Part shown: positions 1-52,353 of the stretch, piece after piece
How the letters are laid out: every line of letters begins with the position of its first letter
Numbering within the stretch: the stretch's first letter is position 1
NCBI GenBank assembly: GCA_017461065.1
Contig: JAFTZC010000035.1
Location: 1-52,353, forward strand
Origin: Clostridia bacterium
GTDB taxonomy: Bacteria > Bacillota > Clostridia > Christensenellales > DTU072
Direction: 5' to 3'
Length of the DNA stretch: 52,353 nucleotides
The notes under the pieces: model-generated
The model's input: the letters and a program-made list of their open reading frames with translations, nothing else
Databases searched by the model: none
What the model was told of the DNA's origin: nothing
Program-made: the position numbers and the translations under genes

Positions 1-99
1 AAAGAAGTGCGAGAAGCAGGCGTAGATATCCTTGTAGCCGGTTCAGCCGTATATAAGTCGGACAATCCTACGCGTACTATAAATATTATACGTGGATAG
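1..99 (+). CDS. rpe: Ribulose-phosphate 3-epimerase, C-terminal fragment
   Basis: The window opens inside this gene; the last 32 codons and a TAG stop are visible. The fragment reads KEVREAGVDILVAGSAVYKS and then a short tail, which matches the C-terminal phosphate-binding loop of the TIM-barrel epimerase (GAD-x-x-VAGSA). The enzyme interconverts ribulose 5-phosphate and xylulose 5-phosphate in the pentose phosphate pathway. In Bacillus, rpe lies just upstream of spoVM and rpmB, and that context recurs here. Only the tail can be judged, but the motif and neighbourhood agree. Confidence 0.85.
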   Translation, partial: KEVREAGVDILVAGSAVYKSDNPTRTINIIRG

Positions 100-144
100 T
101 AACTGATTACCATCTTCAAACATATATTATCTTAACGGAGATAT

Positions 145-225
145 ATGAAACAAATTATAGTAATCAACTGTCCCAAATTTCTTAAAAGTATAGTCCAAAA
201 AATTCAAAAGCTATTCAAAGATTAA
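145..225 (+). CDS. spoVM: SpoVM-like 26-residue sporulation peptide
   Basis: This is a 26-codon ORF with GGAG (137-140) just upstream. The peptide starts MKQIIVINCPKFLKSIV and ends FKD. Bacillus subtilis SpoVM is also 26 residues and shares MK at the start, the PKFL core, the following I-V, and an F-x-KD-like C-terminus. SpoVM is an amphipathic helix that recognises the convex forespore membrane and anchors SpoIVA, so it is needed for spore cortex and coat assembly. Position supports the call, because spoVM lies between rpe and rpmB in Bacillus. A terminator follows immediately. The homology comes from recalled sequence and synteny, not from a search. Confidence 0.78.
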   Translation: MKQIIVINCPKFLKSIVQKIQKLFKD

Positions 226-250
226 GGCGCTCGATTGAGCGCCTTGTGTT
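224..250 (+). terminator. Intrinsic terminator after spoVM
   Basis: The arms AAGGCGCTC (224-232) and GAGCGCCTT (237-245) pair perfectly around GATT, followed by a T-rich tail. The hairpin overlaps the spoVM stop codon and separates the rpe-spoVM transcript from cas13d. Confidence 0.8.
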
Positions 251-257
251 TGCTTTA

Positions 258-269
258 TTGGAGTAGTTA
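258..269. repeat. Left copy of a 12-bp inverted repeat bracketing cas13d and the CRISPR array
   Basis: TTGGAGTAGTTA here is the exact reverse complement of 3935-3946, just past the last CRISPR repeat. It lies between the spoVM terminator and the cas13d promoter. It may mark the ends of an inserted unit, but no target duplication is evident. Confidence 0.45.
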
Positions 270-278
270 AATTTGCTC

Positions 279-307
279 TTGAAATAACTTTATCTAAGTT
301 ATATAAT
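279..307 (+). promoter_or_regulatory. cas13d promoter with a palindrome between -35 and -10
   Basis: TTGAAA (279-284), a 17-bp spacer and TATAAT (302-307) form a near-consensus sigma-A promoter. The spacer itself is an inverted repeat: TAACTT (285-290), five bases, AAGTTA (296-301), filling the gap between the hexamers exactly. This is a classic place for a repressor site. The predicted start near 314 leaves a short leader with GGAGA (326-330) before the ATG at 337. Confidence 0.75.
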
Positions 308-336
308 ATAATCAAACTTAATACTGGAGAAGTCTT

Positions 337-3300
337 ATGGCAATCGAAAGAAAAGAGCAAGATTTAAAAAATATCAAAGAGTTTAAGGGAGCAAGTCGTT
401 CTTCATCTAAAGGTAATAAGCTGAATGCTAAAAAGATAGGCTTAAAGTCAACGTTAATTTTTAATGATAAAATTGCCTTGACGTCTTTTGCTAAGGATAA
501 AACCAATTCAAAGAATAGTTCAAACGTGGAATCAATTACCTCAAAAACAGGTGACATCGTTTATAGCCAAAATCCCACATTATTTAATGCGATTGTTACC
601 AAAAGTGACATTAACTTAGTTCCACTCAAGAATGATATTAAAAAAGTAGTAGGTGGAAAGGTTTCAATGGCAAATCCTGCTAATGGTGTTGTTAGCAAGG
701 ATTATGTTGGTATCAAAGGAGCATTGGAGCTTAAGTACTTCGGTAAAGTATTTTCTAATGATAATATTCACGTTCAGATAGCTTATAACGTAGCAGACGT
801 AAAGAAGATTCTAATTCCATACGTTGAACAAATTATATACCTTTGTTACAATTTAGATAGAAAGAAAATAGACGTAGCCGGTGAGGAATTTAAGCGAGAC
901 GTGATTGGTACGACTTATTTTCAAAGTTCCTATAAGAATTTTAAGTCTTTAATGGAATCATCAAGTTCACATACTGCATTGAAGAATCTTGCAAAATTAA
1001 ATGCAGTCAATGCTCTTTTGGATAACTATCCTGTTTATTATTCCTATTTTGGAGACGTTTTCCGTACTCCTAAGAAAGGCAAAGGCGGTAAGCTTGATTA
1101 TAATTCTATTTTAGAGTCTCAAGACTATAATTATAATGTTTTCCGTACTCTTTCAATGATTAGACAGGCTTGCACACATGAGAAAGTTGTGGGAACAAAC
1201 GTATTGGCTGAGAAATTTTTATATGACTTTTCTGCCCCTAAGAGTGTATGCCCTGATTTATATGAATTTATAGAAGGCTTTGCAAAAAAAGAATTTCAAG
1301 CAGTGAATGCGGATTTTTGTAAAAATGCTGGCAATAACTTATATATTCTTAGCAATTTATATCCCAAAATATCTTTTGGTGAATTAGTTACTAATTATTA
1401 TAAGTACGTTGTTATTAAAGAAAATAATAACTTAGGAATTAATTTGCGTTTAGTTAGGGAGATTATTCTCTACTATTTTATGCCGGAATTAAAGGACAAG
1501 GAGTATGACAGTTATCGTTCAAAGATATATACAATTATGGGGTATGTAATCTACAATCATCTAAAAGGAAGTGAAAAGCTTGAAGAGATCGTTAATGAAT
1601 TGCGGGCAAATGCTTCGGAAGATGGTAGAATCCAAATATATTCTGATTTTGCTGAAATGCTATGGAAGGAAATTGCACCTTTAATGCAAAAAGTTGTTGC
1701 TTTGTTGCGCGATGAAATGGAGAGAAAGGGTGCCACAAGAAATGGTACGCTTACGGCAATTGAAATCACCGAAGATAAGATAGCTGATTGCTTGCAATCA
1801 TCAAAGAAAATGTCATATTTTGCAAAGCTATTATTGTTTGTTTGTAAGTTCTTAAATGGTAAAGAAATCAATGAGCTTTTAACAAATTTTATAAACAAGT
1901 TTGATGGCATCGCAGATCTTATTTATAGCGCCAATAAGTGTGGTTATAGAATTTGTTTTTCTCCTGAATTCAAAGAATTAGAAAAAGCACGTGAAATAGC
2001 TGAGGACCTACGAATAATTAAAAACGTAGCACGTATGAAACGAGAGGGAGGTACTTATACCGGTCAAATGCTTGTTGATGCAGTTAATTTGTTGGGTATT
2101 AAAAGTGCTGTTTTGACAAAAGAAGACGTTGAGGGAAGTGCTCTTTCTCCTAATGAATCTAAAGCATTTTTAGATAGACTAAATAAAAACGCCAACAATC
2201 ATCAATTGAGGAACTTTATTATAAACAACGTTTTGAAATCAAAGTGGTTTTTCTACATCATTAGATATATGAAGCCGGAAATATGCGCTACCCTTATGAA
2301 AAATCGTAGGCTTGTTTCATTTGCAATAGGGGAAATAAATGATGCTCAGATAGTTAGGTACTATCAATCTGTACAAGGTATCAAGCTGGAAACGAATAAT
2401 TTGAAAGAGGGTAGACAGCTGCTTGCTAAAATGCTTTCGGAATTCAACCTTGATTCCGTTATGAATACTATTGAAAATATGGACAAAAAAGCCTATGCCA
2501 CACAGTCGCCTGATTCTCAAAAAGAAAAGAGTAAAGCACTGGTTACATTGTATTTAACAGTTGCATATTTAATAGTCAAAAATATAGTTCAAATTAACAC
2601 TCGTTTTAGTATTGCTATGAGCTGTTTGGAAAGAGATTTGAATCTTTTGGGAAGAAGTCCAGAAGACTTGCTCGCTCTAACTACTCGTTTTGCTGAAAAA
2701 GATGCTCTACTTATTTCTAAATACAACAGTCTTAGAGATAGTATACGCGACGCATCTATTTCGAACGAGCAAAAACGTGTGGAATATAAGCGACTAAAAG
2801 AATTTCAAAAAGACATGCATTTTTCATTGCATCACTATTATTGTGTAAAGTCTAATTTAGAAACAGCAAAGTCTATCGAATCACTTTTAAGGGATTTTAG
2901 AAACGTCGTAGTGCATATGGGCGCTGTTAATTCATTCCCAAAATATGTTCAAGATATTGGAGCCATAAGCTCATATTACGATGTTTATATGTACACAATT
3001 CAAAAAATATTGGTTTCCAAAGCTCTTCAATCAAGGAATGAATCGATTTTGGGCTTTGCTCAAAAATACGAAGAGCTCTTGAGTAAGCATAATACCTATG
3101 TAAAAGATTTTACTTGGATTATCAACGCACCTTTTGCTTACAATATTGCAAGATATAAGAATCTTAGTATAAAGGATCTATTCTACAATGAGAAAAGTAA
3201 AGAAAAAATTAGTATGGGAAGTGCACCTTCCTCTCCCATAAAACCAACTGTTGAATTTGATGAGGTTACTGAAGAAATTGAAGAAGAGGAAGAATTTTAC

Positions 3301-3543
3301 TTTGGTTATAAAATAGGACAAAACGTGCTTATGGTAAACGTAGAAGCAACTGCTCGTAAAGGCTTACGTGGGGTTATTAAAGATACGGAATTGAAAGTTA
3401 CAGTTTCGCCTGCAATGGTTTTAGAAAGTGGATTACCGGCTGAAACCTACGTAGGTAAATCGTTAATGGTTTCTTTGTTGGACTGGAATGAAGGGCCTAA
3501 AGCATTTAGTTCCGAAATTATTGACAAAAACACTCAAATTTAA
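337..3543 (+). CDS. cas13d: CRISPR-associated RNA-guided RNase Cas13d (type VI-D) with a C-terminal extension
   Basis: This 1068-residue protein is the single effector of a class 2 type VI-D CRISPR system. Cas13 processes pre-crRNA, binds complementary RNA and then cleaves RNA through two HEPN domains. Both catalytic HEPN motifs are intact: R276-QACT-H281 and R855-NVVV-H860. Other Cas13d-like stretches are KYFGKVFSNDNIHVQ near residue 130, GKEIN-LLTNFINKFD near 510, and HNTYVKDF followed by YNIARYKNLSIKDLF, which ends at about residue 949. Known Cas13d proteins end near this point, at roughly 920-1000 residues. Here about 118 residues follow: a Ser/Pro and Glu-rich linker (E-E-I-E-E-E-E-E) and then a beta-rich segment (about 990-1060) ending V-G-K-S-L-M-V-S-L-L-D, which could be an OB/S1-like RNA-binding fold (inference). 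The N-terminal 75 residues are Lys/Ser-rich. The start is set by GGAGA at 326-330. The CRISPR array begins 11 bp after the stop; no cas1, cas2 or WYL gene is nearby. Confidence 0.95.
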   Translation: MAIERKEQDLKNIKEFKGASRSSSKGNKLNAKKIGLKSTLIFNDKIALTSFAKDKTNSKNSSNVESITSKTGDIVYSQNPTLFNAIVTKSDINLVPLKNDIKKVVGGKVSMANPANGVVSKDYVGIKGALELKYFGKVFSNDNIHVQIAYNVADVKKILIPYVEQIIYLCYNLDRKKIDVAGEEFKRDVIGTTYFQSSYKNFKSLMESSSSHTALKNLAKLNAVNALLDNYPVYYSYFGDVFRTPKKGKGGKLDYNSILESQDYNYNVFRTLSMIRQACTHEKVVGTNVLAEKFLYDFSAPKSVCPDLYEFIEGFAKKEFQAVNADFCKNAGNNLYILSNLYPKISFGELVTNYYKYVVIKENNNLGINLRLVREIILYYFMPELKDKEYDSYRSKIYTIMGYVIYNHLKGSEKLEEIVNELRANASEDGRIQIYSDFAEMLWKEIAPLMQKVVALLRDEMERKGATRNGTLTAIEITEDKIADCLQSSKKMSYFAKLLLFVCKFLNGKEINELLTNFINKFDGIADLIYSANKCGYRICFSPEFKELEKAREIAEDLRIIKNVARMKREGGTYTGQMLVDAVNLLGIKSAVLTKEDVEGSALSPNESKAFLDRLNKNANNHQLRNFIINNVLKSKWFFYIIRYMKPEICATLMKNRRLVSFAIGEINDAQIVRYYQSVQGIKLETNNLKEGRQLLAKMLSEFNLDSVMNTIENMDKKAYATQSPDSQKEKSKALVTLYLTVAYLIVKNIVQINTRFSIAMSCLERDLNLLGRSPEDLLALTTRFAEKDALLISKYNSLRDSIRDASISNEQKRVEYKRLKEFQKDMHFSLHHYYCVKSNLETAKSIESLLRDFRNVVVHMGAVNSFPKYVQDIGAISSYYDVYMYTIQKILVSKALQSRNESILGFAQKYEELLSKHNTYVKDFTWIINAPFAYNIARYKNLSIKDLFYNEKSKEKISMGSAPSSPIKPTVEFDEVTEEIEEEEEFYFGYKIGQNVLMVNVEATARKGLRGVIKDTELKVTVSPAMVLESGLPAETYVGKSLMVSLLDWNEGPKAFSSEIIDKNTQI

Positions 3544-3549
3544 TATAAT
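3521..3549 (+). promoter_or_regulatory. Consensus promoter of the CRISPR array inside the cas13d 3' end
   Basis: TTGACA (3521-3526), exactly 17 bp, and TATAAT (3544-3549) match the sigma-A consensus at all 12 positions. The -35 box lies in the Ile-Asp-Lys codons of the cas13d C-terminus, and the -10 follows the TAA stop directly. A start 6-7 nt past the -10 falls at 3555-3556, the first bases of repeat 1. The array therefore has its own strong promoter and practically no leader. Confidence 0.85.
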
Positions 3550-3554
3550 TTGAG

Positions 3555-3920
3555 GTACAATACTGGTGTAAAATTACACTAGTCTAAAACTAGTTGTTTG
3601 TTTTGACGATTAGTACTTCTGTACAATACTGGTGTAAAATTACACTAGTCTAAAACTTTCATTGAAGTCGAAATCTAACATTGTTGGTACAATACTGGTG
3701 TAAAATTACACTAGTCTAAAACTAGCCGTCAATTTCTTGAATAATGCCGTAGGTACAATACTGGTGTAAAATTACACTAGTCTAAAACGGGGCATATTGT
3801 ATCTAAGAAATACTATCAGTACAATACTGGTGTAAAATTACACTAGTCTAAAACTGAGTCATCTATTAGACTCACGGTGTTTAAGTACAATACTGGTGTA
3901 AAATTACACTAGTCTAAAAA
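3555..3920 (+). CRISPR. Type VI-D CRISPR array, 6 repeats and 5 spacers
   Basis: Six 36-nt repeats start at 3555, 3621, 3687, 3753, 3819 and 3885. They are identical except that the last base of the sixth is A instead of C. The five spacers are all exactly 30 nt (3591-3620, 3657-3686, 3723-3752, 3789-3818, 3855-3884). Each repeat begins GTACAATACTGG and ends AGTCTAAAAC. Arms ACTGGTGTA and TACACTAGT form a 9-bp stem (one G-U pair) with an AAAT loop, leaving a 3' CTAAAAC next to the spacer. This matches the Cas13d crRNA layout of a 5' repeat handle ending in AAAC. The orientation equals that of cas13d. The degenerate sixth repeat marks the distal end, so new spacers would be expected at the cas13d side. 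Confidence 0.97.
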
Positions 3921-3934
3921 AGATTATTTAGGAA

Positions 3935-3946
3935 TAACTACTCCAA
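3935..3946. repeat. Right copy of the 12-bp inverted repeat bracketing cas13d and the array
   Basis: TAACTACTCCAA is the exact reverse complement of 258-269. A weaker local hairpin, TACTCC (3939-3944) with GGAGTA (3960-3965), could form around a 15-nt loop but has no T-run, so it is a poor terminator. The rest of the gap from 3921 to 4048 holds only the next promoter. Confidence 0.45.
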
Positions 3947-4013
3947 AACGTATATTGCCGGAGTAAAATATTAATAGTAGAATAATAGGTAATACGATCC
4001 TTGTTTTTTAGTA

Positions 4014-4042
4014 TTGCTTTATTTTCTTTGTTTTGCTATAAT
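4014..4042 (+). promoter_or_regulatory. Promoter of the DUF488 cassette, apparently leaderless
   Basis: TTGCTT (4014-4019), 17 bp and a perfect TATAAT (4037-4042) lie directly before the ATG at 4049. A start about 7 nt after the -10 coincides with the A of the ATG. No Shine-Dalgarno sequence is present between them. The -35 is weak (3 of 6). Confidence 0.6.
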
Positions 4043-4048
4043 CTCAAT

Positions 4049-4657
4049 ATGAAAAAGAAAGTTTATACAATAGGATATACTTGTTTGCCTATAGATTCCT
4101 TCGTAAAGGAATTACAAAGGTATGGCATTACTTGTCTTGTAGACGTGCGCAGTATACCAAAATCAACTTATTTTAAAGATTTTGATAAAGAAACTCTCAA
4201 TTTAAGATTGAATCAAGAAGGCATATTGTATAGAAATTATGCTTTTGAATTTGGTGCTCGCCAAGATAACCATAGTCTTTATCCCAATGGGTATTTAGAC
4301 TTTGAAATTTTTTCTAAAACTGAAAACTTTATGCAAGGCATATCTAAATTAAATGCCGGCATAGAATTAAAACAAGTTTTTGCGCTAATGTGTGCAGAGA
4401 AAGACCCTTATAATTGTCATAGATGTATAATGGTTTCACGTTTCTTACAAGATTATGATTTTGAAGTTTATCATATTGTTGGAGAAGACCAATTAGTATC
4501 TCAAAAAGAAATAGAAGCACGATTAGTTGATGAATATTTTCCAAACAGAAATCAAGTTTCACTGTTTTCAGAAAACAACTTGTCTGAGGAGGAATGTTTA
4601 GTTTGTGCTTATAGGAAACGGAATGAAGAAATAGGTTTTAAAATCGAGGAAGAATAA
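4049..4657 (+). CDS. DUF488 family protein, first of a tandem pair
   Basis: A 202-residue protein if started at ATG 4049 (MKKKVYTIGYT). An in-frame TTG at 4001 would add 16 hydrophobic residues, but it lies upstream of the -10 box and has no ribosome-binding site. The family signature is clear: YTIGY at the N-terminus, a central LVDVRSIP-S, a DLxxRLNQEGI-Y-like segment, and the C-terminal Cys block L-M-C-A-E-x-D-P-x-x-C-H-R. The conserved Asp/Arg of DVR and the C-(x)n-CHR cluster are the likely active or metal-binding residues. The biochemical function of DUF488 is not established. A Cys-containing tail (E-E-C-L-V-C-A-Y-R-K) follows the core. The next gene, also DUF488, starts directly after the stop, so the two are translationally coupled. 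Base use is more AT-rich than in the housekeeping genes. Confidence 0.85.
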   Translation: MKKKVYTIGYTCLPIDSFVKELQRYGITCLVDVRSIPKSTYFKDFDKETLNLRLNQEGILYRNYAFEFGARQDNHSLYPNGYLDFEIFSKTENFMQGISKLNAGIELKQVFALMCAEKDPYNCHRCIMVSRFLQDYDFEVYHIVGEDQLVSQKEIEARLVDEYFPNRNQVSLFSENNLSEEECLVCAYRKRNEEIGFKIEEE

Positions 4658-5098
4658 ATGAAGTTATTTACAATCGGATTTACACAAAAAAATGCGAGGA
4701 AGTTTTTCGGTTTATTACAGAAAAATGGTATCAAAACAGTTGTCGATATAAGACTGAATAATACCTCTCAGCTTGCAGCGTTTGCAAAAGGGGAGGACTT
4801 GAAGTTTTTTTTGACAGAGTTTTGCGCAATTGACTATATTCACGACGTAACATTTGCCCCAACTGAAAGTTTACTTAAAGATTACAAATCTAAGAAAGTT
4901 TCTTGGTATGATTATGAAAAAGAATTTGATCGTATTATGTTAGGGCGTAATATTAAGAACCACATTCTAAACAACTATTCTAATAAAGACTCTATTTGCC
5001 TTCTATGCTCAGAAGCTCTTCCGAATCAATGTCATAGAAGACTTGTGGCTAATATTTTTAAAGAGACTTTAAACGATGTAGAAATTGTTCATTTATAG
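4658..5098 (+). CDS. DUF488 family protein, second of a tandem pair
   Basis: A 146-residue protein whose ATG abuts the TAA of the preceding DUF488 gene, so the pair is probably co-translated. It begins MKLFTIGFTQKNARKFF, has VVDIRLNN in place of the usual VDVRS, and ends with LLCSEALPNQCHRRLVA, the family's C-x-E-x-x-P-x-x-CHR motif. It is shorter than its neighbour and diverges from it, so the pair is not a recent duplication and may form a heterodimer (inference). Its stop overlaps the ribosome-binding site of the next gene (AGGAG, 5097-5101). No enzymatic activity can be assigned from sequence. Confidence 0.85.
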   Translation: MKLFTIGFTQKNARKFFGLLQKNGIKTVVDIRLNNTSQLAAFAKGEDLKFFLTEFCAIDYIHDVTFAPTESLLKDYKSKKVSWYDYEKEFDRIMLGRNIKNHILNNYSNKDSICLLCSEALPNQCHRRLVANIFKETLNDVEIVHL

Positions 5099-5108
5099 GA
5101 GCGTCGTA

Positions 5109-5999
5109 ATGCAAAGGGTTCGATTGGTGATTCTTGCAAAGTCTTATAAGCAAGGTGGATATTGCGTTGCTGGATTAAATCTCTTTAATGGAGAATGGAT
5201 TCGTTTGGTTTCGAGTAGAGGCCATGATAATGCTATCTCAAAATACGCTATGGATAGCAGGAGCATTAATTGTTTGGATATTGTCGATGTTGATTTGATA
5301 GAGCACGTCCCATTGGCGTGTCAAAAAGAAAACTTCCGAGTTTATGAAGAAACTGGGATTATAAAAACGGGTAAGTTGGGCTTGGAAGATGTTGTTAACG
5401 AGATGAATCTAGACAAGCCTAATTATATTTTTGCAAACAGCGACAAATATATATTCGCTAGAGATGTAAAAGAATTAAATAGGTCGTTATTATTTGTAAA
5501 AGTTTCAAATTTTCAAGTTACAACAAAATCGAATTTTGAAACGGATAAACCCAAATTTAAATGTTCATTTTGTTACAATAATACCTATTATGTTAATTTA
5601 AGTTTGACAGATCCGAATTTTTGCAGCCTTGACAAAGTTGGAAAGGTGCTTAGATCAGCGGCCTTGGTTATAAGTTTACCAAGTAAAGCGTATGAAGATG
5701 GGGCTTTTTATAAATTTGTTTCAAGTGTGTTTCCTTTGGAGGAAATGGATGGGATTAGTTCCAAAGCTTCGGAGTATATCCCTACTTGTAAAATCTATCA
5801 CGTATTAACGCCGGATGGAGAGGAAACATTCTATCATTCAAGCTTTAATATAGATAAGTTTGACTCTCTTGGATATACAAAGATATCGGATGAACATTTG
5901 TTTTATCAAGTAGTTTCGGACAAAGCAATAGGGGATATCTTCTATATAAATAAAGAAAAATTTGAAGTTGTTTCAATTTCAGTAGAAGAAATATTTTGA
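5109..5999 (+). CDS. Dual-OB-domain-like protein of the DUF488 cassette
   Basis: A 296-residue protein if started at ATG 5109, which has AGGAG at 5097-5101; a TTG at 5085 lies inside the preceding gene. The N-terminal half begins RVRLVILAKSYKQGGYCVAG, then L-F-N-G-E-W-I-R-L-V. This resembles proteins annotated as dual OB-domain proteins, with two small beta-barrels that would bind nucleic acid or nucleotides. A second beta-rich segment starts near residue 150 (K-F-K-C-S-F-C-Y-N-N-T-Y-Y-V), and a third region closes with F-Y-I-N-K-E-K-F-E-V-V. It is the last gene of the DUF488 operon and is followed by a terminator. Family assignment is by recalled similarity and beta-rich pattern; the role is unknown. 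It shows no WYL motif, so it is not the usual type VI-D accessory. Confidence 0.65.
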   Translation: MQRVRLVILAKSYKQGGYCVAGLNLFNGEWIRLVSSRGHDNAISKYAMDSRSINCLDIVDVDLIEHVPLACQKENFRVYEETGIIKTGKLGLEDVVNEMNLDKPNYIFANSDKYIFARDVKELNRSLLFVKVSNFQVTTKSNFETDKPKFKCSFCYNNTYYVNLSLTDPNFCSLDKVGKVLRSAALVISLPSKAYEDGAFYKFVSSVFPLEEMDGISSKASEYIPTCKIYHVLTPDGEETFYHSSFNIDKFDSLGYTKISDEHLFYQVVSDKAIGDIFYINKEKFEVVSISVEEIF

Positions 6000-6092
6000 G
6001 TATTTAAACGTTGTTTAACAATGGCGAATATACAAAAAATAATTATTTTTAAAAGCATAATCTATCAATAAAGAAATATGTTTTATACGACA

Positions 6093-6118
6093 AAAAGCAC
6101 TTGTTTCCAAGTGCTTTT
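6093..6118. terminator. Bidirectional terminator between the DUF488 operon and rpmB
   Basis: AAAAGCACTTG (6093-6103) and CAAGTGCTTTT (6108-6118) pair perfectly around TTTC. A/T tracts on both sides let it work for the cassette on the plus strand and for rpmB on the minus strand. It marks the right end of the accessory insert. Confidence 0.85.
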
Positions 6119-6150
6119 CAAAACCTTTTTTGGATTTCTAAAAAACTAAA

Positions 6151-6342
6151 TTAGTTGTTTTCTACTTTCTTGAGAGTGCGTTGGCAACGGGTGCATACGT
6201 ATACGTTTTGTACTTTGCCGTCGATGTTAACGTCAACCTTGTGAACGTTAGCGCCCCAACTTCTTCTGGTTTTGATATTACTGTGGCTAACTTTGTTACC
6301 ACTCATTTGACCTTTACCGCAAATTGCACATACTTTTGACAT
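6151..6342 (-). CDS. rpmB: Large ribosomal subunit protein bL28
   Basis: A 63-residue protein with the bL28 signature: MSKVCAICGKG, then G-N-x-V-S-H-S-N-x-K-T-x-R, and a C-terminal CTRCQR. The CxxC pair at each end makes this a zinc-binding variant. It is a structural protein of the 50S subunit. A perfect AGGAGG lies just upstream on the minus strand. In Bacillus rpmB also reads away from yloU, so orientation is conserved although an accessory insert now separates it from spoVM. Confidence 0.97.
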   Translation of the reverse strand: MSKVCAICGKGQMSGNKVSHSNIKTRRSWGANVHKVDVNIDGKVQNVYVCTRCQRTLKKVENN

Positions 6343-6378
6343 TGTAGTACCTCCTACATAATTTTTCGGACCTTATGT

Positions 6379-6407
6379 ATTATATAAAATTAAAAGTTAT
6401 TTGGCAA
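6379..6407 (-). promoter_or_regulatory. rpmB promoter
   Basis: On the minus strand, TTGCCA (complement of 6402-6407), 17 bp and TATAAT (complement of 6379-6384). It is divergent from the yloU promoter only about 30 bp away. Confidence 0.75.
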
Positions 6408-6434
6408 CAGTTTTTAGGTATTTTCTTAATTTAC

Positions 6435-6463
6435 TTGCAAATTTTTTAATATTGCTATATTAT
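6435..6463 (+). promoter_or_regulatory. Promoter of the yloU-fakA-recG operon
   Basis: TTGCAA (6435-6440), 17 bp and TATTAT (6458-6463). A TATATT at 6456-6461 is an alternative -10 with a 15-bp spacer. It precedes yloU by about 45 bp. Confidence 0.6.
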
Positions 6464-6507
6464 AGTAATATCAATAATTATGTATACTACAATGTGGATG
6501 GAGAAAA

Positions 6508-6858
6508 ATGGCACTCTCAACCTTCAACAAGTACGGAAATATTAATATTTCTGATACGGCGGTAGCTGTTATCGTATCGCGTGTAGCACTCGATTGCTAC
6601 GGCGTTGTTGAACTGGTTTCCAGAAGGCTTTCCGATAGCATTATGATGCTATTTAAGCGTGAGCCTCTCGGCAAGGGTGTCAAGATTGTCACTATGGACA
6701 ATCGTATATTCGTTGATTTATACGTTATACTTTCAGGCAACGTAAAACGTGAAGCAGTTATAGAAAATCTTAAATCAAGCATAGAATATAAAGTTGAGCA
6801 TATCACAGGTATGCGTGTCAAAAGCGTAAATATCCACGTTGTAGGAATAAAATTGTAA
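6508..6858 (+). CDS. yloU: Asp23/Gls24 family envelope stress protein (YloU-like)
   Basis: A 116-residue protein of the Asp23/Gls24 (formerly DUF322) family: an N-terminal GNINISDTAVAVIVSRVAL, a central beta segment I-F-V-D-L-Y-V-I-L, and the closing V-K-S-V-N-I-H-V-V-G-I. Members are small cytoplasmic proteins linked to the membrane and to alkaline or cell-wall stress; their molecular function is not settled. The gene precedes fakA by 30 bp, as yloU precedes yloV in Bacillus, and the two are probably co-transcribed. Confidence 0.88.
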   Translation: MALSTFNKYGNINISDTAVAVIVSRVALDCYGVVELVSRRLSDSIMMLFKREPLGKGVKIVTMDNRIFVDLYVILSGNVKREAVIENLKSSIEYKVEHITGMRVKSVNIHVVGIKL

Positions 6859-6888
6859 TTAGTCGGGCTTGTGCCCCCAAGGATATAA

Positions 6889-8532
6889 ATGAAAGTTCTT
6901 ACAACAACACAACTTCGTGAGATTTTTAAAGGCGGAGCTTTGAATTTGGAAATAAACAAAGCATACGTCGATAGTCTCAATGTTTTCCCCGTACCGGATG
7001 GTGATACGGGAACCAATATGAATCTAACGATGCAATCGTCCGTAAAGGTTATGGAAGATTGTACCGAAGATAATATTGGTGCAATAAGCCAAGCTTTTGC
7101 TAAGGGTGCTCTTATGGGTGCTCGTGGCAACAGTGGCGTTATTTTAAGCCAAATTTTCAAGGGTTTTAGTGCTGTTCTAAAAGAAAATAAAGATTTAACA
7201 ACCAAAGTTTTTGCTCGTGCTCTTAAAAACGGCTCTCATATCGCATACGACGTCGTATCTTCTCCAAAAGAAGGTACCATTCTAACCGTTATCCGTTTGG
7301 TTAGCGACTATGCGCTTAAAATAGCAAACAAAAAGCAAAGCTTTTTGAATTTCTTTGAAGCAATTTTGGATGAAGGTGAAAAGGTTCTTGCCAAAACCCC
7401 CGAGATGCTACCCGTACTCAAAAAGGCGGGCGTAGTAGACGCTGGTGGTAGGGGACTACTTTGCATACTTTACGGTATGTATAACGTTCTTGCCGGCAAG
7501 GAAATGGTTGCAGAAGTTATTCCCGAAACGGATACGGCAACCAACGTTTCACCCGAAAACGTTTCGCACGAGTATGAAAATCTCGATGATATCAAGTATG
7601 CGTATTGCACCGAGTTTTTCATAATAAACCTATTTGGCAAAACCACTTTAAGCGATATTGATAAGCTACGCGATAAGCTTGATAGAATCGGTGACTCTCT
7701 AATAGTTGTAGGCGACCTTGATTTCGTAAAGGTACACGTACACACCAACAACCCCGATAAGGCACTTGGTTACGCCCTTCAACTTGGTGAGCTCGGTCAA
7801 CTCAAGATTGAAAATATGCTTGAGCAAAACCGTGAAATCAAGAGAAAGAAAGCCGAAGCAATGGCAGTACCACCAAAGCCGGTTGGACTCGTTTCAATTT
7901 GCACGGGCGATGGTATTGCAACTCTATTCAAGGAGCTCCGCGCTGACGCTATTTTAGAAGGCGGCCAAACTATGAACCCATCCGTTGACGACATCATCAA
8001 GCTCGTTGACGGTGTCAATGCCGAAACCGTTTATATTTTACCCAATAACGGCAACATCGTACTTGCCGCAGAGCAAGCCAAAGAGTTGACAAAGGCAAAT
8101 TTGGTAGTTATAGCTACAAAAAATATACCACAAGGCATTGCAGCAGCTATGCACTTTGACCCCAACGCTGACGTTGAAACCAACGTTCAACAAATGGAAG
8201 CTGCTATAAAGGAAGTACGTTCAGGCCAAATCACGCACGCAGTTCGTGATACGGAGATGGACGGCATCGAGCTTCACAACGGCGACATCATCGGCCTATT
8301 CGAAAAGACCATCGTTGCATCGGGTCAAGACGTAAATGAAGTTGCAAAAACCGTCATTGAAAAGATGGCTGACGACGATACCGCAGCAATCACTCTTTAT
8401 TACGGAGCAGGCCTTACCGAAAACGTTGCTCGCGACCTTGAAGAAGAACTAAGCGACCTTTATCCCTTCCACGACATCATCGTATGTGAAGGTGGTCAAC
8501 ACCATTATTTCTACTATATTTCCGTTGAATAA
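6889..8532 (+). CDS. fakA: Fatty acid kinase, ATP-binding subunit FakA (DAK/DegV-type, YloV)
   Basis: A 547-residue protein of the YloV/FakA family. An N-terminal DhaL-like kinase domain carries PDGDTGTN (residues 36-43), whose Asp residues bind Mg-ATP, and GARGNSGVILSQ near residue 80. A middle domain and a C-terminal domain with Y-Y-G-A-G-L-T and C-E-G-G-Q-H-H-Y-F-Y follow. With a separate FakB (DegV) partner it phosphorylates exogenous fatty acids for phospholipid synthesis. The length is normal for the family. The stop codon overlaps the recG start (TAATG), implying coupling. AAGGA precedes the ATG. Confidence 0.93.
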   Translation: MKVLTTTQLREIFKGGALNLEINKAYVDSLNVFPVPDGDTGTNMNLTMQSSVKVMEDCTEDNIGAISQAFAKGALMGARGNSGVILSQIFKGFSAVLKENKDLTTKVFARALKNGSHIAYDVVSSPKEGTILTVIRLVSDYALKIANKKQSFLNFFEAILDEGEKVLAKTPEMLPVLKKAGVVDAGGRGLLCILYGMYNVLAGKEMVAEVIPETDTATNVSPENVSHEYENLDDIKYAYCTEFFIINLFGKTTLSDIDKLRDKLDRIGDSLIVVGDLDFVKVHVHTNNPDKALGYALQLGELGQLKIENMLEQNREIKRKKAEAMAVPPKPVGLVSICTGDGIATLFKELRADAILEGGQTMNPSVDDIIKLVDGVNAETVYILPNNGNIVLAAEQAKELTKANLVVIATKNIPQGIAAAMHFDPNADVETNVQQMEAAIKEVRSGQITHAVRDTEMDGIELHNGDIIGLFEKTIVASGQDVNEVAKTVIEKMADDDTAAITLYYGAGLTENVARDLEEELSDLYPFHDIIVCEGGQHHYFYYISVE

Positions 8533-10526
8533 TGGATGCAAAGGAGCTTCTTAAGGTAAAAGGCGTTGGACCTGTTACGCTTGAAAAACTTAATTATTTG
8601 GGTATTTACTCTCAAAGGGAACTTTTGAGATTTTTACCTTCTCGTTACATAGACCTCGATGCCAACTCCGATTTATCGGTAGCTGACAACGGGGACTTTG
8701 TCGTTTTAGTGCTAAAAATTACTTCTGCATCACGTCCAATTAAGAAGGGTAGGCTGCAACTTTTCCGTGCTTCAGGCACTGTTGAAGAATATCCAAGACA
8801 AGTCAAGCTCGTTTGGTATAACGCCAATTACGTTGCAAAGGTGGTTACGCAAGGAGCCGTCGTTCGTTGCTACGGCAAGCTCAAAAAGGAAGGCAACGTT
8901 TGCGAGCTTATTAACCCAAGCTACGAGAGTGTTGCCGACGGCCTAAATATCCATCGCGGTATCAAGGCTATATATCCACTTCGCGGCCTTATTCCCCAAG
9001 CGACTTTTGCCACTATGGTGCAAGACGTTTTGGATAAAGGTGTAACCGATTTTTCGCTTATTCCCGATTCCGGCGACGTGCTTCCGCTACGTACCGCTAT
9101 TGAATATGCTCACGCCCCTAAGACTATCGAGCAAGCCAATCTTGGCGCCGATAGGATAGAAGTCGAAAGTCTTGTAAAGGAAATTTGCGCCTACAAGCTT
9201 ATTCGCAACGAAACGGAACGAACCATTTTCTATCAAGATAAAAGGGCGTTTTTAGGTCAAATTATTCGTTCCCTTCCGTATACTCTTACTCCCACTCAGC
9301 AAGAAGCCGTTAGGGCTATAATTAAGGATATCCACTCCAAAAAGCCGCTTAACGCAATACTCGTTGGCGACGTTGGTAGTGGTAAAACCATCGTTGCACT
9401 TCTCGCGTGTGCTTATGCCGCGGCGTCACGCTATCAATCTGCGGTTATGACTCCAACCGAGATTTTGGCAGTACAGCACTATAACAATTTCAAAAAAATC
9501 CTTGCTCCGTTTGGTATTCAAGTCGAACTCTTGACGGGCAGTATGAGTGCAAAAGAAAAACAAAAGATGCAGGAACGCATCCATCTTGGGCTTGTAGATA
9601 TCGTCATCGGTACGCACGCTGTCATCTCAAAGGGCGTCAAGTTCAAAAATCTAAGTTTCGCTTGCATAGACGAGCAACATAGGTTCGGCGTTGCACAGCG
9701 TACCTCTCTAATGGATAAAGGCAGGGCCGTAGATACGCTTACCCTGTCTGCAACTCCAATACCACGCTCGTTAAGGCTAACTGTATTTGGCGACATCAAT
9801 ATTTTGAACATAGACCGTCGTTACGACTCCGACAACGTAAAAACCGCCGTGGTCACCCCCAAAAAGCGCAAGGAAATGCTTGATTATATCGTACGCGTTT
9901 GCAAGGAAGAAGGTAGGCAAGCGTATATAGTAGCGCCCAAGATTTTTGATGTTGAAGGTATAGACGGCTCGTCTGCAGACAAGCTATACAAAGATATCGT
10001 AAAGGCTTACGGCGAAGAAGTGTCGGTAGGGCTCTTGCACGGCAAGCAAAAGGCTGCCGACAAGCAAAAAACACTCACCGATTTTAGTGAAGGTAAGCTT
10101 CAAATTTTGGTCTCCACTACGGTCATAGAAGTAGGTATAGACGTTCCCAACGCTTCTCTTATGGCAATTTTTGATGCCGATAGGTTTGGCTTGGCCACCT
10201 TGCACCAACTCCGTGGCAGAATTGGTCGTGACGGACATATTGCATACTGCTTCTTGTATTCCGCCAAGAGTGGCGATGATATTATCCGTCTTGAAACGCT
10301 CGTGCAAGAAAAGGACGGTTTGTCCATTGCAGAGCGCGACTGTGAACTTCGTGGCGCAGGCGATTGGCTCGGCACCGAGCAAAGCGGTAGAACGCCGACA
10401 AGACTTTCCGTACGTCTTATGGCAAAAGCAAGGGAACTATCCACTCGCGTAGACTTAAATCTTCATCGGTTGGAGCTAACTGCTTACGCCCTTGCTCACG
10501 AGTTTTACAAAATCAGTTTCAATTAA
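8532..10526 (+). CDS. recG: ATP-dependent DNA helicase RecG
   Basis: A 664-residue superfamily 2 helicase that remodels stalled forks and branched recombination intermediates. An N-terminal wedge/OB domain (residues 1-200; helix-hairpin-helix-like KGVGPVTLEKL at the start) precedes the helicase core with Walker A GDVGSGKT (279-286), DEQH box (380-383), TLSATPIPRSL, and motif VI-like Q-L-R-G-R-I-G-R-D-G. The C-terminal TRG-like region has E-R-D-C-E-L-R-G-A-G-D-W-L-G-T-x-Q-S-G. The ATG overlaps the fakA stop. It is slightly shorter than many RecG proteins but has all motifs. Confidence 0.97.
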   Translation: MDAKELLKVKGVGPVTLEKLNYLGIYSQRELLRFLPSRYIDLDANSDLSVADNGDFVVLVLKITSASRPIKKGRLQLFRASGTVEEYPRQVKLVWYNANYVAKVVTQGAVVRCYGKLKKEGNVCELINPSYESVADGLNIHRGIKAIYPLRGLIPQATFATMVQDVLDKGVTDFSLIPDSGDVLPLRTAIEYAHAPKTIEQANLGADRIEVESLVKEICAYKLIRNETERTIFYQDKRAFLGQIIRSLPYTLTPTQQEAVRAIIKDIHSKKPLNAILVGDVGSGKTIVALLACAYAAASRYQSAVMTPTEILAVQHYNNFKKILAPFGIQVELLTGSMSAKEKQKMQERIHLGLVDIVIGTHAVISKGVKFKNLSFACIDEQHRFGVAQRTSLMDKGRAVDTLTLSATPIPRSLRLTVFGDINILNIDRRYDSDNVKTAVVTPKKRKEMLDYIVRVCKEEGRQAYIVAPKIFDVEGIDGSSADKLYKDIVKAYGEEVSVGLLHGKQKAADKQKTLTDFSEGKLQILVSTTVIEVGIDVPNASLMAIFDADRFGLATLHQLRGRIGRDGHIAYCFLYSAKSGDDIIRLETLVQEKDGLSIAERDCELRGAGDWLGTEQSGRTPTRLSVRLMAKARELSTRVDLNLHRLELTAYALAHEFYKISFN

Positions 10527-10546
10527 ATTTATAACGAAAACACGCG

Positions 10547-10579
10547 AAACAAGTCATCTTTTGGCTTGTTTTGTTTTTT
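10547..10579 (+). terminator. Terminator after recG
   Basis: AAACAAG (10547-10553) and CTTGTTT (10565-10571) pair around an 11-nt loop, with a T-run at 10574-10579. Confidence 0.65.
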
Positions 10580-10616
10580 ATGCCCCAAATCAAAATATAT
10601 ACGCTAAAATTCAATT

Positions 10617-11939
10617 ATGAAGAAGAATGCTCCCAAAATTTTAGCAGTAGTATTGCTTTCGCTTATAGCAGTCCTTATGATAGTTGCAGGCTCAGGTAGC
10701 CTTAAAGAAGTGTTTACGAGCAATGCGCCAACTAATAACGGCGCAGACACCGTGCCGTCCGTCGATGCGAGTGGTGACGACAACGCTCAAAACACTCCAC
10801 CCAACACCGCCGCCCCACCACAACAGGAAGAAATAATAAACTACTTCCCCATCTTGGCGCAAAAGGACGGAACCTATCGCTTTAAGCAAGATATCGCGCT
10901 TGAAAACTCCACTTTACACGCTACTCACTCAACGGCAGACGGTATATTTTTGGTCGTAAGTCACGCCACCACGCAAGGGGCTTTCAAAGTTGACTCTACC
11001 ACTCAAACTGTGATAGCTATGGACGAAGACGGAACGCTAACTGGGGCAATATCACTTTCCACTCAAAGTGACTGCACCTATCTTGCGTCAAAAGTAACGA
11101 CCGACGGAATGGTTGTCATTGTAACAAACGGCAGTCGCACCTACGTTTATACTATTTCCCTTGACCTTACTCGCACCGAAGTTATGGAGCTACCTGCGTT
11201 TACGGGCGCAAACCTGTTTAGCCTAAGTGATGGATTTTTGTTTTTTGGCCGTTCAACGGAAAACACGGTATATAAAATTAAACAAGGGGCGGTGTTATCT
11301 TCAAACAGTCTCCAAACGGGGGAAATTAAAGCAGTATATGATTTTTCGTCCTATTACGCTTTGTTCATTAGTGGTATAAACGGATATTCTTTCTTGAAGT
11401 TGGACGGCAATCTAAAGCTGATTTCGACTATCACGATACCCAACAGGACTCTGCTTGCAATAGAACCGATAGTCGTTGAAAAGGAACAGCATTTTATAGC
11501 TGTTGAGCAAACGCCGAGTGGGGTGGAAATAGCAAAGTATCCAATGAGTTTTTCCATTGAGAAGTCGGAGAGAGTGGGCGTGGGCCTTGCAGAGAGTGCC
11601 GACGTGTTTATGAATGGTGAAAGTATATTCTTGTTACTCCACTCTTCGACGGATAGGCTCTATTTAGTAGACAAAAACCTTAGCTTTACTTCTTCGAGTG
11701 TCACGACGATGCAGGGTATAACAAAACTATATGATTGCTATGCTACGAGCTTAGGATATAAGGTGCTATACGCAAAGGGGGAAAAACTAACGCTCTTGGA
11801 TATTCGCAACGACGGTACGTCTCAATCTTTGAATTTGGATACGGTTACGAATATTGGCAATATCGCAATAGATACTGATGATAAATTTATGGTTGCTTAC
11901 CAAACCGAAAACGGTATAGTAGCCATAGGCATCAACTGA
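10617..11939 (+). CDS. Membrane-anchored extracytoplasmic protein of unknown function
   Basis: A 440-residue protein that I do not recognise. Residues 8-27 are a hydrophobic signal anchor after MKKNAPK; residues 30-75 form an Asn/Asp/Pro/Thr-rich, low-complexity stalk; and the rest is a beta-rich domain of repeated short strands that could be a beta-propeller (inference). No catalytic motif stands out. No Shine-Dalgarno is visible; TAAAAT at 10605-10610 ends 6 nt before the ATG, so the mRNA may be leaderless. The gene overlaps the convergent murG by 8 bp at their 3' ends. Confidence 0.7.
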   Translation: MKKNAPKILAVVLLSLIAVLMIVAGSGSLKEVFTSNAPTNNGADTVPSVDASGDDNAQNTPPNTAAPPQQEEIINYFPILAQKDGTYRFKQDIALENSTLHATHSTADGIFLVVSHATTQGAFKVDSTTQTVIAMDEDGTLTGAISLSTQSDCTYLASKVTTDGMVVIVTNGSRTYVYTISLDLTRTEVMELPAFTGANLFSLSDGFLFFGRSTENTVYKIKQGAVLSSNSLQTGEIKAVYDFSSYYALFISGINGYSFLKLDGNLKLISTITIPNRTLLAIEPIVVEKEQHFIAVEQTPSGVEIAKYPMSFSIEKSERVGVGLAESADVFMNGESIFLLLHSSTDRLYLVDKNLSFTSSSVTTMQGITKLYDCYATSLGYKVLYAKGEKLTLLDIRNDGTSQSLNLDTVTNIGNIAIDTDDKFMVAYQTENGIVAIGIN

Positions 11940-12951
11940 TAACGTCCATAATTCTTTTTACTATCTCCCCATTAGGAGTATCCTTAGTGATAGGATGCTC
12001 CTTTTGGTTTATAGCGGTATGGATTTTCTTTAAAAGAGCATTAGCAGTCAGTTCTTCTTGTGGCAGTACGTCGATAAGTCCACGATTAAAGTAGCTTAGT
12101 GCGTTGTCTACTTGGTCGCCCCTTGAATGACTGCCTTTTGGTAGGGGAATACAAACGACTCGCTTGCCAAGCATAGTTGCTTCTTGTAATGAATTGGCTC
12201 CGCCACGAATAACTATTAAGTCGGCGGCGGCGTATAAGTCTTCGATGTTATCGGCGTAAGGGATGGATACGTATCCACGCATATATAATCTGCGTTTTTC
12301 TTGCTTGCCAACTAAATGAATAACGTTATATTTTTCGGTCAAATCCTTGACTGTTTGGAATACCACGTTGTTTATTGCTTTGGCGCCCGACGAACCACCG
12401 AATATCAATATTGTTTTTTTATCCGCGTTCAAATCATAACTGCGAATAGTACGCTGTTTGTTGCCGTTGAAGATGCTATTACGTATAGGATTACCTACGT
12501 AATCTCCGCCCTTGGTTTCGGGGAAGCTGGTTAGCACGGCGTTAGCATAGCGAGAAGCAAATTTGTTTGCAAGTCCCATATTATAGTCACTTTCGTGTAT
12601 TACGATAGGTATGCCTAACTTATGTGCGCCGAGTATGGTAGGTAGCATAGCGTAGCCGCCTTTACCAAACACTACGTCCACCTTTTGCTCTTTTAAAATG
12701 TTTTTTGCTTCCGTTGCGGCGGCGGATAGCACGAATGGTATTTTTAAGTTAGCAAGGAGGTTGGAACGGTCGAATTTTACGTTTTTCGTTTGGAAAAGCG
12801 GTATCCCGGCTTTAGGGATAAGTTCGGTTTCCATACCGTCACCACCTATATGGATGATACGGATAAAATGTTTTTTAAGCTCTGGTATGAGAGCTAAACA
12901 AGGCAAAATATGTCCGGCAGTTCCGCCGCCCGTAAGTGCAATCGTAGTCAA
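11932..12951 (-). CDS. murG: UDP-GlcNAc : lipid I N-acetylglucosaminyltransferase MurG
   Basis: A 339-residue GT28 glycosyltransferase that adds GlcNAc to lipid I, giving lipid II, on the cytoplasmic face of the membrane. The first Gly loop GGGTAGH is at residues 8-14; G-K-G-G-Y near 95, H-E-S-D near 118 and F-G-G-S-S-G-A near 185 follow; and the UDP-binding end R-G-G-A-N-S-L-Q-E is near 250. The family usually has HEQN where this has HESD. The start is a TTG (12951-12949) preceded by AAGGAAAG, since no ATG fits the family N-terminus. It stands alone, outside the usual mur/dcw cluster, and its 3' end overlaps the plus-strand gene by 8 bp. Confidence 0.94.
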   Translation of the reverse strand: MTTIALTGGGTAGHILPCLALIPELKKHFIRIIHIGGDGMETELIPKAGIPLFQTKNVKFDRSNLLANLKIPFVLSAAATEAKNILKEQKVDVVFGKGGYAMLPTILGAHKLGIPIVIHESDYNMGLANKFASRYANAVLTSFPETKGGDYVGNPIRNSIFNGNKQRTIRSYDLNADKKTILIFGGSSGAKAINNVVFQTVKDLTEKYNVIHLVGKQEKRRLYMRGYVSIPYADNIEDLYAAADLIVIRGGANSLQEATMLGKRVVCIPLPKGSHSRGDQVDNALSYFNRGLIDVLPQEELTANALLKKIHTAINQKEHPITKDTPNGEIVKRIMDVIS

Positions 12952-13043
12952 AATTCTTTCCTTAAATTTTTATAATTCTATTGAATTATATTCTAAATAG
13001 TGCTAAACTATACAATAAGCATTTAATTATGGAGGATTGCCGT

Positions 13044-13946
13044 ATGAAACTTGTTGAACTCAAGACTATCGATAATAAAATCAACACCGTATGCGTATGG
13101 GATGAAGTGGAAAATATTATCGGTGCAGTAGTTATAAGTCACGGAATGGCCGAGCATAGCGAAAGATATGCTGATTTTGCAGCGTTCCTTAACAAAAACG
13201 GATACGTAGTGCTTGGTGACAACCACCGCGGACACAAATATAATCCGGACGGCGAAAAGGGTATAGTAGACGGAGACTCTTTCCACAATACCGTCGAAGA
13301 TGCTCTTACCGTAGTTGAATATGCAAAGGCTACCTACGGCGTAGAAGTATTGCTACTCGGACACAGCTATGGTAGTTTCGTTTCACAAAGATTTTTGGAA
13401 TTACACGCTGACGCAGTTAAGGGTTGCATTCTTTCAGGTACTGCATATATGAAGGGCGCTCTTATCGGTGCTGGTTGTGCTATTGCAGGACTACAAAAAG
13501 CACTTTGTGGCGCTGAAAAAACGGGCTATCTTATCGACAAGATGAGCTTTGGTGCATATAACAAACCGTTTGAAGCACAAGGTCAACAATTTGCTTGGCT
13601 TTCAAGGGATAAGGAGCAAGTAGCAAAGTACGAAGCCGACGAATATTGTGGATATCCACTTTCAATCGGTTATTACCATAGCTTCTTTAAGGGCGTAATG
13701 GGTATGTACGGCGAAGCAGTGGATAGTATTCCAAAGGATCTTCCTATTTTGATTGCGGTAGGTAGTGACGACCCCGTTTCCAACAAGGCCGTACTTGCAA
13801 CCAAGCTATATAATTTCTATCTTCAAAAGGGCCTTGACGTTGAATACAAAATTTATGAAAACGCAAGACACGAAATTCTTAACGAAACTAACAACCAAGA
13901 GGTTTATCAAGACTTCTTGAACTTTATCAATAAGGTGTACGCTTAA
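13044..13946 (+). CDS. Alpha/beta hydrolase, monoacylglycerol-lipase type
   Basis: A 300-residue serine hydrolase. ATG 13044 is chosen because GGAGG (13031-13035) lies 8 nt before it; an ATG at 13029 and earlier codons would contain that site. The fold's marks are visible: V-V-I-S-H-G-M-A-E-H-S-x-R-Y (oxyanion region), GDNHRGH, the nucleophile elbow L-L-G-H-S-Y-G (GxSxG), a V-G-S-D-D-P-V acidic loop and a C-terminal N-A-R-H-E-I-L-N-E His loop. This pattern matches serine aminopeptidase S33 / monoglyceride lipases, so the substrate is probably a glycerolipid or related ester. A lipoprotein gene follows after one base, so the two are likely co-transcribed. Confidence 0.9.
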   Translation: MKLVELKTIDNKINTVCVWDEVENIIGAVVISHGMAEHSERYADFAAFLNKNGYVVLGDNHRGHKYNPDGEKGIVDGDSFHNTVEDALTVVEYAKATYGVEVLLLGHSYGSFVSQRFLELHADAVKGCILSGTAYMKGALIGAGCAIAGLQKALCGAEKTGYLIDKMSFGAYNKPFEAQGQQFAWLSRDKEQVAKYEADEYCGYPLSIGYYHSFFKGVMGMYGEAVDSIPKDLPILIAVGSDDPVSNKAVLATKLYNFYLQKGLDVEYKIYENARHEILNETNNQEVYQDFLNFINKVYA

Positions 13947-13947
13947 T

Positions 13948-15678
13948 ATGAAGAAATTTAGCAAAATACTTTTAATCACGTTGTTGGTGATGGTGCTTGT
14001 TACGGCGCTCGTCGCTTGTAAGGAAGAAGACACCCATAAGGGTGAGTTTACACATACCATTAATAACGTTGACGACCTTAAGAAAATATCTGAAATGTTA
14101 GGTTCAGATTACGATCAAGGAATATTTGAGCTAAAAGCAGATTTGACCATAAGCGATGAAAATTGGGCACCGATCGGCACTTCCGTTGATAGCTCTTTCC
14201 GTGGCACTTTTGTTGGTAACGGACATACGATTACCTATAAGATAAATATCGACGAACCACTTGAACGTGATACGACGGCAACCGTTCCGGATGAGAAGTT
14301 TTACGGAATATTTGGCGTAGTACACGGTGCAACCATATCAAATCTTAACGTATACGTAGATATCGCAATACCTGCAGACGCAAGCTCCAATTATGTTGGC
14401 GGTCTTGTTGGTTTTATGAGTGGAGATTGCAATATCAGCAACGTAAACGTTAGTGGTAATATCGCAACGACGATGGGAAATCTATGCAGATTTATTCCCC
14501 AAGAAGACGGCAGTGAACTAAGAGAACTTGAGCGTTATTCTATGGCAGGATATATCGGTGGCCTTGCGGGATACGCAAAGGGCAATTCTAAAATAAGCAA
14601 CGTTAATTCAAGCGTATCAATCAACGTAGGTGCTTACAATGATGGTGCTTACGTAAGTGCTCTTAACGACGTTTTCGTTGGCGGTATCGTTGGCTCGATG
14701 CGTCCTATAAATCTATCTTCGCTAAAAGATAACAACGCGGTTTGCAGCGCTAAGAATTTGACCTATACCGGTATGATTAACGCAAAGGGTAACCTTGTGA
14801 ACGCCGGTGGTATTTTCGGTGCGGCTTATAGAATTAACGACGGCGAAAAGTGGGTTGTAAATTCAAGCAAAGTTACGGCATCTGCTTGCAAACGTTTGAG
14901 AGTAGGCGGTGTAGCAGGTATTATCGATAGAGTAAACCTAAATAAAACCAGTGCAAAAGTTTCTCAAATAAGTGCAGAAACATTTAGCTCATCGGCATCT
15001 CGTTCGTTTAACGTCGGCGGACTCGTTGGATACGTAGCAAACTTTAGTGCGATTGAAAACGCAATAATCGCAGTAGACAAAATTTCCGTCGCAGTCAACG
15101 TTAACAACTATACCGGTGGTTTGGTTGGTATGCTACACTTCTCGTCAATTAAGAATGCTGTGGCAGACGGTACTTTGTATTACGGCAGAGATAGTATTTT
15201 GACTATATCAACAATAAGTTACGCCGGTAACACTCGTAACAACGCATACTACACCTATAACGGCGGCATAGTAGGTAGAGTTTACGGCGAATCGACCCTT
15301 GATAATCTTTCAACCAAGTTTACTGCATATCAAGGCATCGTAGGTGAACTTGCAAACGCAGTTGAAATCGTAAATATAAAAGAAGGAGAGGGCGAAACCT
15401 ACGAAGGTTGGTTAGGCAACACCGTCTATAAGTCAAGTCAAATTAGCGTAAACAAAGAAGGCGCACTTGAAGACGGCGAACAAAAGTATAGAGTAATTCA
15501 TAACTACGACATTAGTGCAAACAACTATACCTATATCAGTACCAATTCAAGATGTAACAACGATATTCCGCAATATCCAAACGCTACCGAAAGATTGGTT
15601 GAAGTAGGCTCCGGAGTGGCCGATAGCACGTCTTACGACGCATTATATAACTCAATTAACTCCGCAATTAACGCATAA
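13948..15678 (+). CDS. Surface lipoprotein with GLUG-type repeats
   Basis: A 576-residue exported lipoprotein. The signal peptide ends in lipobox L21-V22-A23-C24, so it should be lipid-anchored outside the membrane. At least eight repeats of the pattern V-G-G-L-V-G-x(n)-I-S-N-V-x-V follow between about residues 145 and 480 (for example YVGGLVGFMSG, IGGLAGYAKG, VGGVAGIID, YTGGLVGMLH). These are GLUG-like repeats expected to form a right-handed beta-helix, common in adhesins and IgA-protease-like surface proteins. No catalytic domain is evident. The substrate or ligand is unknown. Confidence 0.85.
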   Translation: MKKFSKILLITLLVMVLVTALVACKEEDTHKGEFTHTINNVDDLKKISEMLGSDYDQGIFELKADLTISDENWAPIGTSVDSSFRGTFVGNGHTITYKINIDEPLERDTTATVPDEKFYGIFGVVHGATISNLNVYVDIAIPADASSNYVGGLVGFMSGDCNISNVNVSGNIATTMGNLCRFIPQEDGSELRELERYSMAGYIGGLAGYAKGNSKISNVNSSVSINVGAYNDGAYVSALNDVFVGGIVGSMRPINLSSLKDNNAVCSAKNLTYTGMINAKGNLVNAGGIFGAAYRINDGEKWVVNSSKVTASACKRLRVGGVAGIIDRVNLNKTSAKVSQISAETFSSSASRSFNVGGLVGYVANFSAIENAIIAVDKISVAVNVNNYTGGLVGMLHFSSIKNAVADGTLYYGRDSILTISTISYAGNTRNNAYYTYNGGIVGRVYGESTLDNLSTKFTAYQGIVGELANAVEIVNIKEGEGETYEGWLGNTVYKSSQISVNKEGALEDGEQKYRVIHNYDISANNYTYISTNSRCNNDIPQYPNATERLVEVGSGVADSTSYDALYNSINSAINA

Positions 15679-15724
15679 CACATATAGCGCCACCATTAGG
15701 TGGTAAAAGGATGGAAAATACATA

Positions 15725-17656
15725 ATGATTATTACTTTAAGAGATGACAAGAAAGAATTCCCACAAGGCTCTACGCCTGCAGAAATAGCACGTTCCATAT
15801 CAGATGGATTGTTCCGTGCTTCATTGGTTGCAAAGGTTAACGACAAGGTTGTCGGCATGTATGAGCCTATCACCGAAGATGCAACAGTAGAGTTTTTGAC
15901 CTTTGATACCGAAGAGGGAAAGAAGGCTTATCGTCACAGTTGCTCACACGTATTGGCACAAGCCGTAAAAAGAATTTACCCAACCGTAAAGGTTGCAATC
16001 GGCCCTGCGATTGAAAATGGTTTCTACTATGATTTCGACTTCATTACTCCCATTAATACGGATAGCGTTCCTGCTATCGAAGCAGAAATGAAGAAAATCA
16101 TCAAGGAAAACATTCCAATCGTAAGAGAAGAAGTTAGCCGTGATTACGCTCTCAACTTCTTTGCAGAACAAGGTGAAATCTACAAGGTTGAACTTATCCA
16201 AGACCTACCCGAAGACGCAACCATCACTATGTATAGACAAGGCGACTTCGTAGACCTTTGCGCCGGTCCACACATCCCTTCTACGGGCTATATTAAGGCG
16301 TTTAAGCTCACTTCTATTGCCGGTGCGTATTGGAGAGGGGACGAGCATAACAAGGTGCTCACTCGCGTATATGGTACTGCATTCAATAACAAGACTGCAC
16401 TTCAAGAATATCTTCAAGCTATGGAAGAAGCGAAGCAACGCGACCACAATAAGCTTGGTAGAGAAATGGGTATCTTTATGACCGAAGAAAGCATTGGTCA
16501 AGGTCTACCACTTCTTATGCCAAAGGGCGCAAAGCTATTCCAAATTCTCAATAGATTTGTTGAAGACGAAGAAGAAAGAAGGGGCTACGTGCGCACCAAG
16601 ACCCCGTATATGGCAAAATCCGATCTTTACAAGATTTCAGGTCACTGGGATCACTATCAAGACGGAATGTTTATTTTCGGCGACGAAGAAAAGGACAAGG
16701 AAGTATTTGCACTTCGTCCTATGACTTGCCCGTTCCAATATATGATTTACAAGAACGGTCTCAAGTCGTATAGAGATTTACCAATTCGTTATGGTGAAAC
16801 TTCAACCTTGTTCCGTAACGAAGCAAGTGGCGAAATGCACGGTCTTATTCGCGTAAGACAATTTACCATTTCTGAAGGCCACTTGGTATGCACTCCATCT
16901 CAACTTGAGCAAGAGTTCAAGGGTTGTCTTGACCTTGCAATGTATATGCTCAAGACAGTTGGCCTTGACGGAGACGTAAGCTATCGCTTCTCCAAGTGGG
17001 ATCCAAACAACACCGCAAAGTACATCAATGACCCTGCAAAGTGGGAGCACGCTGAAGCAGAAATGCAAAAGATTTTGGATAACATCGGTCTAAAGTACTC
17101 GATTGGTATCGACGAAGCTGCATTCTACGGACCAAAGCTTGATATCCAAATCCGCAACGTATACGGCAAGGAAGATACCTTGATTACCATTCAAGTTGAT
17201 ATGTTCTTGTCAGAGCGTTTTGATATGACTTACGTTGATGAAAACGGCGAAAAGGTATATCCATATATTATCCATAGAACGTCAATCGGTTGCTATGAAA
17301 GAACTATGGCTCTACTAATTGAAAAGTACAAGGGTGCGTTCCCCGTATGGATGGCTCCTGAACAAGTAAGAGTTATGAGCCTAACTGATAGAACCGAAAA
17401 CGAAGCAAATGCTATCCGTGATCAACTAAGATATGCAGGTATCCGCGCTGAAAGCGACGTTCGCTCCGAAAAGATCGGTTACAAGATTAGAGCTGCTCAA
17501 CTTGATAAGATACCTTATATGCTCATTATCGGCGACAAGGAAAAGGAAGCAGGCGTAGTTGCAGTTCGCTCAAGGAAGGACGGCGATTTGGGTACTATGA
17601 CCTACGAAGAGTTCCTACAAAAGATTAAAAAAGAAGTTGACGATAAGGTTCTATAA
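15725..17656 (+). CDS. thrS: Threonine-tRNA ligase
   Basis: A 643-residue class II aminoacyl-tRNA synthetase of normal length. An N-terminal TGS domain (about 1-62) is followed by the editing domain with H-S-C-S-H-V-L-A-Q-A-V and D-L-C-A-G-P-H, then the catalytic core with M-T-C-P-F-Q-Y (zinc ligand Cys), R-Q-F-T-I-S-E-G-H and motif 3 G-C-Y-E-R-T-M-A-L, and a C-terminal anticodon-binding domain (V-x-V-M-S-L-T-D-R). It charges tRNA-Thr. The upstream gap is only 46 bp, too short for a T-box. It holds a small CCACC/GGTGG hairpin (15690-15703). A terminator and then the infC operon follow, as thrS and infC are often neighbours. Confidence 0.98.
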   Translation: MIITLRDDKKEFPQGSTPAEIARSISDGLFRASLVAKVNDKVVGMYEPITEDATVEFLTFDTEEGKKAYRHSCSHVLAQAVKRIYPTVKVAIGPAIENGFYYDFDFITPINTDSVPAIEAEMKKIIKENIPIVREEVSRDYALNFFAEQGEIYKVELIQDLPEDATITMYRQGDFVDLCAGPHIPSTGYIKAFKLTSIAGAYWRGDEHNKVLTRVYGTAFNNKTALQEYLQAMEEAKQRDHNKLGREMGIFMTEESIGQGLPLLMPKGAKLFQILNRFVEDEEERRGYVRTKTPYMAKSDLYKISGHWDHYQDGMFIFGDEEKDKEVFALRPMTCPFQYMIYKNGLKSYRDLPIRYGETSTLFRNEASGEMHGLIRVRQFTISEGHLVCTPSQLEQEFKGCLDLAMYMLKTVGLDGDVSYRFSKWDPNNTAKYINDPAKWEHAEAEMQKILDNIGLKYSIGIDEAAFYGPKLDIQIRNVYGKEDTLITIQVDMFLSERFDMTYVDENGEKVYPYIIHRTSIGCYERTMALLIEKYKGAFPVWMAPEQVRVMSLTDRTENEANAIRDQLRYAGIRAESDVRSEKIGYKIRAAQLDKIPYMLIIGDKEKEAGVVAVRSRKDGDLGTMTYEEFLQKIKKEVDDKVL

Positions 17657-17671
17657 TCAATGAGTTAATAT

Positions 17672-17704
17672 ATTTTGGCGCAAATTAAATTTTTGCGCCA
17701 AAAT
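17672..17704. terminator. Terminator after thrS
   Basis: ATTTTGGCGCAAA (17672-17684) pairs with TTTGCGCCAAAAT (17692-17704) around a 7-nt loop. The stem is symmetrical and flanked by A/T, so it may act in both directions. Confidence 0.75.
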
Positions 17705-17706
17705 AA

Positions 17707-17735
17707 TTGACATAATATTTAATATAGTTTAGAAT
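17707..17735 (+). promoter_or_regulatory. Promoter of the infC-rpmI-rplT operon
   Basis: TTGACA (17707-17712), 17 bp and TAGAAT (17730-17735): 11 of 12 consensus positions. It begins three bases after the thrS terminator. Confidence 0.85.
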
Positions 17736-17931
17736 AGACGCAGTAAAGAAGAAGTAATTCTCACCGTAAGCATTGGTTAAACGGTCAAACAAGTTTATTT
17801 AATTATATAGCTACGCATTAGCGTAATATATAAGCTTGTGGTGGGAAGTGCTTACGCGCTTCTTTTTTTACGTGTATATATAATGTTCGCACGTGTGCGT
17901 TACGTATATAGAAGGATAGGAGGACACACTT
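17736..17931 (+). promoter_or_regulatory. Structured L20-type leader of the infC operon
   Basis: About 190 nt of untranslated leader lie between the promoter and infC. It contains a long stem around TACGC (17812-17816) and GCGTA (17821-17825) with flanking TTATAT/ATATAA pairs, a Rho-independent terminator (17845-17869), and a CGCAC/GTGCG hairpin before the ribosome-binding site AGGAGG (17918-17923). This layout matches the autoregulatory leader in low-GC Gram-positives, where ribosomal protein bL20 binds the leader and promotes premature termination. The RNA class is inferred from position and structure. Confidence 0.7.
17845..17869 (+). terminator. Attenuator in the infC leader
   Basis: GAAGTGC (17845-17851) pairs with GCGCTTC (17856-17862, one G-U pair) around TTAC, directly followed by seven T (17863-17869). 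It lies 60 bp before infC inside the leader, so it should abort transcription when not prevented. Confidence 0.85.
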
Positions 17932-18450
17932 ATTTTTAAAGAATTATTGATTAACTCGGCAATCAAAGTGCCGGAAGTAAGGTTGATTGATATGGATGGC
18001 TCAATGGTTGGCGTTGTTTCCATCGCACAAGCTCAGAAGATGGCTGATGAAAGAAATCTTGACTTAGTCCTTTTCTCACCACAAGCCGTTCCACCTGTTT
18101 GCAAAATTCTTGATTATGGCAAATATCGTTTTGACCAAATCAAAAAGGAAAAACAGGATAAAAAGAAGGCTACCGTACTAAAACTCAAAGAAGTACAACT
18201 AAGCCAAACTATTGATATCGGTGATATCAAAACTAAAGCAAAAAACACTCGCAGTTTTATCCAAGAAGGTTGCAAGGTTAAGGTAACCATTCGTATGAGA
18301 GGTCGCCAAAACGCCCACCCCGAACTTTCAATGGAAATGATGAGCAAGTTCTTCGAAATCGTATCCGACGTTGCAGTCAAGGAAAAAGAACCTGTACTTG
18401 AAGGCAGAAACGTAACGATGATGCTTGCACCAATACCTACAAAAAAATAA
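17932..18450 (+). CDS. infC: Translation initiation factor IF-3, with an AUU start
   Basis: IF-3 binds the 30S subunit, keeps subunits apart and checks start-codon pairing. The protein reads FKELLINSAIKVPEVRLIDMDG at its N-terminus and ends G-R-N-V-T-M-M-L-A-P-like, normal for about 172 residues. No ATG, GTG or well-placed TTG exists; an in-frame TTG at 17947 lies 23 nt from the ribosome-binding site. An ATT at 17932 lies 8 nt after a perfect AGGAGG (17918-17923). AUU is the known start of infC in several bacteria, where it allows IF-3 to repress its own translation, so I place the start there. rpmI and rplT follow in the same operon. Confidence 0.95.
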   Translation: MFKELLINSAIKVPEVRLIDMDGSMVGVVSIAQAQKMADERNLDLVLFSPQAVPPVCKILDYGKYRFDQIKKEKQDKKKATVLKLKEVQLSQTIDIGDIKTKAKNTRSFIQEGCKVKVTIRMRGRQNAHPELSMEMMSKFFEIVSDVAVKEKEPVLEGRNVTMMLAPIPTKK

Positions 18451-18474
18451 AATATCCAAGTAAGGAGAATAGAT

Positions 18475-18675
18475 ATGCCTAAACAAAAAACTCATAGCGC
18501 ATCAAAGAAGCGCTTCAGATTTACAGCAAGCGGTTTGCTTAAGAGAAACAAGCAAAACAAGAACCACATTCTTAACAAGAAGACCCGTAAACGTAAAAGA
18601 AACCTTCGTCAAGGCGGATACGTCAACGAAACCCAAGCTAAGACCATTAGCAATATGATTTACGGACAAAAGTAG
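18475..18675 (+). CDS. rpmI: Large ribosomal subunit protein bL35
   Basis: A 66-residue, highly basic protein beginning MPKQKTHSASKKRF, the bL35 signature, with H-x-L-N-K-K-T-R-K-R-K-R-N-L-R. It is a 50S structural protein. AAGGAG precedes the ATG. It sits between infC and rplT in the conserved order and is under the same leader. Confidence 0.97.
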   Translation: MPKQKTHSASKKRFRFTASGLLKRNKQNKNHILNKKTRKRKRNLRQGGYVNETQAKTISNMIYGQK

Positions 18676-18690
18676 TAGGAGGGCACGGTA

Positions 18691-19047
18691 ATGAGAATTA
18701 AGAGAGCTGTTACTGCATTAAAGAAAAAGAGAAAAATAATGAAGCAAGCCAAAGGTTACTTTGGTGCTAAGAGTAAGCTTTATCGCGTAGCTCGTGAAGC
18801 TGTTATGAAGTCAGGCCAATACGCATACGTTGGCAGAAGACTTAAGAAGAGAGATTTCAGAAGACTTTGGATCGCTCGTATCAACGCAGCTGCAAGACTT
18901 AACAACATTTCTTACTCACGTCTTATGCACGGCCTAAAGGTTGCAGGTATCGATCTCAACCGTAAGGTTCTTGCAGACATCGCTGTTAACGATGCAGCAG
19001 CATTCACCGCTCTTTGCGAGCAAGCTAAGGCTGCTATCAACGCATAG
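18691..19047 (+). CDS. rplT: Large ribosomal subunit protein bL20
   Basis: A 118-residue basic protein: [30 protein letters not shown]-like N-terminal extension, then [24 protein letters not shown], and a globular RNA-binding C-terminus with [10 protein letters not shown]. It is needed for early 50S assembly and, in this type of operon, represses its own synthesis through the leader upstream of infC. AGGAGG-like GGAGGG precedes the start. Confidence 0.98.
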
Positions 19048-19053
19048 TTAATT

Positions 19054-19077
19054 TGAGCCTTCAGTACTGAAGGCTCA
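19054..19077 (+). terminator. Terminator-like hairpin after rplT that also holds a GAAGG motif
   Basis: TGAGCCTTCAG (19054-19064) and CTGAAGGCTCA (19067-19077) pair perfectly around TA. The tail TTTGTTAAATTT is only moderately T-rich. The 3' arm contains GAAGG (19069-19073), 5 nt before a TTG (19079) that is in frame with the next gene. Confidence 0.65.
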
Positions 19078-19090
19078 TTTGTTAAATTTA

Positions 19091-19843
19091 ATGAAAATTA
19101 TAACTTCTTCACAAAACGATAATATCAAGCTAATTCGTAGCTTGAGCGACAAAAAGGCGAGGGCTAAGCACTCGCTATTTATCGTTGAAGGGGTAAACCT
19201 AATCAGCGATATGCCGTTAGGTTATGCAAAAGAACTATATATAGCGGAGTCAAAGCAAAAGTCACTTATGCCCATAGCCGAAAAGCTTGGCATCGAGCCG
19301 ACGATTGTCACCGACTTCGTTTTTGATAAACTCAGCGATACCGTTACTTCGCAAGGAATCATAGCACTATGTCCTTTGCCCCAAAAAAAGGAGATAAAGG
19401 GAGACGTAGTTATGGTGCTTGACGGCATTTCGGATGCCGGTAATTTAGGTACGATAATTAGGACGGCAGTTGCTATGGGGATTGAAGATTTTATCTCCAT
19501 CAACTCTGCCGACGCCTATTCACCCAAAGTAGTTCGCTCTACGATGGGTGGGGTTTATTATGCCAATATAGTTCCTTTTTCTTACGCGGGCGCGTGCGAC
19601 GCGTTAAATAATTATAAAGTAGCCATTTTAGATATGGGCGGTGAAAGCGTATACGATTTTGCTCCTACCACGCCTCTTGCTTTGGTCATTGGCAGTGAAG
19701 CCCACGGCGTAAGCAAAGAAATGCGTGAAAGAGCAGACAAAGTGCTGGCAATACCTATGTATAGTGGCAAAATTGAAAGCTTAAACGCTGCAATAAGCGC
19801 ATCAATCGTAATGAGCGCTGTTGTAGATAAACTTAAAAAATAG
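19091..19843 (+). CDS. TrmH/SpoU-family RNA methyltransferase (23S rRNA type)
   Basis: A 250-residue SPOUT methyltransferase that transfers a methyl group from S-adenosylmethionine to a ribose 2'-OH, probably in 23S rRNA. An N-terminal substrate-binding domain (K-K-A-R[10 protein letters not shown]) precedes the knotted catalytic domain with [32 protein letters not shown] and I-P-M-x-G-x-I-E-S-L-N-A-A. ATG 19091 gives the family-typical start (MKIITSSQN). A TTG at 19079 has better Shine-Dalgarno spacing and cannot be excluded. A SpoU-type gene often follows rplT in Firmicutes. The exact target base is not predictable. Confidence 0.9.
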
Positions 19844-19866
19844 TAATATACACCGAGGAGGTCAAT

Positions 19867-20601
19867 ATGTCCGGACATTCCAAATGGGCAAATATTAAAA
19901 TTAAGAAAGGTAAGACCGATGCTGCAAGAGGTAGTATTTTTACCAAAATCGGCAGAGAAATAGCAGTTGCAGTTAAAGCTGGCGGACCGGATCCGGCACT
20001 AAACAGCAAGCTTCGTGACGTTATTGCAAAGGCAAAGCAAAACAATATGCCTAACGATACCATCAATCGTTCAATCAAAAAGGCAAGTGGTGAGCTTGGT
20101 GCAGTTAACTACGAAGAAATGACTTACGAAGGTTACGGCGCAGGCGGTGTTGCAGTTATCGTTGAAACCCTAACCGACAACAAGAATCGTACTGCAGGTG
20201 ACGTAAGACACCTATTCGACAAATACGGCGGTTCACTTGGTCAAACCGGTTGCGTATCGTTTATGTTCAAGAAGAAAGGCGTTATTATTGCCGAAAAGAA
20301 TATGGATGAAGACGAACTTATGATGCTCGCTCTCGATGCAGGCGCAGAAGATATCGAAGCAAGTGACGACGTTTTCGAAATTTATACCACGACTTCAGAT
20401 TTGTATACCGTATCCGAAGCTCTCAAGGCAAACGGCGTAAGCGTTCTTTCAGCACAAGCAGATATGATTCCCGACAACGAAGTTGATCCTGAAGGTCACC
20501 TTGCAAGCGTTGAAAAGATGATTGGACTTCTTGAAGAATTGGACGACGTACAAAACGTATATCACAACGCAATTCTGCCCGAAGTAGAAGAAGAGGAATA
20601 A
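19867..20601 (+). CDS. yebC: YebC/PmpR/TACO1 family protein
   Basis: A 244-residue protein with the YebC hallmark [11 protein letters not shown]-x-K-K, then R-G[10 protein letters not shown], A-K[16 protein letters not shown], and E-G-Y-G-x-G-G-V-A-V-I-V-E. Members have been described as transcriptional regulators and, more recently, as ribosome-associated factors that relieve stalling on proline-rich stretches, as the mitochondrial TACO1 does. Strong GGAGG at about 19857-19861. It sits upstream of proA with a 3-bp gap. Confidence 0.95.
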
Positions 20602-20604
20602 AAA

Positions 20605-21846
20605 ATGTTAGTAAAAGAGATTTGCGAGCGTACTAAACTTCAAGCTAATACTTTTGCAGGCGTATCTACCGAGATAAAGAACAACGTTCTTTTGCGTGCA
20701 AAGGAAATTATGCTTGCAAGCAAGGATGCAATCCTTGAAGCTAACCTTCTCGATATAGAAAAGGCAAAGCAAAACGGCAGGAACGCTGCATTTATCGATA
20801 GACTTGCACTAAACGATCAACGAATTGCACTAATGGCAGAAGGCCTTGACGCTATCGTTGCTTTACCCGATCCCGTTGGCGAAGTCGTTGAAGAATACAC
20901 TTTACCTAACGGCCTTATGGTTAAGCGTGTACGCGCACCACTCGGCGTTATCGGCATCATTTTTGAAGCACGTCCAAACGTTTCAATAGATGCAGCCGCT
21001 CTTTGTATCAAGAGTGGTAATGGCGTAATCTTGCGCGGTAGTCGTGAAAGCGTCAACAGCGTTGGCAAGTTGGTAGGTTGCATCAAGACCGCTCTTGAAG
21101 AAAATGGATTGAGCGCCGACTTGGTTGGTTTAATCGAAAGTCAAGATAGAGAAGCTACCGCTGAAATGCTACGCGAAAACAAGTATATCGACGTGGTAAT
21201 CCCACGTGGCGGCGAAGGCTTAAAGAAAGTCGTGCTTGCAAATGCAACTATGCCCGTTATAGCATCGGCAGGTGGCAACTGTCATATTTACGTTGCCCCA
21301 AGCGCCGACCTTGAAATGGCAATTCCAATCATATTGAACGCTAAAACTCAAAGACCTTCGACTTGTAACGCTCTCGAAACGTTGCTCGTTGATAAAAAGG
21401 TTGCAAAGTTTGTTCCCGTCGTTTGCGAAGCACTCAAAAAGGCTAACGTTACGCTCAACGGCACGGACGAAATCAAGGCTTTGTATGATGACGTTAATCT
21501 CGTCGGCGAAGACGAATTTGCTCGCGAGTATGACGATATGATTATCAAAATCAAACTCATTGATGGTCTTGATAACGCAATTGCACATATCAATAAGTAC
21601 GGCACCAATCATAGCGATTGTATTTTGACGAATGATAGCTGTGAAGCAGAAAAGTTCACCAAGCAAGTAGATAGTTCGGCAGTATATATAAATACGTCTA
21701 CGCGTTTTACCGATGGCTTTGAGCTTGGCTTAGGTGCAGAAATGGGTATTAGTACACAAAAACTCCACGTCCGCGGACCTATCGGTTTAAAGGAACTAAC
21801 GAGTGTTAAATATATCGTTAAAGGTAACGGACAACTTAGAAAATAA
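20605..21846 (+). CDS. proA: Glutamate-5-semialdehyde dehydrogenase (gamma-glutamyl phosphate reductase)
   Basis: A 413-residue aldehyde-dehydrogenase-fold enzyme that reduces gamma-glutamyl phosphate to glutamate 5-semialdehyde with NADPH, the second step of proline synthesis. Visible marks are G-V-I-G-I-I-F-E-A-R-P-N-V, C-I-K-S-G-N-G-V-I-L-R-G, V-I-P-R-G-G-E-G-L, the catalytic-Cys loop Q-R-P-S-T-C-N-A-L-E-T-L, and the C-terminal R-F-T-D-G-x-E-L-G-L-G-A-E-x-G-I-S-T-Q-K. Length is normal. The partner kinase proB is not in the window; pfkA follows after 10 bp. Confidence 0.97.
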   Translation: MLVKEICERTKLQANTFAGVSTEIKNNVLLRAKEIMLASKDAILEANLLDIEKAKQNGRNAAFIDRLALNDQRIALMAEGLDAIVALPDPVGEVVEEYTLPNGLMVKRVRAPLGVIGIIFEARPNVSIDAAALCIKSGNGVILRGSRESVNSVGKLVGCIKTALEENGLSADLVGLIESQDREATAEMLRENKYIDVVIPRGGEGLKKVVLANATMPVIASAGGNCHIYVAPSADLEMAIPIILNAKTQRPSTCNALETLLVDKKVAKFVPVVCEALKKANVTLNGTDEIKALYDDVNLVGEDEFAREYDDMIIKIKLIDGLDNAIAHINKYGTNHSDCILTNDSCEAEKFTKQVDSSAVYINTSTRFTDGFELGLGAEMGISTQKLHVRGPIGLKELTSVKYIVKGNGQLRK

Positions 21847-21856
21847 GGAGACTTAA

Positions 21857-22822
21857 ATGAGAAAAATCGCAGTACTTACAAGTGGTGGAGATGCTCCCGG
21901 AATGAACGCTGCCATTAGAGGCGTGGTTCGTTGCGCTTGCAGTAGGGGTATGGAAGTATACGGCATTGAACGTGGCTATCAAGGCCTAATCAACGGCAAT
22001 CTATACCGTATGGACAGTCGTTCCGTATCCGACACCGTTCAAAAAGGCGGTACCATTCTTAAAACGGCAAGATGCCCCGAGTTCAATACCGAAGAAGGTA
22101 TCAAAAAGGGCGCTGACGTTTTGAATGCTTACGGCATAGAAGGTCTTGTAGTAATCGGTGGTGACGGCTCGTTTAGAGGTATGCGAGATCTTTCCAACAA
22201 GCACGGCATAATCTGTATGGGTATCCCCGGTACCATTGATAACGACCTTGGCTACACCGATTATACTCTTGGATTCGATACTGCTGTTAATACGGTGCTT
22301 GACGCTATGAACAAGATTAGAGATACTATGACTTCTCACGACCGTGCTTGCATTATTGAAGTAATGGGTAGGCATTGTGGTGATATAGCACTCTACTCAG
22401 GTATCGCAGGCGGTGCTGAAAGCATCATCGTTCCCGAGCTTCCCTTTGACGTTGACGAAATGTGCAATAAGATGAAAAAGAACATCATCAAAGGTAAGGT
22501 ATCGGATATTATCGTACTTGCTGAAGGCGTAGGAAGCTGTCTTGACCTTAAAAAAGAAATCACCGAGCGCACCGGTATTACCGTAAGAACGGTTAAACTC
22601 GGCTACATTCAACGCGGTGGCACTCCTTCGATGCAAGATAGAGTTCTTGCTGCACGTTGTGCCGACAGAGCCGTTGAACTTTTATATAACGATAGCAAAG
22701 AGTCAAGGGTAATTGGTATCAAACGTAACAAAATCATCGATTTACCCATCGACGAAGCATTAGAAACTAAAAAAGTATTTAATAAAGAGATGCTTGAAGT
22801 TGCATCTCGACTTGCACACTAA
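21857..22822 (+). CDS. pfkA: ATP-dependent 6-phosphofructokinase
   Basis: A 321-residue glycolytic enzyme phosphorylating fructose 6-phosphate. The ATP-type signature is clear: an N-terminal TSGGDAPGMNA loop, V-V-I-G-G-D-G-S-F-R-G (Gly after the Asp admits ATP), the catalytic loop P-G-T-I-D-N-D, and M-G-R-H-C-G-D-I-A. Length and C-terminal R-V-L-G/Q-R-G-G-T-P-S-like region fit bacterial PfkA. A PPi-dependent paralogue is encoded directly downstream, which is unusual as a tandem. Confidence 0.97.
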   Translation: MRKIAVLTSGGDAPGMNAAIRGVVRCACSRGMEVYGIERGYQGLINGNLYRMDSRSVSDTVQKGGTILKTARCPEFNTEEGIKKGADVLNAYGIEGLVVIGGDGSFRGMRDLSNKHGIICMGIPGTIDNDLGYTDYTLGFDTAVNTVLDAMNKIRDTMTSHDRACIIEVMGRHCGDIALYSGIAGGAESIIVPELPFDVDEMCNKMKKNIIKGKVSDIIVLAEGVGSCLDLKKEITERTGITVRTVKLGYIQRGGTPSMQDRVLAARCADRAVELLYNDSKESRVIGIKRNKIIDLPIDEALETKKVFNKEMLEVASRLAH

Positions 22823-22859
22823 TAATCACTAATAATAATTCACTAAAGGAGATTTTACT

Positions 22860-24110
22860 ATGAAAAATTTGGTAGGCGCATGTATGTTCGGTCAATCAGG
22901 TGGACCAACTTCAGTTATTAACGCAAGTGCAGCCGGTGTATTTATCGAAGCTCTAGAGCAAAAGAACATCACTGCAGTTTATGGCGCAGCTCACGGTATC
23001 AAAGGTATTCTTGAAGAAGATTTTTACGATATCGGCGAAGAAAACAGAGAAGAACTTCTTCTTCTAAAGAACACCCCTTCATCAAGCTTAGGCTCAGTTA
23101 GATATAAACTCAAAGACGCATCAGTTGACGAAACCGATTATAAGAGAATTCTTGAAGTTTTCAAGAAGTACAACGTACGTTATTTCTTCTATAACGGCGG
23201 TAACGATTCTATGGATACTTGTAACAAGATTAGTAAATATCTACTAAAGAGCGGTTATGAATGCAACATCATCGGTGTTCCAAAGACCATCGATAACGAC
23301 CTATACGGCACCGACCACTGCCCCGGCTACGGCAGCGCAGCTAAGTACGTTGCAACCACTCTTATGGAGCTAAATCTTGACGCAAAAGTATACGACAAGG
23401 GTCAAGTAGCAGTTGTTGAAATTATGGGAAGAAACGCAGGTTGGCTAACCGCTGCTGCATCTCTTGCAAACTACAAGGGCCTCGGCGCAGACCTTATTTA
23501 TCTACCCGAACTTCCCTTCTCAGTTGAAAAGTTCGTTGCTGACGTTAAGGCAGTTATGGACAAGAACAACGGCAAATGTATCGCTTGCGTATCCGAAGGT
23601 ATCCGTGATAAGGACGGCAACTTTATCGTTGAAACTCTTTCTGCAGCAAAGGCAAAGGACGGCTTCGGTCACACCCAACTCGGTGGCTTAGCAGCTCAAC
23701 TTGCTGACCTTATCAACCAAAAGTTTGGCGTAAAGGTTCGTGGTATCGAATTTAACCTTATGCAACGTTGTGGCGCACATCTTGCATCTGGCACCGACAT
23801 CGAAGAAGCATTCAACGCAGGCCGTACCGCAGTTAAGGCTGCTTGCGAAGGCGAAACCGATAAGATGGTTGTATTCGAACGTGATATGAGTAGCGGTTCT
23901 TATAAGTGCATCTACAAGCTTATGCCCGTTGAATTTGCAGCTAACACTGAAAAGAAGGTTCCACTTGAATGGATTAATGCAGATGGCACCGGTCTAACTC
24001 AAGATTACGTAGAATATGCTCTACCACTTATCCAAGGTGCAAGCAATTCTCCTCTTGAAGACGGTCTACCAAGATTTGCAAATCTCAAGAAGGTTAGCGC
24101 TAAGAAATAG
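22860..24110 (+). CDS. Pyrophosphate-dependent phosphofructokinase
   Basis: A 416-residue phosphofructokinase of the PPi-type group. The Gly loop is GQSGGPTSVINAS, the donor site is Y-N-G-G-N-D-S-M-D-T (Asp replaces the Gly that admits ATP in PfkA), and the catalytic loop is P-K-T-I-D-N-D (Lys replaces Gly). These two changes define pyrophosphate users. The reaction is reversible, so the enzyme serves glycolysis and gluconeogenesis and saves ATP. AAAGGAG precedes the ATG. With pfkA upstream (37-bp gap) the cell can select between ATP and PPi as phosphoryl donor. Donor specificity is inferred from these motifs. Confidence 0.93.
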   Translation: MKNLVGACMFGQSGGPTSVINASAAGVFIEALEQKNITAVYGAAHGIKGILEEDFYDIGEENREELLLLKNTPSSSLGSVRYKLKDASVDETDYKRILEVFKKYNVRYFFYNGGNDSMDTCNKISKYLLKSGYECNIIGVPKTIDNDLYGTDHCPGYGSAAKYVATTLMELNLDAKVYDKGQVAVVEIMGRNAGWLTAAASLANYKGLGADLIYLPELPFSVEKFVADVKAVMDKNNGKCIACVSEGIRDKDGNFIVETLSAAKAKDGFGHTQLGGLAAQLADLINQKFGVKVRGIEFNLMQRCGAHLASGTDIEEAFNAGRTAVKAACEGETDKMVVFERDMSSGSYKCIYKLMPVEFAANTEKKVPLEWINADGTGLTQDYVEYALPLIQGASNSPLEDGLPRFANLKKVSAKK

Positions 24111-24114
24111 TTAA

Positions 24115-24879
24115 ATGGCAAAACTTAGGCTCAGCAAAAAAGCGATTGCAATAATAATTGTAGTTGCCGTAATAGTCGTTGCAGTAGGGTGTTTTGGTGC
24201 GACCTATGGTATACTCCATCGCAAGCTCAAAACGCCTGATGCAAAGGTTGTCAGCGTAATCGCTGAGCCTTCTTATACCATAGAGATTGGATGGAAAAAG
24301 GTAAGTGGCGCAAAAACCTATACCGTGGAGTATAAGTATGAGCTATATCCCGACGTTGTGCATACGGCAAGCGGATTAGCGGATACTTCCTTGACGATAA
24401 AGATGATAAAGGGTAATCTCCAATTTAGAATTAAATCGGTAGGGGATTACGCATCCAATACGTCGGATTTTAGCGAGTGGCAAAATTACAAAGTGGAACC
24501 ACTCACTTTAGATGCCTTCCGCGGGTTCAACTTCAAATTGGTTGAGGGCGAAGGGTATCAAATCGATATGGACACTTTCTATCCCATAACTTACGTTTAT
24601 AAGGGCAATACCTATGCCGTAAATTACTACGAAATCGACGCTCTAAATGCCGATGAGCTTAGGGGCGAAGACGAACTTCAACCACAAGCCGTATCGCTTA
24701 CGCAGTTGACGAACGGACTATCGTTCAAGCTGCCGAGCGGAAGCGGTGTATGGAATTTTTACGTTCGTCCGGTACTATACGTAGAAGTTAACGGAGTAAA
24801 GGATTACACCCAAGCGGAAGGGCTCTATGAATTATACGATGAAAATATATCTTACACGGTAGTTCAACTAATAGTATGA
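24115..24879 (+). CDS. Membrane-anchored protein with a fibronectin type III-like domain
   Basis: A 254-residue protein. After a basic start (MAKLRLSKK) residues 10-32 form one transmembrane or signal-anchor helix. Residues 38-125 read as an FN3-like domain (P-D-A-K-V-V-S-V, I-E-I-G-W-K-K-V-S-G-A-K-T-Y-T-V-E-Y, then F-R-I-K-S-V-G-D). The C-terminal half is beta-rich without a known motif. No function can be given. It begins 5 bp after the PPi-phosphofructokinase and its TGA overlaps the typA ATG (ATGA), so it belongs to that transcription unit. Confidence 0.75.
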   Translation: MAKLRLSKKAIAIIIVVAVIVVAVGCFGATYGILHRKLKTPDAKVVSVIAEPSYTIEIGWKKVSGAKTYTVEYKYELYPDVVHTASGLADTSLTIKMIKGNLQFRIKSVGDYASNTSDFSEWQNYKVEPLTLDAFRGFNFKLVEGEGYQIDMDTFYPITYVYKGNTYAVNYYEIDALNADELRGEDELQPQAVSLTQLTNGLSFKLPSGSGVWNFYVRPVLYVEVNGVKDYTQAEGLYELYDENISYTVVQLIV

Positions 24880-26702
24880 TAAGAGATGATTTAAGAAACA
24901 TAGCAATTATCGCCCACGTTGACCACGGCAAAACCACGTTGGTTGACGCTATGCTACATCAGGGCGGCGTATTTAGAGACAATCAAGTTGTTGAAGAATG
25001 CGTTATGGACAACAACCCCCTTGAAAGAGAGAGGGGTATTACCATACTTGCCAAAAATACGTCTTGTATGTATAAGGGTGTCAAGATTAACGTTGTAGAC
25101 ACTCCCGGACACGCAGACTTCTCGGGCGAAGTAGAAAGAGTTCTCAAGATGATTAATGGTGTCGTGTTGCTCGTAGACTCATACGAAGGACCAATGCCAC
25201 AAACAAGGTTCGTTCTCCAAAAGGCTTTGGAAATGAACCATAAAATCATCATAGTAATAAACAAGGTTGATAAGCCTGATGCGCGTCTTGCCGAAGTATT
25301 AGACGAAGTATACGAGCTTCTAATCGACCTAAACGCAACGGACGAACAACTTGACAGTCCCATCGTTTATTGTTCGGGAAGGGCCGGTACGGCTTCCTTG
25401 TCGGCATCTACGCCCGGCACTAACCTTGCACCTTTGTTCGACACTATATTAGACCACATTGACCCACCGCAAGGCGATGAAGAAGCTCCGCTACAAGTAT
25501 TGGTTTCTGCTATTGACTACAACGAATACGTTGGTAGAATCGCAATAGGTAGAATAGAGCGCGGCGTTATGGAAGCGAACAGCGAAGTAGCCGTTTGCAA
25601 CTACCACGACGAAAAGGTTTATAGGTCCAAAATAACAAATATTTATCAATTTACGGGACTAACCAAACGCACGGTCGAAAAGGCAAAGGTAGGCGATATA
25701 GTAAGCTTCAGCGGTATCGAGAACGTTACCATCGGCGAAACCATTTGCGCACCGCTAAACGTTGAGCCTATCAGCTTCGTAAAGATTTCCGAACCCACTC
25801 TCCAAATGTTGTTTGCAGTTAACGATAGCCCGTTTGCAGGCAAAGAGGGTAAGTTCGTAACGTCACGCCATCTTCGTGCAAGACTATATAAAGAGCTACT
25901 CAAAGACGTATCTCTCAAAGTCGAAGACGGTGAGAGAGCCGATAGCTTTATCGTTTCGGGTAGAGGCGAAATACACCTTTCTATACTCATCGAAAATATG
26001 CGTAGAGAAGGATACGAATTCCAAGTTTCCACCCCCAAGGTTATCAACAAAATGATCGACGGAGTACTATGTGAACCAATCGAAAGATTGTACGTTGACG
26101 TACCTGCAGAGTGTGTTGGAACCGTTATGGAAAATATGGGAAAACGCCAAGGTGAACTCATCAATATGACTCCTATGAATAGTCGTATAAAACTTGAGTT
26201 TGTTATCCCTGAACGTGGTCTATTGGGATATCGTTCTGACTTTTTAACGGAAACTCGAGGCGAAGGTATTATGAATAGTATTTTCGAAGGCTATCAACCG
26301 TTAAAGGGTGCAATGCCTCGCCGCCAATACGGTGCTCTCGTTGCGTTTGAGACGGGCGAAGCCGTTACTTACGGACTTCACAACGCTCAAGGCAGAGGCG
26401 TATTATTTATTGACCCGGGCACACCCGTATACGCAGGTATGGTCGTAGGATATTCTCCAAAACAAGAAGACATTCCCGTCAACGTTTGCAAGCGTAAGCA
26501 CGTTACAAACATGCGCGCTGCAGGTTCAGATGAAGCACTTCGTCTTGAAACCCCAAGGAAGTTCTCGCTTGAAGAATGTATTGAGTTCTTAGAGCCTGAT
26601 GAACTTCTTGAAGTAACCCCCAAGTCTTTACGTATTAGAAAACAAATTCTTTCACACGAAGAGCGTATGCGCCAAATAATGAAAGAACGTGGTAAAAAAT
26701 AA
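24876..26702 (+). CDS. typA: Translational GTPase TypA/BipA
   Basis: A 608-residue EF-G-like GTPase that acts on the ribosome, helps 50S assembly and is needed under stress or cold. G1 is AHVDHGKT (residues 13-20), the switch region has E-R-E-R-G-I-T-I-L-A-K-N, G3 is D-T-P-G-H, and G4 is N-K-V-D. Domain II, III and V follow, and the TypA-specific C-terminus has R-G-L-L-G-Y-R-x-x-F-L-T-E-T-R-G-E-G and K-x-x-T-N-M-R-A-A-G-x-D-E. Length is typical. The start overlaps the upstream stop. Confidence 0.97.
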   Translation: MIRDDLRNIAIIAHVDHGKTTLVDAMLHQGGVFRDNQVVEECVMDNNPLERERGITILAKNTSCMYKGVKINVVDTPGHADFSGEVERVLKMINGVVLLVDSYEGPMPQTRFVLQKALEMNHKIIIVINKVDKPDARLAEVLDEVYELLIDLNATDEQLDSPIVYCSGRAGTASLSASTPGTNLAPLFDTILDHIDPPQGDEEAPLQVLVSAIDYNEYVGRIAIGRIERGVMEANSEVAVCNYHDEKVYRSKITNIYQFTGLTKRTVEKAKVGDIVSFSGIENVTIGETICAPLNVEPISFVKISEPTLQMLFAVNDSPFAGKEGKFVTSRHLRARLYKELLKDVSLKVEDGERADSFIVSGRGEIHLSILIENMRREGYEFQVSTPKVINKMIDGVLCEPIERLYVDVPAECVGTVMENMGKRQGELINMTPMNSRIKLEFVIPERGLLGYRSDFLTETRGEGIMNSIFEGYQPLKGAMPRRQYGALVAFETGEAVTYGLHNAQGRGVLFIDPGTPVYAGMVVGYSPKQEDIPVNVCKRKHVTNMRAAGSDEALRLETPRKFSLEECIEFLEPDELLEVTPKSLRIRKQILSHEERMRQIMKERGKK

Positions 26703-26719
26703 TCCTTAGGAGGGACGAC

Positions 26720-27544
26720 ATGGATAAAATAATAGAGGGTATCAAAAGCTTTTTATCAACCGGCAACAATCTTACTATCGTAATAATTATTGCCATTTTG
26801 GTTCTTGCACTTATTTTTGCAATGATCATTGCAGCAATCAAAAAGAAAAAAGTTGAAAAGAAAGTTGCGGAAGAGGAAGCTTTAGCAGCAAGTGAAGCTG
26901 AAGCGGAAGTGAATGAGCCCTTGGATATTGAAACTATCACTTTATCTCCTATCGTTGAAGATATCAAAAAGGAAGAAAGTGGTGCCGTTCTCGTCAATAG
27001 TGCTGCTGCAAGTGAAATTGCGGATGAAACCGTTATAATGACCCCCGTTAGGGAAAAGAAAAGACCTGTAAGGAAGTCAAAGCAACCTGCTCACGTTCCA
27101 CAAGAAATGGAATCGAGTTTTGTTGAGCCGTTGCCATCTCCCGATGACGGCAAGCGTCCCGGCACCGTTCAAATTTACAAGGACAATGGTGGAAAGTTCC
27201 GTTTCCGTTTCCGTTCGTCAAATATGAATACGGTCGGTCACTCCCAAGGCTATACCGCAAAAGCAACTTGCAAGAGCGGTATTCAAGCGGTAGTAAGAGT
27301 TGCAGAGCACGCAACTATCAGCGATAGCACCAAAGAAGAATCGGTCGCCGTAATAGGAAAGGCAACGTTCGAAATTTACAAGGATAAAGAAAATAAATTC
27401 CGTTTTAGAATAATTGCTGCAAACGCATCAAACGTACTTGCCTCTCAAGGTTATACCTCAAAAGCTAACTGCATAAAGGGCATTGAGAGCATAAGAAGAA
27501 TTGCAGAGTATCACACGATAGTGGACGATACTTTACAAAAGTAA
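26720..27544 (+). CDS. Membrane-anchored protein with two DUF1508 (YegP-like) domains
   Basis: A 274-residue protein with AGGAGG before its ATG. Residues 18-41 form a transmembrane helix ending in a K-K-K-K stop-transfer patch; an acidic linker (about 45-75) and a basic segment follow. Two DUF1508 units close the protein: Q-I-Y-K-D-N-G-G-K-F-R-F-R-F near residue 152 and E-I-Y-K-D-K-E-N-K-F-R-F-R-I near 220, each followed by S-x-G-Y-T-x-K-A-x-C-x-x-G-I. DUF1508 domains occur in small cytoplasmic proteins of unknown role; here they appear tethered to the membrane. With Lys/Arg just after the helix they probably face the cytoplasm (inference). Confidence 0.85.
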   Translation: MDKIIEGIKSFLSTGNNLTIVIIIAILVLALIFAMIIAAIKKKKVEKKVAEEEALAASEAEAEVNEPLDIETITLSPIVEDIKKEESGAVLVNSAAASEIADETVIMTPVREKKRPVRKSKQPAHVPQEMESSFVEPLPSPDDGKRPGTVQIYKDNGGKFRFRFRSSNMNTVGHSQGYTAKATCKSGIQAVVRVAEHATISDSTKEESVAVIGKATFEIYKDKENKFRFRIIAANASNVLASQGYTSKANCIKGIESIRRIAEYHTIVDDTLQK

Positions 27545-27567
27545 GTATTAAATTACACGTACGTAGG

Positions 27568-27599
27568 CGCGCGGGCAAATATAATGTTCGCGCGTTTTT
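27568..27599 (+). terminator. Terminator of the typA-DUF1508 unit
   Basis: CGCGCGGGC (27568-27576) pairs with GTTCGCGCG (27586-27594, two G-U pairs) around 9 nt, followed by five T. Confidence 0.85.
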
Positions 27600-27621
27600 A
27601 TATTATTAAAAATTTTCCCTA

Positions 27622-27650
27622 TTGACGAAAGTCGACTTTTGGTTTATTAT
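27622..27650 (+). promoter_or_regulatory. Promoter of the hydroxyacid dehydrogenase with a palindromic spacer
   Basis: TTGACG (27622-27627), 17 bp and TATTAT (27645-27650). The spacer contains the 12-bp perfect palindrome AAAGTCGACTTT (27628-27639), which starts right after the -35 box and is a candidate operator. Confidence 0.7.
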
Positions 27651-27685
27651 TGTATATAGGAAAATTATATTGGGGAACTTTGAGT

Positions 27686-28636
27686 TTGAAGATAGTAATT
27701 CTTGATGGATATTGTCTCAATCACGGAGACTTGTCTTGGGAACAATTCAATAACCTTGGCGAAGTTACCATATATGAGCGCACGCCTTATGAAAAAATAG
27801 TTGAACGTATGGGTGATGCGACGATAATGATAACCAACAAATGCAATATTGATAGAGACGTCATAAATCGCTTACCCCAACTCAAATACGTAGGAGTGCT
27901 TGCGACGGGTTATAACAACGTAGACATTGCATACGCACACGAGCGTGGAGTAGTCGTTACCAATATTCCTGCATATAGTACGGAAAGCGTAGTGCAAACG
28001 GTTTTCGGATTGATTACGGAACTGTACTCAGGTATTGGGTATCACAACGAAAGCGTAAAACGCGGTGATTGGGTTAATTGTACCGACTTTTGCTATTATC
28101 GCACTGGTATGCACGAGTTATGCGGCAAAACCATTGGTATAGTAGGGGCGGGCAGGATTGGTTTGCGTGTAAAAGAGGTAGCAAAAGCATACGGTTTGGA
28201 AGTGCTTATGTTTAGTAAGTCCAGGCACGCTAAGGAAGAAGGGTTCCGATACGTAAATACTCTTACGGAGCTATATGAAAACTCCGATATAGTTTCACTA
28301 AATTGTCCGCTTACCGATGGTAATGCGAAAATGATAAATGAAGAAGCGCTTTCGCACTTCAAAAGAAGTGCAATTATCATCAATACTGCTCGTGGAGGGC
28401 TTGTTGATGACGAGGCTCTTGCAAAAGCACTAAATGAAGATAGGATTTTAGGTGCAGGACTTGACGTCCTTAGCACGGAGCCACCAAGGGAAGATAACCC
28501 GTTACTTAAAGCAAAAAACGTCGTTATCACGCCACACGTTGCGTGGGCGACGATAGAAGCAAGGTCCAGACTTATGGACGTAGCTTATAATAACCTAAAG
28601 GCATTCCTAAGCGGAAAGCCGATCAACTGTGTATAA
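27686..28636 (+). CDS. D-2-hydroxyacid dehydrogenase
   Basis: A 316-residue NAD-dependent dehydrogenase that interconverts 2-oxo acids and D-2-hydroxy acids. A TTG at 27686 gives the family start (MKIVILDGYCLN); an upstream TTG at 27650 lies inside the -10 box and cannot be used from this promoter. The Rossmann loop is G-I-V-G-A-G-R-I-G. The catalytic triad lies in N-T-A-R-G-G (Arg), L-S-T-E-P-P (Glu) and T-P-H-V-A-W (His). The closest subgroup by pattern is glycerate/hydroxypyruvate reductase, but the substrate cannot be fixed. GGGGA about 10 nt upstream is a weak ribosome-binding site. Confidence 0.9.
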   Translation: MKIVILDGYCLNHGDLSWEQFNNLGEVTIYERTPYEKIVERMGDATIMITNKCNIDRDVINRLPQLKYVGVLATGYNNVDIAYAHERGVVVTNIPAYSTESVVQTVFGLITELYSGIGYHNESVKRGDWVNCTDFCYYRTGMHELCGKTIGIVGAGRIGLRVKEVAKAYGLEVLMFSKSRHAKEEGFRYVNTLTELYENSDIVSLNCPLTDGNAKMINEEALSHFKRSAIIINTARGGLVDDEALAKALNEDRILGAGLDVLSTEPPREDNPLLKAKNVVITPHVAWATIEARSRLMDVAYNNLKAFLSGKPINCV

Positions 28637-28674
28637 ACACGAATTCTCCAATACTATCAAAAGGAAGGATAATT

Positions 28675-30186
28675 ATGGAAAAAATTGCGATAATCGATTT
28701 AGGTAGCAACTCGGCAAGACTTGTTATTGCAAACGTAATGCCAGGCGGATACTTTATGGTCGTTGACGAGCTTAAAGAGCCCGTAAGACTTGCGCAAGAT
28801 ATGGAGATAGACGGATTCTTACGTCCACTTCGTATTGCTCAAACCATAAAAACGCTTCGCACCTTCCGTACGCTATACGAAAGCCACGGTGTAACTAAGG
28901 TATTTGCTTATGCAACTGCCGCAGTAAGACGCGCCAAAAATCAAAAATCATTTATAGAAGAAGTACAATCTTCTTGCGGAATCAAGCTTCAAGTTATCTC
29001 TCAAGAAGACGAAGCTATGTTCGTATATCAAGGCGTAATCAACTCTATGGAAGTTCCAAAGGGTCTTATCGTTGATATAGGAGGCGGTTCCGTTAAGCTA
29101 ATTTATTACAATAGAAGAGTTATGCTTGCACAAGATACTTTACCCTTTGGTGCACTAACGCTAACCGAAAAATTTAAAAATACCGGTTCGCCCGAAGAAT
29201 GTTTGCAAGCAATCACCCAATACGTAGGCGAGCATCTTGATCAACTCGAATGGTTCAAGGATCTTGACCCTGAAACCCAACTCATCGGCGTAGGCGGCTC
29301 ACTCCGTAATCTTGGTAAGATTAGCCGTAAGCTCAAGAAATATCCTTTGGATATGGCACATAATTACCATATTTCATTCAACGAGCTTGAAACTATCTAC
29401 GATACCATTAAGCCATTAGAGCCCGAAAAACTAATGCGTATCAAGGGACTATCATCTGCAAGAGCAGACATTTTCCCTGCAGCGCTTGCAGTTATTGATG
29501 CAATCAAGGCACGCACCAACTTTAATGAAATCGTAATTGGTGGTGCAGGTATGAGAGAGGGTGCTATGCTTCGTTACGCTTGCCCAACTATTGCAGAAAA
29601 GCCCATTAGCGACATCTTGGGACATAGCATTTATACGCTACTCCACCACTTTAATATGAACATTCAACACGCAGAGCACGTGTTTGACCTTAGTATGCAA
29701 CTGTTTAGACAAGTAAAGGTTATCCACAAGCTTCCACGTCCATACGTAAAGATTTTGCGTGTTGCAAGTATGTTGCACGACGTAGGCTCAAGTATGAAGT
29801 TCTACGACCACCACAAGCATTCAATGTATATGATTTTGAATAGCAATCTTTACGGAATACCCCAAAAAGATTTGATTATGGCTGCAATGGTTGCTGGTCT
29901 ACATTACAAAGACGGATTAGAGCAGCTTGACGTTCAAAAGTATCTTGACCTGCTAACCGAAGAAGAAATTATCGCTGTAAGAAAGCTTGGTGTTATCGTA
30001 AGAATTGCAGAGTGCTTTGATCGTAGTTGTGGCGGTGTTATCGTAGGTATTTCTTGTGACGTACTCGGCGACTCCGTAATACTTAAGACTAAGGCACAAG
30101 GCGAATGTACTCTTGAAATCAAAGATGCACTAACTGCTCTCGGTGATTTTAAACGTGCGTTCAAAAAGAATTTGGAAATTCTTTAG
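28675..30186 (+). CDS. Ppx/GppA phosphatase with a C-terminal HD domain
   Basis: A 503-residue enzyme of the exopolyphosphatase / guanosine pentaphosphatase family. An actin-like ATPase fold has I-D-L-G-S-N-S-A-R-L-V-I at the start, the G-V-x-K-x-F-A-Y-A-T-A-A-V-R block, E-D-E-A, D-I-G-G-G-S-V-K-L and G-V-G-G-S-L-R-N-L. The C-terminal third carries an HD-type metal site (M-L-H-D-V-G-S-S and H-H-K-H-S). It degrades polyphosphate or pppGpp; sequence alone does not decide. maf follows after 2 bp. Confidence 0.93.
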   Translation: MEKIAIIDLGSNSARLVIANVMPGGYFMVVDELKEPVRLAQDMEIDGFLRPLRIAQTIKTLRTFRTLYESHGVTKVFAYATAAVRRAKNQKSFIEEVQSSCGIKLQVISQEDEAMFVYQGVINSMEVPKGLIVDIGGGSVKLIYYNRRVMLAQDTLPFGALTLTEKFKNTGSPEECLQAITQYVGEHLDQLEWFKDLDPETQLIGVGGSLRNLGKISRKLKKYPLDMAHNYHISFNELETIYDTIKPLEPEKLMRIKGLSSARADIFPAALAVIDAIKARTNFNEIVIGGAGMREGAMLRYACPTIAEKPISDILGHSIYTLLHHFNMNIQHAEHVFDLSMQLFRQVKVIHKLPRPYVKILRVASMLHDVGSSMKFYDHHKHSMYMILNSNLYGIPQKDLIMAAMVAGLHYKDGLEQLDVQKYLDLLTEEEIIAVRKLGVIVRIAECFDRSCGGVIVGISCDVLGDSVILKTKAQGECTLEIKDALTALGDFKRAFKKNLEIL

Positions 30187-30188
30187 AT

Positions 30189-30740
30189 ATGAAAGTGTTA
30201 CTTGCCTCGCAGTCTCCGAGGCGTAAAGAGCTCCTAAAGGAGCTAATACAAGATTTCAACGTTGAAACCTATCCGGCAGATGAAAATTTCCTTGGCGAAA
30301 CTCCTCAGGATACCGTCAGGGAAATTGCTTTAAGAAAGCTTAACGCAGTTCCGCAAAAGGATAGATACGACCTTATAATCGCATCCGATACTTTGGTGTA
30401 TAAAGACGGAGTTTACTACGGCAAGCCAAAGGATAGAGACGATGCAATTAGGATGCTAAGCGAACTTCAAGGCAAAATTCACCAAGTTTGCTCCTCGCTT
30501 GCAATCTACTATAAAGGCGTAACCGAGTCGCACTCCGTCACTACACTCGTTACATTTAAGCAAATGACGCTTCAAGATATTACCGACTATTTGGATAGCC
30601 ATTATTGCTACGATAAGGCTGGCGCATATGCGGTACAAGACGGTGTCGTCGTTGAAAAGTACGACGGAAGTTACACGAATATAGTAGGGCTTCCAATTGA
30701 AAAGCTAACAGAAATTCTTAGGGAAAAGAACGTAATATAG
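30189..30740 (+). CDS. maf: Maf-family nucleoside triphosphate pyrophosphatase
   Basis: A 183-residue house-cleaning enzyme that hydrolyses non-canonical or pyrimidine nucleoside triphosphates to monophosphate and PPi. Marks: L-L-A-S-Q-S-P-R-R-K-E-L-L at the start, I-I-A-S-D-T-L-V with the catalytic Asp, G-K-P-K-D-R-D-D-A, D-K-A-G-A-Y-A-V-Q-D, and N-I-V-G-L-P. In many Firmicutes maf precedes mreB, and here an MreB-like gene follows after 2 bp. Confidence 0.95.
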   Translation: MKVLLASQSPRRKELLKELIQDFNVETYPADENFLGETPQDTVREIALRKLNAVPQKDRYDLIIASDTLVYKDGVYYGKPKDRDDAIRMLSELQGKIHQVCSSLAIYYKGVTESHSVTTLVTFKQMTLQDITDYLDSHYCYDKAGAYAVQDGVVVEKYDGSYTNIVGLPIEKLTEILREKNVI

Positions 30741-30742
30741 TT

Positions 30743-31729
30743 ATGCAAAAGCAAAAGATAGTTATTGATCCGGGCTCAACTAATTTGACCATATACGGCA
30801 GTGGTTTTATTAAACGCGTACCAAACGTATGCGTTATAAAGCGTGGTAATCATCTTGAGCTAATTGCAACGGGTAACGAAGCGTTAAAAATGAGTTCTCT
30901 TCCCGAGCATTGCTCTTTGGTATACCCGGTTAGAGAGGGCGTGGTAGTTAGACCCGACGTGTTTGCTAAATTGTTGGAAAGTTATTTAAACGAGCTTTTA
31001 CCATCAACTTTTTTGAAGCCCGTTGAACTCTACGTTTTAATACCTTCAGGCCTTTCGAGTGCCGAAAGAGAAAATATGGAGTTGGCCGTTCAAAAGACGG
31101 GATACAAAGATATTACTCTAATTGAAAGCGTGCTTGGTCTGTTGCCTGTGCTTGGTAGCGGCGATAGGGCTGTATGTTTGCTTGGTGGTGGAACTACCGA
31201 AATCGGCGTCATAAACGACGAAGGCATACTTTCAGCTTGCACCGTTAATATTGCAGGAAACACTATCAACGAAAAAATAATAGACCAAGTACTAAAATCA
31301 TATAATCTTCGCATAAGTAGCTCTATGGCAGAAAAACTAAAGATTGGCATAGGAAGCTTGTATGATAACGATATTTCCGTTATGACGGTAACGGGTCAAG
31401 ACCTATTGGATGGCAGGATTAAAAACGTAGAAATCGCATCTACGACTTTGCTTGCACCCATTTCTTGGTGCTACAAAAAGATAGCAGAGTTAATCGAAAG
31501 TGTTCTCACTACGGTGCCTTATGGTAGACTTGCATCGATTAGTGCAAACGGGCTATACCTTGCAGGCGAAGGCGCTAATATGGGTGGACTATCAGATTAT
31601 TTAACTCGATATCTCAAGTTACCCGTACGTATAAGCTCTGAGCCCGAAACCGTTGTGATAAAAGGTGCTTACACGCTTGTAAACGATCTTTGCGATAGGT
31701 ATAAAGCAATACTTGGTAACAAGCGCTAA
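30743..31729 (+). CDS. Divergent MreB-like actin-family protein
   Basis: A 328-residue actin-fold ATPase. Phosphate-1 loop is V-I-D-P-G-S-T-N-L-T-I-Y, phosphate-2 is L-L-G-G-G-T-T-E-I-G-V-I, and the adenosine motif is L-A-G-E-G-A-N-M-G-G-L-S-D-Y-L with the following V-I-K-G-A-Y. MreB filaments guide cell-wall elongation at the inner membrane. This protein keeps the loops but diverges from canonical MreB (for example D-P-G-S-T-N instead of D-L-G-T-A-N). Position after maf supports an MreB/Mbl origin, yet mreC and mreD do not follow; pgsA does. It may be a specialised paralogue. Confidence 0.8.
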   Translation: MQKQKIVIDPGSTNLTIYGSGFIKRVPNVCVIKRGNHLELIATGNEALKMSSLPEHCSLVYPVREGVVVRPDVFAKLLESYLNELLPSTFLKPVELYVLIPSGLSSAERENMELAVQKTGYKDITLIESVLGLLPVLGSGDRAVCLLGGGTTEIGVINDEGILSACTVNIAGNTINEKIIDQVLKSYNLRISSSMAEKLKIGIGSLYDNDISVMTVTGQDLLDGRIKNVEIASTTLLAPISWCYKKIAELIESVLTTVPYGRLASISANGLYLAGEGANMGGLSDYLTRYLKLPVRISSEPETVVIKGAYTLVNDLCDRYKAILGNKR

Positions 31730-31743
31730 CTATTTAAAATAGT

Positions 31744-31772
31744 TTGTATATTTAATACAAATATGTTATAAT
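31744..31772 (+). promoter_or_regulatory. pgsA promoter adjoining a hairpin
   Basis: TTGTAT (31744-31749), 17 bp and TATAAT (31767-31772). A start near 31779 falls inside the 5' arm of the following hairpin, so this transcript could not form it fully. Confidence 0.65.
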
Positions 31773-31803
31773 ACTCCTGATTAAAAACAATCAGGAGTTT
31801 TTT
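31773..31803 (+). terminator. Terminator-like hairpin carrying the pgsA ribosome-binding site
   Basis: ACTCCTGATT (31773-31782) and AATCAGGAGT (31789-31798) pair perfectly around AAAAAC, followed by a T-run that ends directly at the ATG (31804). AGGAG (31793-31797) in the 3' arm is the only ribosome-binding site. In read-through RNA from the MreB-like gene the hairpin would terminate transcription or hide the site. Confidence 0.8.
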
Positions 31804-32484
31804 ATGAAAGAATTGTTGAAACAATTATGGAACATTCCAAATATGTTGACGCTATTCCGTCTTATTTCCGTCCCTTTCATTATGTGGACTACCATCGACG
31901 CAAACACTTGGATTCAATGGGGCAATTATAGTTATCCTATCATAGGACTAATTATTTTGGCAGTGTCCGCATCATCCGACTTGGTTGACGGTTGGTTTGC
32001 AAGAAAGTTTAATCAAGGAACTCAACTTGGCGAAATTATCGACCCGTTTGCAGATAAGTTTATGCAATGCTCAGCCATTCTTTCACTCGTTATAATCGGC
32101 TTCGTACACTGGGCTTTTATACTTGTCCTTCTTTTGAAGGAAGCAACTATGATAGTTGGCGGTGCATTTATGGCAGGAGATAGCAAAAATATCAAAGCTA
32201 ACTATATGGGTAAAGCGGCATCTTTCGTTATCGTTTGTGCTGTTATAATGAGCTACTTCCATCCCGTATTTAGAGACAAAGTATTCTATCTCGATTGGAT
32301 ACTCCTTGGCATCGGCGTAGTGCTTACTTACATTGCTTTCGTAAACTATCTAATGCAAGCAATCGGTATTATCAAAAATATCCTTGCTAAGAAGAAAGCC
32401 ATTAAAGAAGGTACTTACGTTGAAGAAACCGCAGTAGCGGAAGTAGAAGAAATCGCTTTTGAAGAAAGCTCCGAAAATAATTAA
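31804..32484 (+). CDS. pgsA: CDP-diacylglycerol-glycerol-3-phosphate 3-phosphatidyltransferase
   Basis: A 226-residue integral membrane enzyme that makes phosphatidylglycerol phosphate from CDP-diacylglycerol. The CDP-alcohol phosphatidyltransferase motif D-x2-D-G-x2-A-R-x8-G-x3-D-x3-D is complete (D59, D62, G63, A66, R67, G76, D80, D84). [11 protein letters not shown] opens the first helix, and several further transmembrane helices and an acidic C-terminal tail (E-E-x-A-F-E-E-S-S-E) follow. The catalysed step feeds anionic phospholipid synthesis. valS follows after 11 bp. Confidence 0.95.
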
Positions 32485-32495
32485 TAGAGGTAAAT

Positions 32496-35123
32496 ATGGA
32501 TCTCCCCAAGAATTTTGAACCACAAAGTTTTGAAAATGAAATATATTCCGAATGGGAATCAAAAGGTTATTTCCGTCCGGAAGTAGACCACGACAAGACT
32601 CCGTTTTCTATCGTAATACCACCACCAAACATTACGGGACAACTTCATATGGGTCACGCCCTTAATAATACCATCCAAGATATTATTATTCGCCACAAGC
32701 GTATGCAAGGCTATTCTACGTTGTGGCTACCGGGTACCGACCACGCAAGTATTGCAACCGAAGTAAAAATCGTTGACAAGCTCCGTGAGGAAGGTTTGGA
32801 TAAGGAAACTATCGGCAGAGAAGAATTTCTAAAGCGCGCATACGAATGGAAGGCTACTTATGGCGGTAAAATCGTAAAGCAACTTCGTAGACTCGGTTCA
32901 TCTTGCGACTGGTCAAGAGAAGCATTTACGATGGATGAGCGTTGTTCAAAAGCCGTTAGAGAAGTATTTGTTAACCTTTACCGCAAGGGCCTTATTTATC
33001 AAGGAAGCCGTATTATAAACTGGTGTCCCCATTGCGAAACTGCTCTTTCCGATGCAGAGGTTGAATACGATGAAAAAGCAGGCTTCCTTTGGCATATCCG
33101 TTATCCTTATGCGGACGGCTCAGGATATTTGATTATAGCTACTACCCGTCCCGAAACTTTGCTTGGTGATACTGCCGTTGCAGTTAACCCCAAAGACCCA
33201 AGATATACCGATAAGATCGGCAAGATGCTCAAACTTCCTTTGACTGATAGGGAAATTCCAATAGTAGCTGACGACTACGTTGAACTTGACTTTGGTACCG
33301 GTTGCGTAAAGATTACCCCCGCCCACGATCCTAACGACTTTGAAGTTGGTCTAAGACATAATCTTGAAGTTATTAGGATTATGGACGATTCCGGCGTTAT
33401 CAACGAAAACGGTTTTGCATACGTTGGACTCGATAGAGATGAAGCTCGCAAGAAAATCGTTGAAGATCTTGAAAAGCTTGGTCTTATGGAAAAAATCGAG
33501 CCATATACCCATAACGTAGGCGAATGTTATCGCTGTAAGGCTGTCGTTGAGCCCATCGTAAGCAAGCAATGGTTTGTTAAGATGGACGAGCTTGCACGCC
33601 CTGCAATCAAGGTGGTTAGAGATAACAAGATCAGCTTTATTCCCGAAAGATTTTCCAAGACCTACTTCAATTGGATGGAAAACATCAAGGATTGGTGTAT
33701 CTCACGTCAACTATGGTGGGGACATAGAATTCCTGCTTGGTATTGCCCTGAGTGTGGTGAGGTTATCGTAGAAAAGGAAGATCCAACTTGCTGTCCAAAG
33801 TGTGGATGCAAGGAAATCCACCAAGACGAAGACGTTCTTGATACTTGGTTCAGCTCGGCTCTATGGCCTTTCTCAACCTTAGGTTATCCCGATAATACTG
33901 AGGATTTGAATTACTTCTATCCCACCAACGTATTGGTTACCGCTTACGATATTATCTTCTTCTGGGTAGCAAGGATGATTTTCTCAGGCTTAGAGCATAT
34001 GGGACAAATCCCATTCCCCGAAGTCCTTATCCACGGTATAGTTAGAGATGCTAAGGGTAGGAAGATGTCCAAGTCGCTTGGCAATGGTATCGATCCACTC
34101 GAGCTAATCGATAAGTATGGCGCAGACGCACTTCGCTTCTCACTTACTACGGGCGTAGCACCTGGCAGCGATATTAGATTCTCCGAAGATAAGATCGAGC
34201 CTTCACGTAATTTCTTAAATAAATTATGGAATGCGTCACGTTTTGTTCTTATGAATAGTGAAGGCAAAGTTTTACCAAAAATCGGTAGCTTCAGATACAC
34301 TCCGGCTGATAAGTGGATTTTGTACAAGCTTAACAAGGTGACGAGAGAAGTTAATAATTATCTCAAGAAATATGAACTTGGTATGGCTAACGCAGCATTG
34401 TACGATTTCATTTGGTCTGATTTCTGTGATTGGTATATCGAGCTAACAAAGCCTGCTCTTTACTCAGATAACGAAAAGGCTAAGTGTGAAACCCTTGCAG
34501 TCCTTACCTACGTACTAAAGCAAATCCTAAAGCTTATGCATCCCTTCACTCCTTTCATCACCGAACGTATTTGGAAGGAATGTGGCGAAGAATCCACCAT
34601 TATGCTTGCCGAGTACCCTGCATACAGCAAGAAGCATAACTTCGTAGAAGACTTTAACAAGTTTGAATCTATCAAGGAAATTATTCGTTCCGTACGTAAC
34701 CTACGTGCCGAAATGGACGTTCCCGTATCAAAGAAGCTCAATCTTTACGTTGTAACCAACGATCAAAGATACGTTGCTAAAAATGCATCGTACGTTATGA
34801 AACTCGCTAACGTTGAAGCGGTTAATTTCGTAGCATCTAAAGCCGACGTAACGGAAAAGAGTGTATCTATCGTTGCAAGCGAATCTGAAGTTTATATCCC
34901 ACTTGGAGAGCTTGTTGACGTTGAAAAGGAAATGCAACGTCTTAGCAAGGAGCTCAAGGTTATGGAAGGGGAAATCAAGCGTAGCGAAGGTATGCTCAAC
35001 AATCCCGGCTTCGTAGCAAAAGCTCCCAAGCAGCTCATTGAAAACGAAAAGGCTAAGTTGCAAGCTAATAGCGAAAAGAAAGCAAAACTTCTTGAACGCA
35101 TTGAAGAACTCAAAAATATGTAA
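32496..35123 (+). CDS. valS: Valine-tRNA ligase
   Basis: An 875-residue class I synthetase of typical length. [13 protein letters not shown] contains the HIGH site (51-54); the editing domain has [14 protein letters not shown]; a zinc ribbon (W-Y-C-P-E-C-G and C-C-P-K-C-G) lies near residue 410-430; [11 protein letters not shown] precedes the KMSKS loop (523-527). A C-terminal coiled coil (about 805-875) contacts the tRNA. It charges tRNA-Val and edits threonyl adducts. The upstream gap is too short for a T-box. Confidence 0.98.
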
Positions 35124-35140
35124 TAAGCCTTAAATTGTTT

Positions 35141-35186
35141 TATAATTCGCCTCTCTTTATGCGGTAGTATGAAGAGAGGTTTTTTT
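35141..35186 (+). promoter_or_regulatory. minD -10 element and RBS-bearing terminator-like hairpin
   Basis: TATAAT (35141-35146) has no good -35 at 17 bp. CCTCTCTT (35150-35157) pairs with AAGAGAGG (35172-35179) around a 14-nt loop, then seven T end exactly at the ATG (35187). The 3' arm supplies GAGAGG as ribosome-binding site. The predicted start near 35153 would cut the 5' arm short. The layout repeats that of pgsA. Confidence 0.65.
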
Positions 35187-35951
35187 ATGGCAAAAATTTA
35201 TCTTGTGGCATCAGGAAAGGGCGGTGTCGGCAAAACGACGATATGTGCTAATCTTGGTATAGCATATGCAAAAGACGGATATAACGTAATATTGGTAGAC
35301 GGAGATATTGGGCTAAACAATTTAGACGTAACCTTAGGGGTAGAAGATAGGATACGTTACGATATAGTCGACGTTTTAGAAGGCAAGGCAAAGCTAAATC
35401 AAGCCCTTATTGCAATGGATGGTCTTAAGAATCTAAGGTTGCTTCCATCATCCAAAGTTAACGTGTCTGAAAGGATACGTACGCCTATGTTTAAAAAGGT
35501 AGTGGACGAGTTATCCGAGCAAGCTGACTATATATTTATAGATGCACCTGCCGGCATAGAATACGGATTTCATAGGTGCGCTACCGCATCTCAACAAGCA
35601 ATAATAGTTACGACACCACATATTAGCGCAATCAAAGATGCAGACAAGGCGATAGCTACTCTTTCAACTTATTCCTTAAAGGGAATAGGAATAGTAGTAA
35701 ATAGAGTAAGACAGGATTTAGTCGACAAGGGAGAAGTGCTTGATGCCGAAAGCATAGCCGATTTACTAAGATGTCCGTTATATGGGGTAATTCCAGAGAG
35801 TGATAGGATAGGTATATATTCGGTTGTTGAAGGGCGTGGGCGCGACAAAGCAAGGTTTGCGTACGACCAATTAAAAGATAATCTTATACGTGGAGTTATG
35901 ATAAATAAAAGAGTAAAATCCAAGGGGATTTTAGGGAGATTGTTTGGATGA
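35187..35951 (+). CDS. minD: Septum site-determining ATPase MinD
   Basis: A 254-residue ParA/MinD ATPase that, on the membrane, recruits the division inhibitor and restricts FtsZ to midcell. The deviant Walker A is G-K-G-G-V-G-K-T (10-17 region), then V-D-G-D-I-G-L-N-N-L-D and D-A-P-A-G-I-E. The C-terminal membrane-targeting helix K-S-K-G-I-L-G-R-L-F-G is present. An upstream ATG at 35169 would place seven codons inside the terminator hairpin, so ATG 35187 is preferred. minE overlaps by 4 bp; minC is not in the window. Confidence 0.96.
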   Translation: MAKIYLVASGKGGVGKTTICANLGIAYAKDGYNVILVDGDIGLNNLDVTLGVEDRIRYDIVDVLEGKAKLNQALIAMDGLKNLRLLPSSKVNVSERIRTPMFKKVVDELSEQADYIFIDAPAGIEYGFHRCATASQQAIIVTTPHISAIKDADKAIATLSTYSLKGIGIVVNRVRQDLVDKGEVLDAESIADLLRCPLYGVIPESDRIGIYSVVEGRGRDKARFAYDQLKDNLIRGVMINKRVKSKGILGRLFG

Positions 35952-36187
35952 AAAAAGAAAAGCAAGGCAACGTTACTTACGAGCGTTTAAATAAGTCGAT
36001 TGGTCAAGATATCCGACCATCCGAAGCTGTGGAAAAAATGCTAATAAATGATATAGAAAGAGTGCTAAAGAGCTATTTCATATACCAAACCGATGACTTT
36101 AAAAGCCTATTTATCGATAATGGAGTAAATCAAGAATTTACGTTTACTTTAAAATATAGTCGATTTAAGGACGTAAAAGTTCTTTAA
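35948..36187 (+). CDS. minE: MinE-like cell division topological specificity factor
   Basis: A 79-residue protein overlapping minD by ATGA. The layout fits MinE: a short N-terminal segment with Y-E-R-L-N-K-S-I, a central helix M-L-I-N-D-I-E-R-V-L-K-S-Y-F (comparable to L-R-x-D-I-L-x-V-I-x-K-Y in MinE) and a C-terminal beta strand segment E-F-T-F-T-L-K-Y-S. It would stimulate MinD ATPase and drive pole-to-pole dynamics. Similarity is moderate and position next to minD carries much of the weight. Its 3' end overlaps the convergent protease gene by 23 bp. Confidence 0.75.
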   Translation: MKKEKQGNVTYERLNKSIGQDIRPSEAVEKMLINDIERVLKSYFIYQTDDFKSLFIDNGVNQEFTFTLKYSRFKDVKVL

Positions 36188-36995
36188 GAGCAATGTGAAT
36201 ATTATTGTTTTGAGCAAGGTGTAATATTTCTTTTTCGTTAAGTTTTGCAATTGGTTCATAGTTATCGTTTACTATCTCAAACGTTAGCTCCGTGTTTGGC
36301 TTAATTTGTCTAACGAGTCTGATTAGCTTAAGATTATAATGAACTATTATGCTGCGTTTCTCTATAGGTACGTCCATTTTTTTATTAACTATGCAGTTGT
36401 CGCAAATATGCTTGTAAGTTTCGCTTTCACTGCCACCGATGCTTGAAATATAAATGGTTGCACATATTATTCCAAGTGATAAGTTGGGCTTAAAGAAGAA
36501 ACTTGACAAAAACAGTATGCCTAAAACTCCGCTTATAACGATACCAATACTTTTTAATAATTTTACGATTTTTAGTTTATTTTTTGCAATTGCTATTATA
36601 ATCCTTGCCCCGTCGAGCGGAAATATGGGGAGCAAGTTGAAAAATCCTAACCCAAGAGAAGCGTCAAAGATAATTTTCGTATAACTATACGTTGCCGGCA
36701 TAATCCACCACAGTGCAAGCAATATTATACAAAGAATAAAGTTCATAAGTGGTCCTGCAAATGCGATTTTAATACCGGCATTTTCGCTAAAATCGCTTTC
36801 TCCCGAGAGCATTGCACCATAGGGCATTAAGTTTAAGGTGTCGAGATAATATCCTTCGTTGTATGCAGCACGGGCGTGTGCCCATTCGTGGATGGCTATC
36901 GAAAACAAGCCTGCAATAAGGAGTAAATACTCGTTTTGCAACACCATAATTATTGCGAACACCCAAAAAGTAGGGTGAATTTTTATTTTTAGCAT
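36165..36995 (-). CDS. Site-2 protease, SpoIVFB-like (peptidase M50)
   Basis: A 276-residue intramembrane zinc metalloprotease. The catalytic HExxH is H36-E-W-A-H40 inside a transmembrane helix; A-F-A-G-P-L-M-N follows and the second metal site is P-I-F-P-L-D-G-A-R-I. A cytoplasmic C-terminal domain of about 100 residues resembles the CBS-like end of SpoIVFB. SpoIVFB cleaves pro-sigma-K late in sporulation. In Bacillus minCD lies near spoIVFAB, and the same neighbourhood is seen here; a SpoIVFA gene is not evident next to it. The exact substrate is inferred. Confidence 0.88.
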   Translation of the reverse strand: MLKIKIHPTFWVFAIIMVLQNEYLLLIAGLFSIAIHEWAHARAAYNEGYYLDTLNLMPYGAMLSGESDFSENAGIKIAFAGPLMNFILCIILLALWWIMPATYSYTKIIFDASLGLGFFNLLPIFPLDGARIIIAIAKNKLKIVKLLKSIGIVISGVLGILFLSSFFFKPNLSLGIICATIYISSIGGSESETYKHICDNCIVNKKMDVPIEKRSIIVHYNLKLIRLVRQIKPNTELTFEIVNDNYEPIAKLNEKEILHLAQNNNIHIALKELLRP

Positions 36996-37069
36996 ATAAA
37001 AAGATATTCAAATTGCGCATTATTATGCACGTTACGTGCTTGCGTGAAATAAAATGTTATAAATGCATC

Positions 37070-37098
37070 TTGAATAAACTTAAGTTATATGATAAACT
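37070..37098 (+). promoter_or_regulatory. Promoter of the MFS transporter gene
   Basis: TTGAAT (37070-37075), 17 bp and TAAACT (37093-37098), about 27 bp before the ATG at 37126 with GAGGAG in between. Confidence 0.5.
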
Positions 37099-37125
37099 AT
37101 ACATAGTACTAATGAGGAGCAAGGG

Positions 37126-38889
37126 ATGAGCAAAAAAGATATATTGATTGGTAAGCTCAAAACGCTTTTTGCTGACATAAAAGAACATTGGGCAACCCCA
37201 CCAGAAGGCAAGTACGTTCCCTATAAAGAATACAAAGACATTTTTGTTGCGGTAGGCAGTAACTATACTGCATCTAAGTCGTTGGAATACATATTTTTTG
37301 GCGCCGGTTGCTACCTAATGATGTATCATTATAAGCTCCCATATCTAACGTATTCCATTATTGGTATCATTAATATGCCTCTCAACTACATTTGGTCGTT
37401 GATATGGTGGTACGTGTGTGATAACCTTGCAAATCTGCCCAAAAAGACGGAATATAAGCTGTTTGGTTTGTATATTTCGCTTATTGCCATAGGCTTAGGA
37501 CTAATTATAGGCGACATATCTCAACTATTTGACCAGTCGGGTACGTTTATAACCTATATGAACGGATTAGAGGGAATAAACGCAAGCTCGGCTTTTAAGA
37601 TTTTAGGCACACATATTTTATATTCAGGTTGGGTAGGCGCTCGTAATATTTTCTGGCGTAAGATACTTGTTCCTAAATTTGGTAGATATAAATATTCCTT
37701 ATATTGTGACTATATTCCAAAATGTGTCGTAATCATTTTGATTGGTTGGCTACCTATTTACAATATTCCGGACGTAGTCACTCGCGTGTGGGTAACCAAC
37801 TTAATGTTTGCCGTTTATAACGTATTTGGTTTTGGCAACTGTTTGGAAACGTGCACCCAAAACATCAGCCCAAACTTGGAAGAAAGAATAAAAGTAAGAA
37901 GCTATCCAATAAAGTTTTCACACGTTTTCCACTCGATTATGGCGTTTATTATTCCAATTATCATCGGTGCCTTGAGATACGAGTGGGCAGATATCAACGT
38001 ATTTAGATTTGTTATACCGGCTCTATTTATAACGTCAGCAACTCTTACGATGATTTTTGCAAGTAGGGTAACCGAGCGTATTCCACAACCACCGATAGAG
38101 AAAAAAGTTCACATCAAGTTCTGGGATGGCATTTTCGGCGTACTTGCCAATAAATATAAATGGATAAATACTATCGTTGGTTTAATAGACGCACTTGGCA
38201 ACGGTATGCTTGCTTTTACGACCGTACTATATCTCTATACCTTTAGGTTGAGTGGCTTGAGCTATGCTTTGATCGTTGCGCTTGTATCGTTCGCCGGCAC
38301 TCCACCGGACCTTTTAACACCTTTCTTTATGAAACGATTTACCTATAAGCAAATGATGATTTTCTATCAATTATCAAGGGCAATCGGTAACGTAGTTATC
38401 ATTTGTGCCATCGTTTTCTTGGGCGAACATTTGATACTAAGTGGAACTATATGTATAATCGCGCTGTTCTTAATGGAGATGACCAAGACCGTTCCAACTT
38501 CGTTTGGTCACGATATGAACGTTAGAATAAACGACTATCAAATGTATTTGTCCGGCGAGCGGTTGGAAAGCTTTTCGGGTATATTCGGTTGGTTTACCGG
38601 CCCAATAACGTCATTCGTTAGTTTGATTATTCCGCTAATGCTATTGCAATTTGGTTTTAATAGCAACTGGGACGTATTGTTCATCGACGATTCCCGTGTT
38701 AAAATCATTGTAATACCACTTGCAATAGACCTTGTAGGTTTCTTATTGATGACTATCCCATATTTCTTCTGGGATTACGATAGCAAAAAGCAAAACGCGG
38801 TTATGGAAGTCCTTAAGAAAAGGGCGGAAGTCACCGCACGTCAGTCGGAAGAGGCAGGCGAAAAAGTACATAGCACCTTTATTGGATAG
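37126..38889 (+). CDS. Major facilitator superfamily transporter
   Basis: A 587-residue polytopic membrane protein with about 12 hydrophobic segments, starting near residue 45 (S-L-E-Y-I-F-F-G-A-G-C-Y-L-M-M-Y). A soluble N-terminal 40 residues and a basic C-terminal tail are longer than usual. The pattern of a non-PTS sugar carrier of the GPH/MFS type fits best, and an alpha-galactosidase gene two genes downstream suggests a galactoside substrate (inference). No ATP-binding motif is present. A leucine-rich-repeat protein gene follows at once. Confidence 0.8.
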   Translation: MSKKDILIGKLKTLFADIKEHWATPPEGKYVPYKEYKDIFVAVGSNYTASKSLEYIFFGAGCYLMMYHYKLPYLTYSIIGIINMPLNYIWSLIWWYVCDNLANLPKKTEYKLFGLYISLIAIGLGLIIGDISQLFDQSGTFITYMNGLEGINASSAFKILGTHILYSGWVGARNIFWRKILVPKFGRYKYSLYCDYIPKCVVIILIGWLPIYNIPDVVTRVWVTNLMFAVYNVFGFGNCLETCTQNISPNLEERIKVRSYPIKFSHVFHSIMAFIIPIIIGALRYEWADINVFRFVIPALFITSATLTMIFASRVTERIPQPPIEKKVHIKFWDGIFGVLANKYKWINTIVGLIDALGNGMLAFTTVLYLYTFRLSGLSYALIVALVSFAGTPPDLLTPFFMKRFTYKQMMIFYQLSRAIGNVVIICAIVFLGEHLILSGTICIIALFLMEMTKTVPTSFGHDMNVRINDYQMYLSGERLESFSGIFGWFTGPITSFVSLIIPLMLLQFGFNSNWDVLFIDDSRVKIIVIPLAIDLVGFLLMTIPYFFWDYDSKKQNAVMEVLKKRAEVTARQSEEAGEKVHSTFIG

Positions 38890-38898
38890 GAGATGGAT

Positions 38899-40116
38899 AT
38901 GGAAGAGAACAAAGATAATGTTATGAATACGCAAAACACTTCCGAAGTACCATCTTCCGAAGAAGTGGCTGCAACTGTAGTAGACGTGACTGACGTTTTA
39001 AAAGAAGACGTAATTCAAATCAAGGACGAAGAAGTATGGACCTATCAAGTGCCCGGACTCGCGGCACCGCGCATAGGTAAACCTATCAAATATAAACTGC
39101 TAAAACAAATTGTTTTAGTGGCAATAATCGTCATAGCGGTTATGCTTGCAATCTATTTTAGCATTGCAGCCGTTCAAAAGGACACGTTTGAGTTTGCTAC
39201 GTTGGAGCAAGGCGTCGAGCTAACCAAGTTTAACAACACCGGATATATCAAAGAACTATACGTAGATTATAGCACCGAAATAAAATACACGGCAGGGGAT
39301 AGTAATCCCGAAACAAACTTCTATTTCGTCAAGGATGAGAGCAAACCCGTCGTTTCGATTAGAGAGTATGCTTTTAATTGTGATGAAAAATTAGAAGTTG
39401 TGTACGTAGGAGCTAACGTAAAGTCTATTGACGGCAAATCATTTTATACTTGTAACGCTTTAGAGCGTATTGAAGTAGATGAAGCTAACGAATACTATTG
39501 TGACGTAAACGGAGTGCTTTATAACAAAGATATGACTGAGCTTATTTGTTACCCGATTAAGCATTCTAAATACGTAGCTTTACAAAAGGGTTATGGCGAA
39601 GATATTTCTGAAGACTCAGCAAATTACCAAAGCTACGTCCAAGACGTACTGACGTATAAAATTCCACTTAGTGTAACTAAAATAGGTATGTTGTCGTTCA
39701 ACTATACTGATATTAAATACGTTTATATTTCTGAGTCGGTCAAAACTATCGATAGTATGGCTTTCTTCCGCGGAGAATCTTTAGAAGAAATTATTTCTTA
39801 TAAGGCTGATGGGGGCGAATATAAGTCACTCCCTAATGGTGTCGAATACCTTGGTTCAGATGCTTTCAGCTATTGCCAATCTCTTGATTATATGTTTATT
39901 CCAAAGAGCGTAACTTATATAGGACATCACGCGTTTTGGGATACTGTTTATAAAGAAGATGGTGCGCTAAAAGGCGTAACTGCGATGTATATCGAGCGTG
40001 AAGAAAAGGACTTTAAAAAGAACGTTAAGGCGGGCGATCAATGGCGTCCTAAGTATGATTTCTTGCTATTCAAAAAGAACGTAGACACACACTATGGTGC
40101 GCAAAGACAGGCATAA
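38899..40116 (+). CDS. Membrane-anchored leucine-rich-repeat protein (BspA type)
   Basis: A 405-residue protein. ATG 38899 is chosen over 38893 because AGGAG (38888-38892) is 6 nt before it. An acidic N-terminal region (about 60 residues, cytoplasmic) precedes one transmembrane helix (I-V-L-V-A-I-I-V-I-A-V-M-L-A-I-Y-F, about 75-95). The outer part has BspA-like repeats of the form I-x-x-x-A-F-x-x-C-x-x-L-E-x-V-Y-V-x-x-x-V-K-S-I and L-D-Y-M-F-I-P-K-S-V-T-Y-I-G-H-H-A-F. Such domains bind proteins or surfaces. Whether it works with the transporter is unknown. Confidence 0.83.
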   Translation: MEENKDNVMNTQNTSEVPSSEEVAATVVDVTDVLKEDVIQIKDEEVWTYQVPGLAAPRIGKPIKYKLLKQIVLVAIIVIAVMLAIYFSIAAVQKDTFEFATLEQGVELTKFNNTGYIKELYVDYSTEIKYTAGDSNPETNFYFVKDESKPVVSIREYAFNCDEKLEVVYVGANVKSIDGKSFYTCNALERIEVDEANEYYCDVNGVLYNKDMTELICYPIKHSKYVALQKGYGEDISEDSANYQSYVQDVLTYKIPLSVTKIGMLSFNYTDIKYVYISESVKTIDSMAFFRGESLEEIISYKADGGEYKSLPNGVEYLGSDAFSYCQSLDYMFIPKSVTYIGHHAFWDTVYKEDGALKGVTAMYIEREEKDFKKNVKAGDQWRPKYDFLLFKKNVDTHYGAQRQA

Positions 40117-40125
40117 AAATAGGTC

Positions 40126-40154
40126 TTGCGTTATTTAGTGTTTTAATATATAAT
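40126..40154 (+). promoter_or_regulatory. Promoter of the alpha-galactosidase gene
   Basis: TTGCGT (40126-40131), 17 bp and a perfect TATAAT (40149-40154). GGAGG is at about 40176-40180 before the ATG 40190. The gene thus has its own promoter in addition to any read-through. Confidence 0.65.
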
Positions 40155-40189
40155 AAATAAGTTAAACAAAATTTCGGAGGAAGATATCA

Positions 40190-41851
40190 ATGAAAGAAAG
40201 CAAATTGTACATCAAGTACAAAGTAGCTGGTGTCGTTTATGAAGAAGACCTTTATCAAACTAAGCACTATACGATAGAGGAAACTTGTACGGCTAATAGC
40301 GTTAAATTGGTCCTTATTCCAAAGGAAGAATTAGAGCTTATCTCAGCCGAACTTAATTATTTACATCCAACGAGAAATGGCGAAAGGTTTTATATCAACG
40401 GATATCAAGCTTGGACCACTTCTAAGGAAGTTACCATTGACGACAAACAAAAGGGTATGACCCCGCTAACCAAGTATACGAAGAAGGGCTTTGAGCTTGC
40501 CGCTCTTTCAGGTGACTCTAACTTTGTTAAGTACTCCAAGAATGCAGGCGTATTCCATAGCTTTACTTATACCTATTATCGCGTAGAAAACGAAGTTGAA
40601 CTTTACGGATCGTTGAACGAACGCACAGGCTTTACTGTCTTCTATGCAGATATGAATGCCGGCACTTTCAAAATTTCAAAGGACGTCGAAGGTGTTATTG
40701 TTAGCGAGCCATACGAACTTCTTAACGTAAACAAATACGTTGGCGAATACGATAGTGTATTTGACGCATACTTTGCAGACCTAAAGTGTCCTAAGCCACG
40801 TATTGATCATATGGCAGGTTATACAAGCTGGTATAACTATTTCCAAAAGATAGATGAGAAGATTATTTTACGCGACCTTGAAGGTATCCGTAGAGTAAAA
40901 GACTCGGTAAGCATTTTCCAAATCGACGATGGATACGAGCCATACGTAGGTGATTGGCTTGATCCCTCTCCCAAGTTCCCAAATGGTATGAAGTATATTG
41001 CTGACAAGATTCACGATGAAGGTTATCTTGCAGGCATTTGGATTGCTCCGTTTAGTGCTCAACACAACTCACGTCTAACCAAAGAACATCCCGAATGGTT
41101 GTTAAAGCATCCCAACGGCAAACTTCAAACGGGCGTGTTTGCTTGGGGCGGCGCATATACTCTTGATATTTATAACGAAGAAGCTTGTGCATATATGCGT
41201 AACTTCTTTGACGTTATCCTAAACGAGTGGGGATTTGATATGGTTAAGCTTGACTTCTTGTATAGCCAATGCATATACCCAAGAAACGGCAAATCCCGTG
41301 GTCAAATTATGGCAGAAGCTATGGACTTCCTACGCGAATGTGTAGGCGATAAGCTATTACTCGGTTGTGGCGTACCACTTGGCTCTTGCTTCGGCGTAGT
41401 AGACGCTTGCCGTATCAGTTGTGACGTTGACCTTAAGTATAAGGGTAAGTTCTACAATAGACTTGGCATTAACCCCGAACTTCCATCAGCACAAAACGCT
41501 ATGACAAATAGTATCTTCCGTCGTCATTTGGATGGTAGGGCATTCTGTAACGACCCCGACGTATTCTTCCTACGTGACTTCAATCTTACATTCACTATGC
41601 AACAAAAGAAGTTGCTTGCAAAGGTAAACAACCTATTTGGTAACGTACTATTCGTAAGCGATGACGTAGGCAAGTATGGCGATGAAGAAATTGAAATAAT
41701 CAAAAAGGCCTTTGCTAAGTCACAAGCAATGATTATCTCCGCAGAGTATACCGATAAAGACTACGTAACCATCAAGTACCTTGAAAACGGTGAACGCAAG
41801 ACTTTACAGTTCGATATGCTAACAGGCGAAACAAGCTCGGAGCTAATCTAA
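40190..41851 (+). CDS. Alpha-galactosidase, glycoside hydrolase family 36-like
   Basis: A 553-residue retaining glycosidase. The (beta/alpha)8 core shows Q-I-D-D-G-Y-E near 245, D-E-G-Y-L-A-G-I-W-I-A-P-F near 280, the nucleophile in M-V-K-L-D355-F-L-Y and the acid/base in C-R-I-S-C-D412. No signal peptide is present, so it acts in the cytoplasm and would hydrolyse imported alpha-galactosides such as melibiose or raffinose. It is shorter than the 700-residue GH36 enzymes, resembling the compact GH36 forms. The transporter and LRR genes lie upstream. Confidence 0.93.
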   Translation: MKESKLYIKYKVAGVVYEEDLYQTKHYTIEETCTANSVKLVLIPKEELELISAELNYLHPTRNGERFYINGYQAWTTSKEVTIDDKQKGMTPLTKYTKKGFELAALSGDSNFVKYSKNAGVFHSFTYTYYRVENEVELYGSLNERTGFTVFYADMNAGTFKISKDVEGVIVSEPYELLNVNKYVGEYDSVFDAYFADLKCPKPRIDHMAGYTSWYNYFQKIDEKIILRDLEGIRRVKDSVSIFQIDDGYEPYVGDWLDPSPKFPNGMKYIADKIHDEGYLAGIWIAPFSAQHNSRLTKEHPEWLLKHPNGKLQTGVFAWGGAYTLDIYNEEACAYMRNFFDVILNEWGFDMVKLDFLYSQCIYPRNGKSRGQIMAEAMDFLRECVGDKLLLGCGVPLGSCFGVVDACRISCDVDLKYKGKFYNRLGINPELPSAQNAMTNSIFRRHLDGRAFCNDPDVFFLRDFNLTFTMQQKKLLAKVNNLFGNVLFVSDDVGKYGDEEIEIIKKAFAKSQAMIISAEYTDKDYVTIKYLENGERKTLQFDMLTGETSSELI

Positions 41852-41873
41852 AAGAGCAAACAACTCATAACTA

Positions 41874-41898
41874 AGAGAGCCAAACGGCTCTCTTTTTT
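41874..41898 (+). terminator. Terminator after the alpha-galactosidase gene
   Basis: AGAGAGCC (41874-41881) and GGCTCTCT (41886-41893) pair around AAAC, followed by a T-run to 41898. It touches the stop codon of the convergent gene. Confidence 0.9.
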
Positions 41899-42589
41899 AT
41901 TGTCCTAACGCACGTAGCGTGCTAAGCAAGTTTTCGTTTAGTAGCTCCTGATTTTTTATTATGATGTGACTTGGATGCTCTCGCATTGCCGTCAGCAATA
42001 TGTTAGTATCATAATCGCTTGTTAGCGGAATAGGGGATAATATTTTTCCACCTACACAAAGTTTTATTGGTTGTGAGTCGGTTATTGTAACCTTAGGGCA
42101 TACCGAAGACGAAGATACGAAATATGATATTATCTCGTATAGCTCTTCAGTTGAGGATAGGTTACTCGTTAGATTTTTGGATAATTCAAGTAGATTTTGC
42201 CAGCTTGCCTTAAGAGCGTCGAGCCTGAATTCAAAAAGGCTAAGAGGTGCTATGGACTTAAGATTTTTTGCTACTTTTTTAACTTCACTAATCTCCTTTT
42301 CTTTATCCACGCTGAGCAGCGCTCCAATAAATGCAAAAAAATCAAAACTATTGAATTTACTATCCTGTATAAAACTATTTAGAACTCTAAACTTATAAAA
42401 AGTAGTAATAATGTCGGCAATTATGTCAAGCAGTTTATCGTGATATATCGGGTCGATTTTTATTATCAATTTATCGTATTGTTTATAGTTGAAATCTTGT
42501 GCTTCGCAGTCGTCTAAATCTACTATGCAATCATACAAAAATTTTTTCTCGGGTGTATTGTTAGGAATTATTATTTCGTAGCTATCCAT
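41897..42589 (-). CDS. Hypothetical protein
   Basis: A 230-residue soluble protein that I do not recognise. It begins M-D-S-Y-E-I-I-I-P and is alpha-helical in the middle (I-I-A-D-I-I-T-T-F-Y-K-F-R-V-L-N-S-F-I), with a second part rich in Ser and Leu and a closing L-L-T-A-M-R-E-H-P-S-H-I. Its build is vaguely reminiscent of the sporulation protein YtxC, but I see no decisive motif. It stands alone on the minus strand, converging on the alpha-galactosidase gene and diverging from parE. No transmembrane segment is visible. Confidence 0.6.
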   Translation of the reverse strand: MDSYEIIIPNNTPEKKFLYDCIVDLDDCEAQDFNYKQYDKLIIKIDPIYHDKLLDIIADIITTFYKFRVLNSFIQDSKFNSFDFFAFIGALLSVDKEKEISEVKKVAKNLKSIAPLSLFEFRLDALKASWQNLLELSKNLTSNLSSTEELYEIISYFVSSSSVCPKVTITDSQPIKLCVGGKILSPIPLTSDYDTNILLTAMREHPSHIIIKNQELLNENLLSTLRALGQ

Positions 42590-42705
42590 ACCCTTAATTA
42601 TATGTAAAACGCATTTAATAATGCACCGACACTTTTACAATTGTTGTTAGGCTGGTGCAATTTCGTTACACCTTTTTATTATATAAAATTTTAAAATCCA
42701 AAATA

Positions 42706-42734
42706 TTGACTAAGTTCCTTAGTTATGGTACTAT
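42706..42734 (+). promoter_or_regulatory. Promoter of the parE-parC operon
   Basis: TTGACT (42706-42711), 17 bp and TACTAT (42729-42734). The predicted start near 42741 leaves an unusually long leader of about 125 nt. In it AGTATC-GTGT pairs with ACAC and GATACT (about 42799-42836, 7-nt bulge) in a large stem-loop followed by TTTT. No ORF is seen in the leader. The rest of the 42590-42705 gap shows nothing recognisable. Confidence 0.6.
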
Positions 42735-42866
42735 ATATTGTGTATTTTCGTGTATTGTTGCAAGCGTTGCATAAGATGGCCACGGAAAATCTTAACGAGT
42801 ATCGTGTCCTATTGATAGAACACGCTAACTGATACTTTTAATTAGCAGTTTAGTGCGGAGGAAATA

Positions 42867-44879
42867 ATGGCAAGTACTAAATCAGAAAGCACAACTAAAA
42901 AAGTTATGCCGAAAAAATATGATGCTTCCGATATAGTCGTATTGGAAGGTCTTGAAGCGGTGCGTCTTCGTCCCGGTATGTATATAGGCACTACCGGTGT
43001 TAACGGACTTCACCATCTATTATGGGAAATAGTCGACAACTCAGTTGACGAAGCGTTGAATGGATATGCTGACACTATTCAAGTCGTTCTAAATAAAGAC
43101 GGCTCTATCTCTGTTGAAGATAATGGTAGAGGTATGCCCGTCGATAAACATCCAAAGTATAAAAAGAGTGGTGTAGAGCTCATTTTTACACAACTTCACG
43201 CAGGTGGTAAGTTCGATAACAAAGAGTACGAGTTTTCAGGCGGTTTGCACGGCGTAGGTGCTGCTGTTGTTAACGCATTGTCTGATTGGTTGGAAGTTGA
43301 AGTTTGTCGTGACAAGAAGATCTATTTCCAACGTTACCAAAAGATAGTTTCTCCACGCAAGGTTCAAAGCGGTATTCCTCAAGGTGATCTTGAGTGTATT
43401 GGTACTACCAAGAAGCGTGGCACAAAGACCACGTTTAAGCCCGATGCTACCGTATTTGAAACCGTTGAATTTAACCACGATACCATTGCTAAGCGTCTAA
43501 AAGAACTTGCATATCTCACAAAAGGCGTTACCTTTACCTTTACGGATATGCAACGCGTTGACGAAAACGGCGAACCATCGTTTGATAGATTTTTCTTTAA
43601 AGGCGGTATCGTTGACTTTGTAAAGAGTGTAAACGAACACAACAATAAGCGTTCCGAAAAGGTCATTTACGTAGAAGCCAAGGATTCGGAGAAGAAGTTC
43701 CAAGTCCAAGTTGCTATCCAATATACCGATAAGCCCGACGACGAAATCATTTCATACGTAAATAATATTCCCACTCACGAAGGTGGCACACACGAAACGG
43801 GCTTTAAGCTTGCTTTTACAAAGGCTCTTAACGAGTTCGTTAAGAAGAATAATTTGCTAAAAGCCAAAGATACACCACCCTCAGGCGACGACTACCGTGA
43901 CGGTATGACTGCCGTAATTAGTGTAAGAATGCAAAATATGCAGTTTGAGGGACAAACAAAAACCAAGCTTGGTAATCCCGAAGTTAAGGGTTGGGTGGAT
44001 AGCCTTGTTTACGAGCAACTAAACTTGTTCTTTGCAGAAAAGAAGAACAAAGATCTTGGTACTATGATATTCAAGATAGGCGTAAACACTTCTAAGATGC
44101 GTAGCGAAGAAAAGAAGTTCAAGGAAGCTATTCGCTCCAAGAACTCTATGTCCGGACAAATTCTTGCCGGAAAGCTTTCATCTTGTTCGGGCAGAGATTA
44201 TAGTCGTAATGAGCTCTTTATTGTAGAGGGTGATTCGGCAGGCGGTTCGGCAAAGCAAGGTCGTGATCCCAAGTTCCAAGCCGTTCTTCCGCTTAGAGGT
44301 AAACCTCTTAACACTATGAAGAGCCATAGGACGGCGATTTTACAAAACGAAGAAATTCAAACGATTATCTATGCGCTTGGTACGGACTTTGACAAGAGTT
44401 TTGATATCAAAAATCTAAAATACGACAAGATTATCATTCTCGCTGATGCCGACCACGATGGTGAACATATCAGATGTTTGCTTTTGACTTTCTTCTACCA
44501 ACATATGCGTCCTTTGATTGAAGAAGGCCACGTATATCTCGGTATGCCACCGCTTTATAAGGTTGAGCAAAAGAAAACGGGATTTAAGAAGTACGCCTAC
44601 AATGATAACGAGCTTGAGAAGATACTTGCAGAGGTCAAGGGTGCATATCACCTACAACGCTACAAAGGTCTTGGCGAGATGAACTACGATCAGTTACGTG
44701 ATACCACGCTAAAACCCGGTAGCAGAACGCTCACGAGAGTAACCATAGAAGATTTCGAGTCTGCAAGCAAAATGGTCTCTCTATGGATGGGTGACGATGC
44801 AGATGCAAGACAAACCTATATTAACGCAAATGCAAACTTCAACAAGGTTGACACCTTTAAGACCAAATTTGGAGGCTAA
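42867..44879 (+). CDS. parE: DNA topoisomerase IV subunit B (ParE)
   Basis: A 670-residue ATPase subunit of a type IIA topoisomerase. A GHKL ATPase domain has [21 protein letters not shown] and [14 protein letters not shown]. The transducer follows, and the TOPRIM domain shows [15 protein letters not shown] and [12 protein letters not shown]. GyrB and ParE are hard to separate by B subunit alone; the ParC-like character of the next gene points to topoisomerase IV, which unlinks daughter chromosomes. GGAGG precedes the ATG; parC starts 2 bp after the stop. Confidence 0.88.
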
Positions 44880-44881
44880 AA

Positions 44882-47386
44882 ATGGCAAGAGCAAAAGGAA
44901 CACAACTAACGTTAAATTTGGAAAATAACGTTCTTGAAAGGTCTATAGAGGCTGTTATGCCCGAGTCTATGATGATTTATTCTGAGCATATTATCTTGGA
45001 TAGATCGTTGCCTCGTGTTGAAGACGGATTGAAGCCTGTTCAACGTAGAATTTTATACACTATGCACAATCTCAAGATGGGACCGCAAAGCGAGTACAAA
45101 AAGAGTGCTCGTATCGTTGGTGATTGTATGGGTAAATATCACCCCCATGGTGATAGTTCCATTTATGGTGCAATGGTAAGAATGGCCCAAGATTTTAGTA
45201 TGCGTATGCCACTCGTTGACGGACAAGGTAACTTTGGTACGGCAATGGGTGATGGTCCTGCAGCTATGCGTTATACCGAAGCAAGGCTTGAAGCTCTGAC
45301 TATGGAGTTGCTGCGTGATATAGATAAAAATACGGTAACTTGGTCTAAGAACTTTGACGATACGTTGGAAGAACCGGATATTTTACCCGGCAGATTTCCC
45401 AATTTGTTGGTCAATGGTGCAACGGGTATTGCTATTGGTTTTTCGATGAATATCCCACCGCATAACTTGACTGAAGTTATTGATGGATGTGTTGGCCTAA
45501 TTGATAATCCAAAGATGAAGCTTGACGAGCTTTTAACCATTATCAAAGGACCGGACTTTCCCGCAGGTGGTTTCTTGGTAGGCGGACAAGATTTATATAA
45601 CATATACGAAACCGGCCAAGGTAAAATAGTGCTTCGCGGTAGGGCGGAAATCGAAAACGAAGGCTCTGCGCAAAACATTGTTATAACCGAAGTTCCGTGG
45701 GGAATAAATCCTAAGGATAAGATTATTAAGCGCGTATACGAATTGCGTGAAAAGAAGAAAGAACTATTCGGCAACGTAGTAGACGTATTCGATGAGTCAG
45801 ACGGTACGGGCCTTCGCATTGTAATCAAACTCAAAAAGGGTGAAGATGCAGTTAAGGTATTGGATGCACTATACAAGAACACCGACCTACAATGCAATTT
45901 CCCTGTAAATATGGTAGCTATTGCAGACGGCAAGCCACGTCAGCTCGGCTTGATAGCAATGCTTAAGTACTACCTTAACTACCAAAAGAGCGTTATTTAC
46001 AAGCGTAGCAAATTCGATTTGAACGTAGCTGAAAAGCGTGCGGAAGTTTTAGAAGGCTATCGCATTATAATGCCCAATATTGACGAAGTTATTGCAATTA
46101 TCAGAGGTGCTGCAACGAGAGCGGAAGCCAAAACGAAACTTCGTGAAAGATTTACTCTATCAGAAGCTCAAGCCGAAGCAATTTTGAGCTTGCAACTTGG
46201 TAACATCAACAAGCTTGACGTCCATAAGTTTGAAAACGAGCTCAACGAACTTAATAAACAAATTGCCGAGCTTAACAAAATACTTTCAAGTGACCGCGAA
46301 CAATTCAAGGTTGTCAAAAAGGAACTTCAAGAAATTCGTGATAAATATAAGTGTAAGCGCCTAACCACTATTATAAATAGTGTCGAAGACCTTGATATCA
46401 AGCCACAGGTGTTTGACCCGACCAAGAGGACCAACAAGCGTTGTATCGTAACCGTAAGTGAAGATGGCAACGTAAAAGTTCTTTCTACGAGAAACTTTAT
46501 TTCGGCAAACCGTGACGTCGAGTCAAGTGGTATCGACGGCATTACGAGAGACGTGCACGAAGTTAAGCCCGACCATACCGTGCTTGTATTCAGCTCGCAA
46601 GGTAATTGCTACAAGCTCAACGTTAACAGCGTAGGGGAAAAGCAATGGAAGGATAAGGGTGATACTCTTAATACTTTATATCCCACCTTTGCTTCTAAGG
46701 ACGAAAAGGCAGTTGCGGTATTATCTGCAAACCCTGATAATCTTGATAACGAGCAAGTTTATATCTATACCAAAAACGGTATGGTAAAAAAGACCTTATT
46801 CCGTCAATATTTCGTAGCAAAAGAAGGATACCAAGTAATGTCGCTTAAGGAAGACGACGAAGTAATAGGTGTAGAAATCGTAAAGGAAAACTCTACTATA
46901 ATCTTCGTAACTTCAGATGGACAATGCGTTAACTCAGAAGTTGACGATTATCCATTGCATGGAAGAATTGCAGGCGGTGTTATCGGTGTAAATCTTAATA
47001 CCGACGCTTACGTAGTATTTGCAGGACAGGCTGAAGTCGAGCTTGGTATTAATGCTGATGGTAATGAAGCATATATGCCGCTTGGCGAAATCGTTGTCGT
47101 CACCGATAAGGGTACGGGCAAAAAGGTAATTGCATCTGAGTTTAGTCCTATGAAACGCGCTCGAAAGGGACTAAGAATAATCGATATTTATGGCGAGCCT
47201 TATAAGGTAGCGTTTGCGTCACTCGTACTTGCACCTTATAAACTTGCATTTATAGATGAAGAAAATAATCTCCACGAAGTTGATACTGAAGAAATTCGTA
47301 TTGAGCGCAAGGATACCAAGGGTAAACCTATACTCCGCGGTATCAAGGTTAAAAAAGTAGCAAAGCACGTGGAGGAAATGGAGTAA
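44882..47386 (+). CDS. parC: DNA topoisomerase IV subunit A (ParC)
   Basis: An 834-residue breakage-reunion subunit. The N-terminal core shows [39 protein letters not shown], and the catalytic Tyr131 in [11 protein letters not shown] coiled-coil tower region (about 430-490) and a C-terminal beta-pinwheel follow. No canonical GyrA box (QRRGGKG) is seen, and [12 protein letters not shown] is typical of the ParC form in Clostridia, so topoisomerase IV is preferred over gyrase. der follows after 3 bp. Confidence 0.88.
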
Positions 47387-47389
47387 GAT

Positions 47390-48709
47390 ATGGCAAAACC
47401 AATAGTTGCAATAGTTGGAAGACCTAACGTAGGTAAGTCAACTTTCTTTAACAAAATGGCAGGACGCAGGGTATCTATCGTAAACGATATGCCCGGCGTT
47501 ACACGTGACCGAATTTACGTTGACGTAGAGTGGTGTGGATACAACTTCACTATGGTCGATACGGGTGGTATAGAACTCAAGAGTGAAGACCAAATGTGGC
47601 GCCACATTCGTCGTCAAGCAGAGCTTGCAGTGGATATTGCAGACGTTATACTTTTCTTTGTTGACGGCAAAAGCGGCATTATGGCGGACGACTACGACGT
47701 AGCCCATATGCTAAGATGTACCAACAAACCCGTTGTCTTAGCGGTCAACAAGGTCGACGGCAAGGACGATAGCGTAATTCACGATTTTTGGGCGCTAAAT
47801 CTTGGAGAGCCAATGGCGATTTCAGCCGAGCAAAGTTTAGGACTTGGCGATTTGTTGGATGCAGTATGTGCTAATTTCGAAAAGAATGATGCTGACGCTG
47901 AAGAAGAAACTCTTAAGATTGCTATAGTTGGTAAACCCAATAGTGGTAAATCATCTCTTACCAATAGACTTTTAGGATACGAGCGTGTTATAGTATCAAA
48001 TATCGCAGGCACTACGCGTGATGCTATTGATACGCCTTTTGAATATGAAGGCAGAAAGTGCACTATCATCGATACTGCAGGTATCCGCAAGAAGAGCAAG
48101 GTTGAAGAAGATGTCGAGTACTACTCGGTTATAAGGTCAATCAGCGCTATCCGTCGCGCCGATATCGTTTTGGTAGTAGTCGATAGTATGGAGATGCTTT
48201 CGGAGCAAGATATCCGTATTTGCGGGCTCGTACACGATGCCGGTAAGCCAAGCGTACTCGTTATGAACAAGTGGGACCTTATCGAAAAGGACACTTATAC
48301 CGTCAACAGATTTATGGAAAACCTTAAGAGTGACCTTAAGTTTATGACCTACCTAAAGACGGTATTTATTTCCGCATTAACGGGTAAGCGCGTTAATACT
48401 GTGCTCGATACGGCGTTCCAAGCCTATGAGAACGCTTCACGACGCATTCCAACCGGGGTGCTCAACGACGTAATAGGCGATGCAATTGCCGTCAACGAGC
48501 CACCTACCCATAACGGCAAGAGACTTAAGATTTTCTATTCGTCCGAGCCGTCTACCAACCCACCGACTTTCGTAATATTCGTCAACGACGGCAAGTTGAT
48601 GCACTTCTCATATAGAAGATATATTGAAAACTCACTTAGAAAAGCCTTTGATTTTAGTGGAACTCCAATTAAAATAGTTGTACGCTCAAGGGATGAAGAC
48701 AAGCAGTAA
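47390..48709 (+). CDS. der: Ribosome biogenesis GTPase Der (EngA)
   Basis: A 439-residue protein with two tandem GTPase domains, unique to EngA/Der, and a C-terminal KH-like domain. First G1: G-R-P-N-V-G-K-S (10-17), with D-T-G-G and N-K-V-D; second G1: G-K-P-N-S-G-K-S (181-188), with D-T-A-G and N-K-W-D. It helps assemble the 50S subunit and is essential in most bacteria. The second P-loop has Ser where many have Val/Met (N-S-G-K), a common variation. Length is typical. Confidence 0.98.
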   Translation: MAKPIVAIVGRPNVGKSTFFNKMAGRRVSIVNDMPGVTRDRIYVDVEWCGYNFTMVDTGGIELKSEDQMWRHIRRQAELAVDIADVILFFVDGKSGIMADDYDVAHMLRCTNKPVVLAVNKVDGKDDSVIHDFWALNLGEPMAISAEQSLGLGDLLDAVCANFEKNDADAEEETLKIAIVGKPNSGKSSLTNRLLGYERVIVSNIAGTTRDAIDTPFEYEGRKCTIIDTAGIRKKSKVEEDVEYYSVIRSISAIRRADIVLVVVDSMEMLSEQDIRICGLVHDAGKPSVLVMNKWDLIEKDTYTVNRFMENLKSDLKFMTYLKTVFISALTGKRVNTVLDTAFQAYENASRRIPTGVLNDVIGDAIAVNEPPTHNGKRLKIFYSSEPSTNPPTFVIFVNDGKLMHFSYRRYIENSLRKAFDFSGTPIKIVVRSRDEDKQ

Positions 48710-48720
48710 AAAGGAGCGAT

Positions 48721-49986
48721 ATGTACAAAAATTTAACGATTGAAGAACAAAAGAACCTGTTAGTAGCAGAACAAAAGAGATATCTTGATTACAAGGCAAT
48801 GAATCTTAGCCTTGATATGTCAAGAGGTAAGCCTTGCAAAGAGCAACTCGATATCAGTATGGATATGTTTGATAAAATCACGTCGACGACGGATTTTAAA
48901 CGTAAGATAGATTATCGTAACTACGGCATTGCAGATGGTATCCCTGAGCTTAAAAAATTGTTTGGCGATTTAATCGGCGACGTTTCAAGTGACGAAATTA
49001 TAGTTGCATATAATGCAAGCTTAAATCTTATGTACGATAGCATTCAACGTGCTATGCAATTCGGCGTGCTTGGTGGCGAGCCTTGGAACAAGCAAGGCAA
49101 ATTGAAATGGCTATGCCCCGTTCCCGGATACGATAGACATTTTGCTATTACCGAGCTATTTGGCTTTGAAATGATACATATTCCAATGGACGAAAATGGC
49201 CCTGATATGGATTTGGTTGAGGAACTTGTAAAAGATCCTACCGTTAAGGGTATATGGTGTGTGCCTAAGTACTCTAATCCAATGGGTATAATTTATTCGG
49301 ACGAAGTCGTAAGACGTTTTGCAAACCTTAAGCCTAAAGCAAAGGATTTCCGCATTATGTGGGATAACGCATATATGGTACACGCTTTGTATGGTCAAGA
49401 CGATATGCTTGATATTTACCAAGAAGCTAAAAAGGTCGGCAACGAAGATATCGTTTATATGTTTGGTTCTACTTCAAAGATTTCATTTGCCGGTGCCGGT
49501 GTTGCGTTTATGGCAGGCTCAAAGGCAAATATGGATAGTCAGCGCAAATATATGGGAATACAGACAATTGGCCCCGATAAAGTATCTCAACTTATGCATA
49601 GCTTATATTTCAGCTCTGTTGAAGATATTTATGCTCATATGGAAAAACACGCTGCAATTCTCCGTCCAAAGTTCGAAGAAGTGCTTAACATTATGGATGA
49701 AGAGCTCGCTGAAACGGGTATTGCAAAGTGGAACAAGCCAAGAGGCGGCTATTTCATTTCTTGTTTTTTAGAAGAGGGTACTGCTAAGCGTACCGTACAA
49801 CTTGCAAAGGAAGCAGGTGTAGTGTTCACGGGCGCAGGCGCAACCTATCCTTGCAAGCAAGACCCCAAGGACAGCAACCTTCGTATAGCACCAACCCTTC
49901 CTCCAATGGAAGAGCTAAAGACGGCAATGCACATCTTCTGCTGCTGTGCTAAGATTGCTTACCTTGAAAAATGTACTAAGCAATAG
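48721..49986 (+). CDS. PLP-dependent aminotransferase (aspartate aminotransferase-like)
   Basis: A 421-residue fold-type I aminotransferase. S-R-G-K-P near residue 35, Y-N-A-S-L-N in the cofactor loop, P-K-Y-S-N-P-M-G near 185, W-D-N-A-Y-M near 218 and the Schiff-base lysine in G-S-T-S-K-I-S-F-A-G-A-G are visible. This subset, annotated as a MocR-like or class I/II aspartate aminotransferase form, transfers the amino group of aspartate or a related amino acid to 2-oxoglutarate. The amino acid substrate cannot be fixed from sequence. AAAAGGAG precedes the ATG. A bidirectional terminator follows. Confidence 0.88.
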   Translation: MYKNLTIEEQKNLLVAEQKRYLDYKAMNLSLDMSRGKPCKEQLDISMDMFDKITSTTDFKRKIDYRNYGIADGIPELKKLFGDLIGDVSSDEIIVAYNASLNLMYDSIQRAMQFGVLGGEPWNKQGKLKWLCPVPGYDRHFAITELFGFEMIHIPMDENGPDMDLVEELVKDPTVKGIWCVPKYSNPMGIIYSDEVVRRFANLKPKAKDFRIMWDNAYMVHALYGQDDMLDIYQEAKKVGNEDIVYMFGSTSKISFAGAGVAFMAGSKANMDSQRKYMGIQTIGPDKVSQLMHSLYFSSVEDIYAHMEKHAAILRPKFEEVLNIMDEELAETGIAKWNKPRGGYFISCFLEEGTAKRTVQLAKEAGVVFTGAGATYPCKQDPKDSNLRIAPTLPPMEELKTAMHIFCCCAKIAYLEKCTKQ

Positions 49987-50000
49987 CGTGCTTATGAAAA

Positions 50001-50028
50001 ATAAAAGGACTCTTCCGAGTCCTTTTAT
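50001..50028. terminator. Bidirectional terminator between the aminotransferase and the XRE gene
   Basis: ATAAAAGGACTC (50001-50012) and GAGTCCTTTTAT (50017-50028) pair perfectly around TTCC, with A and T tracts inside the stem ends so it serves both strands. Confidence 0.9.
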
Positions 50029-50246
50029 TTATGTTTTGAGTATGGCTTACGTTCATCTGTACGTCCTAATAAATAATCAACACTTGTTTTATAAAAATCA
50101 GCAAGCTTAATTAATATCTCGGATGGGATATCATTTTCACCAGTTTCATATTTTGAATATCCTGTTTGAGACATGCCTAAATATTTAGCAACTTTTGTTT
50201 GATTTAAATCAGCATCTTCTCTTAGGTCGCGTATGCGTTTATACAT
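50025..50246 (-). CDS. XRE-family helix-turn-helix repressor
   Basis: A 73-residue single-domain DNA-binding protein of the Cro/C1 type: L-R-E-D-A-D-L-N-Q-T-K-V-A-K-Y-L-G-M-S-Q-T-G-Y-S as the helix-turn-helix, then Y-E-T-G-E-N-D-I-P and F-Y-K-T-S-V-D-Y-L-L-G-R-T. It diverges from the zinc-ribbon membrane protein gene and probably controls both promoters. Candidate operators lie in the 113-bp gap: AACCTG-AAA-CAGGTT inside the other gene's promoter, and ATACTAA/TTAGTAT nearer its own start. AAGGA precedes the ATG. Confidence 0.93.
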   Translation of the reverse strand: MYKRIRDLREDADLNQTKVAKYLGMSQTGYSKYETGENDIPSEILIKLADFYKTSVDYLLGRTDERKPYSKHK

Positions 50247-50259
50247 TGTTATCCTTATA

Positions 50260-50284
50260 ATACTAATATTTGTATATTTAGTAT
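50260..50284. promoter_or_regulatory. Inverted repeat upstream of the XRE gene
   Basis: ATACTAA (50260-50266) and TTAGTAT (50278-50284) are perfect inverted arms 11 bp apart, 14 bp from the XRE start codon. It may be an operator for autoregulation; the sequence differs from the palindrome at 50315-50329. Confidence 0.4.
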
Positions 50285-50305
50285 AACTTAATCTATTTTA
50301 GGGTA

Positions 50306-50334
50306 TTGACTTCTAACCTGAAACAGGTTAAAAT
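50306..50334 (+). promoter_or_regulatory. Promoter of the zinc-ribbon protein gene with an operator-like palindrome
   Basis: TTGACT (50306-50311), 17 bp and TAAAAT (50329-50334). Between them lies the perfect inverted repeat AACCTG (50315-50320), AAA, CAGGTT (50324-50329), touching the -10. A dimeric repressor bound here would block RNA polymerase; the divergent XRE protein is the obvious candidate. Confidence 0.75.
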
Positions 50335-50359
50335 AAAAAAAATAGGAGGATTATGCAAA

Positions 50360-52087
50360 ATGACAAAAATTTGTAATAAATGTGGCGCTATGGTTGGAGA
50401 AGAATCTAAATTTTGTTCAAGCTGTGGAAATCTTTTGGTTATATCTGATGATAATGATAAAAAATCAAGCAGTGGCATTGAGAATGAAAATTCTTCAACT
50501 CAATTAGGAAAAACCGAAGATAACCTTGAAATGAATCAGGAGAAAATGGATGAAAACTCATTTTTCGATTTTAATTCTTCAATTAATAGAAGGAAGATTA
50601 GAAGTAAGAAAGAAAAAAAGAATTTCAGTCCAAAGCAAAAGTGGCAGTTTGCTTTAATTAGGACGTTTGTTATTATCTTGATTAGCGTAGTGCTATTTGG
50701 TATGGCTTTTGTTTCTATTATGGATCTCTCATACAATCAAGATGCTATAGATATGGATAAATATGAAGGAATGTTTATTGAATGTTCTTCTATTGATGCA
50801 ATCACTTTTATGTTTGATTCTGTTAAGAGCATAGAAGATGAAGATATTGAGGATTCTGTTGTGTATAACGAATTTGAGAAAGCACTAGAAGAAAGTAAAG
50901 AAATTGAGTTTGAAGAATGGGATGACTTAACGGCAAAAGAAAAGAGTATATGTATAAAAGCTTATAAATTATCCTTTAGAACGATGCTCCAATCAGAAAG
51001 ATATGTCGCTTCTCCTACATTAATTGCAACAGGAATTATTGCTATTCTTTATTTGGTTGCTTGTGTATTAACAATGATATTTGCAGTCTTGCATATACTA
51101 TCTTTGTTTAGAGTGATACCATATAAGCCCAATACTATGTGGAGAGCAACTTTAATTTGTTTATTTGCTATTCCATTTATAATTGTTGCAATATATTTTG
51201 GGCTGTCCAACAGTATTTCTATTTTCACCAATTTATATAATATGAATGTAGGTGGTGGATTCATTACTACGATTGTTTTGGTTGGATTAACGTTCTTGGG
51301 CATAGTTCTTACTGCACAATGGATTGATCGAAAAGAAAAAATTGGTTTTATTTCTAAATCAATTTCCATGGTTTTAAGTATTTTAGTAATGAGTATAATG
51401 TTTGCACCAATATTATCCACAGAATTAAATTTGGTGTTTAATGGTAAGGAAGAAAAATCAAAAGTAAATATAGAATTCTATCAAGACTATTTTACATCAT
51501 TCACAATGAGTGAAGATGATGCAAAAGACTTGTATAGTAGAGTAAATAAAATGTTTAATGAGTACTCAGCAAAAGAAGATTATGCAGATGCTAAAATTTA
51601 TTCTTTTTCTCAATTTAGCAAAAAAGCCATTGAAGAAGGAACTGGTCAATCTCTTGTGAAATCAACTTTATTTGAAATTTCTATTCGAAAAGGGATTTTA
51701 GAGTATCGTGGTTTCTTTGAGTGCATTCCACTTGCATATATAATAAGCATACTTTTATTGGCGTTCATTAGTTCTTTTGATATGTTATATTTGTGTACGG
51801 GATATCAAAACAATTGGATATACTTAACGTTGAAATCGATATGTTTGTTTATGGTTATATTTGGAAGCGGATTTATCATAACTTATGGAGAGTTAGCAAA
51901 ATGGTATATTGAAAGTTATTTTAAATCAGGACTTGAGATTGCTTCCATAGGGATAGGTTCGATTTTTGTATTGGTATTCCAAACTATTAATATGTTTTTT
52001 GGAGATAAAAAAATGAAAGTAACAAAAATACATAAAAAAAGAAAAAATATATTAAGAAACATTATTCCTGAAGAACTCTTTGAATAA
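50360..52087 (+). CDS. Zinc-ribbon polytopic membrane protein of unknown function
   Basis: A 575-residue protein if started at ATG 50360, 10 nt after AGGAGG (50344-50349). The first 25 residues form a zinc ribbon (C-N-K-C-G and C-S-S-C-G). A charged linker (about 26-95) follows, then about eight transmembrane helices beginning near residue 98 (F-V-I-I-L-I-S-V-V-L-F-G-M). A large loop after the first helix (about 125-210) and another near 370-440 lie outside the hydrophobic parts. No enzymatic motif is seen. It is strongly AT-rich and uses AAT/TAT before Val unlike its neighbours, suggesting recent arrival. XRE gene on one side and IS200 on the other support an accessory origin. Confidence 0.75.
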   Translation: MTKICNKCGAMVGEESKFCSSCGNLLVISDDNDKKSSSGIENENSSTQLGKTEDNLEMNQEKMDENSFFDFNSSINRRKIRSKKEKKNFSPKQKWQFALIRTFVIILISVVLFGMAFVSIMDLSYNQDAIDMDKYEGMFIECSSIDAITFMFDSVKSIEDEDIEDSVVYNEFEKALEESKEIEFEEWDDLTAKEKSICIKAYKLSFRTMLQSERYVASPTLIATGIIAILYLVACVLTMIFAVLHILSLFRVIPYKPNTMWRATLICLFAIPFIIVAIYFGLSNSISIFTNLYNMNVGGGFITTIVLVGLTFLGIVLTAQWIDRKEKIGFISKSISMVLSILVMSIMFAPILSTELNLVFNGKEEKSKVNIEFYQDYFTSFTMSEDDAKDLYSRVNKMFNEYSAKEDYADAKIYSFSQFSKKAIEEGTGQSLVKSTLFEISIRKGILEYRGFFECIPLAYIISILLLAFISSFDMLYLCTGYQNNWIYLTLKSICLFMVIFGSGFIITYGELAKWYIESYFKSGLEIASIGIGSIFVLVFQTINMFFGDKKMKVTKIHKKRKNILRNIIPEELFE

Positions 52088-52101
52088 ATTTAATAAAAAA
52101 G

Positions 52102-52132
52102 TAGCGTTGAATTTATCATCAACGCTATTTTT
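52102..52132 (+). terminator. Terminator after the zinc-ribbon protein gene
   Basis: TAGCGTTGA (52102-52110) and TCAACGCTA (52119-52127) pair around eight bases, followed by T5. Confidence 0.88.
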
Positions 52133-52141
52133 GTATAAAGA

Positions 52142-52164
52142 AAACCACGCGATAGTCGCGTGGT
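52142..52164 (+). mobile_element. IS200/IS605 left-end hairpin
   Basis: AACCACGCGA (52142-52151) and TCGCGTGGTT (52155-52164) pair perfectly around TAG. IS200/IS605 elements lack terminal inverted repeats and carry subterminal hairpins that their Y1 transposase recognises as single-stranded DNA. The hairpin is 95 bp before a tnpA start, the expected position. The right end lies beyond the window. Confidence 0.75.
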
Positions 52165-52189
52165 TCAGTAGAGGTTAACCGATGAGAAA

Positions 52190-52253
52190 AATCCTCCAAA
52201 CGTGATACAATAGTTTAGACCTGCCAGTCGAAACCAAAACACATTTGGAGGAT
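52190..52253 (+). promoter_or_regulatory. Long-range stem covering the tnpA ribosome-binding site
   Basis: ATCCTCCAAA (52190-52199) is the exact complement of TTTGGAGGAT (52244-52253), which contains GGAGGA, the ribosome-binding site of tnpA. A TACAAT (-10-like, 52206-52211) lies between the arms, so an internal start would lose the 5' arm while external read-through RNA would fold and stay silent. Confidence 0.65.
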
Positions 52254-52259
52254 ATATCT

Positions 52260-52353
52260 ATGAAGAAGAACAGCATAGACAATAGTAGTTTAGCACACAC
52301 AAAATGGAATTGCAAATATCACATAGTTTTTGCGCCTAAATATAGGCGAAAAG
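52260..52353 (+). CDS. tnpA: IS200/IS605-family transposase TnpA, N-terminal fragment
   Basis: The window cuts this gene after 31 codons. The fragment contains T-K-W-N-C-K-Y-H-I-V-F-A-P-K-Y-R-R-K, the hallmark start of IS200-type Y1 transposases. The HUH motif and catalytic tyrosine lie beyond the window. The enzyme moves the element as single-stranded DNA by a peel-and-paste route. GGAGGA precedes the ATG by 7 nt. Whether the element also carries tnpB cannot be seen. Confidence 0.92.
   Translation, partial: MKKNSIDNSSLAHTKWNCKYHIVFAPKYRRK

Follow-up and report, generated by a model that had tools for sequence, protein, structure and literature searches.

A conserved extra C-terminal domain shared by two Cas13d effectors from different bacterial families

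Cas13d is a widely used RNA-targeting enzyme, prized as compact and self-contained. In the UrCas13d and EsCas13d structures, as described in PMC6559982, the chain ends at the pre-crRNA processing site, beside the 5' end nucleotide of the repeat; the same paper reports that UrCas13d K905 is essential for pre-crRNA processing and that R802 is important. A separate accessory protein, WYL1, is present at most VI-D loci (PMC13288109). WYL1 binds ssRNA, has an Sm-like beta-barrel and has been proposed to present RNA to Cas13d (PMC6547453). RNA-binding domains have also been added to Cas13 by design: Cas13a shows higher collateral activity with one inserted (cited in PMC11110701), and dCas13 complexes become more stable with a dsRNA-binding domain (cited in PMC13288109). 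The locus reported here combines a type VI-D effector core and array of the known kind with something new, a conserved extra C-terminal domain that marks a small Cas13d clade.

The locus lies at the start of a contig from a Clostridia bacterium (JAFTZC010000035.1, assembly GCA_017461065.1), of which we analysed a stretch of 52,353 nucleotides, hereafter the window. The contig starts 336 nt upstream of cas13d, and the features discussed below are as follows.

337..3543, + strand: cas13d open reading frame, 1068 aa, stop codon at 3541-3543
337..3186, + strand: Cas13d core, aa 1-950 (NF038189, 577 bits over aa 28-949; PADLOC Cas13d, 625 bits)
1162..1179, + strand: HEPN-1 motif RQACTH, aa 276-281, RxxxxH pattern; R276 and H281 invariant in a five-sequence alignment
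2899..2916, + strand: HEPN-2 motif RNVVVH, aa 855-860, RxxxxH pattern; R855 and H860 invariant in the same alignment
3157..3159, + strand: K941 in the RYKN motif, aligned with UrCas13d K905, ten residues ahead of the tail start
3187..3306, + strand: aa 951-990, linker made up of a Ser/Pro segment and an acidic run, unconserved (5% identity to the homologue L018)
3307..3519, + strand: aa 991-1061, the conserved C-terminal domain, for which a small beta fold is predicted (BLASTP against the L018/L004 tail, 35% over 71 aa; models; structural matches)
3358..3417, + strand: the best-conserved stretch, KGLRGVIKDTELKVTVSPAM (aa 1008-1027), which shares 12 of its 20 residues with L018
3555..3920, + strand, as cas13d: CRISPR array, six repeats of 36 nt and five spacers of 30 nt, repeat spacing 66 nt

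Since the core matches NF038189 (577.3 bits against a curated Cas13d cut-off of 150), both HEPN motifs are intact and a hairpin-repeat array adjoins the gene, the locus is of ordinary type VI-D make, apart from the unusual C-terminus of its effector. The array starts 12 nt past the cas13d stop; its repeat forms a hairpin of a 9-bp stem and a 4-nt loop (z -3.9), and the last repeat differs in its end base. The effector is active-looking. Searches for spacer targets gave nothing convincing: no exact match to the 20-23-nt core of any of the five spacers was found in the viral contigs, and matches in phages were at chance level. Within spacer 5 (3855-3884), inspection by eye shows an inverted repeat, GAGTC...GACTC.

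Six solved Cas13d sequences, two of them RfxCas13d, matched the window protein. For the other four, whose ends were compared, the alignments stopped at query residue 958 (UrCas13d), 950 and 950 (two EsCas13d) and 951 (DjCas13d), and NF038189 stopped at 949. This agrees with the preliminary description, which had placed the end of the core near residue 950. Because these matches reach no further, residues 951-1068 (3187-3540), about 118 in all, are extra to the Cas13d core. The Ser/Pro segment, acidic stretch and hydrophobic block originally reported there are all present. This tail matched nothing in Pfam or among PDB sequences (E up to 10 for both), nor in NCBIfam (E up to 1).

A homologous tail was found on a second Cas13d of 1029 residues, L018, from a genome (G121) of a different family in the same order; L004 is the same contig. 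BLASTP aligned 71 aa of the two tails at 35% identity (48.9 bits; taken as a single comparison, E 7e-14). Local alignment of the two domains scored 116, above all of 2000 shuffles (mean 24.7, sd 4.5, maximum 51), and the similarity is therefore beyond chance. Two array repeats directly follow the L018 cas13d, and the first folds as the same hairpin type. Could the tail be an artefact of assembly, a frameshift or a mis-called stop? The window's genome assembly is incomplete (78.6% complete), but the frame is open, GC (0.362) and GC3 (0.254) of the tail fall inside the ranges of core windows (0.280-0.370 and 0.212-0.398), and the same architecture occurs in an independent assembly, so that we give this explanation hardly any weight.

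The two proteins do not resemble each other evenly. Identity is 41% in the core (28-950), 5% in the linker (951-990) and 35% in the domain (991-1061), which sets a drifting linker apart from a constrained domain. The tail had initially been treated as one unit; its extra residues are real, but they fall into these two parts. The 12/20 identity of KGLRGVIKDTELKVTVSPAM is reached by 18% of the protein's 20-residue blocks, and this block is thus conserved like good core blocks rather than exceptionally. These results establish that an extra conserved domain exists and is homologous in two Cas13d from different bacterial families. The observation of an extra domain on Cas13d is thereby confirmed, and the independent homologue strengthens its central point.

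The distribution of the domain was examined in a survey of one genome per species (GTDB 220), in which a five-sequence alignment as query recovered 38 Cas13d loci, giving 39 rows with the window; an earlier genome-contig scan that used a single protein as query had found no locus. L022, L023 and L037 are second records of L005, L003 and L016, and some Cas13d may be missing because the survey relied on two peptide patterns and loci without both escape it. Judged by where the reading frames end, a long tail is present in the window and L018 only. The other 37 rows extend 6-45 residues beyond the last core motif or BLAST end, a range that leaves aside L055, whose frame is broken and terminates early. 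When the loci were searched in six frames with a domain profile, strong matches came only from the window, L018/L004 and their copies; short frames in L068, L059 and L066, loci recovered by the profile search of the order described below, scored E 0.005-0.010 and were judged to be chance. The domain was thus undetected in 37 of 39 rows. The maximum-likelihood tree built from the 39 cores placed the window and L018 as sisters (support 100/99), with end-branch lengths of 0.82 and 0.95 changes per column. Among the rows examined the domain is therefore restricted to one clade, of which two members only are known. The simplest history is probably a single gain followed by long retention.

Absence from 37 of 39 rows would also suit a near-neutral addition without an important role. 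Over end branches of this length, a domain that keeps 35% identity beside an adjoining linker at 5% indicates purifying selection, and we regard a near-neutral tail as very improbable.

With the window's own genome counted, Cas13d itself was found in 1/40 genomes of the family, 4/396 of the order and 3/391 of the class, one of the last being a weak match below cut-off. A second sample of the order, centred on G303, had Cas13d in 3/396 genomes, each already known, and the family of G121 had it in 1/20, G121 itself. No tail homologue was confirmed in viral contigs (whole-Cas13d and domain queries), in phages (whole-protein and domain queries) or in plasmids (the homologue's domain as query); a plasmid match to the window tail at E 0.6 was at chance level. 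The two-row domain profile matched 14 of 297 genomes of the order at E 0.1, and the best match outside G121 and G000 (E 0.014) was judged to be chance. A single-protein search with the tail in 58 relatives gave 12 at E <= 1, none below 0.019 except the window's own. That no described Cas13d has such a tail, as first proposed, is consistent with the absence of any from the titles and abstract openings of the papers listed, a weak absence given that the two founding Cas13d papers fall outside this scope. A passage search of a metagenomic Cas13 discovery paper (PMC9554183) did not find the term 'C-terminal'.

The window domain was modelled from the two-sequence alignment. Of five models, only two exceeded a mean pLDDT of 60 (64.3 for the best; the others 60.2, 47.4, 46.0 and 44.8). 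The best has the strand order b-b-b-a-b-b, as in an OB fold. The L018 domain, modelled likewise, reached a mean pLDDT of 47.1, with a helix replacing strands 1-2, and the two models agree in the last three strands only. Fold searches used the window model. In VIA-align, S1 is named in the titles of 10 of the 50 rows listed, and most other rows are what we take to be S1-bearing proteins (RNase R, RNase II, eIF2-alpha, Spt6, NusA, GSP13). No Z above 4.8 occurred among the rows listed, and by the tool's own caution a Z under 8 may reflect merely a shared arrangement. Foldseek ranked five S1 or S1-like proteins high in its list (probability 0.54-0.72), interspersed at similar E-values with unrelated low-probability proteins such as pyruvate kinase, and found nothing below E 0.48.

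Sequence comparison with S1 domains gave little. The window domain did not match S1 (PF00575) at E 10. For the L018 domain, S1 was the top Pfam match (E 0.038, 14.8 bits, below the cut-off of 22), followed by an Ig-like family (E 0.048) and an OB family (E 0.059). Probabilities from hhalign were about 1% against 30 S1 domains of relatives and 0.2-0.3% against 19 other OB domains, and the S1 profile score was equalled or beaten by 403/2000 shuffles of the window domain and 39/2000 of the L018 domain. The resemblance to an OB/S1 fold put forward in the preliminary description thus found backing in the strand order of the window model and in the S1 rows of the fold searches, but not in the homologue model, in any significant S1/OB sequence match or in the fold-search scores. 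With a moderate window model, a failed homologue model and no significant sequence signal, we give a small beta-barrel of the OB/S1 fold only somewhat better than an even chance.

What might such a domain do? S1 domains help RNases. We propose that a small Cas13d clade gained a C-terminal domain of about 70 residues on a flexible linker, and that this domain may be a small OB/S1-type beta-barrel binding RNA with low specificity. Since Cas13d chains end at the processing site in solved structures, the domain, if its position carries over from other Cas13d, would sit beside the repeat 5' end; with K941, the equivalent of K905, ten residues ahead of the tail, the tethered domain would begin near the cut site of the array RNA. 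There it could hold the array transcript or a single-stranded target RNA and so raise its local concentration, an effect comparable to that of S1 domains aiding RNases and of the separate accessory WYL1 proposed for other Cas13d. Barrel fold, RNA binding, position and effect are each steps that we infer. Of the readings considered we favour a small domain confined to this clade, tethered near the pre-crRNA processing site and acting as an RNA-capture module of OB/S1 type; in our estimate it comes a little short of an even chance. The wider suggestion, a Cas13d subclade with a built-in RNA-capture domain as a cis counterpart of WYL1, tuning array processing, target search or collateral cleavage, we put forward as possible, though doubtful.

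The failed L018 model counts against the barrel and RNA capture, and so does the charge of the window domain: its net charge is 0, with no strongly basic surface, while that of the L018 homologue is +4. Neutrality would suit a protein-protein docking module instead, one that attaches to a partner, to the ribosome or to itself without binding RNA and brings Cas13d near translating mRNA or a partner. Small beta domains frequently dock proteins, and the structural matches include GSP13 and ribosomal protein S1. Yet the residues common to both domains include the basic R21, R25 and K34 (numbering of alignment A4), and no shared partner gene is known, a weak point in that L018 was compared by ORF listing; the window has DUF488, DUF488 and DuOB downstream. 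Docking appears to us rather unlikely. Alternatively, the acidic linker and domain might form an autoregulatory or protective lid over the HEPN or processing site, restraining activity or blocking phage inhibitors. Residues 951-986 of the window linker are strongly acidic (net charge -8) and would exit the core near the pre-crRNA processing site, but the L018 linker has a net charge of +1 and the linker is unconserved, so that an acidic lid is not a shared feature; we consider it improbable.

We also asked whether the tail compensates for loss of the R802 equivalent, and rejected this: in a column chosen by eye, the window and L018 have His, as do the tail-less L019, L020 and L022. At the position of K905, L046 has Tyr, L054 has Asn and L035 has Arg, and these Cas13d may have different or no array processing.

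Directly past the array, at 4049-5999, lie the two DUF488 genes and the DuOB (dual OB) gene (PADLOC PDC-M45B, M45C and M45A), a candidate defence cluster beside the VI-D locus; the genes beyond DuOB look like housekeeping genes. A WYL gene is present somewhere in the genome in 32 of 38 Cas13d genomes. The window's genome, at its stated completeness, has two WYL matches, both on other contigs, which look like ordinary regulators. Elsewhere in the survey, L005/L022 (G160, same order) is a divergent Cas13d that NF038189 matched in two pieces, 3-508 and 553-880, with about 84 residues between, either a mid-protein insertion or a strongly diverged stretch by this pattern of matching. L051 (a 1145-residue frame) and L048 (1038) are long stop-to-stop frames with short C-terminal ends, their extra length lying upstream of or inside the core.

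A natural clade that retains an extra domain through long divergence suggests that RNA handling by Cas13d can be changed selectably without a separate protein. Should it bind RNA, the domain would offer a module already made and tested by evolution for altering how Cas13d acts, and a direct way into the question of why some VI-D systems may manage without WYL1.

Taken together, the window Cas13d resembles the known enzymes (EsCas13d, UrCas13d, RfxCas13d/CasRx and DjCas13d) in its core over most of its length and in its two RxxxxH motifs, and it shares with known type VI-D systems the 36-nt hairpin repeat and an array adjoining the gene; it differs from EsCas13d, UrCas13d and DjCas13d in continuing past query residues 950-958, where their alignments end. 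The S1 domains of ribosomal protein S1, RNase R, RNase II, PNPase and GSP13 have no significant sequence match to the tail, and Foldseek gave E values of at least 0.48. With WYL1 the tail would have in common a proposed role as an ssRNA anchor acting with Cas13d, but it is fused in cis, and WYL (PF13280) was not matched in it (Pfam, E up to 10). Engineered Cas13 proteins with RNA-binding domains are artificial; if its domain binds RNA, the window Cas13d would be their natural counterpart.
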